A stretch of DNA of 64,000 nt. It comes from Rubrivivax sp. SCN 71-131. GTDB taxonomy: Bacteria > Pseudomonadota > Gammaproteobacteria > Burkholderiales > Burkholderiaceae_C. The notes below the pieces were generated by a model, which was given only the letters and a program-made list of their open reading frames with translations, had not been told where the DNA came from and ran no database searches. Of this stretch, positions 1 to 64,000 are shown piece by piece; within the stretch, counting starts at the first letter, position 1, and each line of letters opens with the position of its first letter. Where the stretch lies: contig MEFD01000017.1 of the NCBI GenBank assembly GCA_001724995.1, positions 440 through 64,439 of the forward strand, in the 5' to 3' direction. The translations under genes were made by a program, and so were the position numbers.

Positions 1-95
1 ACCGGGACGGGACTCTCACCCGTTGGACTGGCGCAGCATGCAGCAGCTCCGCCTCCCCCTTGCGGGTTCAGCCGAGCCTTTGCTTCGTGACGCAC
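1..95 (-). mobile_element. possible 5' end of a group II intron, truncated by the left window edge
   Basis: Minus strand from 95 reads GTGCGTCACGAAGC..., matching the 5' GUGYG consensus, followed by a stem ACGGG-TGAGAGT-CCCGT typical of the GGTGARAGTCC motif in bacterial group II intron domain I. No RT ORF is visible because the window ends. Confidence 0.35.
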
Positions 96-185
96 CATGG
101 GCGCATTGTCGGTCGTCGGGCCTTCGAATGCTGCGTGCAAACCCGTGCAACCCGCCGCGCGCCTGGCGCGCCTAGATTGGAGGGC

Positions 186-1061
186 ATGAGCACCGCCACC
201 ACCCCCGCCCTTCCCGTGATCGGCCGCCCGCGCGGCGTCGAGCGCCTCGTCCAGGGCCGGCCCACGCGCGATGGCGCCGGCGTGCGCCTGACGCGCGTGC
301 TGACGCACGACCTGCAGCGTCGCCTGGACCCCTTCCTCATGCTGGACGCTTTCGGCTCCGAGCAGCGCGACGACTACATCGCCGGCTTTCCCGATCACCC
401 GCACCGCGGCTTCGAGACGATCACCGTCATGCTCGAGGGCCGCATGCGCCACCGCGACAGCGCCGGTCACGAGGGCCTGCTGCAGAGCGGCGGCGTGCAG
501 TGGATGACCGCCGCCCGCGGCGTCATCCACAGCGAGATGCCCGAGCAGGAGGACGGCCGCATGGAGGGCTTCCAGTTCTGGCTCAACCTGCCCGCGGCAG
601 ACAAGCTCGGCGCGCCCTGGTACCGCGACTTCGCCGCTGCCGAGATTGCGCAGTGGCAGGGCGAGGGCGCGTCGGCGCGCGTCATCGCCGGCAGCGCCAT
701 GGGCGTGCAGGCGCAGGTGCAGCGGCCGGCGACGCAGCCGCTGATCCTGGATCTCCAGCTCGACGCCGGCGCACGCTTCGCGCAGCCGCTGCCGCCCACG
801 CACAACGCCTTCGTCTACGTCTACCGCGGCGAGTTGCTCGTCGGCACGCAGCCCGTGCCGGCCGAGCGCATGGCGATCCTCGCCCATGCCGCAGACAGCG
901 ACGGCGTCGTGCTGCAGGCCTCGCCGCAGGGTGCGCGTGCGCTGCTCGTGGCCGGCCGGCCGCTGGCCGAACCGATCGTGCAGTACGGCCCGTTCGTCAT
1001 GAACACCCAGGCCGAGATCGTGCAGGCGGTCGAGGACTACCGCGACGGGCGTCTGGCCTGA
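186..1061 (+). CDS. pirin family protein
   Basis: MSTATTPALPVIGRPRGVERLVQGRPTRDGAGVRLTRVL...FPDHPHRGFETITVMLEGRMRHRDSAGHEGLLQSGGVQWMTAARGVIHSEMPE; internal ATG chosen over the ORF start at 60. Confidence 0.9.
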   Translation: MSTATTPALPVIGRPRGVERLVQGRPTRDGAGVRLTRVLTHDLQRRLDPFLMLDAFGSEQRDDYIAGFPDHPHRGFETITVMLEGRMRHRDSAGHEGLLQSGGVQWMTAARGVIHSEMPEQEDGRMEGFQFWLNLPAADKLGAPWYRDFAAAEIAQWQGEGASARVIAGSAMGVQAQVQRPATQPLILDLQLDAGARFAQPLPPTHNAFVYVYRGELLVGTQPVPAERMAILAHAADSDGVVLQASPQGARALLVAGRPLAEPIVQYGPFVMNTQAEIVQAVEDYRDGRLA

Positions 1062-1333
1062 CGCGGCGCCGCGCGGCACGGAGCGGGCCCGTCCAGGCCC
1101 AGCAGCGCCTGCACCGCGAAGTCCAGCGGGACGTCCCGGTGCTCGATCACCGCCAGCCCCGCGAGCAGTTCGTGGCTGGAATCGAACCAGCCGCACGCGC
1201 CGGGCTCCTCATGCGGAGCAGCCGGCGCGGGCGGCGCCGTTGCCACGGTGCAGAGCCCTCGATCGTGCGGCCACCGGGCAGCGCCGGCCCGGCGCCGCCA
1301 CCAGGCGAGCGCCAAATGCATCCATCGTCCCAT
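1037..1333 (-). CDS. small conserved hypothetical protein (CGWFDSSHEL motif)
   Basis: 98-aa ORF MGRWMHLALAWW...CGWFDSSHELLAGLAVIEHRDVPLDFAVQALLGL fills the gap between pirin and GST; internal start used. Confidence 0.5.
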   Translation of the reverse strand: MGRWMHLALAWWRRRAGAARWPHDRGLCTVATAPPAPAAPHEEPGACGWFDSSHELLAGLAVIEHRDVPLDFAVQALLGLDGPAPCRAAPRQARRPSR

Positions 1334-1486
1334 CCTCGTCTCCCGCGGCCCTTCGATGGGTGGCCGCCACGGACGCGGATGCTCGCGGCTGCTGCAGCCG
1401 GCAACCATCGCCTTCTCGGTCGGGTCGTTGGGGGCCCCCGCCGGCACCCCCCCGCCAGGCGCGCCGGCCCCTCCCTCATCCGGGGG

Positions 1487-2104
1487 TCAGACCGACGGCG
1501 GTACGCTGTCGATGAAGCTCGGACGCGCCGCCAGCTTGTCCAGCAAGCGGCCGAGGTTGGGACGCGAAGCGCGCCAGTCCAGTTCGGCGAAGCGGAAGTC
1601 GAGGTAGGACAGCGCCGTGCCCACCGCGACGTCGGCGAGCGTGAACTGATGACTCGCGCACCAGGGCTTGTCCGCCAGGCCCTGCGCCATCGAGTCGAGC
1701 GCCGCCTGCACGCGCGACAGCTGGCGTTCGATCCAGGCCGGGCAGCGCTGCTCGGCGCTGCGCCCGGGCCACCACTGCTCGAGCCGCGCCGCAACGGCGG
1801 CGTCCAGCACGCCGTCGGCAAGCGCCTCCCAGGTGCGCACCTCGGTGCGCTGGCGGCCCGCCGGGGGAATCAGCCGCCCCACCGGCGACAGCATGTCCAG
1901 GTGCTCGACGATGACGCGCGAATCGAAGACCGCCTCGCCGCCTTCCATCACCAGGCAAGGCACCTTGCCCAGCGGGTTGGAGACCAGCACCTGGTCGTTC
2001 GCCCAGGGATCCTCGGGCACGAAGTGGTAGTCCAGCTTCTTCTCGGCCAGCACGACGCGCACCTTGCGCACGTAAGGACTGGTGAGCGAGCCGATCAGTT
2101 TCAT
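1487..2104 (-). CDS. glutathione S-transferase family protein
   Basis: MKLIGSLTSPYVRKVRVVLAEKKLDYHFVPEDPWANDQVLVSNPLGKVPCLVMEGGEAVFDSRVIVEHLD: thioredoxin-fold N-terminus with SP(Y)VRKV motif. Confidence 0.92.
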   Translation of the reverse strand: MKLIGSLTSPYVRKVRVVLAEKKLDYHFVPEDPWANDQVLVSNPLGKVPCLVMEGGEAVFDSRVIVEHLDMLSPVGRLIPPAGRQRTEVRTWEALADGVLDAAVAARLEQWWPGRSAEQRCPAWIERQLSRVQAALDSMAQGLADKPWCASHQFTLADVAVGTALSYLDFRFAELDWRASRPNLGRLLDKLAARPSFIDSVPPSV

Positions 2105-2195
2105 GGAAAGCAGGCGGGCGCACCCGACGCGATGGGGTGCGCAGGATTCTAGCGACGCGCCCGCGGACGCAGCGGCGCCGCACCGACCTTGGCGC

Positions 2196-3047
2196 TCAGG
2201 CCGCCCGCACGCCGGCGTGCTCGCGCTTGTGCGCCTGCAGCACCTCTTCCTCGAGCTGGCGCGCCATGCGCAGCACCAGCGTCGTATCCAGGTCCACCTG
2301 GGGCGCCAGGGCAGCCACCGCGGCATCCAGCCGCGGCGAACGGTCCGACGCTTGCGGCGCCATGAGCGCCGCAACGATCGCCGACAGCGCAAGAATGCCG
2401 CGACGCTGCAGTGCCGCCGGGAACTCGAGCGTCGCCTGCACGCTGACATGGTGGCGCACGCTGGCCACGGCCGCCGGCCCCAGGCCCCAGCTCTCGCACA
2501 GCGCCGCCCCGAGCGCGTCGTGGCTGACGCCGAAGCCGGCGTGCTCCAGCGTCAGCAGCTCCGTATCGGTGGTCGCCGCGCGCAGCATCGAGCGGTAGTG
2601 GTCGGCAGCATGCCGGAACAGCACCGCCTTGCCGCACTCCTCGAACAGCCCGGCGGAGTGCGCGGCCCAGGCGTCCAGCGACATGCGCTGCGCCAGCCGC
2701 CCCATCAGCACGCCGCGCACCGCCGCGCGCGACCATAGCGGCTCCAGCTCGATGGCCGGCGGGAAGGCCGCGCGCAGGCCCATCTCGAAGGTGATGGCGG
2801 CGACCTCACGCATGCCCAGGTAGGTGATCGCCTGCTGCACGCTCTGCACGCGGCCCTTGAGCCCGTAGAGCGAGGAATTGACCGCCTTCATGACCGCCGC
2901 GGCCAGCGCCATGTCGGATTCGATGAGCTGGGCGATAGCCGCCAGGTTCAGCTCCTCCTCGGCCATCAGCAGCGACAGCCGCACCAGGCTGTCGGGCTGA
3001 GCGGGGATGGCGATGTCGAGCGTGCGGAGTTCGGGATTGACGGACAT
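2196..3047 (-). CDS. HDOD domain-containing protein
   Basis: MSVNPELRTLDIAIPAQPDSLVRLSLLMAEEELNLAAIAQLIESDMALAAAVMKAVNSSLYGLKGRVQSVQQAITYLGM: HDOD pattern. Confidence 0.85.
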   Translation of the reverse strand: MSVNPELRTLDIAIPAQPDSLVRLSLLMAEEELNLAAIAQLIESDMALAAAVMKAVNSSLYGLKGRVQSVQQAITYLGMREVAAITFEMGLRAAFPPAIELEPLWSRAAVRGVLMGRLAQRMSLDAWAAHSAGLFEECGKAVLFRHAADHYRSMLRAATTDTELLTLEHAGFGVSHDALGAALCESWGLGPAAVASVRHHVSVQATLEFPAALQRRGILALSAIVAALMAPQASDRSPRLDAAVAALAPQVDLDTTLVLRMARQLEEEVLQAHKREHAGVRAA

Positions 3048-3265
3048 GGTGGCCTCGGCTGGCTGGGCGGTGGGCGGCGCGCCCGACGCACGGACGCCCG
3101 CACCCGGGCAGGCGGCCACGCCTCACGCGGCGAGGCCCTCGAGCCATGCTAGGGCGGGCACGACGCGCCAAGGACCGGAATTGCCGGGCTGCGGCCCGCC
3201 TGCTCGGCCGATCGGGGGCAAGGCCCGCGCTCCCGACGTCGCCCGCGCCCGCAACGGACAAAGGA

Positions 3266-3297
3266 AAGGCGCCGACCGCTGGTTGGCGGGGCGCCTT
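3266..3297 (-). terminator. inverted repeat AAGGCGCC-N16-GGCGCCTT, terminator-like
   Basis: Perfect 8-bp stem (3266-3273 / 3290-3297); on the minus strand it is followed by a T-rich stretch (TTTCCTTT), downstream of the GMC oxidoreductase. Confidence 0.5.
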
Positions 3298-3465
3298 CAA
3301 GGCCGGGCTGTGCCCGGACACTGTCGTTGTGCTTGGCCGTGACGGCTGTGAATGTCTCCTCGAGCCCCCGCCCAGACGCCTGCCCTGCTGGGCCCGACGC
3401 TGCGAGTGGGCGCAATGTAGCGAGGTGCGCCGAGTGCTCGTATCCGGACTTTCCCGTCATCCAGA

Positions 3466-3481
3466 CCCCTGCTTGCAGGGG
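3466..3481 (-). terminator. short hairpin CCCCTGC/GCAGGGG just downstream of the GMC oxidoreductase stop
   Basis: gacccctgcttgcagggggtc; no T-tract. Confidence 0.3.
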
Positions 3482-3512
3482 GTCGCAGCGTCGTCCGCTT
3501 CTGCGCATCAAA

Positions 3513-5168
3513 TCAAGCAGCGAGCACCCACTCCGCGGCACGCTCGGCGATCATTAGGGTTGGCGCATTCGTGTTGCCGCTGGTGATGGTGGGCATGACG
3601 CTCGCATCGGCGATGCGCACGCCCGCCACGCCACGCAGGCGCAGACGCGCGTCGACCACGGCCTGGGGATCGTCCTGGCGGCCCATGCGGCAGGTCCCCA
3701 CCGGGTGGAAGATGGTGGTGCCGATGTCGCCGGCCAGTCGCGCCAGTTCCTCCTCGCTCTGGAACTGCACGCCGGGCTTGAGTTCGCGCGGCCGGTAGCG
3801 GGCGAGCGCCGGCATGGCCACGATGCGACGCGCCAGCTGCAGCGAATCCGCGGCCACGCGCCGGTCCGCCGGGGTCGAGAGATAGTTGGCCAGGATGCGC
3901 GGCGCGTCCCCTGGCCGCGGCGAATGCACGCGCACGAAGCCGCGCGACGACGGGTTGAGGTTGCAGACGCTGGCGGTGAAGGCATCGAAGCGGTGCAGCG
4001 GCTCGCCGAAGGCCTCCAACGACAGCGGCTGCACGTGGAACTCGACGTTGGGCCAGCGGTGGCGCGGCGACGAGCGCGTGAAGGCACCCAGCTGCGATGG
4101 CGCCATGCTCATCGGCCCGCTGCGCAGCAGCGCGTACTCCAGGCCGATCAGCGCCTTGCCCCAGAGCGAGTGCGCCATCGTGTTGAGCGTGCGCACGCCC
4201 TCGACGCCGAAGACGGCGCGGATCTGCAGGTGATCCTGCAGGTTCTCGCCGACCCCGGCATGCAGCAGGCGCGGCGCGATCCCGGCGTGCTGCAGGACGC
4301 CCTCGGGTCCGATGCCCGAGAGCTGCAGGATCTGCGGCGTGCCGATCGCCCCGGCGCAGAGGATGAGCTCGCGCCGGCAACGCCACTGCTGCGCAGCGCC
4401 GCCGCCGACGGGCACGACTTCGATGCCCTCGGCACGCAGCGGCGACCCCTCCTGCAGCAGCAGGCGCGTCGTCTGCCAGCCGGTGCGCACGTCCAGGTTG
4501 GGGCGCTTCATCACCGGGCGCAGGAAGGCCTTGCTCGCGCTCCAGCGCACGCCGCGGCGCTGGTTGACCTCGAAGTAGCCCACGCCTTCGTTGTCGCCGC
4601 GGTTGAAGTCCTCGGTCGGCGGCACGCCGGCCTGCTGCGCCGCGGCGGCAAAGGCGTCCAGGATGTCCCAGGACAGGCGCTGGCGCTCGACGCGCCACTC
4701 GGCGCCCGCGCGTTGCCCGCTGGCGTCGAACCCGCCGCCACCGTGCAGCCCGTCCGAGCCGCGCCAGTGATCCTCGTGGCGCTTGAAGTAGGGCAGGCAG
4801 AAGTCCCAGCGCCAGCGCGCGTCCCCGGTCAGCTCCGACCAGGAGTCGTAGTCGCGCGACTGGCCGCGCATGTAGATCATGCCGTTGATGCTCGAGCAAC
4901 CCCCGAGCACCTTGCCGCGCGGGTAGCGCAGCGAACGCCCGTTGAGCCCCGGGTCGGGCTCGGTGCGGTAGAGCCAGTCTGTGCGCGGGTTGCCGATGCA
5001 GTGCAGGTAGCCCACCGGGATGTGGATCCACAGGTAATCGTCGCGCCCGCCGGCTTCCACCAGCAGCACGCGCGTACCGGCCGCGGCACTCAGCCGGTTG
5101 GCCATCAGGCAGCCGGCCGTGCCGGCACCGACGACGATGTAGTCCCATTGGACTTCGTTACCGCTCAT
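3513..5168 (-). CDS. GMC family oxidoreductase (choline dehydrogenase-like)
   Basis: MSGNEVQWDYIVVGAGTAGCLMANRLSAAAGTRVLLVEAGG...RGKVLGGCSSINGMIYMRG...C-terminal HPVGTCRMG and TNAPTLMIAERAAEWVL. Confidence 0.95.
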   Translation of the reverse strand: MSGNEVQWDYIVVGAGTAGCLMANRLSAAAGTRVLLVEAGGRDDYLWIHIPVGYLHCIGNPRTDWLYRTEPDPGLNGRSLRYPRGKVLGGCSSINGMIYMRGQSRDYDSWSELTGDARWRWDFCLPYFKRHEDHWRGSDGLHGGGGFDASGQRAGAEWRVERQRLSWDILDAFAAAAQQAGVPPTEDFNRGDNEGVGYFEVNQRRGVRWSASKAFLRPVMKRPNLDVRTGWQTTRLLLQEGSPLRAEGIEVVPVGGGAAQQWRCRRELILCAGAIGTPQILQLSGIGPEGVLQHAGIAPRLLHAGVGENLQDHLQIRAVFGVEGVRTLNTMAHSLWGKALIGLEYALLRSGPMSMAPSQLGAFTRSSPRHRWPNVEFHVQPLSLEAFGEPLHRFDAFTASVCNLNPSSRGFVRVHSPRPGDAPRILANYLSTPADRRVAADSLQLARRIVAMPALARYRPRELKPGVQFQSEEELARLAGDIGTTIFHPVGTCRMGRQDDPQAVVDARLRLRGVAGVRIADASVMPTITSGNTNAPTLMIAERAAEWVLAA

Positions 5169-5493
5169 TCCCGCTCCTGCAGCGCCGGCCGGCGCGCCGC
5201 GCGCGATCGCCCTTGCCGCGATGCTGGCACCGGCCGCGCCCGCCTGGCCTGCGGACTTGTGCTCATGGGCGCGCACTTGACCGGGGTTGACGCCGCGGAC
5301 GGCGCTCGGATTGAGGGTTTACCCTGGGCGCGACAAAACAACACTTGACGACGCCGCGCTTTACGGGCAAGCATGGAGAACGCTCTAATAGCCGGGTCTG
5401 TGTCTGGATGCCGCGCCTTTCGCCCCGAAAAAGAGGTCACGCAGGGTTGAAGCTCCACATGGTTTCATCGCTATTTTGTTGAGGGCTTCTTTC

Positions 5494-5958
5494 GTGGGTA
5501 ACAAACTCTATGTCGGCAACCTGGCCTACTCGGTGCGCGACGAATCGCTGCAACAGGCGTTCTCGCAGTACGGCCACGTGACCTCCGCCAAGGTCATGAT
5601 GGACCGCGACACCGGCCGCTCCAAGGGCTTCGGCTTCGTGGAGATGGGCTCCGACGCCGAGGCGCAGGCGGCGATCAACGGCATGAACGGCCAGCCGCTG
5701 GAGGGCCGCGCGATCGTGGTCAACGAAGCGCGTCCGCGCGAAGACCGTCCGGGCGGCGGCTACGGTGGCGGTGGCGGTGGCAGCCGCGGCGGCTACGGCG
5801 GCGGCGGTGGCGGTGGCGGCTACGGTGGTGGCGGCGGCGGTTACGGCGGCGGCGGTGGTGGCGGTGGTCGCAGCCCCTACGGCGGCGGCGGTCGCAGCCC
5901 CTACGGCGGCGGCGGCCGCGGCGGTAGCGGCGGCGGCGGTGGCCGCGGCGGCTACTAG
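5494..5958 (+). CDS. glycine-rich RNA-binding protein (RRM domain)
   Basis: (GTG)GNKLYVGNLAYSVRDESLQQAFSQYGHVTSAKVMMDRDTGRSKGFGFVEM: RNP2 and RNP1 motifs, then a Gly-rich tail with RSPYGGGG repeats. GTG start inferred; ORF track begins at 5476. Confidence 0.9.
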   Translation: MGNKLYVGNLAYSVRDESLQQAFSQYGHVTSAKVMMDRDTGRSKGFGFVEMGSDAEAQAAINGMNGQPLEGRAIVVNEARPREDRPGGGYGGGGGGSRGGYGGGGGGGGYGGGGGGYGGGGGGGGRSPYGGGGRSPYGGGGRGGSGGGGGRGGY

Positions 5959-6114
5959 GCAGCTCCCACAGACGGGCTGACCGCAGCCCGTCCCGAAGGG
6001 CTCGAGCCAGGTGGCAGAGCCCCGTTCGCTTGACCGCGCCGCGCGCCACGCGCCGCGGTGCAGCACAGCAGAATCACACCCGACGCGCGCTGAAGCGGGT
6101 TTCGGGGCGTCCGG

Positions 6115-6142
6115 ACCAAGGCCCGCCCGCGCGGGCCTTGGT
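6115..6142. terminator. 12-bp perfect stem hairpin between convergent rbp and lptC
   Basis: ACCAAGGCCCGC-ccgc-GCGGGCCTTGGT; likely bidirectional terminator. Confidence 0.65.
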
Positions 6143-6161
6143 GCTTCTCGGCGCCGCCGAA

Positions 6162-6860
6162 TCAGCTCCCCGCGCGTGACGCCGCCGCCGGCGGAGTCTG
6201 CAGGCGCACGCGCAGCCGGCCCTGCAGTTGCAGCAGCCGCTTGCCGTGGTCGTAGTTCAGCCCCTGCGCTTGCAGTTCGTCGGCGCCGAGGTTGACGACC
6301 ACCGGCCGATCGGTTCGCACCTGCTCGGTGACGAGAAAGGCGTGCAGGAAGTCGCTGCGCATCAGCAGCGGCCGGCCGCGCGCGTCACTGCTGCTCACGC
6401 GTGCGCCCCCCACGAGTCGCACCTCGCTCAAGTCCCCATCGGTCAGCGCGCGCGCCGCCTGCGCGTCGGTGCGGCGGCCATCCGTGCCCACGGCCTGGAT
6501 GCGCGCGTCGTCGATCTCGTAGCGGTCGGTGTCGGGATAGTGCCGCACTTCCGCGCCCTCGACGCGCACGCGCATCTGCCCGCTGCGGTCGAAGCGCTCG
6601 ATGACGAAGCGGCCCATCCTGTAGTCAGGCTCGCGTCGGAGCTCCGTGCTCGACTGCGGCTCCACCGGACCCGGGGTGTTCTTGACCAGCCACCAGCTCG
6701 CCAGCGCGAGCAGCGTCATCAGCAGCAGCGGCAGATAGGTCGACAGCGCATCCCGCAGCCGCTGCGGCCAGGCCTGCGCGTGCCGTGGCAGCGCTCCGGG
6801 CACCGGGCCGAGCGAAATCGGCACTTCGGGCAGGTCGGGCAGATGCAGTTCGACGGACAT
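6162..6860 (-). CDS. lptC: LPS export ABC transporter periplasmic protein LptC
   Basis: Single N-terminal TM (YLPLLLMTLLALASWWLVKNTP), EPDYRMGRFVIERFDRSGQMRVRVEGAEVRHYPDTD; immediately downstream of kdsC. Confidence 0.85.
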   Translation of the reverse strand: MSVELHLPDLPEVPISLGPVPGALPRHAQAWPQRLRDALSTYLPLLLMTLLALASWWLVKNTPGPVEPQSSTELRREPDYRMGRFVIERFDRSGQMRVRVEGAEVRHYPDTDRYEIDDARIQAVGTDGRRTDAQAARALTDGDLSEVRLVGGARVSSSDARGRPLLMRSDFLHAFLVTEQVRTDRPVVVNLGADELQAQGLNYDHGKRLLQLQGRLRVRLQTPPAAASRAGS

Positions 6861-6898
6861 CGGCGGCGGCGCCCGGCGGCAAGAAGCTCTGGGGCGCG

Positions 6899-7474
6899 CT
6901 AGCGCGCGTCCAGCGTCCCCATGTGGGCGCCGAGCAGGCGCGCGTACTGGCCGCCGCCCATCAGCAGCAGGTCGCAGAACTCGCGCGCCGCGCCATGCCC
7001 GCCGCGGGCCGCCGTCACGTGGTGGGCGATCGCCTTCACCTCGGGGTGGGCGTTGGCCGGCGCACAGGCCAGGCCCGCACAGGCCAGCAGCGGCAGGTCG
7101 GGCCAGTCGTCGCCGATGGCCGCGGCCTCGGACCAGTCCAGGCCGCGTTCGGCCAGCACCGCCGCGGCGGCGGCGTGCTTGTCGCGCACGCCGTAGAGCG
7201 CGCGCGACAGCCCGAGGTCGTCGATGCGGCGCCGCAGCGCCGCCGAGTCGCGACCGCTGATCACCACCGGCTCGATGCCCGCGCGCACAAGCAGCTTCAG
7301 GCCATGGCCATCGAGCGTGCTGAAGGCCTTGATCGCCTCGCCGCCGTGCTCGCCGATGTAGATGCGCCCGTCCGTGAGCACGCCGTCGACGTCGAAGAAC
7401 GCCATGCGCATGCCGATCCCGCGACCCTGGGCACGCAGCAGCAGCTCCGGCGCAAAGCGCAGCACCGCTCCCAT
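6899..7474 (-). CDS. kdsC: KdsC-like HAD phosphatase (3-deoxy-D-manno-octulosonate 8-phosphate phosphatase)
   Basis: MAFFDVDGVLTDGRIYIGEHGGEAIKAFSTLDGHGLKLLVRAGIEPVVISGRDS...AAIGDDWPDLPLL. Confidence 0.93.
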   Translation of the reverse strand: MGAVLRFAPELLLRAQGRGIGMRMAFFDVDGVLTDGRIYIGEHGGEAIKAFSTLDGHGLKLLVRAGIEPVVISGRDSAALRRRIDDLGLSRALYGVRDKHAAAAAVLAERGLDWSEAAAIGDDWPDLPLLACAGLACAPANAHPEVKAIAHHVTAARGGHGAAREFCDLLLMGGGQYARLLGAHMGTLDAR

Positions 7475-8463
7475 CAGATCACCTTGGCGCGCATGAGGTC
7501 GTTGGAGTTGAGCGCACCCACGAGCCGGCCCTCGCCGTCGACGACGAGCACGCTGGTGACGCGATGCCGCTCCATCACCTCGACGGCGTTCACGGCCAGG
7601 GCATCCGCGCGCACCGTGCGCGGCTCGCGGTGCATCACCTGCTGCGCATCCAGGCCGCGCAGTTCGGCGCCACGCTCGATGAGGCGGCGCAGGTCGCCGT
7701 CGGTGAAGATGCCGACCGGTCGCTCGTCCCCGTCGACGACGGCGGCAAAGCCCAGGCCCTTGCCCGTCATCTGGCGCAGCAGCGCGTCAAAGCCGGCGTC
7801 GAGCGCCACGCGCGGCACCGCCTCGCCGCTGCGCATCAGGTCGCGCACATGCATCAGCAGCCGCCGCCCCAGGCTTCCGCCCGGATGCGAACGCGCGAAG
7901 TCTTCCTCGCGAAAGCCGCGCGCATCGAGCAGCGCCACGGCGAGCGCGTCACCCAGCGCCATCTGCGCCGTCGTGCTCGCCGTGGGCGCCAGGTTCAGCG
8001 GACACGCCTCCTGCTCGACGGCGCAGGACAGCAGCCAATGCGCGTGCCGCGCCAGCGTCGAGCCCGCCTTGCCGGTCATCGCCACCAGCACCACGCCCAG
8101 GCGCAGCAGCGCCGGCAGCAGCGCCGCCAGTTCCTCGCTCTCGCCGCTGTTGCTGATCGCCAGCACCACGTCGTCCGTGGTCAGCATGCCGAGGTCGCCG
8201 TGGCTGGCCTCGGCCGGATGCACGAAGAAGGCCGGTGTGCCGGTGCTGGCAAGCGTCGCGGCGATCTTGCGCCCGACATGTCCGCTCTTGCCCATGCCCA
8301 TCACGACCACGCGTCCGCGGCAACGCAGCATCGCCAGCACCGCATGCGCGAAGTGCTCGCCCTGGCGCGCCATCAGGTCGCGCAGCGCCTGCGCCTCGAT
8401 CTCGAGCGTGCGCTCGGCCAGACGCAGGGCACGCGCGGGGTCGAAAGCTCTCTCCTGGGTCAC
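7474..8463 (-). CDS. kdsD: KpsF/GutQ family sugar-phosphate isomerase (D-arabinose 5-phosphate isomerase)
   Basis: SIS domain GMGKSGHVGRKIAATLASTGTPAFFVHPAEASHGDLGML plus two CBS domains; GTG start at 8463 inferred; ATGA overlap with kdsC. Confidence 0.92.
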   Translation of the reverse strand: MTQERAFDPARALRLAERTLEIEAQALRDLMARQGEHFAHAVLAMLRCRGRVVVMGMGKSGHVGRKIAATLASTGTPAFFVHPAEASHGDLGMLTTDDVVLAISNSGESEELAALLPALLRLGVVLVAMTGKAGSTLARHAHWLLSCAVEQEACPLNLAPTASTTAQMALGDALAVALLDARGFREEDFARSHPGGSLGRRLLMHVRDLMRSGEAVPRVALDAGFDALLRQMTGKGLGFAAVVDGDERPVGIFTDGDLRRLIERGAELRGLDAQQVMHREPRTVRADALAVNAVEVMERHRVTSVLVVDGEGRLVGALNSNDLMRAKVI

Positions 8464-8481
8464 GCCGGCCGATGCTGGATT

Positions 8482-8498
8482 TAGGATCGGGCATTCTA
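8482..8498. promoter_or_regulatory. putative face-to-face -10 elements TAGGAT (+) / TAGAAT (-)
   Basis: TAGGATcgggcATTCTA between divergent kdsD and the kef-like gene. Confidence 0.35.
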
Positions 8499-8517
8499 GG
8501 TTCGCCCCCCGCCCCCT

Positions 8518-10521
8518 TTGGCCACCACGCTCGAAGTCGTTCTTCTGTACCTGGTGGCCGCGGTGCTGGGCGTGGTCGCCTTTCGCTCGCTGAAGCTGCC
8601 GCCGATGCTGGGCTACCTGGTCGTCGGCGTGCTGATCGGGCCCAACGCGCTCGCGCTCGCGCAGGACAGCAGCGGCGTCAAGTACCTGGCCGAATTCGGC
8701 GTCGTCTTCCTGATGTTCGTCATCGGGCTGCAGTTCAACCTGCCCAAGCTGCGCAGCATGCGCACGCTGGTGTTCGGACTCGGTCTCTCGCAGGTGCTGC
8801 TGACGGTGCTCGGGACGATGGCCGGCTACCTCGTGCTGGCCTGGGCCTTCGAGGCGCTGATGGGAAGCAGGCGCGACCTCAGCCTGGCCGGCGCGATCGT
8901 GCTGGGCAGCGCGCTGGCGATGTCCTCGACGGCCATCCTCGTCAAGCTGATGGCCGAGCGCCTGGAGCTCGACAGCGAGCACGGCAGGCGCGTGCTCGGC
9001 GTGCTGCTGTTCCAGGACCTGGCGGTGGTGCCGCTGCTGGTGCTCATTCCCTCGCTCGGGCGCGCCGGCAGCGAGCTGCTGCTGTCGCTGGCGCTGGCGG
9101 TGCTCAAGGCCGGCGCACTGCTCACGCTGCTGCTCGTCGGCGGCCAGCGCGTGATGCGCTGGTGGCTGACCCTCGTGGCGCGGCGCAAGAGCGAGGAGCT
9201 GTTCATGCTCAACCTGTTGCTGGTGACGCTGGGCCTGGCCTGGCTCACCGAGCACGCCGGGCTGTCGCTGGCGCTGGGGGCCTTCGTGGCGGGCATGCTG
9301 ATCGCCGAAACCGAATACAAGCACCAGGTGGAGACCGACATCCGGCCCTTCCACGACGTGCTGTTGGGCCTGTTCTTCATCACCATCGGCATGAAGCTGG
9401 ACTGGCACGTGGTGCTCGACCGCTGGCTGCTGGTGCTGCTGCTGACCACGCTGCCGGTGCTGGCCAAGTTCGGCCTCGTGGCAGGCCTGGCACGGCTCTT
9501 TCGCGCGGCTCCGGGGACTGCGCTGCGCACCGGCCTGTACCTCGCCTCGGCGGGCGAGTTCGGCTTCGTGCTGCTGACGCTGGGTGCCGACAAGGGCCTG
9601 CTCGGGCCGCAGTGGATGAGCCCGGTGCTGGCCAGCATGGTGCTGTCGATGCTCGCCACGCCCTTCATCGTCATGGCCAGCGACCGCATCGTCGTGCGCC
9701 TCTCCGCCAGCGACTGGCTGCTGCAATCGGTGCAGCTCACCGCCATCGCGAAGAAGTCCATCCTCACCGAGAAGCACGTGATCATCTGCGGCTACGGGCG
9801 CAGCGGCCAGAACCTGGCGCGCATGCTCGACACGCAGCGCATCCCCTACATGGCACTGGACCTGGACCCCGACCGCGTGCGCCAGGCCGCAGCCGCCGGC
9901 CAGAGCGTCGTCTTCGGGGATGCCGCAAGGCTGCAAAGCCTGATGGCCGCGGGGCTGGCGCGCGCCAATGCGGTCGTCGTCAGCTACCCCAACACGGCCT
10001 CGGCGCTGAAGATCCTGCACATCGTGCGCGAGCACGCGCCGCAGGTGCCGGTGATCGTGCGCACCCTCGACGACAGCGACCTCGAGATGCTGCGTGCCGC
10101 CGGCGCCACCGAGGTCGTTCCCGAGGCCATCGAGGGCAGCCTGATGCTCGCCAGCCACGCGCTGGCGCTGGTCGGCGTGCCCATGCGCAAGGTCATCCGC
10201 CTGGCGCGCGACGCGCGCGACGCGCGCTACGGCCTGCTGCGCGGCTATTTCCACGGCCTCGACGACGACACGGTCGGGGAGCTGCAGCAGGCGCGGCTGC
10301 AGAGCGTGACGCTGCCGGCGGGAACGCGCTGGCACGGCCATGCCCTGGGCACCCTGGCGCTGCAGGCCGTCGGCGTGGCCGTGGTCGGCCTGCGCGGCGC
10401 CGACGGCAGCGTGCGGGCACCGCAGCCCGAAGGCCTGCTCGCCGGCGGCGACACGCTCGTGCTCAGCGGCCTGCCCGAAGCGCTGGCGCAGGCCGAGGCC
10501 AAGCTCCTCAACCCGGGTTGA
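8518..10521 (+). CDS. monovalent cation:proton antiporter-2 (KefB/KefC-type) with TrkA-N and TrkA-C domains
   Basis: TTG start; multi-TM Na+/H+ exchanger domain, then HVIICGYGRSGQNLARMLD (NAD-binding) and a C-terminal TrkA-C-like domain. Confidence 0.92.
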   Translation: MATTLEVVLLYLVAAVLGVVAFRSLKLPPMLGYLVVGVLIGPNALALAQDSSGVKYLAEFGVVFLMFVIGLQFNLPKLRSMRTLVFGLGLSQVLLTVLGTMAGYLVLAWAFEALMGSRRDLSLAGAIVLGSALAMSSTAILVKLMAERLELDSEHGRRVLGVLLFQDLAVVPLLVLIPSLGRAGSELLLSLALAVLKAGALLTLLLVGGQRVMRWWLTLVARRKSEELFMLNLLLVTLGLAWLTEHAGLSLALGAFVAGMLIAETEYKHQVETDIRPFHDVLLGLFFITIGMKLDWHVVLDRWLLVLLLTTLPVLAKFGLVAGLARLFRAAPGTALRTGLYLASAGEFGFVLLTLGADKGLLGPQWMSPVLASMVLSMLATPFIVMASDRIVVRLSASDWLLQSVQLTAIAKKSILTEKHVIICGYGRSGQNLARMLDTQRIPYMALDLDPDRVRQAAAAGQSVVFGDAARLQSLMAAGLARANAVVVSYPNTASALKILHIVREHAPQVPVIVRTLDDSDLEMLRAAGATEVVPEAIEGSLMLASHALALVGVPMRKVIRLARDARDARYGLLRGYFHGLDDDTVGELQQARLQSVTLPAGTRWHGHALGTLALQAVGVAVVGLRGADGSVRAPQPEGLLAGGDTLVLSGLPEALAQAEAKLLNPG

Positions 10522-10548
10522 GCGCGCACCGACACCAGGAAGCCACCG

Positions 10549-11103
10549 ATGAGCGAACCGACCACCAGCCCCTCGCAGTACATCCGCGAGCACATCCGCA
10601 CCGTGCCCGACTGGCCGGCGCCGGGCGTGCAGTTCCGCGACATCACGCCGCTGCTGTCGACGCCGCGCGTCTTTCGCGTGCTCATCGACCAGTTCGTGCA
10701 CCGCTACTTCGACGTGCGCCCCTCGGCCATCGCCGGGCTCGACGCGCGCGGCTTCATCATCGGCTCGGTGCTCGCCTACGAGCTCGGCATCGGCTTCGTG
10801 CCCATCCGCAAGAAGGGCAAGCTGCCCTACGCGACGGTGGCGGAGACCTACGAGCTGGAGTACGGCGCCGCCACCGTCGAGATGCACACCGACGCCGTGC
10901 GCGCCGGCGACCGCGTCGTGCTCATCGACGACCTCATCGCCACCGGCGGCACGATGATGGCCGGCAAGAAGCTGCTCGAGCGCCTGGGCGCGTGCGTCAT
11001 CGAGGGTGCCGCGATCGTCGACCTGCCCGAGCTCGGCGGCTCGGCCCGGCTGCGCGCGGCCGGCTTGGCGCTGTTCACGCTCGTCGCCTTCGACGGACAT
11101 TGA
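10549..11103 (+). CDS. apt: adenine phosphoribosyltransferase
   Basis: [25 protein letters not shown]...[33 protein letters not shown]...[25 protein letters not shown]. Confidence 0.96.
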
Positions 11104-11110
11104 GGCCGCC

Positions 11111-11803
11111 ATGTCCGCGAAAGACCGCCCCCGCGACGACCCCTGGGCCAGCGAACGCGCCGCGATGCTGGTCGAGATCGACGACGACTTCCGCCGCACC
11201 GCGGGCGACACCGGACTCACCGCGATGCCGGCATCGGTGCGTGCGGCGATCGCCGCCGTGCCGCGGCACCGCTTCGTCCCCGACGACGAGCGCCCGTTCG
11301 CGTACGAGAACCGGCCGCAGCCGATCGGCCACGGGCAGACGATCTCGCAGCCCTTCATCGTCGCCCTGATGACGGCGCTGCTCGAGCTGCAGCCGCAGGA
11401 CCGCGTGCTTGAGATCGGCACCGGCTGCGGCTACCAGGCGGCGGTGCTGGCGCGGCTGGCGGCACGGATCGACAGCATCGAGATCGTTCCCGAGTTGGCC
11501 GCGCTGGCGACGGCGACGCTGGCCCAGCTCGGCATCGCCAACGTCTCGGTCCACGTCGGCGACGGTCATCAGGGCTGGGGCGCCCAGGCCCCCTACGACA
11601 AGATCATCGCGACCGCCGCCGCAGCGACGTTGCCGCCGGCATGGGCCGAGCAACTCGCCCCGGGCGGGAGAATGGTCGCCCCGCTCGGCGAGCGCGACGG
11701 CGTACAGTGGCTGCATGTCCTGCAAAAACGCCGCGATGGCAGCGTGCAGCGCCAGCGCATCCTCGGCGTGCGCTTCGTGCCGCTGACCGGCGGCGGCGTG
11801 TGA
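11111..11803 (+). CDS. pcm: protein-L-isoaspartate O-methyltransferase
   Basis: MPASVRAAIAAVPRHRFVPDDERPFAYENRPQPIGHGQTISQPFIVALMTALLELQPQDRVLEIGTGCGYQAAVLA. Confidence 0.94.
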   Translation: MSAKDRPRDDPWASERAAMLVEIDDDFRRTAGDTGLTAMPASVRAAIAAVPRHRFVPDDERPFAYENRPQPIGHGQTISQPFIVALMTALLELQPQDRVLEIGTGCGYQAAVLARLAARIDSIEIVPELAALATATLAQLGIANVSVHVGDGHQGWGAQAPYDKIIATAAAATLPPAWAEQLAPGGRMVAPLGERDGVQWLHVLQKRRDGSVQRQRILGVRFVPLTGGGV

Positions 11804-12042
11804 CCACCCCCACGCAGCACTGCTGCACGACAAGGCGACGCACCGCTGCCGATACAGAATGTAGAGAGTCGCCTGCGACCCGCATGAATGCTCGGTCTCG
11901 CGCCTGCGCAAAGCGTGCTTCGACTCAAACTTGAACGGCAAGCTCTGCGCTGTGCTGGTTGCGCCCGCCGCTGTTGCCGTGCGGCGCCTTCTTGCTCGCG
12001 TTGTACAGCTCGCCGATGACCTCACGCTCGCGCGCCGCCGCG

Positions 12043-12254
12043 TGGACGTGCTGGTCTACTTCGGCCAGCCGATGCACGAGTTCACCACCGACCTGCAAGG
12101 TCAGTGGCAGTCGCTGCTGACGATGGAGGACGCCATCCTGAAGAAGCTGCAGGCCTCACCCGGCTTCTTCTTCGCCTACCGCGACACCTTGCTCGATGAG
12201 GACCGGATCGAGGCGTACAAGGTGTTGGTGATCAGGGGCGTGGTCGAGGGGTGA
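12043..12254 (+). pseudogene. C-terminal fragment of an unidentified protein
   Basis: VLVYFGQPMHEFTTDLQGQWQSLLTMEDAILKKLQASPGFFFAYRDTLLDEDRIEAYKVLVIRGVVEG*; strong coding-like codon usage but no convincing N-terminus (ORF track begins at 11931). Confidence 0.4.
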
Positions 12255-12494
12255 TCAGGCAGCTTGCTTGGCTGCGGCAAGCATGGTCATGGGATCGAAA
12301 CCAGCCATGCCCACCTCGCCGGGGTCGATCCCGAACGTCTCGATCTCATTCAGGAGCGCCGACACAGCCTCAAAGTACCCCATCCTGACGCCCTGATCAA
12401 ACGGGGCTTCGGCGCCCGACTTCTCGGACGCGCGCTCGACGAGTAGCTGCAGGACATCCCGCATCGCCTCTTGGTACTTGATCTCATTGCCCAC
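12255..12494 (-). pseudogene. C-terminal part of an unidentified accessory protein (possibly frame-shifted)
   Basis: (V/M)GNEIKYQEAMRDVLQLLVERASEKSGAEAPFDQGVRMGYFEAVSALLNEIETFGIDPGEVGMAGFDPMTMLAAAKQAA; joins by a -1 shift at an A5 run to the ORF starting at 12646. Confidence 0.45.
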
Positions 12495-12646
12495 TTTTTC
12501 CGCTCCTTGAGGATGCTGCGCAGAACATCCGCTTCGCGCCTGAACGTTTCGATCTCCTTCGGCCAGTAGGAGTTCACCAAGTGCCCGATTTCCACATCGG
12601 ACGCGCTGGGATCGACGTACCGTCGAGGGTTCTTCACCTTGTCCAA
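12495..12646 (-). pseudogene. N-terminal part of the same accessory protein
   Basis: MDKVKNPRRYVDPSASDVEIGHLVNSYWPKEIETFRREADVLRSILKERKK then out of frame with the downstream segment. Confidence 0.4.
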
Positions 12647-12658
12647 GTCATCACCGAG

Positions 12659-12985
12659 TCAACGCTCTTGCCGTTCAGCACCGCCAGCGCCCGGGCCTTG
12701 GCGTCGGGGGAAGGCGGTGGAATCGTGTCCGGCGATGCGACGCGATTCCCCGCGCGCTGGCACCAAGTCGTCAATTGGCGGGGCTGCCTCGTGCAGTGCA
12801 TGCAACCGCGCGAAGTCCATGTAGCCGCGATCGAGCAGGTAGCCCGCACCGGGCTCGGGGACCGCGTGCGGCTTGCCGGTCTTGGAGTGCTCGGCTGGAA
12901 CGCGCCACTCGGCACAGTCGAAGTCGACGTGCTCCCATCGCGTCAGCAGCAGCTCGCGCTTGCGGACCATCGTCAGCAGGACCAA
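12659..12985 (-). pseudogene. chimeric remnant: tyrosine integrase (P4-type) fragment fused to an IS4-family-like transposase fragment
   Basis: MVRKRELLLTRWEHVDFDCAEWRVPAEHSKTGKPH (integrase core) followed by YLLDRGYMDFARLHALHEA (IS4-type DRGYxDFxRLxxLHxAG motif). Confidence 0.65.
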
Positions 12986-13011
12986 GTGTCGGCCGAGCTT
13001 GAACTGCCACT

Positions 13012-14391
13012 CTACTTGCCGATACAGAACCGCGAGAAGATCTCCCCGAGCAGTTCGTCGGCGCTCATCTGACCGGTGATCTCGCCCAGGCTCTCGTGCG
13101 CCAGGCGCAGTTCCTCGGCGAGCAGGTCGAGCGCGGCGTCGCGCTCTTCGGCGCGGGCCAGGGCCTGCTGCAGGTGCTCGCGCGTGCGCAGCAGCGCCTG
13201 CACGTGGCGGGTGCGGGCGATGAAGACGCCTTCGGCGCCCGGCTGCCAGCCGGACTGCTGCTGCAGCGCCTGGCGCAGGGCCGGCAGGCCTTCCCCGCTG
13301 CGCGCCGACAAGGCGATCGCGCCTTCGGGCAAGGCACGGCGCGCGCTCGCCGACGCGGCGTCGAGCTTGTTGTAGACCTGCAGCACCGGCACGCCTGGCG
13401 GCAATTGCGCGGCGATCGCCGCGTCGGCCGCGACGTGGGCGGGATCGGCGCTGCGCGTGAGGTCGTGCAGGAAGATCACGGCGTCGGCCTGGCCGATCGC
13501 CTGCCAGCTGCGCTCGATGCCGATGCGCTCGACTTCGTCTGCCGTCTCGTGCGCAGCGCGCAGGCCGGCGGTGTCGACCACGTGCAGCGGCACGCCTTCG
13601 ATCTGGATGGTCTCGGCAACGCGGTCGCGCGTGGTGCCGGGGATCGCCGTGACAATGGCCAGCTCCGCGCCCGCCAGGGCGTTGAGCAGCGAGCTCTTGC
13701 CGACGTTGGGCTGGCCGGCGAGCACGACGCGCATGCCTTCGCGTAGAAGCACGCCCTGGCGCGCCCGCGCGAGCGTCGCGTCGAGCTCGGCGGCGATCGC
13801 CTGCAGGCGACCGAGCGCGTCGGCCTGCCCGAGGAAGTCGACCTCCTCCTCGGGGAAGTCGAGCGTCGCCTCGACCAGCATGCGCAGGTGCACGATGCGC
13901 TCGGCAAGCGCATGCACCTGCGCGGAGAAGGCGCCGGCGAGCGCGCGCGACGCCGAGCGGGCCGCGACCTCGGTCCCGGCGTCGATGAGATCGGCCACGG
14001 CCTCGGCCTGCGCCAGGTCGAGCTTGCCGTTGAGGAACGCGCGCTGCGTGAACTCGCCGGGCTCGGCCAGGCGCGCTCCGGGCAGGGCCTGCAGGCAGCG
14101 CGCCAGCAGCAGTTGCAGCAGGACCGGGCCGCCGTGGGCCTGCAGCTCGAGCACGTCCTCGCCGGTGTAGGAGTACGGCGCCGGGAAGTGGATCGCCAGG
14201 CCCTGGTCGATGGCGCTGCCGTCGGCGTCGCGAAACGCGCCGAAGTGGGCCACGCGCGGCCGCAGGCTGCGCGCGCAGACGGCTTCGATCAGCAAGGCCA
14301 GGTCGGCACCGGAGGCGCGCACGATGCCCACCGCGCCGCGCGCGGGGGCGGTGGCGATGGCGACGATGGGATCGTTCAGGCGGGCGAGCAT
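13012..14391 (-). CDS. mnmE: tRNA uridine-5-carboxymethylaminomethyl(34) synthesis GTPase MnmE
   Basis: [28 protein letters not shown]...[35 protein letters not shown]...[13 protein letters not shown]. Confidence 0.97.
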
Positions 14392-14666
14392 CGCCCCGGG
14401 GCTGCGGCGCATGTCCGGTTCATTGTGGCGCGGCAGCCCGGGGGTGGGCGAGCAGGGTGTGGCGCGGGTGGAGCAGCGGCGCTGGTCGGCCTGGGCAGGC
14501 CGCCCCGCAGCGGTCTCCTGAGCCGGCCAGGTTGGACCGGGTCGCCCGCATGCAGGCATCGTCGGACCAAAGCGTCCGCGCCTCAACCCCTGTTCGCGGG
14601 GTGGGCGTCACGCCCGTGAGCCATGTCACGCCACCCCGGCGAGCACCCGGGAAGATCTTGCCAGAG

Positions 14667-16316
14667 CTACTTCAGCACGCCCATGCGCTTGTTGATGAAC
14701 CACTGCTGCGCAATCGAGAGGATGTTGTTCGTCAGCCAGTAGAGCACCAGGCCCGCGGGGAAGAAGAAGAACATGAAGGAGAACATGAGCGGCATGAGCC
14801 ACATCATCTTGGCCTGCATGGGATCGGGCGGCGTCGGGTTCAGCCAGACCTGGAACAGCGAGGACAGCGTCATCAGGATCGGCAGGATGAACCACGGATC
14901 CTTGTCGGCCAGATCGGTGATCCAGCCGATCCAGGGCGCATTGCGCATCTCCACGCTCGACAGCAACACCCAGTACAGGGCGATGAAGAAGGGCATCTGC
15001 ACGACGATCGGCAGGCAACTGCCCAGCGGGTTGACCTTCTCCTCGCGGTAAATGCGCATCATCTCCTGCTGCATCTTCTGCGGTTCTTCCTTGTAGCGCT
15101 CGCGCAGCTCCATGACGCGCGGGTTGACGGCCTTCATCTTGGCCATCGAGCGGTAGGCGCTGGCGTTGAGCCAGTAGAAGGCGACCTTCAACAGCACCAC
15201 CAGGGCCACGATCGCCCAGCCCCAATTGCCGATCACCTTGTGCAACTGGTCGAGCAGCCAGAACAGCGGCTTGGCGAGCATCGTGAACCAGCCGTAGTCC
15301 TTGACGAGGTCCAGCCCGGGCGCAAGCGTCGCGAGATGGTGCTCCTCCTGCGGACCGGCGTAGAGCCTGGCCTCGTGCAGCTTCGAGGCGCCGGGCGCGA
15401 GCTCGCCCAGCGGCGTCACCATGGCGATCGTGTACTGGTTGTCGCCGACCTTGGCAGCGCGGTACTCGCGCGCCTGCGGCGCCGGCAGCAGCCAGGCGGA
15501 GGTGAAGTAGTGCTGCACCATCGCCACCCAGCCGTCGTCGGCCTGCTTGACGAACTCGGCCTTGCCCTTGTCGATGTCCTCGAAGTTGACCTTCTGGAAC
15601 TTGCCCTGCTCGGTGTAGACCGCCGGACCGGTGAAGGTGAAGTAGAAGGACGACTCGCCCTCGGGCGGCTGGCCATCGCGCGCCAGCTGCAGGTAGAGCT
15701 GCGGCGAAACCGCAGCGGCACCTTCGTTGAAGACCTCGTGCTTCACCCCGACGACATAGCTGCCGCGCGTGAAGGTGTAGGTCTTGACCAGCCGCACGCC
15801 GACGTCGGTGCGGCCCTCGAAGCGCAGCTCTAGCGTCTCCTGGCCGTCGGACAGCGTGCGCGGGCCGGGGACGACGCTCATCGGCGTCAGGTGCGTGGGC
15901 AGGACGAGGCCGCTTTGCGTGCTGATGAGGCCCGTCTGCGCCAGGTACAGCCGCTTGGCGTCGCGCTCGAAGAGCGTCACGTTGCGCGTGCGATCGGCGT
16001 TGTCGCGGTAATCGAGCAGTTCCAGGCGCACCAGCGTGCCGCCGACGCTGTCGAAGACCGCCTTCACGAGGTCGGTCGCCACCTCGACACGCTCGCCGGC
16101 GGCCGCGACCGCGGCCGGCGCGGCGACCGCCGTGCCGACGCTCGCGGCCGCCGGCACGCCCGCGGGCGCGCTGCCTGCAGCCACCGCGCTCGCTGCCGGC
16201 GGTGCGGCCATGCCGAACAGCGTGGGCTGACCGTTGTGCCGGTTCCACGCGTCATACAGCAGGACGAGCGACATCGTGAAGACCACCCACAGCAGGGTGC
16301 GGCGCATATCGGTCAT
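14667..16316 (-). CDS. yidC: membrane protein insertase YidC
   Basis: [34 protein letters not shown]...[65 protein letters not shown]. Confidence 0.98.
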
Positions 16317-16708
16317 GAAGGCTTCTCGGGATCGGGAAAGTCGTCGCCGGAACGCAGGGGCAGCCGCGTGAAGAGGCCGGCAAAGGGATGCTGCTGCGGC
16401 ACCGGATCCTCGCCGCCGAGCGACCAGGGATTGCAGCGCAGCACGCGCCAGCTGGCCAACGCAGTGCCACCCAGGGCGCCGTGGCGGTTCAAGGCCTGCA
16501 GCGCATAGTGCGAGCAGCTCGGGTAGTAGCGGCAGACGTTGCCCAGCCAGGCGCTGAAGAGCAGCTGGTAGGCACGCACCATGCCGACCAGCAGCCGGCG
16601 CGGCAGCAGGCCAAGCGCCCGCCGCAGTCCCGCGTCGGCGCGTCGCGGCGGCCGTCCCCCCGGCGTGTGCTCGGCGACGCTCGGGGCCGGGTGTGCCTCG
16701 GCAGGCAT
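16313..16708 (-). CDS. yidD: membrane protein insertion efficiency factor YidD
   Basis: [56 protein letters not shown]. Confidence 0.95.
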
Positions 16709-16727
16709 GCGTGCACTCCGCCCGGCG

Positions 16728-17204
16728 TCAGGACGCGCGCGACGACAGGCGCTGCGCAGCACGTTCGAACAGGCCGCCCAGTTCCAGCCGCACGGCCCGG
16801 CGCAGCGCATGCGATGCGGCGCTCGGGTAGGCCGACGTCGGGTAGGGCACGCGCAAGCGCACCAGCCACAGCCCGGGCGCCAGACGGGGAAGTTGCTCGC
16901 CCATGACCGTGCGGATCTGGCGGCGCAGCAGGTTACGCGTCACGGCCCGCCGCGCGTGGCGCTTCGGAACCACGCTGCCCAGCCAATACCCTTGCGGGCC
17001 CGCTTCGGTCGATTTATCCACAGACGGCTCGCCAGGTTCGGTCAAATCTGTGGATAAATCAGTGGATGAAGCGTGGACGAGCGCACGCGCCGGCCCTGTC
17101 GGCAAGGCTGACAGATGATGCACGGCGAAGTGAGCGCTTCGCGAGCACATGGGCGTGGCGAGCAGGCGCTGGAAGTCGGCCGGTCGATGCAGGCGGCCGA
17201 TCAT
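16728..17204 (-). CDS. rnpA: ribonuclease P protein component
   Basis: [31 protein letters not shown]...[26 protein letters not shown]: RnpA RNR-like motif; has an extra [20 protein letters not shown] segment. Confidence 0.92.
17011..17060. promoter_or_regulatory. two perfect DnaA boxes in inverted orientation inside rnpA
   Basis: GATTTATCCACAGA (17011-17024) and TCTGTGGATAAATC (17047-17060): perfect 14-bp inverted repeat containing TTATCCACA and TGTGGATAA. Confidence 0.75.
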
Positions 17205-17225
17205 CGCCAGCGCGCGCGAGCGGAC

Positions 17226-17360
17226 TCAGGCCGCCAGACGCTTGCGACCCTTGGCGCGGCGCGCCTTGATGACGGCACGGCCGCCGCGCGTCTTCATGCG
17301 TACGAGAAAGCCGTGCGTACGCGCGCGGCGGGTCTTCGAAGGCTGGTAGGTGCGCTTCAT
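17226..17360 (-). CDS. rpmH: 50S ribosomal protein L34
   Basis: [44 protein letters not shown]. Confidence 0.98.
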
Positions 17361-17366
17361 GGCCAT

Positions 17367-17752
17367 GATGGGGCTCCGGTAGCGGGTAGGGAAGAGGAAG
17401 AAGTCGAACGGGGGACTCGCCGCTTGCGGCGCAACGCGCGGGCTTGGCCCGCGGGGCCGGCGCGCGCACGGGCAGGGTGAAGGCGCAACTGCAGCGTGCC
17501 CGACGCGCCATGGGCGCTGTCGCGTACCAAACCGCCAAAGCCAAAACCGCCTAAGCAACCGCCTAAGCAACCGCCTAAGCGCAAGTCCGAAGAACCCTCT
17601 ATTAGAGCAAGAAAGCCGTTTAGGGTCAAACACTTGCACCATGGCTTGCGGCTTCGGGCGGGCTTGACCCCAGGTCGAAAACTGTGGATAACTGCGCCTC
17701 GCCGGGGCTCGGAGGACAGCCTTGGCAAGTTCCTGATCGATACCTTTCCACA
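17367..17752. other. oriC: probable chromosomal origin (oriC) region, rpmH-dnaA intergenic
   Basis: Divergent rpmH and dnaA, DnaA box TGTGGATAA at 17683-17691, tandem 12-bp repeats. Confidence 0.6.
17545..17580. repeat. three perfect tandem 12-mers AACCGCCTAAGC
   Basis: 17545-17556, 17557-17568, 17569-17580, preceded by a degenerate copy (aaccgccaaagcc). Confidence 0.95.
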
Positions 17753-19258
17753 ATGACAGAAGACCTCTGGCAGGCCGGCTGCGAGCGTCTGGCAGCGCAA
17801 CTGCCCGAACAGCAGTTCAACACCTGGATTCGCCCCTTGCCCCCCGCCCAGCTCGTCAGCGACGGGCCCGATGGGGTGGTGGTGTGCCTGCGCGCGCCCA
17901 ATCGATTCAAGCTCGACTGGATCCGCTCGCAGTACGCCGGACGCATCGAGGCGACGCTGGCCGAGCTTGCCGGACGCCCGGTGCGGCTGGATCTGGCGCT
18001 GGCGCCGCGCGAACCCGCCCCTGCGGCAGGCCCGTCCGCCGCGGCAGGCGCCGCAACACCCGCCGTCGCGTCCATCCTCGCCTCGGCGGCTGCCGCGACC
18101 GGCACCCGCAGCATCACCGAGACGCTGGCGAGCGGCGGCTTCACCGGCTCATCGGCCGAGCGCCGCAACGGGCTGCCGAACGCGCCCGCGCCGGCTGCCG
18201 ACGCTTCCGGGCGCGAGCGCGCCGCGCCGCCGATGCCGCGCCACAAGCTCAATCCGGCGCTGACCTTCGAGACCCTGGTGGCCGGACGCGCCAACCAAAT
18301 GGCGCGCACCGCGGCGCTGCACGTGGCCGGCGCCCCCGGGCAGATGTACAACCCGCTCTTCATCTACGGCGGTGTCGGCCTGGGCAAGACGCACCTCGTG
18401 CACGCGGTCGGCAATGCGCTGCTGAAGGACCGGCCCGATGCGCGCGTGCTCTACCTGCACGCCGAGCAGTTCATCAGCGACGTCGTGCGCAACTACCAGC
18501 GCAAGACCTTCGATGAGCTGAAGGCGAAATATCACAGCCTGGACCTGCTGCTCATCGACGACGTGCAGTTCTTCGCCGGCAAGGAGCGCACGCAGGAGGA
18601 GTTCTTCAACGCCTTCGAGGCGCTGCTGGCCAAGCGCGCGCACATCATCATGACCAGCGACACCTACCCCAAGGGCCTGGTCGACATCGACGAGCGCCTC
18701 ACGAGCCGTTTCGACGCCGGACTCACGGTGGCCATCGAGCCGCCCGAGCTCGAGATGCGCGTGGCGATCCTCATCGCCAAGGCACGTGCCGAAGGCGCCG
18801 AGATGCCCGAGGACGTCGCCTTCTTCATCGCCAAGAACGTGCGCGCCAACGTGCGCGAGCTCGAAGGCGCGCTGCGCAAGGTGCTGGCCTACAGCCGCTT
18901 CACCCACAAGGAGATCCACATCGCCCTCGCGCGCGAGGCCTTGCGCGACCTGCTCTCGATCCAGAACCGGCAGATCTCGGTGGAGAACATCCAGAAGACG
19001 GTGGCCGACTTCTACAAGATCAAGGTCGCCGACATGTACAGCAAGAAGCGCCCGGCGAGCATCGCGCGCCCGCGCCAGATCGCCATGTACCTGGCCAAGG
19101 ACATGACGAAGAAGAGCCTGCCCGAGATCGGTGAGCTCTTCGGCGGGCGCGATCACACCACCGTGCTGCACGCGGTGCGCAAGATCGGCGACGAGCGCCA
19201 GCGCAACCCGGAGCTCAACCAGCAGTTGCACGTGCTCGAACAGACCCTCAAGGGCTGA
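17753..19258 (+). CDS. dnaA: chromosomal replication initiator protein DnaA
   Basis: [29 protein letters not shown]...[22 protein letters not shown]...[16 protein letters not shown]. Confidence 0.99.
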
Positions 19259-19316
19259 TGGGCCGCGCGCCGCCAACACCGCGGACAGCGTGGACAAGGC
19301 TGGGGGCAAGAGTCGG

Positions 19317-19332
19317 ACAAGTCCGGACTTGT
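19317..19332. promoter_or_regulatory. 16-bp perfect palindrome ACAAGTCCGGACTTGT in the dnaA-dnaN intergenic region
   Basis: Direct reading; abuts DnaA-box-like TTGTGCACA (19329-19337, 8/9 to TTATNCACA). Confidence 0.6.
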
Positions 19333-19519
19333 GCACAGCCCGGGATCGTGGCGCGCGCTTGCCCACAATCCGGCGACGCCGGGGCAGTCGTTGCGTCCAC
19401 AGGGTTCACGGCAGCGTAAATCCCTGTCGGAACAGGCGAAAATAAGCTTTTCCCCAGCTTGGCGCGGCCTCTACTACGGCTACCAGGCGTTTCAAAGAGA
19501 AAACAGCAAGAGGAAGCCC

Positions 19520-20629
19520 ATGATCGTCGTGAGATCGTCGCAGGACAAACTGCTGCAGGCCCTGCAGTCGGTGGCCGGCATCGTCGAGCGTCGTCATACG
19601 CTTCCGGTGCTGGCCAACGTGCTGCTGCGCCGCAACGGTCCGCTGCTCGAGCTGACCACCAGCGACCTCGACATCCAGGTGCGCACCCGTGCCGACCTCG
19701 GCGGCGACGAGGGTGACTTCGCGACCACGGTGGGCGCGCGCAAGCTCATCGACATCCTGCGCGCCCTGCCCTCCGATCAGGTCGTCACCCTGTCCTCGGC
19801 GCAGAACAAGCTCACGCTGCAGGCCGGGCGCAGCCGCTTCACGCTGCAGACGCTGCCGGCGGAGGACTTCCCGCTGGTCAACGAGTCGGTCGACTTCGGC
19901 CCGGCCTTCGCGGTGCCGCAGAAGGTGCTGAAGGATCTCATCAACCAGGTACATTTCGCGATGGCGGTGCACGACATCCGCTACTACCTCAACGGCATCC
20001 TCTTCATCGCCGAGGGCCGCACGCTCACCCTCGTGGCCACCGACGGTCACCGCTTGGCGCTGGCGCAGGCCACGCTGCAGGCGGATGTGCCGGGCCGCCA
20101 GGAGGTCATCCTGCCGCGCAAGACGGTGCTCGAACTGCAGCGCCTGCTCGCCGACGACGAGGAGCCCATCGAGATGCGCTTTGCCGGCAACCAGGCGCGC
20201 TGCGTCTTCGGCGACATGGAGTTCGTCACCAAGCTGGTCGAGGGCAAGTTCCCCGATTACAACCGCGTCATCCCGAAGAACCACCGCAACAGCCTGACGC
20301 TGGGGCGCGCACCGCTGCTGGCCAGCCTGCAGCGTGCGGCCATCCTCACGAGCGAGAAGTTCAAGGGCGTGCGCGTGAACCTCGAGCCCGGGGTGCTGCG
20401 CATCGCGGCCAACAACACCGAGCAGGAGGAGGCCAACGACGAGCTCGAGGTCGACTACGAGGGCGATGCGATCGACATCGGCTTCAACGTCACCTACCTG
20501 ATCGACATGCTCTCCAACGTCAACCAGGAGCGCGTGACGATCGAGCTGCAGGACAGCAGCGCGAGCGCGCTGATCACCGTGCCCGAGCAGCCGGGCTTCA
20601 AGTACGTGGTGATGCCGATGCGGATCTGA
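19520..20629 (+). CDS. dnaN: DNA polymerase III subunit beta
   Basis: MIVVRSSQDKLLQALQSVAGIVERRHTLPVLANVLLRR...YVVMPMRI. Confidence 0.99.
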   Translation: MIVVRSSQDKLLQALQSVAGIVERRHTLPVLANVLLRRNGPLLELTTSDLDIQVRTRADLGGDEGDFATTVGARKLIDILRALPSDQVVTLSSAQNKLTLQAGRSRFTLQTLPAEDFPLVNESVDFGPAFAVPQKVLKDLINQVHFAMAVHDIRYYLNGILFIAEGRTLTLVATDGHRLALAQATLQADVPGRQEVILPRKTVLELQRLLADDEEPIEMRFAGNQARCVFGDMEFVTKLVEGKFPDYNRVIPKNHRNSLTLGRAPLLASLQRAAILTSEKFKGVRVNLEPGVLRIAANNTEQEEANDELEVDYEGDAIDIGFNVTYLIDMLSNVNQERVTIELQDSSASALITVPEQPGFKYVVMPMRI

Positions 20630-24165
<3,536 letters not shown>

Positions 24166-24178
24166 GGGCGCGCCGCGG

Positions 24179-25057
24179 CTAGGAGGCCACCGCGTCGGCC
24201 GGTGCCGGCTCCTGCCCTTGCGGCAGCGCCAGGTGCAGCCGCTGCAGCAGTTCCAGGTTCTTGCGGGCGTGCGCGTCCTTCGGGTCCAGGGTCAATGCCG
24301 TGCGCAGCGCGCGCTCGGCCTGCGCGAACGCACCCTGGTGGCGGTAGAGCACGCCCAGGGTGTTGAAGAGCGGCGCGAAGCCGGCGTCCTGCGCGTAGGC
24401 GCCGCGCAGCCAAGCATAGGCTTCGCGCGGGCGGCCCTGCAGCATTTCCTCGGCGGCGCGGTTGTTCATGAACATCGCGGCGACGCGGCGTTCGTCCACG
24501 ACCTGGCGCTGCTGCCGGCTCAGGTCCTGCCCCGGCAGGAAGTCGACGATCAGCCAGGGATCGAAGCCCCTGAAGGTGCGGCGCAGTTCGATGCCGAGCG
24601 CGAGGTTGATGTGGCCGACGATGAAGGTGAGATCGCCGCTGTGCTCGATCGTCGGGGCGGCCAGCACCTCGTGCAGGCGCACCGGCACGCCGAGCTCGCG
24701 GGCCAGCGCCGCAGTCATCAGGACGAGCGAGAGGCAGTTGCCGCGCCGCTCGGCGAACGCTTCGGCGGCCGTGCGCGTGGGCTGGGCCTCGTAGGCCAGC
24801 AGCAGCTCGCCGGGCGTCGCCAGGGCGTCGAGCAGGGCCTGGCGCTCGCCGCGGCGCCGGGCGCGCGGCCGCACGCGCTCGTCGAGGAAGCGCCGCATCG
24901 GGGGTGTCATGGCCATCAGCGCCGCGGCATCGGGCAGCGCGGGCAGCGGCGCGAAGAGCGCATCGTCGAAGGCAGCGGCGGCGTGTGGCGCGCGCGGCGG
25001 CGCCGCGGCGCAGCCGATCAGCAGCAGGCTCGTCAGCAGCGCGATCCAGGTCTTCAT
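24179..25057 (-). CDS. lipoprotein with transglutaminase-like and TPR regions
   Basis: MKTWIALLTSLLLIGCAAAPP lipobox; RRGNCLSLVLMTAALARELGVPVRLHEV; TPR-like LFNTLGVLYRHQGAFAQAERALRTALTLDPKDAHARKNLELL. Confidence 0.8.
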   Translation of the reverse strand: MKTWIALLTSLLLIGCAAAPPRAPHAAAAFDDALFAPLPALPDAAALMAMTPPMRRFLDERVRPRARRRGERQALLDALATPGELLLAYEAQPTRTAAEAFAERRGNCLSLVLMTAALARELGVPVRLHEVLAAPTIEHSGDLTFIVGHINLALGIELRRTFRGFDPWLIVDFLPGQDLSRQQRQVVDERRVAAMFMNNRAAEEMLQGRPREAYAWLRGAYAQDAGFAPLFNTLGVLYRHQGAFAQAERALRTALTLDPKDAHARKNLELLQRLHLALPQGQEPAPADAVAS

Positions 25058-25155
25058 CACCTTCCCCCCGCCGGTGGCGGCACGCAAGGTGCACGGGGCC
25101 TATCGTCGTTGTGGCGCCGGGCGGCGTCAACCCGCCCGCCCTGCCCTCGGGGCCC

Positions 25156-25896
25156 TCAGAACGTGAAGCCGCGGCTCAGGCCCTGGCCGGCGAAGGGCTC
25201 CAGCAGCACGAGCAGGGGCGCCAGCGGCGCGTAGCGCAGGGCGATGCCGCTGGCGGTCCGCGCCAGCGGCGCCAGCGCCGCGGTGTGCGGCGCCAGGCCT
25301 TCGTCCTGCGCCTGCGCGCAGAGGGCGCCGATGCGCTGCAACTGCTGCAGCAGGGCCGTCCATTCGAGTGCGCGCCAGCATTCGCCGAAGTCCTCGGCCA
25401 GGGCCTGCCCGAGCGCCGGCGCGCTGCGGCGCGCCTGCTGCCACCAGCGCACGGCGGCGTCGATGCGCTCCTCCTCACCGCAGGCGAGGCTGGGGTCCAT
25501 GAGCAGGCCGGCCAGATCGAAGAGCCAGGGGCCGCGCAGCGTCGGGCGGATCGCGGGCCCAGAAGCAGCGTCCGCGGCCGGAGGTCCATCGCCTCGCGCG
25601 CCGGCGGCCGCTGGCCAGGCACGACGCAGCGCGACTGCGGGCTGGGCCAGCGCGCCGGACACGAGCAGGTCCAGGGCGCGATCCAGGCCGCGCGGCCGTG
25701 CGGCGCCGGTCGGCTGCGCACAGGCCTGCAGGAAGAGCGCCAGCGCCGCGCGCAGCGCCGGCTCGTCGAGCCGCGGGAGCCCGCCTCCCTGCGCCTCGTC
25801 CCGCAGCGCGTCGTGCGCAGCGGCCTGCCAGGCCTGCAGCGCCTGCACGGCGGCGCGCAGCCGCTGCTGTCGTTCGGCGGGATCGTCGTGATGCAT
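25156..25896 (-). CDS. hypothetical protein
   Basis: 246-aa ORF MHHDDPAERQQRLRAAVQALQAWQAAAHDALRDEAQ... divergent from lptD; no family recognised. Confidence 0.6.
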   Translation of the reverse strand: MHHDDPAERQQRLRAAVQALQAWQAAAHDALRDEAQGGGLPRLDEPALRAALALFLQACAQPTGAARPRGLDRALDLLVSGALAQPAVALRRAWPAAAGARGDGPPAADAASGPAIRPTLRGPWLFDLAGLLMDPSLACGEEERIDAAVRWWQQARRSAPALGQALAEDFGECWRALEWTALLQQLQRIGALCAQAQDEGLAPHTAALAPLARTASGIALRYAPLAPLLVLLEPFAGQGLSRGFTF

Positions 25897-25927
25897 CGCG
25901 TGGTGTTCGCGGCGGCGAACCCTCGTG

Positions 25928-25947
25928 GATAATCGCCGGCCATTCTA
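25928..25947. promoter_or_regulatory. putative -10 elements GATAAT (+) / TAGAAT (-) at the lptD start
   Basis: GATAATcgccggccATTCTAtg; the lptD ATG starts at 25947. Confidence 0.4.
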
Positions 25948-28373
25948 TGAAGTGCCCCGCAGCCGTCCTGCGCTTGCTGCCTCTGGCCGTCGCGGGGCTG
26001 GCGGCCTGCCCGCAGGCCCAGTCGCAGACGCCCGTGCCGGCGCCCTCGTCGCTGCCGTCCGAGGCCCTGGCGTGCGCGCCGACGAAGCCGCCGAGGCCGG
26101 GGCCCTCGCGCGCCGCGCCGTCGGAGCCGCAGCCGGTGCGGCTGCAGGCGCGCGAAGTGCGAGGTCGGCCCGACATCGATGCCGAGGCCGAAGGCGAAGT
26201 GCGGCTGCAGCGCGGCCCGCTGCTGCTGCAGGCCGACCGGCTGGGCTACGAGCAGGTGCAGGACCTGGTGCGCGCGCGCGGGCAGGTGAGCATCGAGCAC
26301 CCGAGCGGCCGCTACAGCGGCAGCGAGCTGCAACTGCAGCTCGAGCGCTTCGAGGGCTTCTTCCTGCAACCGCGCTACGAGTTCGAGCGCGTGCAGGCCG
26401 GCGGCGGTGCCGAGCGCATCGACTTCCTCGACCGCGAGCGCTCGGTGGTGGAGAAGGGCTGGTACACGAGCTGCCCGCGCGAAGACGTCGTCTCCCCGAC
26501 CGGCGAAGGCGGCACGCCGCGACCGGACTGGGTGCTGCAGAGCGACCGCGTGCGGCTGGACTTCGAGGCCAACGAGGGCATCGCCGAAGGCGCCGTGCTG
26601 CGCTTCATGAACGTGCCCATCCTCGCGCTGCCGACGATGAGCTTCCCGCTCGGCGAGGGCCGCAAGTCGGGCTGGCTGCCGCCGACGCTGGACATCGACA
26701 CGCGCAGCGGCCTGAGCGTGGCCGTGCCCTACTACTGGAACCTCGCGCCCAACCGCGATGCCACGCTCACGCCGAGGATCATCACGCGGCGCGGCGTCGG
26801 CGCGAGCGGCGAGTTTCGCTACCTGGAGCCGGCGGTCTCAGGGCGCATCGAGGGCGAACTGCTGCCAGACGACCGCCTTGCGGGCCGATCGCGCTGGCTG
26901 CTGTCGACCGAGCACGAGGGCCAGCTGCCCTTCGCCGGGCGCTGGCACCTGGATGCGCTGCGCGTCTCCGACGACGCCTGGTGGAAGGACTTTCCGCTCG
27001 ACGCGCGCAGCCTCACGCCGCGGCTGCTGCCGCAGCGCCTGGCCGCCGAGCGCGAGCTGGACTTCGGCTGGGGCCAGGGCCTGGCCTACGCGCGCATGCT
27101 GCGCTGGCAGGTGCTGCAGGGCAGCGACCAGCGTGTCGTGCCGCCCTACGAACGTGCGCCGCAGATCGGCGTGCAGCTCGATGGGCCGCTGGCCGGCGGC
27201 CTGCGTTACGCGCTGCAGGCGGAGACCACGCGCTTCGTCCGGGCAGCCGACGGTGCGGACCTGGCGGGCCCCGGGAGCAGTGCGGCGTCCGCCTCGGGCT
27301 GGCGCAGCCACCTGCTGGCGGAGGTCTCGAAGCGCCTGGGCCACGACGGGGCCTGGCTGGCGCCGCGACTGGCGCTCAACGCCGCCAGCTACGCGCTGGA
27401 CCAGCCGCTGGACGACGGGCGTCGCCGTGCCACGCGCAGCATCCCCAGCTTCAGCGTCGAGGGCGGCCTGACCTTCGAGCGCGACCTGGCGCTGTTCGGC
27501 CGCGCGCTGCGGCAGACGCTGGAACCGCGCGCGCTCTACGTCAACACGCCCTGGCGCGACCAGGCGGCGCTGCCCAACTTCGACTCCGCCGCGCGCGACA
27601 TCAATTTCGATTCGATCTTCGCCGACAACGCCTTCACCGGGATCGACCGCGTCTCGGACGCCCACCAGGTGACGCTGGGTGTGACGACGCGCCTGCTGGA
27701 CGCCGGCAGCGGCGCCGAGGCCGGGCGGCTTGCGCTGGCGCAGCGCTACCTGCTGCGCGATCAACGCATCACCCCCGAGGGCACCACGCTGACGCGCCGC
27801 GCCTCGGACCTGTTCGCGCTCGGCGGTGCCACGCTCGCGCGCGGCCTGGCCTTCGACCTCGCGCTGCAGTACAGCCCCGATCAGCGGCGCACCGTGCGCA
27901 GCGTGGGCTCGCTGCGCTGGAACCCGGGCGAGTTCCGCACCTTGAGCACGACCTACCGCTTCACGCGTGGCCTGGCCGAACAGGTGGAGCTGGGCTGGCA
28001 ATGGCCGTTGTGGAAGCTGGCGCGCAGCGCGCAAACGGCAGGCGTGGGGGCCGGCAGCGGCGGCGGCAAGGCCTGCGGCGGGATCTTGTACACCGTCGGC
28101 CGCGTCAACTACAGCCTGCGCGACAGTCGCGTCACCGACTCCATCCTCGGCTTCGAGTACGACGCCGGCTGCTGGATCCTGCGCCTCGTCGGCGAGCGCC
28201 TGTCCACCGGGCGCAGCGAGGCCACGACGCACCTGCTGCTGCAGCTCGAGCTGGTGGGTCTGTCGCGCCTGGGCTCCAATCCGCTGCGGGTCTTGAAGGA
28301 CAATATCCCCGGCTATCGCCTGCTGCGCGACGGGCACACCCAACCGACTCCTGCGCCTCCCCGCTATGACTGA
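25947..28373 (+). CDS. lptD: LPS-assembly protein LptD
   Basis: LQAREVRGRPDIDAEAEGEVRLQRGPLLLQADRLGYEQVQDLVRARGQV...GWLPPTLDIDTRSGLSVAVPYYWNLAPNRDATLTPRIITRRGVGASGEFRYL. Confidence 0.96.
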   Translation: MKCPAAVLRLLPLAVAGLAACPQAQSQTPVPAPSSLPSEALACAPTKPPRPGPSRAAPSEPQPVRLQAREVRGRPDIDAEAEGEVRLQRGPLLLQADRLGYEQVQDLVRARGQVSIEHPSGRYSGSELQLQLERFEGFFLQPRYEFERVQAGGGAERIDFLDRERSVVEKGWYTSCPREDVVSPTGEGGTPRPDWVLQSDRVRLDFEANEGIAEGAVLRFMNVPILALPTMSFPLGEGRKSGWLPPTLDIDTRSGLSVAVPYYWNLAPNRDATLTPRIITRRGVGASGEFRYLEPAVSGRIEGELLPDDRLAGRSRWLLSTEHEGQLPFAGRWHLDALRVSDDAWWKDFPLDARSLTPRLLPQRLAAERELDFGWGQGLAYARMLRWQVLQGSDQRVVPPYERAPQIGVQLDGPLAGGLRYALQAETTRFVRAADGADLAGPGSSAASASGWRSHLLAEVSKRLGHDGAWLAPRLALNAASYALDQPLDDGRRRATRSIPSFSVEGGLTFERDLALFGRALRQTLEPRALYVNTPWRDQAALPNFDSAARDINFDSIFADNAFTGIDRVSDAHQVTLGVTTRLLDAGSGAEAGRLALAQRYLLRDQRITPEGTTLTRRASDLFALGGATLARGLAFDLALQYSPDQRRTVRSVGSLRWNPGEFRTLSTTYRFTRGLAEQVELGWQWPLWKLARSAQTAGVGAGSGGGKACGGILYTVGRVNYSLRDSRVTDSILGFEYDAGCWILRLVGERLSTGRSEATTHLLLQLELVGLSRLGSNPLRVLKDNIPGYRLLRDGHTQPTPAPPRYD

Positions 28374-29703
28374 CACCCTGCCTCGTCGGCGCTTTCAGGT
28401 CGGGACGACCGCGGCCGCCTTGCTGCTGGCGGCCGGCCTTTGCGCGCCGCTGGCCGCGCAGCCGCGCGACGCCGTGCGCGCGGGGGACTACATCGTTGCC
28501 GTCGTCAACCAGGAGCTGGTGACCGCCGGGGAGGTCGAGCGTCGGCTCGAGCAGGCGCGCACCGAGAGCGCGCGCCGCGGCGCGGCCAGCGCCTCCTCGG
28601 CCGAGGACTTGCGACGCCAGGCGCTGGACTCGCTGGTCGAGGAGCGCGTCATCGTCACCCACGCGCGCGAGTCCGGCGCGCGCGTGGACGAGCCCGATCT
28701 CGACCGCGCGATCCACAGCATCGCGCAGCAGAACCAGCTCAGCATGGCGCAGTTGCGCGAGCGGCTGCGGCAGGAGGGCATCGACTACGCGCGCTTTCGC
28801 GCCGACCTGCGCGACCAGATGATGGTCGAGCGCGTGCGCGAGCGCGAGGTCTACCAGCGCATCCACGTGACCGATCTCGAGGTCGACCGGCTGGTCGAGC
28901 AGCAGCGCGCGGCCGCGCAGGCGGACGCGGAGCTCGACATCGCGCAGATCCTGGTCACCGTGCCCGAAGGCGCCGGCAGTGCCGAGCGCGAACAACGGCG
29001 CAAGCGCGCCGAGCAGGCGCTGGCGCGCGTGCGCGGTGGTGAAGATTTCGCTGCCGTGGCGCGCGAGCTCTCCGAGGATGCGAATCGCGAGCAGGGCGGG
29101 CGCATCGGGCTGCGCCCGGCTTCGCGGCTGCCCGACCTCTTTCTCGACGCGGTGCGGCCCCTGGTGGCGGGCGAGGTGGCGGCGTCGCTGGTGAGCAGCG
29201 GCGCGGGCTATCACGTGCTCAAGCTGCTCGAGCGCCGCGACGGCGCGGCGCTGCGCGTGCCGCAGACGCACGCACGCCACATCCTGCTGCGCACCTCGGC
29301 GCAGCTCAGCACCGAGGCGGCGGTGCAGCGCCTGCAGGAGCTGCGCAGCCAGATCGAGCAGGGCAGCCGCGGCTTCGACGAGGCCGCGCGCCAGTTCTCC
29401 GACGACGGCAGCGCGGCCGGCGGCGGTGACCTCGGCTGGACCGGGCCGGGGCAGTTCGTGCCCGAGTTCGAGGAAGCGATGAACCGCCTCGTGGTGGGCG
29501 GCATCTCGCCGCCGGTGGCCTCGCGTTTCGGCGTGCACCTGATCCAGGTGCTCGAGCGGCGCGAGGTGGCGCTGCAGACGCGGCAGCTGCGCGACCAGGC
29601 GCGCGCGCTGCTGCGCGAGCGCAAGTTCGCCGAGGCCTACGCCGAATGGGCGCGCGATCTGCGTGCGCGGGCCTACGTGGAGATGCGCGAGCCGCCGCTG
29701 TGA
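28366..29703 (+). CDS. surA: peptidylprolyl isomerase SurA
   Basis: [18 protein letters not shown]..., two parvulin domains ([13 protein letters not shown]...[27 protein letters not shown]). Confidence 0.95.
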
Positions 29704-30491
29704 GGCACGTCGCGCGCAAGCGCTTCGGCCAGCACTTCCTGGTCGACGAGGCGGTGATCGAACGCATCGCCGATGCCATCGACCCGCGTGCACAGGAGGA
29801 ACTCGTCGAGATCGGCCCCGGCCTGGGGGCGCTCACCGAGGCGCTGCTGGCGCGCGGCGCGCGGCTCACGGTGATCGAGCTCGACCGTGACCTTGCCGCG
29901 CGCTGGCGCCGCGACGCGCGCGTGCAGGTGATCGAGGCCGACGTGCTGACGGTGGACTTCGCGGCACTGGCCGCGCGCGCGGCCAGTGCCGGACGTTCGC
30001 TGCGCGTGTGCGGCAACCTGCCCTACAACATCTCCTCGCCGATCCTCTTTCACCTGCTGCCGCAGGCCGCGCGGGTGCAGGACCAGCACTTCATGCTGCA
30101 GAAGGAGGTCGTGCGGCGCATGGTCGCCGCGCCGGGACACAAGGACTACGGGCGCCTGTCGGTGATGCTGCAGTGGCGCTACGCCATGGAGCCGCTGCTC
30201 GAGGTGCCGCCCGAGGCCTTCGACCCGCCGCCGCGCGTCGATTCGGCGGTCGTGCGCATGCTGCCGCGGCCCGCCCCGGTGGCGGTCGACGCGGCACGGC
30301 TCTCCGAACTGGTGGCCGTGGCCTTCTCGCAGCGGCGCAAGCTGCTGCGCCACACGCTCGGTCGCTGGCTGCAGCAACGCGACGCCAGCGGGGCAACCGC
30401 GGCGGACTTCGACTGCCAGCGCCGCGCCGAGGAAGTCCCGGTGGCCGAGTATCTCGCGCTGGCGCTGCGGCTTGCCGCCGGGGAGCGCTGA
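29700..30491 (+). CDS. rsmA: 16S rRNA (adenine(1518)-N(6)/adenine(1519)-N(6))-dimethyltransferase
   Basis: GTG start overlapping the surA stop; [29 protein letters not shown]...[14 protein letters not shown]...[18 protein letters not shown]. Confidence 0.96.
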
Positions 30492-30536
30492 GCGCTCAGT
30501 CGCCCGCGCGCGTGGTGGCGCGGGCGTCGGCGTGCT

Positions 30537-30746
30537 TCATGCGGCGTTGAGCCACATCGAGGTGTCGAAGGCGCTGCACATCAGCGGCATGTTCATGCCG
30601 AAGTTGGGGTTGAACCCGTTCTTGGGCACGGCCACCTTCGGTGCCGGCTTGACCACCGCGCCCGCGGTGCCGATCTGGGCCGTCTCAGCAGCCCGCTCCC
30701 ATGACCCGATTTCCTGGGAGCGGGCTACTGAAAAGAATAGAAACAT
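30537..30746 (-). CDS. hypothetical short ORF, possibly spurious or a remnant
   Basis: MFLFFSVARSQEIGSWERAAETAQIGTAGAVVKPAPKVAVPKNGFNPNFGMNMPLMCSAFDTSMWLNAA; its 5' part is encoded by a palindrome. Confidence 0.2.
   Translation of the reverse strand: MFLFFSVARSQEIGSWERAAETAQIGTAGAVVKPAPKVAVPKNGFNPNFGMNMPLMCSAFDTSMWLNAA
30690..30726. repeat. REP-like palindrome AGCCCGCTCCCA-N13-TGGGAGCGGGCT
   Basis: Perfect 12-bp arms (30690-30701 / 30715-30726) at the barstar 3' end. Confidence 0.75.
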
Positions 30747-31120
30747 CGAAACGGTATGCGCCGCTCGCCCCAGAAGTCGGCGGCGTCGCGGAAGACGTCG
30801 AGCAACTGCTCGCGCGCTTCACGATCGAAGCGCGGGTTGTCGGGGATCTGTTCCAGCACGACCACGAAGCCCGGCTGCTGGCCGGCCTTGTTGACGAGGT
30901 CGGTCATGCAGTCGTAGAGCGCGTCGAGGTTCTTGCCGAAGTGCGCCGGGAAGGTGAACGCCGAGGCGATCTGCTCCAGCACCTCCTGCTTGGACTGCGC
31001 CTGCGTCAGGTTGGCATAGAGGAAGTGCTGGCCGGCGTCGCCGGCGGCCTGCATCAGGTCGTCGACGCGGTAGGCCCTGATCGCCTGCACGATGTTGGGG
31101 CGGACGGTCTGCAACAGCAT
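30725..31120 (-). CDS. barstar family ribonuclease inhibitor
   Basis: FTFPAHFGKNLDALYDCMTDLVNKAGQQPGFVVVLEQIPDNPRFDREAREQLLDVFRDAADFW: barstar signature. Confidence 0.9.
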   Translation of the reverse strand: MLLQTVRPNIVQAIRAYRVDDLMQAAGDAGQHFLYANLTQAQSKQEVLEQIASAFTFPAHFGKNLDALYDCMTDLVNKAGQQPGFVVVLEQIPDNPRFDREAREQLLDVFRDAADFWGERRIPFRCFYSFQ

Positions 31121-31183
31121 GGTCGCGTGCCTCCTGGCTTTTCGAGAATAGGAATGCGATGAAGGGATTCGGTTCCGTGCCGC

Positions 31184-31642
31184 TCAGGGCGCGATGCGCG
31201 TGAAGCTCGCGTAATGGTCGGCCGTGTAGTAGCAGGCGTCGGGATCGGCCGGTCGATGCCCACCGCAAACGATGCGCCGCGCGCCGCGGTCGACCGCCTG
31301 CGGCGTAGGTACCGTGTACTCGCGGTAATAACCCCGCTTGCGCTGCGGTAGCAGGCGCTCGCGGTTGGCGAAGACCGTCCCGTCCTTGGCAAAGGGGAAG
31401 GGGCCGCCGCTGCGGATCCTCGCCGCGGTGCGCTGCGCCTCGGGCGGCAGCGTGGCCAGGGATGCGACGGCGGACTCTTCGCTGTCCGACCTTGCCTGCA
31501 GTCCGGACACCGGTGCCAGGCAAGCTGCGACTGCAAGAGCTAGTCCTAACTTACGAAGCTTGGACCCCACGGAGTCCCATCCGGCACCAGACACGGGAAA
31601 ACCCTGAAAGCGAAGCCGCAATGCTAGCGACATCGCTCCCAA
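31184..31642 (-). CDS. secreted guanine-specific ribonuclease (barnase/N1-T1 type)
   Basis: Signal-like KLGLALAVAACLAPVSGLQA; RSGGPFPFAKDGTVFANRERLLPQRKRGYYREYTVPTPQAVDRGARRIVCGG...CYYTADHYASFTRI with conserved E, R, H. Exact start uncertain. Confidence 0.88.
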   Translation of the reverse strand: MGAMSLALRLRFQGFPVSGAGWDSVGSKLRKLGLALAVAACLAPVSGLQARSDSEESAVASLATLPPEAQRTAARIRSGGPFPFAKDGTVFANRERLLPQRKRGYYREYTVPTPQAVDRGARRIVCGGHRPADPDACYYTADHYASFTRIAP

Positions 31643-31775
31643 AACTCAAGAGAGTGCTCAAAAAACGAGCACCCAGTCGAGGGGTTATGTAAGTGCACGC
31701 TTATTGCATCGAGTTTGTTTGACGTGAAATGTGGCCGTGATCTGGCAGACGTGCGGGATCTCCAGGGCGTCGCGC

Positions 31776-34094
31776 TCAGCGCTCGGCGCTGGCGTCGACC
31801 ACCGCCAGCGCGGTGAGGTTGACGATGCGGCGCACGGTGGCCGAGGGCGTCAGCACATGCACGGGCTTGTCCGCGCCGAGCAGGACCGGCCCGATGGCGA
31901 TGCCCCCGCCGGCGGCCGTCTTCAGCAGGTTGTAGGCGATATTGGCCGCGTCGATATCGGGCAGCACGAGCAGGTTGGCCTCGCCCTGAAGCGTGCTGTT
32001 GGGCATCAACGCCCGTCGCGCCGTGGCGTCCAGCGCCACGTCGCCGTGCATCTCGCCGTCGACCTCGAGCCACGGCGCCTGCTGGCGCAGCAGCTCCAGC
32101 GTCTTGCGCATCTTCACCGCGCTCGGCGCGTCGCTGGTGCCGAAGTTGCTGTGCGAGAGCAGCGCCGCCTTGGGTTCGAAGCCCAGACGCATCATCTCCT
32201 CGGCGGCCATCGCCGTGATCTCGCAGAGCTGTTCGGGCGTGGGGTCGACGTTGACGTGGGTGTCGACGAGGAAGACCTGCCGCCCCGGCAGCATCAGGCC
32301 GTTCATGCACGCGTAGACCGGGACGCTTTGCGGCGTGCGCGGGCTGCCGCCGGCGCGCGGACCGATCACCAGGTCGACGTAGTGCAGGTGCGCCGCCGTC
32401 GTGCCCCAGGTGCCGCAGAGCATGCCGTCGACGTCGCCCTTGTGCAGCAGCATGCAGCCGATCAGCGTCAGCCGCCGACGCATCTCGATCTTGGCCATCT
32501 GCACCGTGACGCCGCGGCGCTCGGTGAGGCGGTGGTAGGTCTGCCAGAAGTCGCGGTAGCGCGGGTCGTCCTCGACGTTGACGACGTCGTAGTCCTGCTC
32601 CTGCCTGAGGCGCAGGCCGAAGCGCTTGATGCGCTGCGCGATCACCGCCGGGCGTCCGATCAGCGTCGGCCGTGCCAGGTTCTCGTCGCACACGACCTGG
32701 GCGGCGCGCAGCACGCGTTCCTCCTCGCCCTCGGCGTAGGCCACGCGCTTGCGCGGGCTCTTGCGTGCGAGCTGGAAGATCGGCTTCATCGTCGCGCCCG
32801 AGGCGTAGACGAAGCTCTGCAGCTTGTTGCCGTACTCGTCGAGGTCGGCGATCGGGCGCAGCGCGACGCCGCTATCCGCCGCCGCCTGCGCCACCGCCGG
32901 CGCGATGCGCATCATCAGCCGCGGGTCGAAGGGCTTGGGGATCAGGTACTCGGGGCCGAAGGTCAGTGCTTCGCTGCCATAGGCGGCGGCGACGACGGCG
33001 TGGATCTCCTCCTGCGCGAGTGCTGCGATGGCGTGCACGGCGGCGATCTTCATCGCGTCGGTGACCGTCGTCGCGCCGCAGTCCAGCGCGCCGCGGAAGA
33101 TGTAGGGGAAGCACAGGACGTTGTTGACCTGGTTCGGAAAGTCGCTGCGCCCTGTGGCGAGGATGGCGTCGGGGCGCGCCGCCTTCGCCTCGTCGGGCAT
33201 GATCTCCGGCGTCGGGTTGGCGAGCGCGAAGATGATCGGCCGCGAGGCCATCTGCGCCACCATCTCCGGCTTCAGGACGCCGCCGGCCGACAGGCCGAGG
33301 AAGACGTCGGCGCCGGCGATGACCTCGGCGAGCTTGCGTGCCGGGGTCCGCTGCGCGAACTGCGCCTTGTCCTCGTCCATCAGCTCGGTGCGCCCCTCGT
33401 AGACCACGCCGACGATGTCGGTGACCCAGATGTTCTCGCGCCGCACGCCGAGCATCACGAGCATGTTCAGGCACGCCAGGGCCGCCGCGCCGGCGCCGCT
33501 GGCGACGAGCTTGATCGCCGCGACGTCCTTGCCGACCACCTTCAGCGCGTTGAGCACCGCCGCGCCGACGACGATCGCGGTGCCGTGCTGATCGTCGTGG
33601 AAGACCGGGATCTTCAAGCGCTCGCGCAGGCGGCGCTCGACGAGGAAGCAGTCCGGCGCCTTGATGTCCTCGAGGTTGATGCCGCCGAAGCTGGGTTCGA
33701 GCGCGGCGATGATCTCGACCAGCTTCTGCGGGTCGCGCTCGGCGACCTCGAGGTCGAAGACGTCGATGCCGGCGAACTTCTTGAACAGCACGCCCTTGCC
33801 TTCCATCACCGGCTTGGCCGCCAGCGGCCCGATGTCGCCCAGCCCCAGCACGGCGGTGCCGTTGGTGACCACGGCCACCAGGTTGCCGCGGCTGGTGTAG
33901 CGAAAGGCGTTGAGCGGGTCGGCGACGATTTCCTCGCAGGCCGCGGCGACGCCGGGGGAGTAGGCCAGCGCCAGGTCGCGCTGGTTGACGAGGCTCTTGA
34001 TCGGCGTGACGGCGATCTTGCCGGGCTTCGGAAACTCGTGGTATTCGAGTGCGGCGCGGCGCAGTTCGGCGCGCTTTTCGTCGTAGGTCGGCAT
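31776..34094 (-). CDS. maeB: NADP-dependent malic enzyme (with phosphotransacetylase-like domain)
   Basis: [75 protein letters not shown]-terminal PTA-like domain. Confidence 0.96.
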
Positions 34095-34110
34095 CGGCTT
34101 CTCCGGCAGC

Positions 34111-34130
34111 GCGAACCATTCTAGGTTCGC
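34111..34130. promoter_or_regulatory. operator-like inverted repeat GCGAACC-ATTCTA-GGTTCGC
   Basis: Between divergent maeB and thiL; its centre is TAGAAT on the minus strand. Confidence 0.45.
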
Positions 34131-34219
34131 GCCCCCTGGGGGGGGCTGCGCGCGCTCGGGCGAGAATCGGCGACCTGCGGCGAGGAAATCGCCGCGCGAA
34201 AAGGGGGCAGCGGGCGGAC

Positions 34220-35170
34220 ATGGGTGAATTCGAGCTCATCGAGCGCCACTTCGTGCGCGCGACGCCGCGCGCGGCCCTCGGGCCCGGCGACGACTGCGCA
34301 CTGCTGGCGCCGGCGCCCGGACAGCAGCTGGCGGTGACGAGCGACATGCTGCTCGAAGGGCGCCACTTCCTCGCCACGGTGCCGCCGGTGCGCCTGGGGC
34401 ACAAGGCGCTGGCCGTCAACCTGAGCGACCTCGCCGCCTGCGGCGCCAGGCCGCTGGCCTTCACGCTGGCACTGTCGCTGCCGCGCGCCGACGAGGGCTT
34501 CGCCGCCGCGCTGGCGCGGGGCCTGTTCGCGCTCGCCGACGCGCACGACGTCGAGCTCGTCGGCGGCGACACCACTGCGGGCGCGCTGTCGCTGTGCATC
34601 ACCGCGATCGGCGAGGTGCCCGCGGGTGGCGCCCTGCTGCGCAGCGGCGCGCGTGCGGGCGACCAGCTCTGGGTCAGCGGGCACCTCGGCGATGCGCGGC
34701 TGGCGCTGGAGGTCTTCCGCGGCCACGCGGCGCTGCCGGCCGCGGACTTCGAGGCCGTGCGCCTGGCGATGGAGTGCCCGCAGCCGCGCGTGGCTCTGGG
34801 TCTGGCGCTGCGCGGCCTGGCCAGCAGCGCGATCGACGTCAGCGACGGGCTGCTCGGGGACCTCGGCCACATCCTGCGGCGCTCGCGCGTGGGCGCACGG
34901 CTGGAGCTGTCGGCGCTGCCCTGCAGCGCGGCGCTGGCGGCGCAGCCACAGGCCTTGCGCCAGGAGTGCCTGCTGCGCGGCGGCGACGACTACGAGCTGC
35001 TCTTCACCGCGCCGCCGCACCGGGAGGCCGCGGTGCGCGCCGCCGGCGTCGCCGGGGGCGTGGCGGTGACGCCGATCGGCGTCATCACCGCGGAGCCCGG
35101 GCTGCTCGCCGTCGATCACGACGGCCGCGTGCAGGCCCTGCCGGCGCGCGGTTTCGACCACTTCGCGTGA
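34220..35170 (+). CDS. thiL: thiamine-phosphate kinase
   Basis: MGEFELIERHFVRATPRAALGPGDDCALLAPAPGQQLAVTSDMLLEGRHFL...GHKALAVNLSDLAACGARPLAFTLALSLP. Confidence 0.96.
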   Translation: MGEFELIERHFVRATPRAALGPGDDCALLAPAPGQQLAVTSDMLLEGRHFLATVPPVRLGHKALAVNLSDLAACGARPLAFTLALSLPRADEGFAAALARGLFALADAHDVELVGGDTTAGALSLCITAIGEVPAGGALLRSGARAGDQLWVSGHLGDARLALEVFRGHAALPAADFEAVRLAMECPQPRVALGLALRGLASSAIDVSDGLLGDLGHILRRSRVGARLELSALPCSAALAAQPQALRQECLLRGGDDYELLFTAPPHREAAVRAAGVAGGVAVTPIGVITAEPGLLAVDHDGRVQALPARGFDHFA

Positions 35171-35195
35171 TGCGGGCCTGGCTGGGTGCGAGGCG

Positions 35196-35759
35196 ATGAC
35201 CGAGCCGCTGGCCCCGGTTCAGGCGACGGCGCCGCGGCGCGCCGACCTGCGCTTCATGTTCGCGCAGCCGGCACACGTCATCGCCCTCGGTTTCGGCAGC
35301 GGTCTCGCGCCGTGGGCTCCCGGCACCGCGGGCACGCTGTGGGCCTGGCTCGCCTACGTGCTGCTGGCGCGCGCGCTGCCGGATGCTGCGCTCGTGCTGC
35401 TGCTGCTCGCCGCGCTGCCGCTGGGCTGGTGGGCGTGCACGCGCGCTGCGCAGCACCTCGACGTGGCCGACCCCGGCGCCATCGTCTGGGACGAGGTGGC
35501 GGCGTTCTGGCTGCTGCTGTGGCTGCTGCCTTCGGTGTGGTGGGTGCAGGCGGCGGCGTTCGCACTCTTCCGGTACTTCGATGCCGCCAAGCCCGGGCCG
35601 GTGGGCCGGGCCGACCGACGCTTCAAGCTGCGTCCGGGCCAGGTCATCGGCTGGGCGCAGGGCGCGGGCATCCTGCTCGACGACCTCGTGGCCGCGCTGT
35701 GCAGCCTGCCGCTGGCCTGGGGCGTGTTCTGGCTGGCGCGGTACGCGGGCTTCGCGTGA
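35196..35759 (+). CDS. pgpA: phosphatidylglycerophosphatase A
   Basis: ALGFGSGLAPWAPGTAGTLWAWLAY...DPGAIVWDEVAAFWLLL...FRYFDAAKPGPVGRADR. Confidence 0.95.
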   Translation: MTEPLAPVQATAPRRADLRFMFAQPAHVIALGFGSGLAPWAPGTAGTLWAWLAYVLLARALPDAALVLLLLAALPLGWWACTRAAQHLDVADPGAIVWDEVAAFWLLLWLLPSVWWVQAAAFALFRYFDAAKPGPVGRADRRFKLRPGQVIGWAQGAGILLDDLVAALCSLPLAWGVFWLARYAGFA

Positions 35760-36247
35760 TGTCGCTCGCCGCCTTCGAGCCGAAGGTGCTGGTGCTGGCG
35801 CAGGACTTGCGCGCGCGCGGACTGCGCATCGCCAGCGCCGAGAGCTGCACCGGCGGCCTCATCGCCGCCGCGTGCACCGCGGTCGCCGGCGCCAGCGACT
35901 GGTTCGAGCGCGGCTTCGTTACCTACAGCAACGCGGCCAAGGTCGAGCTGCTGGGCGTCGACGAGACGCTGTTGCAGGCGCATGGGGCGGTCAGCGAGGC
36001 GGTGGCGTGTGCGATGGCCGACGGCGCGCTGCAGCGCGCGCCGGTGCAGCGCGCCATCGCCGTCACCGGCATCGCCGGCCCCGGCGGTGCGGTGCCCGGC
36101 AAGCCGGTGGGCACGGTGTGGCTGGCGCTGGCCTGCAGCGACGCGCCGACGCAGGCCTGGTGCCTGCAGCTGCAGGGCGACCGCGCCGCGGTGCGCGAAG
36201 CCGCCGTGCACGCCGCACTGCAGGCCTTGCGACAAGGCCTGCGCTGA
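35759..36247 (+). CDS. pncC: CinA C-terminal domain protein / nicotinamide-nucleotide amidohydrolase
   Basis: ASAESCTGGLIAAACTAVAGASDWFERGFVTYSNAAKVELLGV...VTGIAGPGGAVPGKPVGTVWLA. Confidence 0.93.
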   Translation: MSLAAFEPKVLVLAQDLRARGLRIASAESCTGGLIAAACTAVAGASDWFERGFVTYSNAAKVELLGVDETLLQAHGAVSEAVACAMADGALQRAPVQRAIAVTGIAGPGGAVPGKPVGTVWLALACSDAPTQAWCLQLQGDRAAVREAAVHAALQALRQGLR

Positions 36248-36273
36248 GGGCCCGCACGCTGGGCGCCCGGCCT

Positions 36274-38007
36274 TCAGGCCAGGGCCTGTGGCTGCGGGCT
36301 GCGCGCCAGCCAGGCTGCGAACGCCGCCGCCGGCATCGGCATCCCGTGCAGGTGGCCCTGCTGCAGCGCACAGCCGTGCGCCAGCAGCCACTTGCGCTGC
36401 GCCGCCGTCTCCACGCCCTCGGCCAGCACTTCGATGCCCAGCGCCGCGGCCATCGCGAGCATGGCCTGCGCCAGCGCGCAGTCCTCGGTATCGTGCGGCA
36501 GGCCGCGCACGAGGCTGCAGTCGATCTTCAGGCGCTGCGGACGCAGGCGCCTGAGCTGCGACAGCGAGGAGTAGCCGACGCCGAAGTCGTCCACCGTCAG
36601 CCCCAGGCCCAGCGTGCGCCAGCGTGCCAGGGCCCGCGGCACGCCATCGGGGTCGTCGAGGAAGGCGTCCTCGGTGATCTCGAGCTCGAGCATCGCCGGC
36701 ACCAGGGCGTGGCGATCGAGCGCGTCGCGCAGCGCCTCGGACAGTGCCGGGTTGCGCGCCTGCTGCACGGAGAGGTTGAGCGCCAGGCGCCCGGGGGCAA
36801 GCCCCTGGCCGAGCCAGCCGGCGAGCTCGCCGCACGCCGCCTCCAGCACCCAGGCGTCGAGGTCGGCCATGAGCCGGCACTGGCGTGCCGTCTCGATGAA
36901 GTCCGCGGGCGCGAGCAGCCCGCGCTCGGGATGCTGCCAGCGCAGCAGCGCCTCGCAACCGAGGACGCGGCCGCTGCCGGCGTCGACCATCGGCTGGTAG
37001 ACGAGCGTGAGCTCGTCGCGTTCGAGCGCCCGCGCCAGTTCGCGCTCGGCGTCGATGCGCTCGCGCAGCGCCTGGTCCAGGCCCGGCTGGTAGAAGCTGT
37101 AGAGCCCGCGCCCGAGCGTGCGGCTGCGCTGCAGTGCCAGCGACGCCGCGCGCTCCAGGCCTGCGAAGTCCGAGCCGTCGGTCGGGTACATGGCAATGCC
37201 CAGGCTGGCCGAGGCGCCCAGCACCTGGCCGCTGCGCGGCAGCTGCAGCGGCTCCTCGACGCAGCGCAGCAGCCGCTCGGCGGCCGTGGCAACGCGGTCC
37301 CAGCCCACCGGTCCGCTCAGCAGCACGAGGAACTCGTCGCCGCCGCCGCGGCAGATGAAGTCGGAGTCGCGCAGCGTCGCCGCCAGCCGGTGCGCCATGC
37401 CGGTGAGGAGTTCCTCGCCGACGCTGTGGCCGAGCGTCTCGTTGACGGTGTGCAGGCGATCGATGCCGATGCGCAGCAGCGCCAGCGATCGCGCCTGTCG
37501 GCGTGCCGAAGCCGCCTCGTGGCCGAAGAGCTCCTGCAGCAGCGTGCGGTTGGGCAGGCCGGTGAGCGCGTCGTGCGTCGCCGCGCGGCGCAGCTTGGCC
37601 TTGCCGGCCTGCAGCTCGCCCTGCACCTGGGCCGTGCGCTCGCGCAGCGCGTCGAGCCCGCGTGCCAGCGGCTGCAGTTCGGGCGCCTGATCGCGCAGGG
37701 GCAGGGTCGTCGCCGGGCGCAGCGCCGCGAGCGCGTGCGCCTGTTCGGTCAGGCGCGCCAGCGGCTCCTCGAGCCGGCGCGCCAGCAGGTGCAGCACGAG
37801 CATCGCCCCCGTCACGCCCTGCACGACGACCATCAGCAGCACCGCGGCGCGCCAGGGCGCCGCCGCCTGCCCGAGCACATCGGGCGGCAGCAGCGCGGCC
37901 AGCAGCCACAGCAGCGCCGGGCCGAACACCGCCGCCAGCACGCCCAGCAGCAGGCCGGTGCGCAGGCTGGCACCCGCGCGGGTGGAGTGCAAGGCGATCG
38001 GCTTCAT
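36274..38007 (-). CDS. GGDEF-EAL domain protein (bifunctional c-di-GMP metabolism)
   Basis: ICRGGGDEFLVLLSG (GGDEF intact) and GCEALLRWQHPERGLLAPADFIETA (EAL intact); N-terminal membrane segments. Confidence 0.95.
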   Translation of the reverse strand: MKPIALHSTRAGASLRTGLLLGVLAAVFGPALLWLLAALLPPDVLGQAAAPWRAAVLLMVVVQGVTGAMLVLHLLARRLEEPLARLTEQAHALAALRPATTLPLRDQAPELQPLARGLDALRERTAQVQGELQAGKAKLRRAATHDALTGLPNRTLLQELFGHEAASARRQARSLALLRIGIDRLHTVNETLGHSVGEELLTGMAHRLAATLRDSDFICRGGGDEFLVLLSGPVGWDRVATAAERLLRCVEEPLQLPRSGQVLGASASLGIAMYPTDGSDFAGLERAASLALQRSRTLGRGLYSFYQPGLDQALRERIDAERELARALERDELTLVYQPMVDAGSGRVLGCEALLRWQHPERGLLAPADFIETARQCRLMADLDAWVLEAACGELAGWLGQGLAPGRLALNLSVQQARNPALSEALRDALDRHALVPAMLELEITEDAFLDDPDGVPRALARWRTLGLGLTVDDFGVGYSSLSQLRRLRPQRLKIDCSLVRGLPHDTEDCALAQAMLAMAAALGIEVLAEGVETAAQRKWLLAHGCALQQGHLHGMPMPAAAFAAWLARSPQPQALA

Positions 38008-38116
38008 GCGCTGCAGGGTGGGGGAAAGGTGCGGTAACGCCGGGAGCCGGGTGTCGTTGTCCGGCTTTCGGCGCCGCCGCCGCGAGCTTGAGGGCGCGCG
38101 GCCTTAGGCTTCGCGC

Positions 38117-39058
38117 ATGGACATCCTCTTGTGTGGAAATTTCGACGCCGACGAGCGCCAGTCCTGGCAGCAGGCGTTGGCGCAGGCGCTGCCCGAGGGC
38201 CGCTGGCTTGACCTGGACGAGGCGCGCGCGCAGCCCGCCGCCGTGCAGGCGGCGGTGGTGGCCAACCCGCCGCCGGGCAGCCTGCAGGGCTTGCCGGCGC
38301 TGCGCTTGATCCAGAGCCTGTGGGCCGGCGTCGACCGGCTGCTGGCCGACGCGACGCTGCCGCCGGGTGTGCCGATCGCGCGCATGGTCGATCCGGCGAT
38401 GAGCGCGGCGATGGCGCAGACGGCCTTGTGGGCGACCCTGGCGCTGCAGCGCGGTTTCTTCGGCTACGCGCGTCAGCAGCGTCAGCGGCTGTGGCGCCAG
38501 CACGGCCAGCGGCGTGCCGACGAGTGCCCGGTGCTCGTGCTGGGCCAGGGCGAGATCGGCGGCGCGGTGGCGCAGGCGCTGGCGCGGACCGGCTTCCCGG
38601 TGACCGGCTGGTCGCGCCGCGCGGGTGAAGCGCGGGGGGGCGTGCGTCGCGTCGCGGGCGCGGCGGCGCTGTGGCAGGAGCTCCCCGGCGCGCAGGTGCT
38701 CGTCAACCTGCTGCCGCTCACCGAAGCGACCGCCGGCATCCTGGACGCGCGGCTCTTCGCCGCCTTGCCGCACGGCGCGGGCCTCGTCAATCTGGCGCGC
38801 GGCCGTCACGTCGTCGACGCGGACCTGCTGGCGGCGCTGGACCGCAGTCAGGTCGGCCACGCGGTGCTCGATGTCTTCCATCCGGAACCGCTGCCGCCCG
38901 AGCACCCGTTCTGGACGCACGAGCGCGTCACCGTGCTGCCGCATGTCGCGGCGCAGACCGACGAGCGCAGCGCGGCTGCGGTGGTGGCGGCCAACCTGCG
39001 CGCCCTGCGCGAGGGGCGCGAGCCGCTGCATCGGGTGGACCGGCGCACCGGTTACTGA
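38117..39058 (+). CDS. ghrA: glyoxylate/hydroxypyruvate reductase A-like 2-hydroxyacid dehydrogenase
   Basis: PVLVLGQGEIGGAVAQALARTGFPVTGWSRRAGEARGGVRRVAG...LLPLTEATAGILDARLFAALPHGAGLVNLARGRHVVDADLLAALD...AVLDVFHPEPLP. Confidence 0.88.
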   Translation: MDILLCGNFDADERQSWQQALAQALPEGRWLDLDEARAQPAAVQAAVVANPPPGSLQGLPALRLIQSLWAGVDRLLADATLPPGVPIARMVDPAMSAAMAQTALWATLALQRGFFGYARQQRQRLWRQHGQRRADECPVLVLGQGEIGGAVAQALARTGFPVTGWSRRAGEARGGVRRVAGAAALWQELPGAQVLVNLLPLTEATAGILDARLFAALPHGAGLVNLARGRHVVDADLLAALDRSQVGHAVLDVFHPEPLPPEHPFWTHERVTVLPHVAAQTDERSAAAVVAANLRALREGREPLHRVDRRTGY

Positions 39059-39097
39059 GCGCTGCCCGCGCCCACGCTCCCCCGCACCCCCCTTGCG

Positions 39098-40195
39098 TCA
39101 GCCGCGCAGCGCGAGGGCGCGCGGGCGTGCCGTCGGCGCGCGCGTCGACGCCAGGCCTTGCAGCGGCTCGAGCATGGTCAGCACGAGGCGGCGCAGGCCC
39201 GCCCAGGGCTCCGTGGGCCAGTCGGGGTGGCGCAGGCCCTTGACGAGGCCGTCGCAAGTGCTCGCCGCGGCCAGCCAGTGGGCCAGCGTGTCGGCGCCAA
39301 GGCGCGGCAGCGCGCGCTCGAACAGCTTCTCCTTCAGGCCCCAGACGCGGGCCTCGCGCAGCGCCAGCGGCAGCGGCCTGCCATCGTCGAGGGCACGGCG
39401 CACGCGGTCGAGCGCGCGGATGTCCTCGGCCAGGGTCCAGTGCACCAGCACGGCGGCCTCGCCTTCGGCGCGCAGGCCCGCGAGCATGCGCAGCGCGCGC
39501 TCGACCTGGCCGGCGAGGATCGCCTCGCCCAGCTTGAAGACGTCGTAGCGCGCGACGTTGAGCACCGCCGCCTCGACCTGCTCGAAACTCAGCTCGCCCG
39601 CCGGGTAGAGCAAGGCCAGCTTCTGCAGCTCCTGGTGCGCGGCCAGCAGGTTGCCTTCGACGCGGTCGGCGAAGAAGGCGAGCATGAGCTGCCCGGCCGG
39701 CCCTTCCTGCGCCCGCTGACCCTGGTGCGCCAGGCGCTGCGCCAGCCACGCCGGCAGCGCGCGGCGCTCGACCGGATCGAAGCGCAGCGTGGGGCCGGCG
39801 GCGTCGAGGGCACTGAACCAGGCGCTCTTCGTCTGCTGCCCATCCAGCCGCGGCAGCAGCACCAGCGTCAACAGATCCTCGGGCAGCGCCCGGCAGTAGC
39901 GCTGCAAGGCCTCGGAGCCGTCCTTGCCGAGCTTGCCCGAGGGGACGCGGATCTCGAGCAGGCGGCGCTCGGAAAAGAGGCTTTGCGCCTGAGCGGCGCC
40001 GAGCACGGTGCTCCAGTCGAAGTGCGCGCCGCTGACCGTGAACACCTGGCGTTCGCCGTGGCCGGCGGCGCGAGCCGCGGCGCGGATCGCGTCGGCCGCC
40101 TCCTGCGCCTGCAGCGGCTCGTCGCCGTGCAGCGTGTAGACGCGGTCGAGCCCTCGCTGCAGGCGGGCCTGGAGCTGCTCGGCGCGGATCTGCAT
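39098..40195 (-). CDS. holA: DNA polymerase III subunit delta
   Basis: MQIRAEQLQARLQRGLDRVYTLHGDEPLQAQEAADAIRAAA...VEGNLLAAHQELQKLALLYP; upstream neighbours lptE and leuS. Confidence 0.95.
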   Translation of the reverse strand: MQIRAEQLQARLQRGLDRVYTLHGDEPLQAQEAADAIRAAARAAGHGERQVFTVSGAHFDWSTVLGAAQAQSLFSERRLLEIRVPSGKLGKDGSEALQRYCRALPEDLLTLVLLPRLDGQQTKSAWFSALDAAGPTLRFDPVERRALPAWLAQRLAHQGQRAQEGPAGQLMLAFFADRVEGNLLAAHQELQKLALLYPAGELSFEQVEAAVLNVARYDVFKLGEAILAGQVERALRMLAGLRAEGEAAVLVHWTLAEDIRALDRVRRALDDGRPLPLALREARVWGLKEKLFERALPRLGADTLAHWLAAASTCDGLVKGLRHPDWPTEPWAGLRRLVLTMLEPLQGLASTRAPTARPRALALRG

Positions 40196-40213
40196 GGCCC
40201 TTGGCCCTCTTCG

Positions 40214-40738
40214 CTAGGGTCGCACCGCCGCGAGCTGGCGCATCACTTGCGTCACGACGTCGGCCTGCATCTCGCGAAACAGGTCCTCCTCCTCGTGCCG
40301 CTTGGCCAGCGCCAGGTTCTCGCTGTAGCTCATGTCGCGCGCCAGCACCAGCTCGGCCACCGGCGTCAGCTCGCGGCCCGCCGGCGTGTGCGCGCGCCAG
40401 CGCAGGCGCAGGCGCAGCTGCAGCTCGCGCACCTGCGCGGCGGCGGTGGTGGCGACGACGCTGCGCTCGCGCGCCTCGGTGAGCGCCTGCAGCACGAGCT
40501 CGGCGCGCGCCGGGTCGGGCAGCACCTGCACGCCGCGCGCCTGCAGCGCCAGCTCGAAGGCGCGCGCCAGCGGCGAACGGGGCGCAAAGCCGGTGAGGGC
40601 GATCGAACCGAAGGCCAGCGGCTCGCGGCCGCGCAGGCGGAAGCCGCAAGCCGACAGCGAGAGCGCGGCGAGCCCGAGGGATGCCGCCGCGAACACGCGA
40701 CGGCGCGCGCCGCGCAGGTTCGCCTCAGGCGACGACAT
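40214..40738 (-). CDS. lptE: LPS assembly lipoprotein LptE
   Basis: [29 protein letters not shown]...; lipobox; overlaps the leuS 3' end. Confidence 0.9.
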
Positions 40739-43382
40739 TGACCAACCGGCCCGGAACGACGACGACCTTCCTGGGCTTCCTGCCTTCGCAGAAGCGCGCG
40801 CAGTCCGGGTGCGCCAGCGCTGCGGCCTCGATCGCGGCACGATCGGCGTCGGCGCGCACGCGCAGCTGCCCGCGCAGCTTGCCGTTGACCTGCAGCACGA
40901 GCTCGATCTCGTCCTGCACCAGCGCGGCTTCGTCGACCTCGGGCCAGGGCGTGTCGAGCAGGTCGCCCAGTTGGGCTTCCAGCCCCAGCTCGCGCCACAG
41001 CGCCCAGGTGAGGTGCGGGCAGGCCGGGTAGAGCACGCGCAGCAGGATGGAGAAGCCCTCACGCAGCGCGCCTGCGGGCGGCTCGGCCCCTTGTGCGGCG
41101 GCTTCGAGCGCGTTGAGCATCTTCATGCCGCCGCTGACGACGGTGTTGTACTGCATGCGCTCGAAGTCGTAGCTCACCTGACGCAGCACGGTATGCAGCT
41201 CCAGGCGCAGCGCCCTGGCCGGGGCGCTCGCCTCGGGCGCGCCGGCATCGCGCAGCAGCGCCTCGTGGCGCGCGCCGAAGGCCCAGACGCGGCGCAGGAA
41301 GCGGTGCGCGCCCTCGACGCCGGAGTCGTTCCACTCGACCGTCTGCTCCGGGGGGCTGGCGAACATCATGAACAGGCGCGCGGTGTCGGCGCCGTAGCGG
41401 TCGATCACCGCCTGCGGGTCGACGCCGTTGTTCTTGGACTTGGACATCGTCGTCCAGCCCTCGTAGGCGACCGGCTGGCCGTCGCGGCGGGCGGTGGCCG
41501 AGACGACGTGCGCGTGCTCGTCGCGCACGATGTCGAGGTCCTGCGCCCAGAAGTACTCGCGCCCGGCCTCGGCGCTGGTGCGCGAGAAGGCTTCGTTGAG
41601 CACCATGCCCTGCGTGAGCAGGCGCACGAAGGGCTCGCTGGCCTGCACGAGGCCGAGGTCGCGCATCACCATCGTCCAGAAGCGCGCGTAGAGCAGGTGC
41701 AGGATGGCGTGCTCGATGCCGCCGATGTACTGGTCCATCGGCATCCAGTACTGCGTGCCGGCGCCGACCATCGCGCTCTCGAGGCGCGGGTCGCAGTAGC
41801 GCATGAAGTACCAGGAGCTGTCGACGAAGGTGTCCATCGTGTCCGTCTCGCGGCGCGCGGGGCGGCCGCAGGTCGGGCACTTGACGTTGGCGTGAAAGCC
41901 TTCGTGCTTGTTCAGCGGGTTGCCGCTGCCGTCGGGGATGCAGTCCTCGGGCAGCACCACCGGCAGGTCGGCTTCGGGCACCGGCACCGCGCCGTGCACC
42001 TCGCAGTGGATGATGGGGATGGGCGTGCCCCAGTAGCGCTGGCGGCTCACGCCCCAGTCGCGCAGGCGCCAGGTCGTCTTCTTCTCGCCCAGGCCCTTGG
42101 ACTGCAGCGCCTTGGCGATGGCGTCGACCGCGGCCTGGTGCGGCAGGCCGCTGAAGTTGTCGCTGTTGATCGACACGCCGCGCGTCTTGTCGGCGTACCA
42201 GGGCTGCCAGCGGCGGTAGTCGAAGTGCTCGCCGTCGATGTGCACGACCTGCGTGATCGGCAGCCCGTACTCGAGTGCGAAGGCGAAGTCGCGCTCGTCG
42301 TGCGCGGGAACGCCCATCACCGCGCCGTCGCCGTAGCTCATCAGCACGTAGTTGCCGACCCACAGCGGGATCGCTTGGCCGGTGATCGGATGCTGCACCG
42401 TCAGCCCGGTGTCCATGCCCTTCTTCGCCTTCAGCGCGAGCTCGGCCTCGGTGGTGCCGCCCCGCTTGCACTCCTGGATGAAGGCGGCGATGGCCGGGTT
42501 GCCGGCGGCGGCGTGCGCGGCCAGCGGGTGCTCGGGCGCGACGGCGCAGAAGGTCACGCCCATCAGCGTGTCGGCGCGCGTCGTGAAGACGTGCATGCGC
42601 CCGCCCTGGATGGGCTTGCCGTCGGCGCCGCGGATGTCGTGCGTGAAGGCGAAACGCACGCCTTCGCTCCTGCCGATCCAGTGCTCCTGCATCAGCCGCA
42701 CGCGCTCGGGCCAGCCTTCGAGGTAGTGGCGCGACGTGCTGTCGGCCACGCCCGCCAGCAGTTCCTCGGCGTAGCGCGTGATGTTCAGGTAGTAGCCCGG
42801 GATCTCGCGCTTTTCCACCAGCGCGCCGCTGCGCCAGCCGCGGCCGTCGATGACTTGCTCGTTGGCCAGCACCGTCTGGTCGACGGGGTCCCAGTTGACG
42901 AGCTGCGTGCGCCGCTCGGCGATGCCCGCCTGCAGCATCTTCAGGAACAGCCACTGGTTCCAGCGGTAGTAGCCGGGGTGGCAGGTGGCGACCTCGCGGC
43001 TCCAGTCGATGGCCAGGCCCATCGCGCGCATCTGGCCCTTCATGTGCGCGATGTTCGAGTAGGTCCACGCGGCCGGCGGCACCTTGTTCTTGATCGCCGC
43101 GTTCTCCGCCGGCAGGCCGAAGGCGTCCCAGCCCATGGGCATGAGGACGTTGCAGCCCTTCATGCGCAGCTGGCGCGCCATCATGTCGTTGATGGTGTAG
43201 TTGCGCACGTGCCCCATGTGCAGCTTGCCGCTGGGGTAGGGCAGCATCGAGCAGGCGTAGAACTTCGGCTTCGGGGCGCCCCGGGCGTCGCGCGCGTCCT
43301 CGCTGACGCGGTAGGCATCGGCCGCGGCCCAGGCGGCCTGTGCAGCGGCTTCGACGTCGGCGGGCACGTACTTTTCGTTCAT
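40725..43382 (-). CDS. leuS: leucyl-tRNA synthetase
   Basis: [57 protein letters not shown]...[13 protein letters not shown]. Confidence 0.99.
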
Positions 43383-43447
43383 GGCCGAATTCTAGGAGGC
43401 GGACTGCCCCCGTTCCGGCCGCGGGCCCGCGGGGCCGGTGACGCCGC

Positions 43448-44257
43448 TCAGCCAGCCAGGCCGAGCACGTCGTCCATGCCGTAGAGGCCGGGCGCGCGTC
43501 CCTGCAGGAAGCGCACTGCGCGCAGGCTGCCGGCAGCGTAGTTGGCGCGGCTGCTGCTGCGGTGGGTGATCTCCAGGCGTTCGCCGGTGCCGGCGAAGAG
43601 TACCGTGTGGTCGCCGACGATGTCGCCGCCGCGGATGGTGGCAAAGCCGATGCTGCCCTCCCGGCGCTCGCCGGTGAGGCCCTCGCGCGCGTAGACGGCG
43701 AAATCCTCGAGGCGGCGGCCGCCGGCCTGTGCCAGCACCTGCCCCATGGCCAGCGCCGTGCCGCTGGGCGCATCGACCTTGTGGCGATGGTGCGCCTCGA
43801 TGACCTCGATGTCGTAGCCCGGCCCGAGCACGCGCACGGCCTGCGCCAGCAGGCGCAGCATGACGTTCACGCCCACGCTCATGTTCGGCGCGCGCACGAT
43901 CGGCAGCGCCTGCGCCGCTGCGGCGATCTCGGCCTCGTGCGCGGGCGTCAGCCCGGTGGTGCCGATGACCATCGCCACGCCTTGCGCGCGGCAGGTCGCC
44001 AGGTGCGCCATCGTCCCTTCCGGGCGCGTGAAGTCGATCAGCACCTGCGCGCCGGCCAGGCCGCGCGCCAGGTCGGCCGTGATCGCCACGCCGCTGACGC
44101 GGCCGATCGCAGCACCCGCATCCTCGCCCAGCGCCGGGCTGCCGGGGGCGTCGAGCGCGCCGGTGAGGCTGCAATCCTCGCTGGCGAGCACGGCCTCGAC
44201 CAGCATGCGACCCATGCGGCCGGTGGCGCCGGCAACGGCGACGTTGATGGCGGCCAT
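43448..44257 (-). CDS. dapB: 4-hydroxy-tetrahydrodipicolinate reductase
   Basis: [20 protein letters not shown]...GTTGL...[20 protein letters not shown]...[30 protein letters not shown]. Confidence 0.97.
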
Positions 44258-44273
44258 GGCGCTTGCGCCTCCT

Positions 44274-44855
44274 TCAGTTTCCGACCGGCGGGTAGCTGCG
44301 CGCCGGCGCGGCGGGCTCCGCGGCGGCGGCTTCCTCGCGCCGCGACGGCGCGGGCAGTGCCTGGATCTGCGCCTGCGTGAGTTCGAGCACCGGCGCCTGC
44401 GGCGTCTTGCTCGAGACCGAGATGCTCTTCACGAACTCCTGCTCGGAGGGCAGGTCCGGCGGCGCTTCGACCGAGGTCAGCGCGTCGCCCTGGAAGTGCG
44501 CGATCACGCTGCGGCGCTGCGGCGGCGCGCCGTCGCGGCGCAGGGTGAAGATGTAGTCCCAGCGGTCGCCGTGGAAGGGGTCGGTGAGCAACGGCGTGCC
44601 CAGCACGTCGCGCACCTGGGCGCGGCTGAGGCCCGGGCGCACGCGCGCGAGCTGCTCGCGGGTGACGACGTTGCCCTGCACGATCTCGATGCGGTAGGGC
44701 GTGATGCGGGAGAAGAAGCCGTCCTCGGTCTGCCGCGACGAGGCGCAGCCGGCCAGCGACAGCGCCAGGCCGCCGACGGCAAGCGCCAGCGCGAGGGCCG
44801 GGGGCGGGCGCGTCGGACCGGGGCGACCCGGAGCACGGCGTGAGGAAGCGAGCAT
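44274..44855 (-). CDS. bamE: outer membrane protein assembly factor BamE
   Basis: [11 protein letters not shown] lipobox; [52 protein letters not shown]. Start ambiguous among tandem ATGs (44855, 44864, 44873). Confidence 0.93.
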
Positions 44856-44951
44856 GAGGCGCATGAGGCGCATGAGGCAGGCGGGCGGCAAGGGGCGCAT
44901 CGGGCGCATGGAATTGAAGCCCGGCAAGGCACCGCATGGCGGGCCGCTGGC

Positions 44952-44969
44952 TATCATCGAGGCATTCTA
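44952..44969. promoter_or_regulatory. putative face-to-face -10 elements TATCAT (+) / TAGAAT (-), bamE-fur
   Basis: TATCATcgaggcATTCTA between divergent bamE and fur. Confidence 0.4.
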
Positions 44970-45011
44970 GCCGCGCGCCCTGCTGCGCGAGTTCGCCGTG
45001 GAGCGCCCCAG

Positions 45012-45443
45012 ATGACCAACGCCGAGGAACTCAAGAGCAGCGGCCTGAAGGCCACGCTGCCGCGCATCAAGATCCTCGAGGTCTTCCAGCAGGCCGAGCA
45101 CGCGCAGCGCCACATGACGGCCGAGGACGTCTACAAGGCACTGCTGTCCGAGGGCTCCGACATCGGACTGGCCACCGTCTACCGCGTGCTGATGCAGTTC
45201 GAGCAGGCGGGGCTGCTGACGCGCAGCAACTTCGAGTCCGGCAAGGCGGTGTTCGAGCTCAACGAGGGGCAGCACCACGATCACCTGGTGTGCCTGACCT
45301 GCGGTCGCGTCGAGGAGTTCTTCGACGCGGAGATCGAGAAGCGCCAGCATGCGATCGCTGCCGAGCGCGGCTTTCAGCTGCAGGACCACTCGCTGGCGCT
45401 CTACGCACGCTGCATCAAGCCCGGCTGCCCGCACCGCAAGTGA
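45012..45443 (+). CDS. fur: ferric uptake regulator
   Basis: [26 protein letters not shown]...[37 protein letters not shown]...[16 protein letters not shown]. Confidence 0.97.
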
Positions 45444-45471
45444 GCCCCGGGCGCAGCGTGCCTCGCGGAGC

Positions 45472-46428
45472 TCACTCCGCGTCGCCGCGTGCCATTGCGC
45501 GCTGGTGGCGCTCGATGAACTCCTGGTAGGTGTCGATGCCGCGCAGCTGCAGCACGGTGTTGCGCACCGCGGCCTCGACCAGCACCGCCAGGTTGCGCCC
45601 GGCGTCGACGGCGATCACCACCTTGCGCACCGGCAGGCCCAGCACGTCCTCGTACAGCGGTTCGTAGGGCAGGCGCTCGAAGTCGCGCTCCATCGTCTCC
45701 TTGCGCACCAGGTGGACGATGAGCTTGAGGCGCATCTTGCGCCGCACCGCGGTCTCGCCGAAGATGGCCTTGATGTCCAGCAGCCCGATGCCGCGCACTT
45801 CCAGCAGGTTCTGCAGCAGTTCGGGGCAGCGGCCCTCGAGCGAAGTCTGGCTGATGCGGTAGAGGTCGACCGCGTCGTCGGCGACCAGACCGTGGCCGCG
45901 GCTGATGAGCTCGAGGCCGAGTTCGCTCTTGCCCAGGCCCGATTCGCCGGTGAGCAGCACCCCCAGGCCGAGGATGTCCATGAAGACGCCGTGGCGGGTG
46001 GTGCGCTCGGCGAAGAGCTGCGCCAGGTAGGCGCGCACGACGTCGATCACGTGCCCGGCGGACTCGCGCGTGACGAAGAGCGGGATCTCGGCACGGTCGC
46101 AGATCACCACCAGACGCTCCGGCGGCTGCTGCTCGTCGGCGACGATGAGCACCGGCGGCTCCAGCGCGACGATGCGCGTGATGCGGCGCTCCTGCACCTC
46201 GGCGTCGGCCTGGGAGAGGTAGGCCACCTCGCGCAGGCCGACGATCTGCACCCGGTAGGGGTGGATGTAGTTCAGGTAGCCGACGAGGTCGGCCGCCGAG
46301 CGCGCTTCGCGCACCACGGCATCGTCGAAGCGGCGCTCGGGATGGGCGTGGCCGGCAACCCACTCCCAGTGCAGCACCCGGCGCTGCGCCTCGAACAAGG
46401 CGTCGGCGCTGATCGAGCTGGGCTTCAT
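45472..46428 (-). CDS. hprK: HPr kinase/phosphorylase
   Basis: [48 protein letters not shown]...[25 protein letters not shown]. Confidence 0.97.
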
Positions 46429-46444
46429 GCCGGCGCCCGCAGGA

Positions 46445-46915
46445 TCAGGCCACCGTCTTCAGCGGCTCCCAGTCGGAGATCAGCTTGTGCACCGTGGCGG
46501 CGTCGGGCTCGGACTTCAGCCGCTCGCGCAGCTCGCGGTCGGAGAGCATCTCGGCGATCTCGGAGAGGATCTCGAGGTGGCGCTGCGTTGCCGCCTCGGG
46601 CACGAGCAGGAAGATCAGCAGCAGCACCGGTTCGTCGTCGGGCGCGTCGAAGGCCACCGGCTGCCGCAGGCGCAGCACCGCGGCGAGCGGGTTCTTCAGC
46701 CCCTTGATGCGCCCGTGCGGGATCGCCACGCCGTGACCGAGGCCGGTGGAGCCCAGACGCTCGCGCGCGAACAGGTTGTCGGTGACGGTGCCGCGGGCGA
46801 TCGCGTGCTGGTTCTCGAGCAGCAGGCCGGCCTGCTCGAACACGCGCTTCTTGCTGGTTGCGTCCACGTCGACCAGCACGTTCGTGTCCGGCAGGATGGC
46901 AGCGAGGCGGTTCAT
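46445..46915 (-). CDS. ptsN: PTS IIA-like nitrogen regulatory protein
   Basis: [70 protein letters not shown]. Confidence 0.94.
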
Positions 46916-46983
46916 CTCGAAGTGTCCCCCCGTGGGCTGCCCGCTTGCCTGCGGACGGCCGCCCCAGTGTTGCAAAACGCAAG

Positions 46984-46989
46984 ATTATA
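46984..46989 (-). promoter_or_regulatory. consensus -10 TATAAT upstream of ptsN
   Basis: Minus strand CTTCCTATAATCTTGC in the hpf-ptsN gap; -35 not clear. Confidence 0.4.
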
Positions 46990-47023
46990 GGAAGCCCACC
47001 CCGCGCGCGCCCGCGATGGGCGC

Positions 47024-47039
47024 ACCCCGAAAGCGGGGT
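47024..47039 (-). terminator. hairpin ACCCCG-N4-CGGGGT downstream of hpf
   Basis: 6-bp perfect stem between hpf and ptsN. Confidence 0.35.
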
Positions 47040-47131
47040 ATCGGTCGCATTTGACGACCTGGGCGAAGGGGCGGCCGGCAACAAGAACGGCCCCGCAGGG
47101 CCGTCGTCGACGCATGCGCGGGGCCGTGTCT

Positions 47132-47470
47132 TCAGCCGGTGCTCGCGTCCAGGCGCTTGGCGCCGTGGTGGTGGTCCTGCAGCCGGTCCTTGTGGCGCAC
47201 GACCTGGCGGTCGAGCTTGTCCATGAGCTGGTCGATGGCCGCGTACAAGTCCTCGCTCGCGTGCTCGACGAAGATGTCGCGCCCCTTCACCCTCAGGGTG
47301 ACTTCGGCGCGCTGCCGTCTCTCCTTCTCCTTCTTCTTCTCGACCGTCAGCAGGACGTTGATGTCGACGACCTGGTCGAAGTGGCGCGTCACCCGATCCA
47401 GCTTGTTCAGCACGTACTCGCGCAGCGCGGGTGTGACTTCGAGATGGTGTCCGCTGATCGTCAGATTCAT
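47132..47470 (-). CDS. hpf: ribosome hibernation promoting factor
   Basis: [47 protein letters not shown]...[29 protein letters not shown]. Confidence 0.95.
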
Positions 47471-47780
47471 TCAAGCCTCCTTGGGAAGGGAGTGGGCATG
47501 GCGCGATGGGGAACGCCGACGACGCCGCCTGCAGCGACCGGTTCAGGGGCTGTGCCGAGGCCATGAGAGGTGCCGTCCGCGGTCGTCGACCCGGTGGCCG
47601 ACGAGCCCAGTGTGCCGCGGCCCGCAAGGGCTGGCAAGCCGGGTCCGAATGCAATGGAGGCGGTCGTTGTGATAGCTGCCAAGTCATGCCGGAGCGTGGC
47701 GCAGAAGCGGACCTCGCGGCGCGAACCTCCGCGTGCGGAAATGATCGAAGGCGCCCACGACCCGCGTCGCCTGACCCCTG

Positions 47781-47850
47781 CCGACACCGACACCGACACC
47801 GACACCGGCGCCGGCGCCGCGGGGACGGGGACGGGGACGGGGACGGGGAC
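47781..47850. repeat. adjacent hexanucleotide microsatellites (CCGACA)4 and (GGGGAC)5
   Basis: 47781-47804 and 47821-47850, separated by ccggcgccggcgccgc. Confidence 0.95.
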
Positions 47851-47852
47851 GC

Positions 47853-50099
47853 TCAGGCCGCGGCGCGGGCCGGCGCCGGCGTCGGCAGGGGCCGCGCGTG
47901 CCAGACCAGGATCGCCAGCACCGCCGGCACGCAGATCGCGCTGACCACCGGGTTGCCGAAGACCAGCGCCAGCGACAGCACGTTCAGCACCAGGAAGGCC
48001 GGCCTGCCCACCGGGCGCGCGACGAAGCCGGTGTAGGCCGCGCCCAGGCCCAGGATGCCGACGATGATGGACACCAGGGCGACGCCGAACGAAGTCCAGC
48101 CGAACTCGACGAACAACAGCGAGGGCGAGTAGACGAAGGCAAAGGGCACCAGCGCCTTGCCCATCGAGAGGCGAAAGGCCGTCATGCCGGTGCGCATCGG
48201 CTCGCTGGCGGCGATGCCGGCGGCGGCGAAGGCCGCCAGCGCCACCGGCGGCGTGACGTCGGCGAGCACGCCGTAGTAGAAGACGAAGAAGTGCGTCGCC
48301 AGTTGCGGCACGCCGAGCTGTTGCATCGCCGGCGCGACCATCGCGGCCAGGATGATGTAGGTCGGCGTCGTCGGCACGCCCGCGCCCATCACGATGCAGG
48401 CCGCGGCGGTGAACAGCAGCCCGAAGAGGATGGTGAGCTGGCGCAGGTCGAGGAGGCCCAGCGCGTCCATCGCCTTCACCGCGTGCGCGGCCACGCCCGA
48501 GAGGTCGATGACCCAGGCGGAGAACTTGAAGCCCATGCCGGTGAGCGTCGTGATGCCCAGCACGAAGCCCACGCAGGCGCAGGCGGCGCCGATGCCCAGC
48601 GCCGCCTTGGCGCCCATCTCGAAGCCCTCGACGAGCCCGCGCGGCCCGATCGCCAGCCCGCTCATGTGGCGACCCATGGGCCCGAGCAGCTTGGGGATCC
48701 ACGAGCAGATGATGCTCAGCGTGATGCCCCAGAACGCCGCCAGGAAGGGCGTGTACTGCATCAGCAGCAGCGTCACCATCACCACCAGCGGGATGAACAG
48801 ATGCCAGCTGCTCTTGAGCACCAGCGTGAGCGAGGGGATTTCCGAGGCGTCCATGCCGGCGAGCTTCAGCCGCTTGGCCTCCAGGTGCACCATGAAGAGA
48901 ATCGCCATGTAGTGCAGCAGCGCCGGCACGATGGCCACGAGGATCAGGCTGTTGTAGGGGATGCCGAGCGTCTCGGCCATGATGAAGGCCGCGGCACCCA
49001 TGATCGGCGGCGTGATCTGTCCGCCGCAGCTGGCGCTGGCCTCGACGGCGCCGGCAAAGCGCGGCTTGAAGCCGACCTTCTTCATGAGCGGGATCGTCAT
49101 CACGCCGGTGGTCACGGTGTTGGCGATCGCGCTGCCGCTGATCATGCCGAACAGGCCCGAGGAGACGACGCTGACCTTGGCCGGCCCGCCGGCGAAGCGA
49201 CCGGCGGCGATCGTCGCCAGGTTCACGAACAGCTGCCCCAGGCCCGTGAGCTGCGCCATGATGCCGAAGAGCACGAAGTGAAAGACGAAGGTCGCCACCA
49301 CGCCCACCGGGATGCCGTAGATGCCCTCGGTGCCCTTGTAGAGGTGCGCGAGCACGCGTGGCACGCTGTAGCCGCGATGCGCCAGGCCGCCGGGCAGGTA
49401 GGGGCCGAAGATGCCGTAGAGGACCGTCGCGATGGCCAGCAGCGGCAGAAAGATGCCCATGGTGCGGCGCGTGGCCTCGACCACCATGATGACGGCGACG
49501 ACGCCCATCATCAGGTCGGCCGGCGTGTGCTGGCCCGGGCGCTGGATGAAGATTTCGTCGAAGAAGAGCAGCAGGTAGAGCGAGAAGCTCGCCGCCGCGA
49601 GCGCGAAGATCCAGTCGCGCCAGGGGACGTGGCGGCTGCTGCCATCGTAGGCGCGCAGCGGCAGCGACAGGCCCGAGAGCGCCACCAGCACGGCGATGAA
49701 GCTTGCCTGCGCGCCGCTCGTGACCTCCCCGCCCAGCTCGCGCAGCAGGCCTACGCCCAGCAGCGCGTAGAAGGCCACGAGGCCCAGCGACACGATCCAC
49801 TCCCAGGGGCCGGGCAGGCGGTGCTGGCGCGGAAAGACCAGGAAGCACAGCGCGAGCACCACCGTCAGGTGGATGGCGCGGTGCGCGATCTCGTTGTGCA
49901 GGCCGAAGCCGGCGGTGTAGTAGTGGAAGATCGACAGGCCGACCGCCAGCACGGTGACGACCAGCGCCGAGAGGCCGGCGAGGCGGCGGAAGTTCGACTC
50001 CGGATCGAACTGCTCGATCAGGCGGTCGATCTCGTCCTGGGTGAAGGGGACCTTGACGTTGGTCGAGGGTGCGGGGGAGGCGTCTGGGGCGGTGCTCAC
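47853..50099 (-). CDS. TRAP transporter permease, 4TM/12TM fusion (TAXI-associated)
   Basis: GTG start; fused DctQ-like and DctM-like, e.g. TEGIYGIPVGVVATFVFHFVLFG...VSSGLFGMISGSAIANTVTTGVMTIPLMKKVGF...ASCGGQITPPIMGAAAFIMAETLGIPY. Confidence 0.93.
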   Translation of the reverse strand: MSTAPDASPAPSTNVKVPFTQDEIDRLIEQFDPESNFRRLAGLSALVVTVLAVGLSIFHYYTAGFGLHNEIAHRAIHLTVVLALCFLVFPRQHRLPGPWEWIVSLGLVAFYALLGVGLLRELGGEVTSGAQASFIAVLVALSGLSLPLRAYDGSSRHVPWRDWIFALAAASFSLYLLLFFDEIFIQRPGQHTPADLMMGVVAVIMVVEATRRTMGIFLPLLAIATVLYGIFGPYLPGGLAHRGYSVPRVLAHLYKGTEGIYGIPVGVVATFVFHFVLFGIMAQLTGLGQLFVNLATIAAGRFAGGPAKVSVVSSGLFGMISGSAIANTVTTGVMTIPLMKKVGFKPRFAGAVEASASCGGQITPPIMGAAAFIMAETLGIPYNSLILVAIVPALLHYMAILFMVHLEAKRLKLAGMDASEIPSLTLVLKSSWHLFIPLVVMVTLLLMQYTPFLAAFWGITLSIICSWIPKLLGPMGRHMSGLAIGPRGLVEGFEMGAKAALGIGAACACVGFVLGITTLTGMGFKFSAWVIDLSGVAAHAVKAMDALGLLDLRQLTILFGLLFTAAACIVMGAGVPTTPTYIILAAMVAPAMQQLGVPQLATHFFVFYYGVLADVTPPVALAAFAAAGIAASEPMRTGMTAFRLSMGKALVPFAFVYSPSLLFVEFGWTSFGVALVSIIVGILGLGAAYTGFVARPVGRPAFLVLNVLSLALVFGNPVVSAICVPAVLAILVWHARPLPTPAPARAAA

Positions 50100-50181
50100 G
50101 CGGGTCCTCTTCGGGTTGATGCCTGTGGCTTGACCAGGGGCGCTGCGTCGGCTGCGCAACGGAGTCGTTTCGGTCGCAGCT

Positions 50182-50658
50182 TCAGCCGGGCGCGCAGTGC
50201 TCGACGCGCATCGCCACGGCAGGAACGCCGAGCGCGGCCAGCGGCAGCACGCGCCCGTCGGCGAGCAGCACGCGCATGTGCTGTTGCGCCAGTGCCCGCA
50301 CCACCAACGGGTCGACGACGCGGTCGGTCAGGAGCCGCCAGCCGGCGCCGTCGCGCTCGAGGCGTTCGCCGGCCTCGGCGGCGTAGGGCAGGCCGTAGCC
50401 CTGGCCCTCGAAGCGCTCCAGCACGAGGTGCGCACGCCAGCCCGGGGTGTCGGGCCGGAAGCGGTAGTGGTCCTCCACCGGCGTGCCCAGCACCGAGTGC
50501 GTGAAGGCCACGCGCAGGCCCGGTGCCGCGGCGTCCAGCGGCGCGCGCGCCAGCTCGCCGCCATCGGGGTGCGCAGACAGCACCAGCTCGCAGGCCGGCG
50601 CGGCCAGCGTCAGCAGCAGCGCGGCCGCCGCGACGGCGCCACGCTGCGCCGCCCTCAC
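50182..50658 (-). CDS. DUF1850 domain-containing protein
   Basis: GTG start overlapping the upstream TAXI stop; LVLSAHPDGGELARAPLDAAAPGLRVAFTHSVLGTPVEDHYRF; usual neighbour of TAXI-TRAP operons. Confidence 0.75.
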   Translation of the reverse strand: MRAAQRGAVAAAALLLTLAAPACELVLSAHPDGGELARAPLDAAAPGLRVAFTHSVLGTPVEDHYRFRPDTPGWRAHLVLERFEGQGYGLPYAAEAGERLERDGAGWRLLTDRVVDPLVVRALAQQHMRVLLADGRVLPLAALGVPAVAMRVEHCAPG

Positions 50659-51629
50659 TTGACCAGGCCCTTTTCCTTGAAGTACTTCAGCGCGCCCGGG
50701 TGAAACGGCACGTTGCCGACCGCCATCGCCGTCTGCAGGTTGATGTTCTTGCCCTGCGCGTGCACCTGACCCATGATCGCCGTGTTTTCGTACAAGGCCT
50801 TGGTGACCTCGTAGGCCACGGTCTCGGGCACCGCGTCGTGCGTGGTCCACACCGCCATCACGGCCAGGGTGTCGACGACATCGGCCTGACCCTTGTAGGT
50901 GTTGGCGGGCAGCTTGACGCTGGCGTAGTAGGGCTGCTGCTTCTGCAGGTTGGCGATCTCCGCGCCGGCCAGCGGGATGACCTTGAGCGCGTGGCTCTGC
51001 GCGAAGTCGGTGATCGCCGCGGTCGGCACGCCGGCGGTGATCAGCGTCGCGTGCAGGTTGCCGTCCTTGATCTTGTCCACCGCCTGCGTGAACGAGGACA
51101 GATCCTCCTTCACGTCGGCGCGCGTCATGCCGTAGACCTGCAGCAGGTCGGTCAGCAGCTGGTACTGGCCCGAGCCGGGCGAGCCCGAGGAGATGCTCTT
51201 GCCCTTGAGGTCGCGTACGCTGTGGATGCCCGAGTCGGCGCGCGTGATCAGCTGCACCGTCTCGGGGTAGAGGGCGCCAAGCGCGCGCAGGTTCTTCAGC
51301 GGTGCGCTCGCGAACTGGCCCTTGCCATGGTAGGCGGCATCCAGGATGTCGGCGGCAACGAAGGCCGATTCGATGTCCTTCTTGGCCAGCAGCTGGGCGT
51401 TGCCGACCGAGGCGCCGGCGGCCTCGGCGGTGGCGCTGATCTTCTTGCCGTCGACCGTGGCCTTGTTGCTGATGAGCTGCGCCAGCATGCCGCCCAGCGG
51501 GTAGTAGGTGCCGCCGGTGCCGCCGGTGGCGATGCCGAAGAACAGCCGTTGCTGCGCCATCGCGCCGGTGGTGGCCAACGCGGCGGCCGCGAGCGCGGCG
51601 GCCGCGGCGTGTTTCCAGTTCAGTCTCAT
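50655..51629 (-). CDS. TAXI family TRAP transporter solute-binding subunit
   Basis: MRLNWKHAAAAALAAAALATTGAMAQQRLFFGIATGGTGGTYYPLGGMLAQLISNK; signal peptide. Confidence 0.95.
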   Translation of the reverse strand: MRLNWKHAAAAALAAAALATTGAMAQQRLFFGIATGGTGGTYYPLGGMLAQLISNKATVDGKKISATAEAAGASVGNAQLLAKKDIESAFVAADILDAAYHGKGQFASAPLKNLRALGALYPETVQLITRADSGIHSVRDLKGKSISSGSPGSGQYQLLTDLLQVYGMTRADVKEDLSSFTQAVDKIKDGNLHATLITAGVPTAAITDFAQSHALKVIPLAGAEIANLQKQQPYYASVKLPANTYKGQADVVDTLAVMAVWTTHDAVPETVAYEVTKALYENTAIMGQVHAQGKNINLQTAMAVGNVPFHPGALKYFKEKGLVK

Positions 51630-51760
51630 CGATTGCTCCTCGGTTTGCATCGGTGTGGCCACGGCGGCGCGGCCGGGTGGCGGACAATCTAGGCGATGCC
51701 TTGCGACGTCCGTTCGTCATCGTGCGTGCTGATGCCGAGCATCACGCCGTATTGCGCGCC

Positions 51761-52771
51761 ATGAAGCCCGAGGTCGCCGTGCCGCCGCCCTGGGAGCAGC
51801 TCGCGAGCTGGATCGCCGTGGTCGAGACCGGGGCGGTCTCGGCCGCTGCACGCCGCGCCGGATTGTCACAGGCGGGCGTGTCGCAGCATGTGCGTGCGCT
51901 CGAGCAGCGACTGGGCTGCGAACTGCTCGACCGCGGCACGCGCCCGGCGCGCGTCACCGCCAGCGGCCGGCGCCTGTACGAGCATGCGCTGGACCTGCTG
52001 CAGCGCGCCAACGAGATGGACGAGGGCGTGCGCAGCCTCAGCCGCAGCACCCGCAGCGCGGTGCGCGTGGGCTGTGTCGACAGCTTCGCGGCCACGCTGG
52101 GGCCGTCGCTGGTGCGCGGGCTGTTCGACCGCGTGCAGCGGCTGCAACTGCTGTCGGGCCTGATGCCCGACCTGGCGCAGCGCTTCGCCGAGCGCCGGCT
52201 GGACCTGCTGATCGGCACCCAGGACGTGGCCGGCCAGGCCGGGATCGATGCGCAGCCGCTGCTGGCCGAACGCTTCGTGCTCGTGCTGCCGCGCGAGCGC
52301 GGCCTGCGCGGCGCCACCACGCTGCAGGCGCTGGGCGCCACGCTGCCCTTCTTCGGCTACAGCATGCGCTCGACCATCGGAGCCCAGGTCGATGCCTACG
52401 TGCGCCGCCACGATCCGGGCCTGACGCGGCGCTACGAGTTCGACGCCACCGATCCGCTGCTCGGCCTGGTGGCCGCCGGCCTGGGTTTCGCGCTGACGAC
52501 GCCGCTGTGCCTGTGGCAGTCGCGTCATCACGCGCAGGCCGTGCAGGTGTTGCCGCTGTCGACGCTGAAGCGCGACGGCGAACCCTATCCGCTGCTGGAA
52601 CGCCGCTTCTGGCTCTGCAACCGTGCCGGCGAGCTCGGACGCCTGCCCTCCGAGACCGCCAACCTGGTGCGGGTGGCGGTTCGCGAACTCAAGCGTGCGC
52701 TGCAGCCGGCGCTGGGCGTGGAGCCGGCGGCGCTGGTGGCGCTGCACGAGTCGCGCCGCAACGCCGGCTGA
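51761..52771 (+). CDS. LysR family transcriptional regulator
   Basis: LASWIAVVETGAVSAAARRAGLSQAGVSQHVRALEQRLGCELLDRGTRPARVTASGRRLYEHA. Confidence 0.93.
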   Translation: MKPEVAVPPPWEQLASWIAVVETGAVSAAARRAGLSQAGVSQHVRALEQRLGCELLDRGTRPARVTASGRRLYEHALDLLQRANEMDEGVRSLSRSTRSAVRVGCVDSFAATLGPSLVRGLFDRVQRLQLLSGLMPDLAQRFAERRLDLLIGTQDVAGQAGIDAQPLLAERFVLVLPRERGLRGATTLQALGATLPFFGYSMRSTIGAQVDAYVRRHDPGLTRRYEFDATDPLLGLVAAGLGFALTTPLCLWQSRHHAQAVQVLPLSTLKRDGEPYPLLERRFWLCNRAGELGRLPSETANLVRVAVRELKRALQPALGVEPAALVALHESRRNAG

Positions 52772-52836
52772 TCCAGAGCATCAGCTTCGGCGGTGCTGGC
52801 GCGTGGCCGGCGACGCCGCGCACAGACTGCCGGCCC

Positions 52837-54027
52837 ATGCAATCCAACCACGACGTGATCGTCATCGGCGCCGGCGTCGTCGGCTGCTCGATCGCCTTTC
52901 ATCTGACCGCGCTCGGCGCGCGCGACGTGCGGGTGATCGACCGGCTGGGCATCGGCAACGGCACCAGCGCGCAGAGCAGCGGCATCCTGCGCACGCACTA
53001 CTCGGTGCCGCAGAACGTCGAGCTGGCGCGGCGCTCGTTCGCCGCCTTCGAGCGCTTTGCCGAGTACGTCGCCGACGCCGAGGCCGACGCCGGGCTGGTG
53101 CGCTGCGGCTACCTGATCGCCGCGCCCGAGGGCCCGCGGCTGGCGGCGCTGCAGGCGGCACTCGCGCAGCAGCAGGCGCTGGGCATCCCGATGCGCCTGC
53201 TGGACGTGCACGAGGCCGCGGAACGCCTGCCGATCGCCCGCTTCGACGACGCCGCGCTGATCGGCTTCGAGCCCGAGGCGGGCTTTGCCGACGCCTACCT
53301 CGTCGCCACCGGGTTCGCGCGCGCCGCGCGCCGGCTGGGCGCGCGCTTTCTCGAAGGCGTGGCCGTGCAGGGCCTGCTGCGCGAGGGCGGGCGCATCACG
53401 GGCGTGCAGACGGACCGGGGGCCGATGCACGCGGGCCTCGTGATCAGCGCGCAGAACATCTGGACGGCCGAGCTGCAGGCCTGGAGCGGCATCGAGATGC
53501 CGCTGTACCCCGAGCGCCATCGCGTCTTCGCCTTCGAGACGCCGGCTGCGCCCTACACGCGGGCGATGCCGGTGTACAAGGACCTGGGCTCGCCCGGCAT
53601 GCTCTATTGCCGCAGCTACGGCGGCCGGCAGATGCTGGTGAGCGAAGGCATTGCCGGCGAGCGGCTCACCGCGCCCGAGATCGAGCAGGCCGACATCCCG
53701 ATGGACGCGGTGATCGAGGTCGGCGAGCAGGTGGCCGGCCGCTTTCCGGCCTACGCCGAGGCGGGGCTGGCCTCGTCCTGGACCGGCGTCTACGACGTCA
53801 CGCCCGACTGGAACCCGGTGCTCGGCCCGGTGCCGGGGCTCGAGGGCTTGCTCGTGGCCTTCGGCTTCTCGGGCCACGGCTTCAAGCTCTCGCCGGCGGT
53901 GGGCCGGCTGGTCGCGCAAATGGCGCTGGGCCAGCCGACCGGGATCGCCGCCGAAGCCTACGCGATCGAGCGCTTCGCGCAAGGGCGGCTGCTCACCGGC
54001 GCCTACGGCGCGGGTGCGGTGTCCTGA
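52837..54027 (+). CDS. FAD-dependent oxidoreductase (DAO family, sarcosine oxidase beta-like)
   Basis: MQSNHDVIVIGAGVVGCSIAFHLTALGARDVRVIDRLGIGNGTSAQSSGILRTHYS...YDVTPDWNPVLGPVPGLEGLLVAFGFSGHGFKLSPAVGRLVAQM. Confidence 0.92.
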   Translation: MQSNHDVIVIGAGVVGCSIAFHLTALGARDVRVIDRLGIGNGTSAQSSGILRTHYSVPQNVELARRSFAAFERFAEYVADAEADAGLVRCGYLIAAPEGPRLAALQAALAQQQALGIPMRLLDVHEAAERLPIARFDDAALIGFEPEAGFADAYLVATGFARAARRLGARFLEGVAVQGLLREGGRITGVQTDRGPMHAGLVISAQNIWTAELQAWSGIEMPLYPERHRVFAFETPAAPYTRAMPVYKDLGSPGMLYCRSYGGRQMLVSEGIAGERLTAPEIEQADIPMDAVIEVGEQVAGRFPAYAEAGLASSWTGVYDVTPDWNPVLGPVPGLEGLLVAFGFSGHGFKLSPAVGRLVAQMALGQPTGIAAEAYAIERFAQGRLLTGAYGAGAVS

Positions 54028-54220
54028 AGGGGTGCGGGCACGCCGATCGCGGCTGCCGCCTCGCGACCGGGGCGGCGCCGCGGCGCAGGCGCGATCCGTC
54101 ACAATGCCCGCTGCTGCTCGCCGCGGGCACCGCTCCGGTGCCCGCGCGCCCGCGTCGACATGGCCTCCTGCGCGGCCCTCTGTCCGCATCCGCGACGCGG
54201 GGCCTTCACCATGTCACGCC

Positions 54221-54862
54221 ATGCCCCTGCACTACCGCACCCTCCCCGTCACCCCCTTCGAACAGAACGCCTCGCTCGTCTGGTGCGAAGCCACGCGCAA
54301 GGCGGCGGTGATCGATCCCGGCGGCGACCTGCCGCGGCTGCTGGCGGCGGTGGACGAGCTCGGGCTCGAGCTCGGGCAGATCTGGCTCACGCACGCGCAC
54401 ATCGACCACGCCGGCGGCACCGGTGAGCTGGCGCGCACGCGCGACCTGCCGATCATCGGCCCACATCGCGGCGACCAGTACTGGATCGACACGTTGCCAC
54501 AGCAGAGCCAGATGTTCGGCTTCCCGCCGGCCGAGGCCTTCACCCCCACGCGCTGGCTCGAGGATGGCGACACCGTGAGCGTGGGCGCATGCACGCTGGA
54601 CGTGCGCCACTGCCCCGGCCACACGGCCGGGCACGTCGTCTTCCACAGCGTGCAGGCGCAGCGCTGCTTCGTCGGCGACGTGCTCTTTGCCGGCAGCATC
54701 GGTCGCACCGACCTGCACGGCGGCGACTTCGACACCCTCATCGCCAGCATCACGCAGCGCCTGTGGCCGATGGGCGACGACACCGTCTTCATCCCCGGCC
54801 ATGGTCCGGAGAGCAGCTTCGGCCGCGAGCGCCGCTTCAACCCCTTCCTGCAGGGCCGCTGA
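54221..54862 (+). CDS. MBL fold metallo-hydrolase
   Basis: VIDPGGDLPRLLAAVDELGLELGQIWLTHAHIDHAGGTGELA...CPGHTAGHVVFH...FAGSIGRTDLHGGDFDTL...FIPGHGPESSFGRERRFNPFL. Confidence 0.94.
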   Translation: MPLHYRTLPVTPFEQNASLVWCEATRKAAVIDPGGDLPRLLAAVDELGLELGQIWLTHAHIDHAGGTGELARTRDLPIIGPHRGDQYWIDTLPQQSQMFGFPPAEAFTPTRWLEDGDTVSVGACTLDVRHCPGHTAGHVVFHSVQAQRCFVGDVLFAGSIGRTDLHGGDFDTLIASITQRLWPMGDDTVFIPGHGPESSFGRERRFNPFLQGR

Positions 54863-55527
54863 TGGCGCGCGGCGGCGTCGATCCGGCGGCGCTGGTCGAG
54901 ACGGCGCCGCTGTCCGACGCGGTGCGGGCGCTGGCGCGTCGCGGCGAGTTCTGCCGCTTCCCCAAGGGCGCCGTGCTGATCCAGGAGGGCACGCAGGGCG
55001 ACACGCTCTACATCGTGCTGCAGGGGCGGCTGCGCGTCTACGGGGCGCATTTCGCCAACGAACGCGAGATCACGCACGGCACCTACGGCCCGGGCGAGTA
55101 CGTCGGCGAGATGAGCCTGGACGGTGGTCCGCGTTCGGCCAGCGTGGCTGCGCTCGAGCCGACGCTGTGCGCGATGGTGACGCGGCGCACGCTGCAGGCG
55201 CACCTGGGCGAGAACCCGGAGTTCGCCTTCGAGCTGCTGGCCAAGGTGATCCGCCGCGCGCGCATGGCCACGCTCAGCGCCAAGAGCATGGCGCTCAATG
55301 ACGTCTACGGACGCCTGAAGGCCTTGCTCGAGGATCTGGGCGAAGGGCAGGCCGACGGCACGCGGCGGCTGCGGGAGAAGCTCACGCACCAGGAACTGGC
55401 CCACCGCGTGGGCTGCTCGCGCGAGATGGTGACGCGCCAGCTCAGCGACCTGCAGCAGGGCGGCTACGTGAGCGCGCCGCGCGGCGACGCGCTGGTGCTG
55501 CTGAAGCCGCTGCCGCCGCGCTGGTAG
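54862..55527 (+). CDS. Crp/Fnr family transcriptional regulator
   Basis: GEFCRFPKGAVLIQEGTQGDTLYIVLQGRLRVYG...YGPGEYVGEMSLDGGPRSASVAA...LTHQELAHRVGCSREMVTRQLSDLQQGGYV. Confidence 0.93.
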   Translation: MARGGVDPAALVETAPLSDAVRALARRGEFCRFPKGAVLIQEGTQGDTLYIVLQGRLRVYGAHFANEREITHGTYGPGEYVGEMSLDGGPRSASVAALEPTLCAMVTRRTLQAHLGENPEFAFELLAKVIRRARMATLSAKSMALNDVYGRLKALLEDLGEGQADGTRRLREKLTHQELAHRVGCSREMVTRQLSDLQQGGYVSAPRGDALVLLKPLPPRW

Positions 55528-55564
55528 GCGGCGACGCGGAACCCGGCCGCAGCGAGCGGGGGGA

Positions 55565-56881
55565 CTACTTCACCAGCACCTCCGGCAGCCAGGTGCCGAG
55601 CAGCGGGAAGGTCATCAGCAGCGCGAGCACGAGCAGTTCCAGGCCGAGGAAGGGCAGCGCCGCGCGATAGACCTCGGCCATCGTGATGTGCTTGGGGGCA
55701 ACGCCCTTCATCACGAACAGCAGCAGCCCGAACGGCGGCGTCAGGAAGCCGATCTCCATCGTCAGCAGGTACAGCACGCCCAGCCACAGCAGGTCGATGC
55801 CGGCGGCGTGCGCGAGCGGGATGAACAGCGGGATGGTGATCATCAGCATGCTCACCTGGTCGACGAAGCAACCCAGGAACAGCAGGATCAACACCATGCC
55901 GACGACCAGACCGAACGGCGCCAGGCCGGAGTTGCTGACGAGTTCGACGAGCCCGGTCGTGGCGCCCGAGAACGCGAGGATCTGCGCGAAGGTGACCGAG
56001 GCGACGATGATGAACAGCGTCATGACGCTGACGCGCGCCGTCTCGCGCAGCGACGTGGCGAGGTTGCTCCAGGTGAGCGAGCGGTAGCCGATCGCGGCCA
56101 GCGCGGACGCGACGCAGCCGAGGGCGGCCGATTCGGTCGGCGTGGCGATGCCGCCGACGAGGCTGCCGATCACCGCGACGAAGACCAGCGACAAGGGCAG
56201 CACGTCGACGACGAATGGCCGAAAGCGCGCCCAGCCCGTCTGGCTCGGCGCGTCGTCGCGCGGTGAACGGCTCGGGTCGATGACGCACACCGCGACGATG
56301 TAGCCGATGAACAGCGTCGCCATCATCAGCGCCGGCACGATGCCGGCAATCAGCAGCTTGGAGATCGACATCCCCGCCAGGCTGCCCAGCAGCACCGCGA
56401 GCGCCGAGGGCGGGATCAGCATGGCGATGCCGCCGGTGGCCATGATCGGTCCCATCGCGATGCGCGGCTCGTAGCCGCGCTTGAGCATGTCGGGCAGCAG
56501 CGCGCTGCCCAGCATCGCGGTGTTGGCGAGCGACGAGCCCGACAGGGCCGCGAACACCGTGCCGCCGGCCACGCTGACGATCGGCAGGCGCCCGGGCACG
56601 CGCGCGATCAGCTTCTCGATGGCGTTGATGGCCCGAAACGCCACCCCGCTGTGCAGCAGGATCTCGCCCATCAGGATGAACAGCGGAATCGGCGCGAGCG
56701 AGTAGTTGGTCAGCGCCGTGACCGCGTTGCGCACCATCTGCGAGAGGCCAGCGTCGCCGCCGAGGAAGATCATGGCGCCGGCGATGTTCACCACGAAGAA
56801 GGCGAACGCCACCGGCAGCCCCAGCAGCAGGAACACGCACAGCGGCCCCAGCATCACGAGCAGCGCCGCTTCCCAGCTCAT
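55565..56881 (-). CDS. TRAP transporter large permease (DctM)
   Basis: MSWEAALLVMLGPLCVFLLLGLPVAFAFFVVNIAGAMIFL...FVALSGSSLANTAMLGSALLPDMLKRGYEPRIAMGPIMATGGIAMLIPPS. Confidence 0.95.
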   Translation of the reverse strand: MSWEAALLVMLGPLCVFLLLGLPVAFAFFVVNIAGAMIFLGGDAGLSQMVRNAVTALTNYSLAPIPLFILMGEILLHSGVAFRAINAIEKLIARVPGRLPIVSVAGGTVFAALSGSSLANTAMLGSALLPDMLKRGYEPRIAMGPIMATGGIAMLIPPSALAVLLGSLAGMSISKLLIAGIVPALMMATLFIGYIVAVCVIDPSRSPRDDAPSQTGWARFRPFVVDVLPLSLVFVAVIGSLVGGIATPTESAALGCVASALAAIGYRSLTWSNLATSLRETARVSVMTLFIIVASVTFAQILAFSGATTGLVELVSNSGLAPFGLVVGMVLILLFLGCFVDQVSMLMITIPLFIPLAHAAGIDLLWLGVLYLLTMEIGFLTPPFGLLLFVMKGVAPKHITMAEVYRAALPFLGLELLVLALLMTFPLLGTWLPEVLVK

Positions 56882-56900
56882 GCAGGCCTCCGGCTCGCCA

Positions 56901-57392
56901 TCACAGCTCGGGCGGCGCCGTGGGCGCGGCCTGACCGAGCGCCAGGCGGCGCGCGAACTCGAGCGCCAGCAAGGCCATGGAGGCGGCAATCACCGCATAC
57001 AGCCACCACTCCGGGAAGATCATCGTCTTGAGCACGATGTTGCCGGCCTTGAAGGCGCCCCAGGTCACGCGCACCGCGTAGACGAACAGGACGGTGCACA
57101 CGAGCAGGCCGACGGCGTCGCCGAAGCGCCGGACGGCGGCGCCGATGCGCGGCGGCAGCGCCGTGACGAGGAAGTCGACCTGGACGTGGCCGTTCTCGCG
57201 CAACAGCCACGGCGCGGCGAGAAAGGTGGCGCCGAAGAGGGCGTACTCGACCATCTCCGCCAGGCCGTTGATCGTGCTGCCGGCGACGCTGCGAAGCAGC
57301 ACGTCCCAGCTGGTCGCCAGGGCGATCACGCCGAACACGATGCCGGCACCGACCCCGAGCAGGTCGAGCAGCCGGGCATAGCCGCCGCGCAT
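56901..57392 (-). CDS. TRAP transporter small permease (DctQ)
   Basis: LIALATSWDVLLRSVAGSTINGLAEMVEYALFGATFLAAPWLLRENGHVQVDFL; 4 TM. Confidence 0.9.
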   Translation of the reverse strand: MRGGYARLLDLLGVGAGIVFGVIALATSWDVLLRSVAGSTINGLAEMVEYALFGATFLAAPWLLRENGHVQVDFLVTALPPRIGAAVRRFGDAVGLLVCTVLFVYAVRVTWGAFKAGNIVLKTMIFPEWWLYAVIAASMALLALEFARRLALGQAAPTAPPEL

Positions 57393-57403
57393 GCGCAGAG
57401 GCC

Positions 57404-58372
57404 CTACTTCGCGAGCAGCTTGCGCAGCGTGTCGGCGTTCTGCGGCGCCACCTTCTTGACGTAGGCCCAGCCGGCCTCGCGCGCGGTGTTCAGCCACGCC
57501 TGGCGTTCCGCGCCCTCGAAGGTCAGGGTCTTGATGCCGGCGTCGGCCTGCTTCTTCTTCTCGGCGGCGTTGACCGTGGCGTTGTCGGCGTTGGTCGCCT
57601 CGACTTCGGTGGCGACGCGCGTCAGCAGCGCGCGCTGGGCGTCGCTGAGCTTGTTCCAGCGATCCAGGTTGACGAGGAAATTGACGTCGACGACGTAGAA
57701 GCCGGGGTCGACGCGGTACTTGGTCTTCTCCTGCCAGCCGAGGTCGAGGATGCCCTGGATCGGCCAGCCGTAGCCGTCGATGACGTTGCGCTCGAGCGCG
57801 GTATAGACCTCGCCCGGCGCCGTCTGCACGAGGTTGGCGCCGAGCTCGGCAAAGAAGGCGCGATAGATCGGCGTCACGCGGATCGTCAGGCCGCGCAGAT
57901 CGGGCTTGGCGAGCGGCTTGTTGAGGTAGAGATGAAAGGGCACGCCGTCGCCGGTGCGCGCCAGATAGTAGGAATTGAGCTTCTCGTTGTGCAGCTTGTT
58001 CAGGTACTCCCAGGCGCCGTTCTTGCGCTGCTCCTGGATCGTGGACTCGGCGAGCTTGAGCGCCTCGGCCTCGGGCATCAGGTTGGTGTAGAAGGCGCTG
58101 GTCACGTTGGCCAGGTCGACGACGCCGTTCTTCACCGCATTGCCGACCTCGAACGGCGGCATCGCCTTCGGGCCGCCGATGTAGTTGATCTTCACCAGGC
58201 CCTTGCCCTCGGCGTTGACCCGGTTGATGAAGGCCTCGAACGGTTTCGCGAAGGCCGTTCCTTCCTGGAAGGCATTGACGGCGCGCAGCGTCACCTCCTG
58301 CGCCGAGGCGAGCAGCGGAGTCAAGCCGGCGGCCGCAACGGCGAGCGCGCACAGGGTCGTCTTGTAGGTCAT
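57404..58372 (-). CDS. TRAP transporter substrate-binding protein (DctP)
   Basis: MTYKTTLCALAVAAAGLTPLLASAQEVTLRAVNAFQEGTAFAKPFEAFINRVNAEGKGLVKINYIGGPKAMPPFEVGNAVKNGVVDLANV. Confidence 0.94.
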   Translation of the reverse strand: MTYKTTLCALAVAAAGLTPLLASAQEVTLRAVNAFQEGTAFAKPFEAFINRVNAEGKGLVKINYIGGPKAMPPFEVGNAVKNGVVDLANVTSAFYTNLMPEAEALKLAESTIQEQRKNGAWEYLNKLHNEKLNSYYLARTGDGVPFHLYLNKPLAKPDLRGLTIRVTPIYRAFFAELGANLVQTAPGEVYTALERNVIDGYGWPIQGILDLGWQEKTKYRVDPGFYVVDVNFLVNLDRWNKLSDAQRALLTRVATEVEATNADNATVNAAEKKKQADAGIKTLTFEGAERQAWLNTAREAGWAYVKKVAPQNADTLRKLLAK

Positions 58373-58586
58373 GGAGTCGTTTCCTTTCGCCAAACCAGGG
58401 AGGGCCGACGGGTGTCCGGCCGGCTTGCGGGGGGTGATCGAGGAGCGAGCGCGACACCGGTATCCTGGCCGCAGCAGGGGTCCGTGGCTCTCGGTGTCAT
58501 CCCGCTTGACCCGTCGCCACGCACCGGTTCAACTCTAAAGCATTGCCGTGACCCGGCGTGGCGCGGGCTGCGCCCTCGCCGCAGCG

Positions 58587-59513
58587 CTACTGGCGCGCGC
58601 TCGAGCCCTTGGGTGGCGGCGCGAAGCGGCGCTCGGGCTTGCGCGCGGCGTCGAAGTCCGGCAGCACGCGCGCCAGCCGGGCCTCGATGTCCTTGATGCG
58701 CGTCGGCCCCGCCGGGTGCGTGGACAGCAGCGCCGGCGGCGCGCCGCCGCCATCGGCGGTCATCTTCTGCCACAGCGTGACGCCGGCGCGCGGGTCGTAG
58801 CCGGCCCGGGCGGCCATCACCAGGCCCAGGGCGTCGGCCTCGGACTCGTCGTCGCGGCTGAATTTCAGCGCCAGCATCTGGCTGCCGATCTGCGCGCCGA
58901 TGTCGCCGATCTGGCCCAGGCCGAGCAGCGAGGCGCCCAGCCGCATGGCCCCCGAGGTGACGACGTTCTTGCCCATCTGCTCGCGCGCGTGTTCCAGCAG
59001 CGCGTGCGCGATCTCGTGGCCCATGACCATCGCCACCTCGTCGTCCGAGAGCTGCAGCTCGGAGAGGATGCCCCAGAAGAAGGCGATCTTGCCGCCGGGC
59101 ATGCAGAAGGCGTTGATCTGGCGGCTGCCGATGAGGTTGATCTCCCACTTCCAGTCGGCGGCGCGCGCATTGCAGTCGCGCGTGAAAGGCTCGATGCGCG
59201 TGCCGATGTAGCGCAGCCGCTGCAGCTGCGGATGCTGCATCGGCGCCAGCGCCCGGTCGCCGCTGGCCTTGTCCAGCATCTGGCGGTACTGCTGCTGCGC
59301 CTGCTGCTCGACCGTTTCGGCCGACACCGCCTTGGTGAAGCCCGAGCGCCTGCACTCGGGGATGCTGGCTGCCGCCAGTGGCCCGCTGGCGGCCAGCAGC
59401 GCGGCGCCGACGGCGCCGCCGGTGAAGAGGCGCCGCGCGTGCAGCGTGCAGCGGCAGGCGGGGGCAAGCGCAGGGCGCGGGATCTCGGCATCGGTGCGCA
59501 GGGTGCAGGGCAT
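58587..59513 (-). CDS. M48 family metalloprotease
   Basis: CMPGGKIAFFWGILSELQLSDDEVAMVMGHEIAHALLEHAREQ (HEXXH) ...DDESEADALGLVMAARAGYDPRAGVTLWQKM...LLSTHPAGPTRI. Confidence 0.95.
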   Translation of the reverse strand: MPCTLRTDAEIPRPALAPACRCTLHARRLFTGGAVGAALLAASGPLAAASIPECRRSGFTKAVSAETVEQQAQQQYRQMLDKASGDRALAPMQHPQLQRLRYIGTRIEPFTRDCNARAADWKWEINLIGSRQINAFCMPGGKIAFFWGILSELQLSDDEVAMVMGHEIAHALLEHAREQMGKNVVTSGAMRLGASLLGLGQIGDIGAQIGSQMLALKFSRDDESEADALGLVMAARAGYDPRAGVTLWQKMTADGGGAPPALLSTHPAGPTRIKDIEARLARVLPDFDAARKPERRFAPPPKGSSARQ

Positions 59514-59586
59514 CGCGGCAGGGTCTCGGTTGGTTCCGGTGCAGATGGTGCCACGGGAGGGGAATTCCACACGGGCAGGCGGCGCG

Positions 59587-61122
59587 TCAGCGGGCCGGCG
59601 CACCCTGCAGCGCGGCGATCGGCGCGCGCAGCCACCACAGCATGAGGAGCGCAGGCAGCGCGAAGAGCGTGCTGACGATGAAGAACGTGGGCCAGCCGAT
59701 GGTCTGGGCCAGCACGCCGGCCAGCGGCCCGACCCAGACGCGGCCGATGGAGGCGAAGGCCGAGAGCAGCGCGAACTGCGTGGCGGTGAAGCGCTGGCTG
59801 CACAGGCTCATGAGGAAGGCGAGGAAGGCCGCCGTGCCCATGCCGCCGCAGAGGTTCTCGAGCACGACGACGAGCAGCAGGCCGCCGTCCACCGGTGTCG
59901 CCTGGGCGAGCGAGACGAAGCCCCAGTCGAAGGCCGGCAGGATCGCGGCGCCGATCTGCCCGCGCCCGCCCTGCGCCAGCCACCAGAAGCCCAGGTTGCT
60001 GGCCATCTGCAGCAGCCCGAAGACGAAAAGCGCGCGCCACAGGCCCAGGCGCAGCATCAGCGCGCCGCCGAGCAGCGCGCCGGCGATCGTCATCCACAGA
60101 CCGATCAGCTTGTTGACGACCCCGACCTCGGCCAGGCCGTAGCCCACGCCCTTGAGCAGGAAGGGCGTGAGCAGCGCGCCGGCGAAGGCGTCGCCGAGCT
60201 TGTAGAGCACGATCAGCAGCAGCATCGCCGTCGCGCCCGGCTGGGCGAAGTAGTCGCCAAGGCCGGCCAGCAGCGTCTGAAAGCGCGCGCGTCGCGCTGC
60301 CCAGGCGGCCAGCGGCAGCGTGAGCGCGACGCCCGTCAGCAGCGCCGCCAGGTCGATCCAGCGACCCTGCAGCGCCGCGGGCAGCGCGGTCGTCGCCAGC
60401 CACGCGCCGAGCAGCGCGCGTGCCGCGTCCTGGCCGAAGCGATCCGTCAGCAGCACGCCCAGCGCCACCGCGGCCACGACGGCGGCAAAGCCCCAGAGCT
60501 CGCGCGCGCCGCGCCCTTGCGGCCGGGCCCCCGGCGGCAGGCGCGGCAGCAGCAGTGCGCTGACGAGTGCGGCGCCGACCATCAGCGCCGCCATCAGCCG
60601 ATAGACCTCGGGCCAGGACCAGCCGCCGCCCTGGTTGGCGTCGGTCCAGATCAGCGCCAGGCCGCCGCTGACGATCATCGCCAGGCGGTAGCCGGCCACG
60701 TTGAGCGAGGCGCCCAGACCGCGCTCGGTCGCCGGCAGCAGCTCGGTGCGATAGGCGTCGATGACCACGTCCTGCGAGGCCGAGACGAAGGCGATGGCCA
60801 CCGCCAGCAGCGCGAAGGAGCGCATGGCGCCGGTGGGCGAGGTCGCCGCCAGCACCAGCAGCAGCGCGGCCAGCAGCAGCTGCGTGGCCACCAGCCAGCC
60901 ACGCCGCCGGCCGAGCCCGGGCAGTTCGAAGCGGTCCATCAGCGGCGCCCACAGGAACTTGAAGGTGTAGGGCAGGCCGACCAGGCCGAGGAAGCCGATG
61001 GTGGCGATGTCCACGCCTTCCGTCGTCAGCCAGGCCTGCATCGCCTGCCCGGTGAGCGCCAGCGGCAGCCCCGAGGCGAAGCCGAGCAGCGCGACGACGA
61101 GCAACCGGACCAGGCGCGCCAT
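59587..61122 (-). CDS. MFS transporter, AmpG-like
   Basis: LLGFASGLPLALTGQAMQAWLTTEGVDIATIGFLGLVGLPYTFKFLWAPLMDRFELPGLGRRRGWLVATQ: AmpG signature. Confidence 0.92.
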   Translation of the reverse strand: MARLVRLLVVALLGFASGLPLALTGQAMQAWLTTEGVDIATIGFLGLVGLPYTFKFLWAPLMDRFELPGLGRRRGWLVATQLLLAALLLVLAATSPTGAMRSFALLAVAIAFVSASQDVVIDAYRTELLPATERGLGASLNVAGYRLAMIVSGGLALIWTDANQGGGWSWPEVYRLMAALMVGAALVSALLLPRLPPGARPQGRGARELWGFAAVVAAVALGVLLTDRFGQDAARALLGAWLATTALPAALQGRWIDLAALLTGVALTLPLAAWAARRARFQTLLAGLGDYFAQPGATAMLLLIVLYKLGDAFAGALLTPFLLKGVGYGLAEVGVVNKLIGLWMTIAGALLGGALMLRLGLWRALFVFGLLQMASNLGFWWLAQGGRGQIGAAILPAFDWGFVSLAQATPVDGGLLLVVVLENLCGGMGTAAFLAFLMSLCSQRFTATQFALLSAFASIGRVWVGPLAGVLAQTIGWPTFFIVSTLFALPALLMLWWLRAPIAALQGAPAR

Positions 61123-61153
61123 CAGTCCAGCGCCCGCGGCGAGCAAGGCCGGT

Positions 61154-62383
61154 TCAGAACAGCACCCGACAGCGGATCGTCCCGGGCACCTGCGCGAGCT
61201 TCTGCAGTGCCAGGTCGGAGGAGCGCGCGTCCATGTCGATGACCACGTAGCCGATGGCCTCGTTGGTCTGCAGGTACTGCGCCGAGATGTTGATGTCGTT
61301 GTCGGAGAGGATGCGGTTGATCTGCGAGAGCACGCCGGGCTGGTTGGCGTGCACGTGCAGAAGGCGGTGCTTGCCCGCGTGCTCGGGCAGCGCGACCTCG
61401 GGGAAGTTCACTGACGAGGTGGTGGTGCCGTTGTCGCTGTAGCGGACCAGCTTGGCCGCGACCTCGATGCCGATGTTGGCCTGCGCCTCCATCGTCGAGC
61501 CGCCGATGTGCGGCGTGAGGATGACGTTGGGCAGTCCGCGCAGCGGGCTCTGGAACTCGTCCTGGCTGCTCCTGGGTTCGACGGGGAAGACGTCGACCGC
61601 GGCGCCGCGCAGCGCGCCGCCCCTGAGCGCCTGCGCCAGCGGCTCGATCTCGACCACCGTGCCGCGCGAGGCGTTGATGAGCAGCGCGCCGGGCTTCATC
61701 GCGGCGATCTCGGCGGCGCCGATCATCCACTTCGTCGACGCCAGGTCCGGCACGTGCAGCGAGACGATGTCGCTGCGCGAGAGCAGGTCGCGCAGGCTCG
61801 CCGCGCGGTGCGCGTTGCCCAGCGGCAGCTTGGCGACGACGTCGTGGAAGAGCACGTGCATGCCCAGGCTTTCGGCCAGCACCGAGAGCTGCGAGCCGAT
61901 GGCGCCGTAGCCGACGATGCCCAGCGTCTTGCCGCGCGCCTCGTGGCAATGCTCCGCGCTCTTGAGCCAGCCGCCCTGGTGCGCGGCGGCGTTCTTCTCC
62001 GGCACGCCGCGCAGCAGCAGGATGGTCTCGGCCAGCACCAGTTCGGCCACCGAGCGCGTGTTCGAGTAGGGCGCGTTGAAGACGGCGATGCCGCGCTCGC
62101 GCGCTGCGCCCAGGTCGACCTGATTGGTGCCGATGCAGAAGCAGCCGATGGCCGAAAGCCGCTTCGCGTGCGCCAGCACCTCGGCCGTGAGTTGCGTGCG
62201 CGAGCGGATGCCGATGAAGTGCACCTCGGCGATGCGCCGCCGCAGCTCCTCGCCCTCCAGTGCGCCGGGCAGGCGCTCGACCCGCGTGTAACCGGCGGCG
62301 TGCAGCGTCTCGACGGCGCTGTCGTGGATGCCCTCCGCGAGGAGGAACCTGATCTTGCTCTTGGGCCGGGAGGTGTCGGGCAT
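61154..62383 (-). CDS. serA: D-3-phosphoglycerate dehydrogenase
   Basis: KIRFLLAEGIHDSAVETLHAAGYTRVERLPGALEGEELRRRIAEVHFIGIRSRTQLTAEVLAHAKRLSAIGCFCIGTNQVDL; C-terminal ACT domain. Confidence 0.96.
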   Translation of the reverse strand: MPDTSRPKSKIRFLLAEGIHDSAVETLHAAGYTRVERLPGALEGEELRRRIAEVHFIGIRSRTQLTAEVLAHAKRLSAIGCFCIGTNQVDLGAARERGIAVFNAPYSNTRSVAELVLAETILLLRGVPEKNAAAHQGGWLKSAEHCHEARGKTLGIVGYGAIGSQLSVLAESLGMHVLFHDVVAKLPLGNAHRAASLRDLLSRSDIVSLHVPDLASTKWMIGAAEIAAMKPGALLINASRGTVVEIEPLAQALRGGALRGAAVDVFPVEPRSSQDEFQSPLRGLPNVILTPHIGGSTMEAQANIGIEVAAKLVRYSDNGTTTSSVNFPEVALPEHAGKHRLLHVHANQPGVLSQINRILSDNDINISAQYLQTNEAIGYVVIDMDARSSDLALQKLAQVPGTIRCRVLF

Positions 62384-62591
62384 GGCCGCGTGCCGTTCTT
62401 CGATGGATGGCGGGGCGCGATCATGCCGTCAACGCCGGGTCGGGTCGATGCAAGAGGACCCAATGGCCATCCTGGGCGCAAGGTCGGCCGCGCCGGATCG
62501 GTGTCCGCGGCGGCTTTGGCGTCGACGCCCGGCCGCAGGCATGCACGCCGCGCGACGCGCGTGGCCCGCGTGCAGCGAGTACCCTCGACGC

Positions 62592-63626
62592 ATGACCTGC
62601 GCCTCGCTTTCCGACCTGCGGCAACACCTGCGCGACCTCGGCGCGCGCCCGGTGCACGAGGAGCACCTGCTGCGCCAATGGCTGCAGGCGCGGCCGCTGC
62701 AGCGTGGGCGGCACGATGCGGCCGACTTCCTGCCGCGTGCGCTGCGCGAGGCGCTGCCGGCGTTGCGCGCGTGGCTGGACGGCCTGGCACGGCCGGTGTC
62801 GGAGCACCCGGCGCCCGACGGCTCGGCGCGGCTGCTGCTGGCGCTCGCCGACGGCCAGCGCATCGAGGCCACGCGGCTGCCGCGGCAGGGGCTGTGCGTC
62901 TCCACGCAGGTGGGCTGCGCCGTCGGCTGCCGCTTCTGCATGAGCGGGCGCGACGGGCTGCTGCGCCAGCTCGGCAGCGCCGAGATCCTGGCCCAGGTGG
63001 CGCTGGCGCGCGCGCAGCGGCCCGTGGCCAAGGTGGTGTTCATGGGCATCGGCGAGCCCAGCCACAACCTGGACGCCGTGCTGGAGGCGATCGACGCGCT
63101 CGGCACGCTGGGCGGCATCGGCCACAAGGCGCTGGTGTTCTCGACCGTGGGCGATTCGCGCGTGTTCGAGCGTCTGCCGCAGCAGCGCGTGAAGCCGGCG
63201 CTGGCGCTTTCCCTGCACAGCACCGACGCCGCGCGCCGCGCCGCGCTGCTGCCGCGCGCGCCGCGCCTGGCACCGCACGAGCTGGTCGAGGCGGCGGACC
63301 GCTACGCGCGCGCCAGCGGCTATCCGGCGCAGATCCAGTGGACGCTGCTGGCCGGCGTCAACGACGGCGACGACGAGGTCCAGGGTCTGCAGCGGCTGCT
63401 CGCCGGGCGCTACCTGATGCTCAACCTGATCCCGTTCAACCGCGCCGAGGGCAGCGGCTTTCAGCGCCCGCGCTGGGAGCGCGCGGTGGCGATGACGCGC
63501 GCGCTCAACCGGGCCGGGATCCTGACGCGGGTGCGGCGCTCGGCGGCGCAGGAGGTCGACGGCGGCTGCGGCCAGTTGCGCGCGCGGGCGCCGCTGGAGG
63601 GGGCGCCGCGCGCCGTTTCGGCCTGA
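62592..63626 (+). CDS. RlmN/Cfr-family radical SAM RNA methyltransferase
   Basis: CVSTQVGCAVGCRFCMSGRDGLLRQLGSAEILAQVALA...VVFMGIGEPSHNLDAVLEAI...LNLIPFNRAEGSGFQRP...GGCGQLRA. Confidence 0.9.
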   Translation: MTCASLSDLRQHLRDLGARPVHEEHLLRQWLQARPLQRGRHDAADFLPRALREALPALRAWLDGLARPVSEHPAPDGSARLLLALADGQRIEATRLPRQGLCVSTQVGCAVGCRFCMSGRDGLLRQLGSAEILAQVALARAQRPVAKVVFMGIGEPSHNLDAVLEAIDALGTLGGIGHKALVFSTVGDSRVFERLPQQRVKPALALSLHSTDAARRAALLPRAPRLAPHELVEAADRYARASGYPAQIQWTLLAGVNDGDDEVQGLQRLLAGRYLMLNLIPFNRAEGSGFQRPRWERAVAMTRALNRAGILTRVRRSAAQEVDGGCGQLRARAPLEGAPRAVSA

Positions 63627-63664
63627 GGGCAGCCCACGCCGCGCGGCCGCGCCGTGGCCGTCGG

Positions 63665-63952
63665 TCAGCCCTGCGGCGGGCGCTCCGAGGGCGGGACCTC
63701 GCGCGCCTGCACGTCGACGATTTCGGCCGGCGGCACCGGCCGCGAGGCGCGCGACCGACGCACGAAGACGTTGGGCGGCAGCGGCCGGCGCCCGCGCAGC
63801 AGCGACCAAAGAATCAAGCCGAGCGCCAGCGCAAGCCCGGTCGCCAGCGCGACCACCGCGGCCAGCGCGCCGAAGACGAGCACGGCCACGCGCAGCAGGC
63901 CGTCGGCAAGGCCTCGGGCCAGTTCGCGCAGGGACTGAAGAGTTCCGGACAT
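63665..63952 (-). CDS. small membrane protein, hypothetical
   Basis: MSGTLQSLRELARGLADGLLRVAVLVFGALAAVVALATGLALALGLILWSLLRGRRPLPPNVFVRRSR. Confidence 0.65.
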   Translation of the reverse strand: MSGTLQSLRELARGLADGLLRVAVLVFGALAAVVALATGLALALGLILWSLLRGRRPLPPNVFVRRSRASRPVPPAEIVDVQAREVPPSERPPQG

Positions 63953-64000
63953 GGCAGTGGTCCCAGGTGAGAGCGATCCGCGGGATTGCAAGGCGCAGCG

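Follow-up and report, generated by a model that had tools for sequence, protein, structure and literature searches.

A putative DnaA-binding array in the rnpA coding sequence, conserved at the dnaA locus of a clade of Burkholderiales

Clusters of DnaA boxes have been described in the autoregulatory operators of dnaA (E. coli dnaAp1/p2, B. subtilis and others; PMC8203912), in datA and DARS of E. coli (PMC4585315) and in the split oriC of B. subtilis and H. pylori (PMC4285127). In E. coli, DnaA favours pairs of sites with a gap of 2-3 bp (PMC11317965). The nearest precedent for the sites reported here are boxes 7 and 8 of the Bdellovibrio oriC, at the 3' end of dnaA, which are bound by DnaA in vitro (PMC5124646). 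We analysed a stretch of 64,000 nucleotides from Rubrivivax sp. SCN 71-131 (the window), in which DnaA boxes lie inside rnpA, and compared it with its relatives.

The gene that hosts the sites (16728-17204, minus strand) encodes a protein of 158 aa, identified as the RNase P protein by its PF00825 match (E = 5e-9) and by the fold of its AlphaFold model, which matches solved RNase P proteins. As the first-pass annotation had noted, it contains a perfect 14-bp inverted repeat (GATTTATCCACAGA at 17011-17024, TCTGTGGATAAATC at 17047-17060; spacer 22 bp) with two perfect DnaA boxes, TTATCCACA, facing each other. Box 1 (17049-17057, minus strand) is read as the codons TTA TCC ACA (L-S-T) and box 2 (17014-17022, plus strand) lies in the codons NNT GTG GAT AA (S-V-D-K); their starts are 35 bp apart and 26 bp separate them (17023-17048, minus strand). 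The degenerate copy reported next to them is also real (AGTGGATGA, or TCATCCACT on the coding strand; 17061-17069, minus strand): it matches 7/9 positions of the consensus and is located exactly 3 bp upstream of box 1. The resulting TCATCCACT-gat-TTATCCACA places two same-strand 9-mers at the gap of a double DnaA box (2-3 bp), as in only a minority of relatives; a partner with at least 6/9 matches at the 3-bp gap was found in 17/103 of them, and almost none at neighbouring gaps. Having at least two close 9-mers that match TTATNCACA in a conserved arrangement, the rnpA site is, by sequence, a DnaA-box cluster.

The whole 3.92-Mb assembly contains 6 strict boxes, a reversed control pattern likewise 6, and dinucleotide shuffles of the window contained none. 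As the assembly total equals that of the control, the clustering and not the total is unusual; with six positions placed at random, the chance of finding two within 44 bp of each other is about 3e-4. A chance origin of the pair is ruled out by its conservation in 104 species and by the codon statistics described below. A mobile palindromic element was rejected as well: the paired pattern occurs once in its own genome and in 3 of about 398 other genomes of the order, with unrelated spacers. Of the three strict boxes elsewhere in this genome, one (C13:278144-278152; L285:645-653) lies about 110 bp upstream of a gene that resembles the replication-restart gene priA.

Our rnpA sample comprised 63 species of the same genus and 110 genera of the family. 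Nine same-genus genomes gave neither an rnpA nor an rpmH match (in a search without positive control), so the region is probably absent from those assemblies. The facing pair was found at the same place in rnpA in 63/63 same-genus species with an assembled gene, always with box starts 35 bp apart, and the same motif is present, with nearly always identical spacing, in 41 other genera. In the RnpA loop of all 63 species, L-S-T (or a close variant) is followed by nine variable residues and x-V-D/E; a 9-mer similar to a DnaA box and the partner that faces it encode this motif. One further genus (L164) has a strict box 2 and a damaged box 1; about 31 kb of rnpA from the other 68 genera (without L164 and L127) contained only one box with at most one mismatch. 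Boxes of this quality number 129 in 29.6 kb of rnpA, and dnaA coding DNA (47 kb), rpmH (8.5 kb) and the DNA following rnpA (36.7 kb, 600 bp per locus) had none; further box clusters lie in the dnaA-rpmH and dnaA-dnaN gaps. In a DnaA tree the carriers of the pair form one clade (support 0.87), in which 101 of the 102 members scored have the site, L164 being the exception, and the sister clade of 51 is without any site (support 0.98). A single gain is the simplest history of the sites.

Two variants were observed beside the common arrangement. An in-frame extra box 21 bp upstream of box 1, coding for a second L/F-S-T, gives a three-box array in L095, L105, L108, L120, L149, L159, L170, L173, L176 and L180. 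A genome from another family of the order (L274) has a single strict box at nt 128 of its rnpA open frame, which is unpaired and possibly due to chance.

Codon usage at the boxes was compared with 33,412 codons from the same loci. Threonine is encoded by ACA in 62/62 sequences (4.6% expected), leucine by TTA in 37/60 (0.08% expected) and aspartate by GAT in 53/62 (13.6% expected). The wobble T before GTG is present in 63/63 sequences and spans nine amino acids, NNT codons amounting to 6.3% overall. A conserved motif elsewhere in RnpA showed ordinary codon mixing. Three species have a serine to cysteine exchange giving TTATGCACA, which retains the box because the changed position is free in the consensus TTWTNCACA. 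Probabilities calculated under independence are overstated, the species being related, but with about 42 genera represented there is no doubt about the direction. To judge from these codons, the conservation of the box letters exceeds anything that the protein could require and selection acts on the DNA, which answers the question of DNA-level codon conservation that the first-pass annotation had raised. Since the letters are kept far more strictly than the protein needs, one stretch of the gene appears to do two jobs, and the proposed dual use of this DNA finds support in the codon statistics and in the position of the sites within the RnpA loop insertion of every carrier.

The loop concerned (16985-17110, minus strand; about residues 32-72, between the strands 26-31 and 73-78) was delimited by pLDDT and by the length from H29 to G76. 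It is long and predicted to be disordered, with an AlphaFold pLDDT of 55-61 at residues 41-70 versus about 87-98 elsewhere. The 46 residues between the conserved H29 and G76 compare with 11-13 (median 11) in 30 other families of the order, so that the segment was correctly described as an insertion relative to ordinary RnpA. Median intervals are 28 in the non-carrier genera of the family, 42 in the same genus and 48 in the other carriers. As the non-carriers of the family already have an enlarged loop, the loop was long before the sites came and became longer after. The loop probably offered tolerant ground, which the sites occupied and lengthened. The idea that the insertion exists to host the sites is thus only partly supported, with additional length in carriers but an enlargement found already in non-carriers; likewise, insertion and boxes co-occur in every carrier, whereas enlarged loops are also present in genera without boxes.

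Of the two functions first suggested for the sites, an origin or a dnaA regulatory sequence, the regulatory one remains the better. An origin that had moved into rnpA was rejected: a canonical, probable oriC, not part of the rnpA array, is located in the dnaA-dnaN gap (19301-19486, plus strand), about 2.3 kb from the rnpA sites, and these persist where the origin has left. It has the same box offsets as in relatives, with degenerate boxes at 19301 (minus), 19329 (plus) and 19448 (plus) and, after a GC-rich spacer, a DnaA-trio-like CTCTACTACGGCTACCAG at 19469-19486. This layout is fixed (boxes at -150, -122 and -3, followed by a GC-rich spacer and by CTCTACTAC trios) and matches the basal unwinding system of PMC8287927. 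DnaA-trios and an AT-rich unwinding region next to boxes were found in the dnaA-dnaN gap and not at rnpA; the 9-mers TTATCCACAG and TTGTCCACAG of the rnpA array are also used in the origins of the family.

In a specific motif search, whose reversed control gave no matches in 42 genomes, seven carrier genera had the origin element at a distance of about 2 kb from rnpA. In nine it lay, at predicted positions, 46-147 kb from rnpA or on another contig; the remaining carrier genera had no match to this strict motif. The rnpA array is retained in 9/9 carrier genera with a relocated origin and hence does not move with the predicted replication start, and non-carrier genera share this origin layout but have no array. 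Both observations indicate that the array is tied to the dnaA-rpmH-rnpA locus. The box 21 bp upstream of box 1 is present in eight of the nine relocated-origin genera versus none of the seven, an association with few events behind it since the nine mostly belong, probably, to one subclade. GC skew is too weak in this clade for fine mapping; it changes from slightly negative to slightly positive around 16-24 kb of the window, and was loosely consistent in one relative and uninformative in another.

The relocated predicted origins (L275-L283, in G477, G574, G503, G542, G483, G539, G305, G473 and G546, respectively) have the same layout and DnaA-trios. In several genera, the distance between dnaA and the predicted oriC amounts to tens or hundreds of kb, or the two are on separate contigs, so that the origin appears to have moved repeatedly and kept its architecture. 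Five genera have two origin-like elements in the same orientation, 2-6 kb apart (L277 in G503, L278 in G542, L280 in G539, C91 of G497 and C18 of G544), as if the origin had been duplicated.

The gene upstream of rnpA in its operon, rpmH (ribosomal protein L34; 17226-17360, minus strand), is without DnaA boxes. In the gap between rpmH and dnaA (17753-19258, plus strand), a strict box (17683-17691, minus strand) overlaps the -10 of a putative dnaA promoter (-10 GATAAC at 17687-17692, -35 TTGACC at 17664-17669, spacer 17), which was assigned by eye and pattern; a consensus promoter scan called no promoter at these elements. A box-like CTTTCCACA (17744-17752, plus strand) abuts the dnaA ATG at 17753. 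The box on the putative -10 (TTGAC-N-TGTGGAYAA) was detected in 57/63 species of the genus, 20/41 other carriers and 0/69 non-carriers, and TCCACAATG at the dnaA start codon in 39/63, 19/41 and 1/69, respectively. These boxes are nearly confined to carriers, which places the remodelling of the dnaA regulatory region at roughly the branch that also gained the rnpA array. The promoter-overlapping box, a sequence pattern, lends indirect support to a putative DnaA-dependent repression of dnaA, as in autoregulatory operators. The rpmH-dnaA gap also has a short CGCCTAAGCAAC-like tandem repeat of about three copies (17545-17581), which is also called as terminator-like on the minus strand.

Constraint on the peptide or on the RNA accounts poorly for these data. 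A functional L-S-T...V-D motif in RnpA, selected as protein only, would fit the conservation of these residues amid an otherwise variable loop, but it is hardly tenable: synonymous codons are almost never sampled, the wobble T is invariant irrespective of the amino acid, the loop is predicted to be disordered, and the codon analysis already contradicts such selection. It is also very improbable that the inverted repeat acts as an mRNA hairpin controlling rnpA translation or stability. Although the window RNA folds better than its shuffles (z = -2.6) into a long stem, one central pair (columns 5-38) is broken without compensation in 29/98 relatives and a second pair (4-39) in 4, flanking pairs are often broken, and the few both-side changes lie mainly at helix ends. 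Variation tracks the DnaA consensus instead, and we rejected the hairpin since its core has no compensatory support.

Among explanations that involve DnaA itself, it is improbable that the array forms the remote part of a multipartite origin, as in the split origins known from B. subtilis and H. pylori. Three box clusters flank dnaA in the genus, and the distance of 2.3 kb to the unwinding element compares with the length of split origins already known (PMC4285127); against this stand the persistence of the array in the nine genera with a distant origin and the non-carriers that share the origin layout without it. The main rival, which we consider unlikely but less so, is a titration or nucleotide-switch site similar to datA or DARS, which would sequester or inactivate DnaA upon replication of the locus and leave the adjacent genes unregulated. 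The boxes are strong, clustered and strictly spaced, they lie near dnaA and about 2-150 kb from the origin when both are on one contig, and chromosomal titration near the E. coli origin has recently been supported (PMC12371093). Some genera have three-box arrays, three boxes also forming the DARS core that promotes ADP release from DnaA; here such arrays are known from sequence. However, datA requires five boxes and, between essential ones, an IHF site, and none of the known elements lies in coding DNA (PMC4585315), whereas a search of all 63 rnpA genes gave no IHF consensus. Nor would a titration site need to stay at one codon position of one gene beside dnaA.

We tentatively read the segment at 17.01-17.07 kb as a putative DnaA-binding array in the rnpA frame, within the part that encodes the predicted-disordered beta-hairpin loop, tied to this locus and serving as an auxiliary operator for dnaA and/or the divergent operon, and regard this as close to an even call. 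Comparison among relatives gives the array a definite location, a fixed geometry, DNA-level constraint, a single clade and independence from the position of oriC; that DnaA binds it, we infer. Most likely, the array would work with the dnaA-promoter boxes to control dnaA or the divergent operon. In relatives, weak box-like 9-mers are enriched between the boxes at offsets 11 and 23 from box 1 (3.52 and 3.67 matches versus 2.35 +/- 0.13 in codon shuffles), which leaves gaps of 2, 3 and 3 bp, in keeping with the preference of E. coli DnaA (PMC11317965); among carriers outside the genus, taken by themselves, the second maximum lies at offset 22. Two strong facing boxes at a fixed 35 bp, with weak 9-mers filling the gap in many relatives, could thus be bridged by a DnaA oligomer across 2-3 bp inter-site gaps. 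Such an oligomer would help to repress dnaA and/or control the divergent rpmH-rnpA-yidD-yidC operon, possibly by DNA looping across about 0.6 kb to the dnaA promoter boxes (median 611 bp). Several points count against an operator. The weak inner 9-mers are not evident in the species of the window, box 1 is TTRTCAACA in 28/42 other carriers, and DnaA sites far within a transcribed gene are unusual as operators. Promoter remodelling and array gain fall at roughly one point of the tree, so that their co-occurrence amounts essentially to a single event.

We found no published description of DnaA sites in rnpA in the open-access literature. A broader interpretation, which we hold with somewhat more reserve, is that the codons of an essential RNase P protein contain a DnaA control element that has not been described before and is fixed throughout a clade. 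A replication-control site would then have lengthened the loop of this protein and determined its sequence; this site would couple DnaA level or replication of the locus to the expression of dnaA and/or the operon for ribosome, RNase P and membrane insertase. The region offers a clean natural case of a DNA stretch with a protein-coding role and, very probably, a second role in replication control, and the comparative evidence suffices to tell the two constraints apart at the level of single codons. This case suggests that DnaA sites can stay at the dnaA locus after the origin departs, and carriers with a relocated origin provide a natural experiment that separates DnaA regulatory sites from origin sites. 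Such regions can mislead origin finders, which may ignore boxes in genes, as well as protein analyses, which may take disguised DNA for 'conserved' peptides.

Compared with described systems, the array shares boxes at the dnaA locus, and in carriers a box on the putative -10, with the dnaA autoregulatory operators (PMC8203912), but it lies about 0.6 kb off, in the second gene of the divergent operon and under dual constraint. Like datA and DARS it consists of clustered, precisely spaced boxes outside oriC; unlike them it is coding and has other box numbers, and the IHF on which datA and DARS2 depend has no consensus site in rnpA (PMC4585315). The partner 9-mer 3 bp upstream of box 1 in the window and some relatives, and the weak inner sites at 2-3 bp gaps in relatives, resemble the double DnaA box, which is a tandem pair, whereas the conserved rnpA core is a facing pair 35 bp apart (PMC11317965). 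Box clusters on both sides of dnaA are also known from the split oriC (PMC4285127), but an unwinding element is missing from the rnpA cluster, which stays in place where the origin has moved. The Bdellovibrio boxes likewise lie in coding sequence of the same gene cluster; they adjoin the origin, whereas the rnpA boxes are 2.3 kb from it and persist when it moves (PMC5124646).
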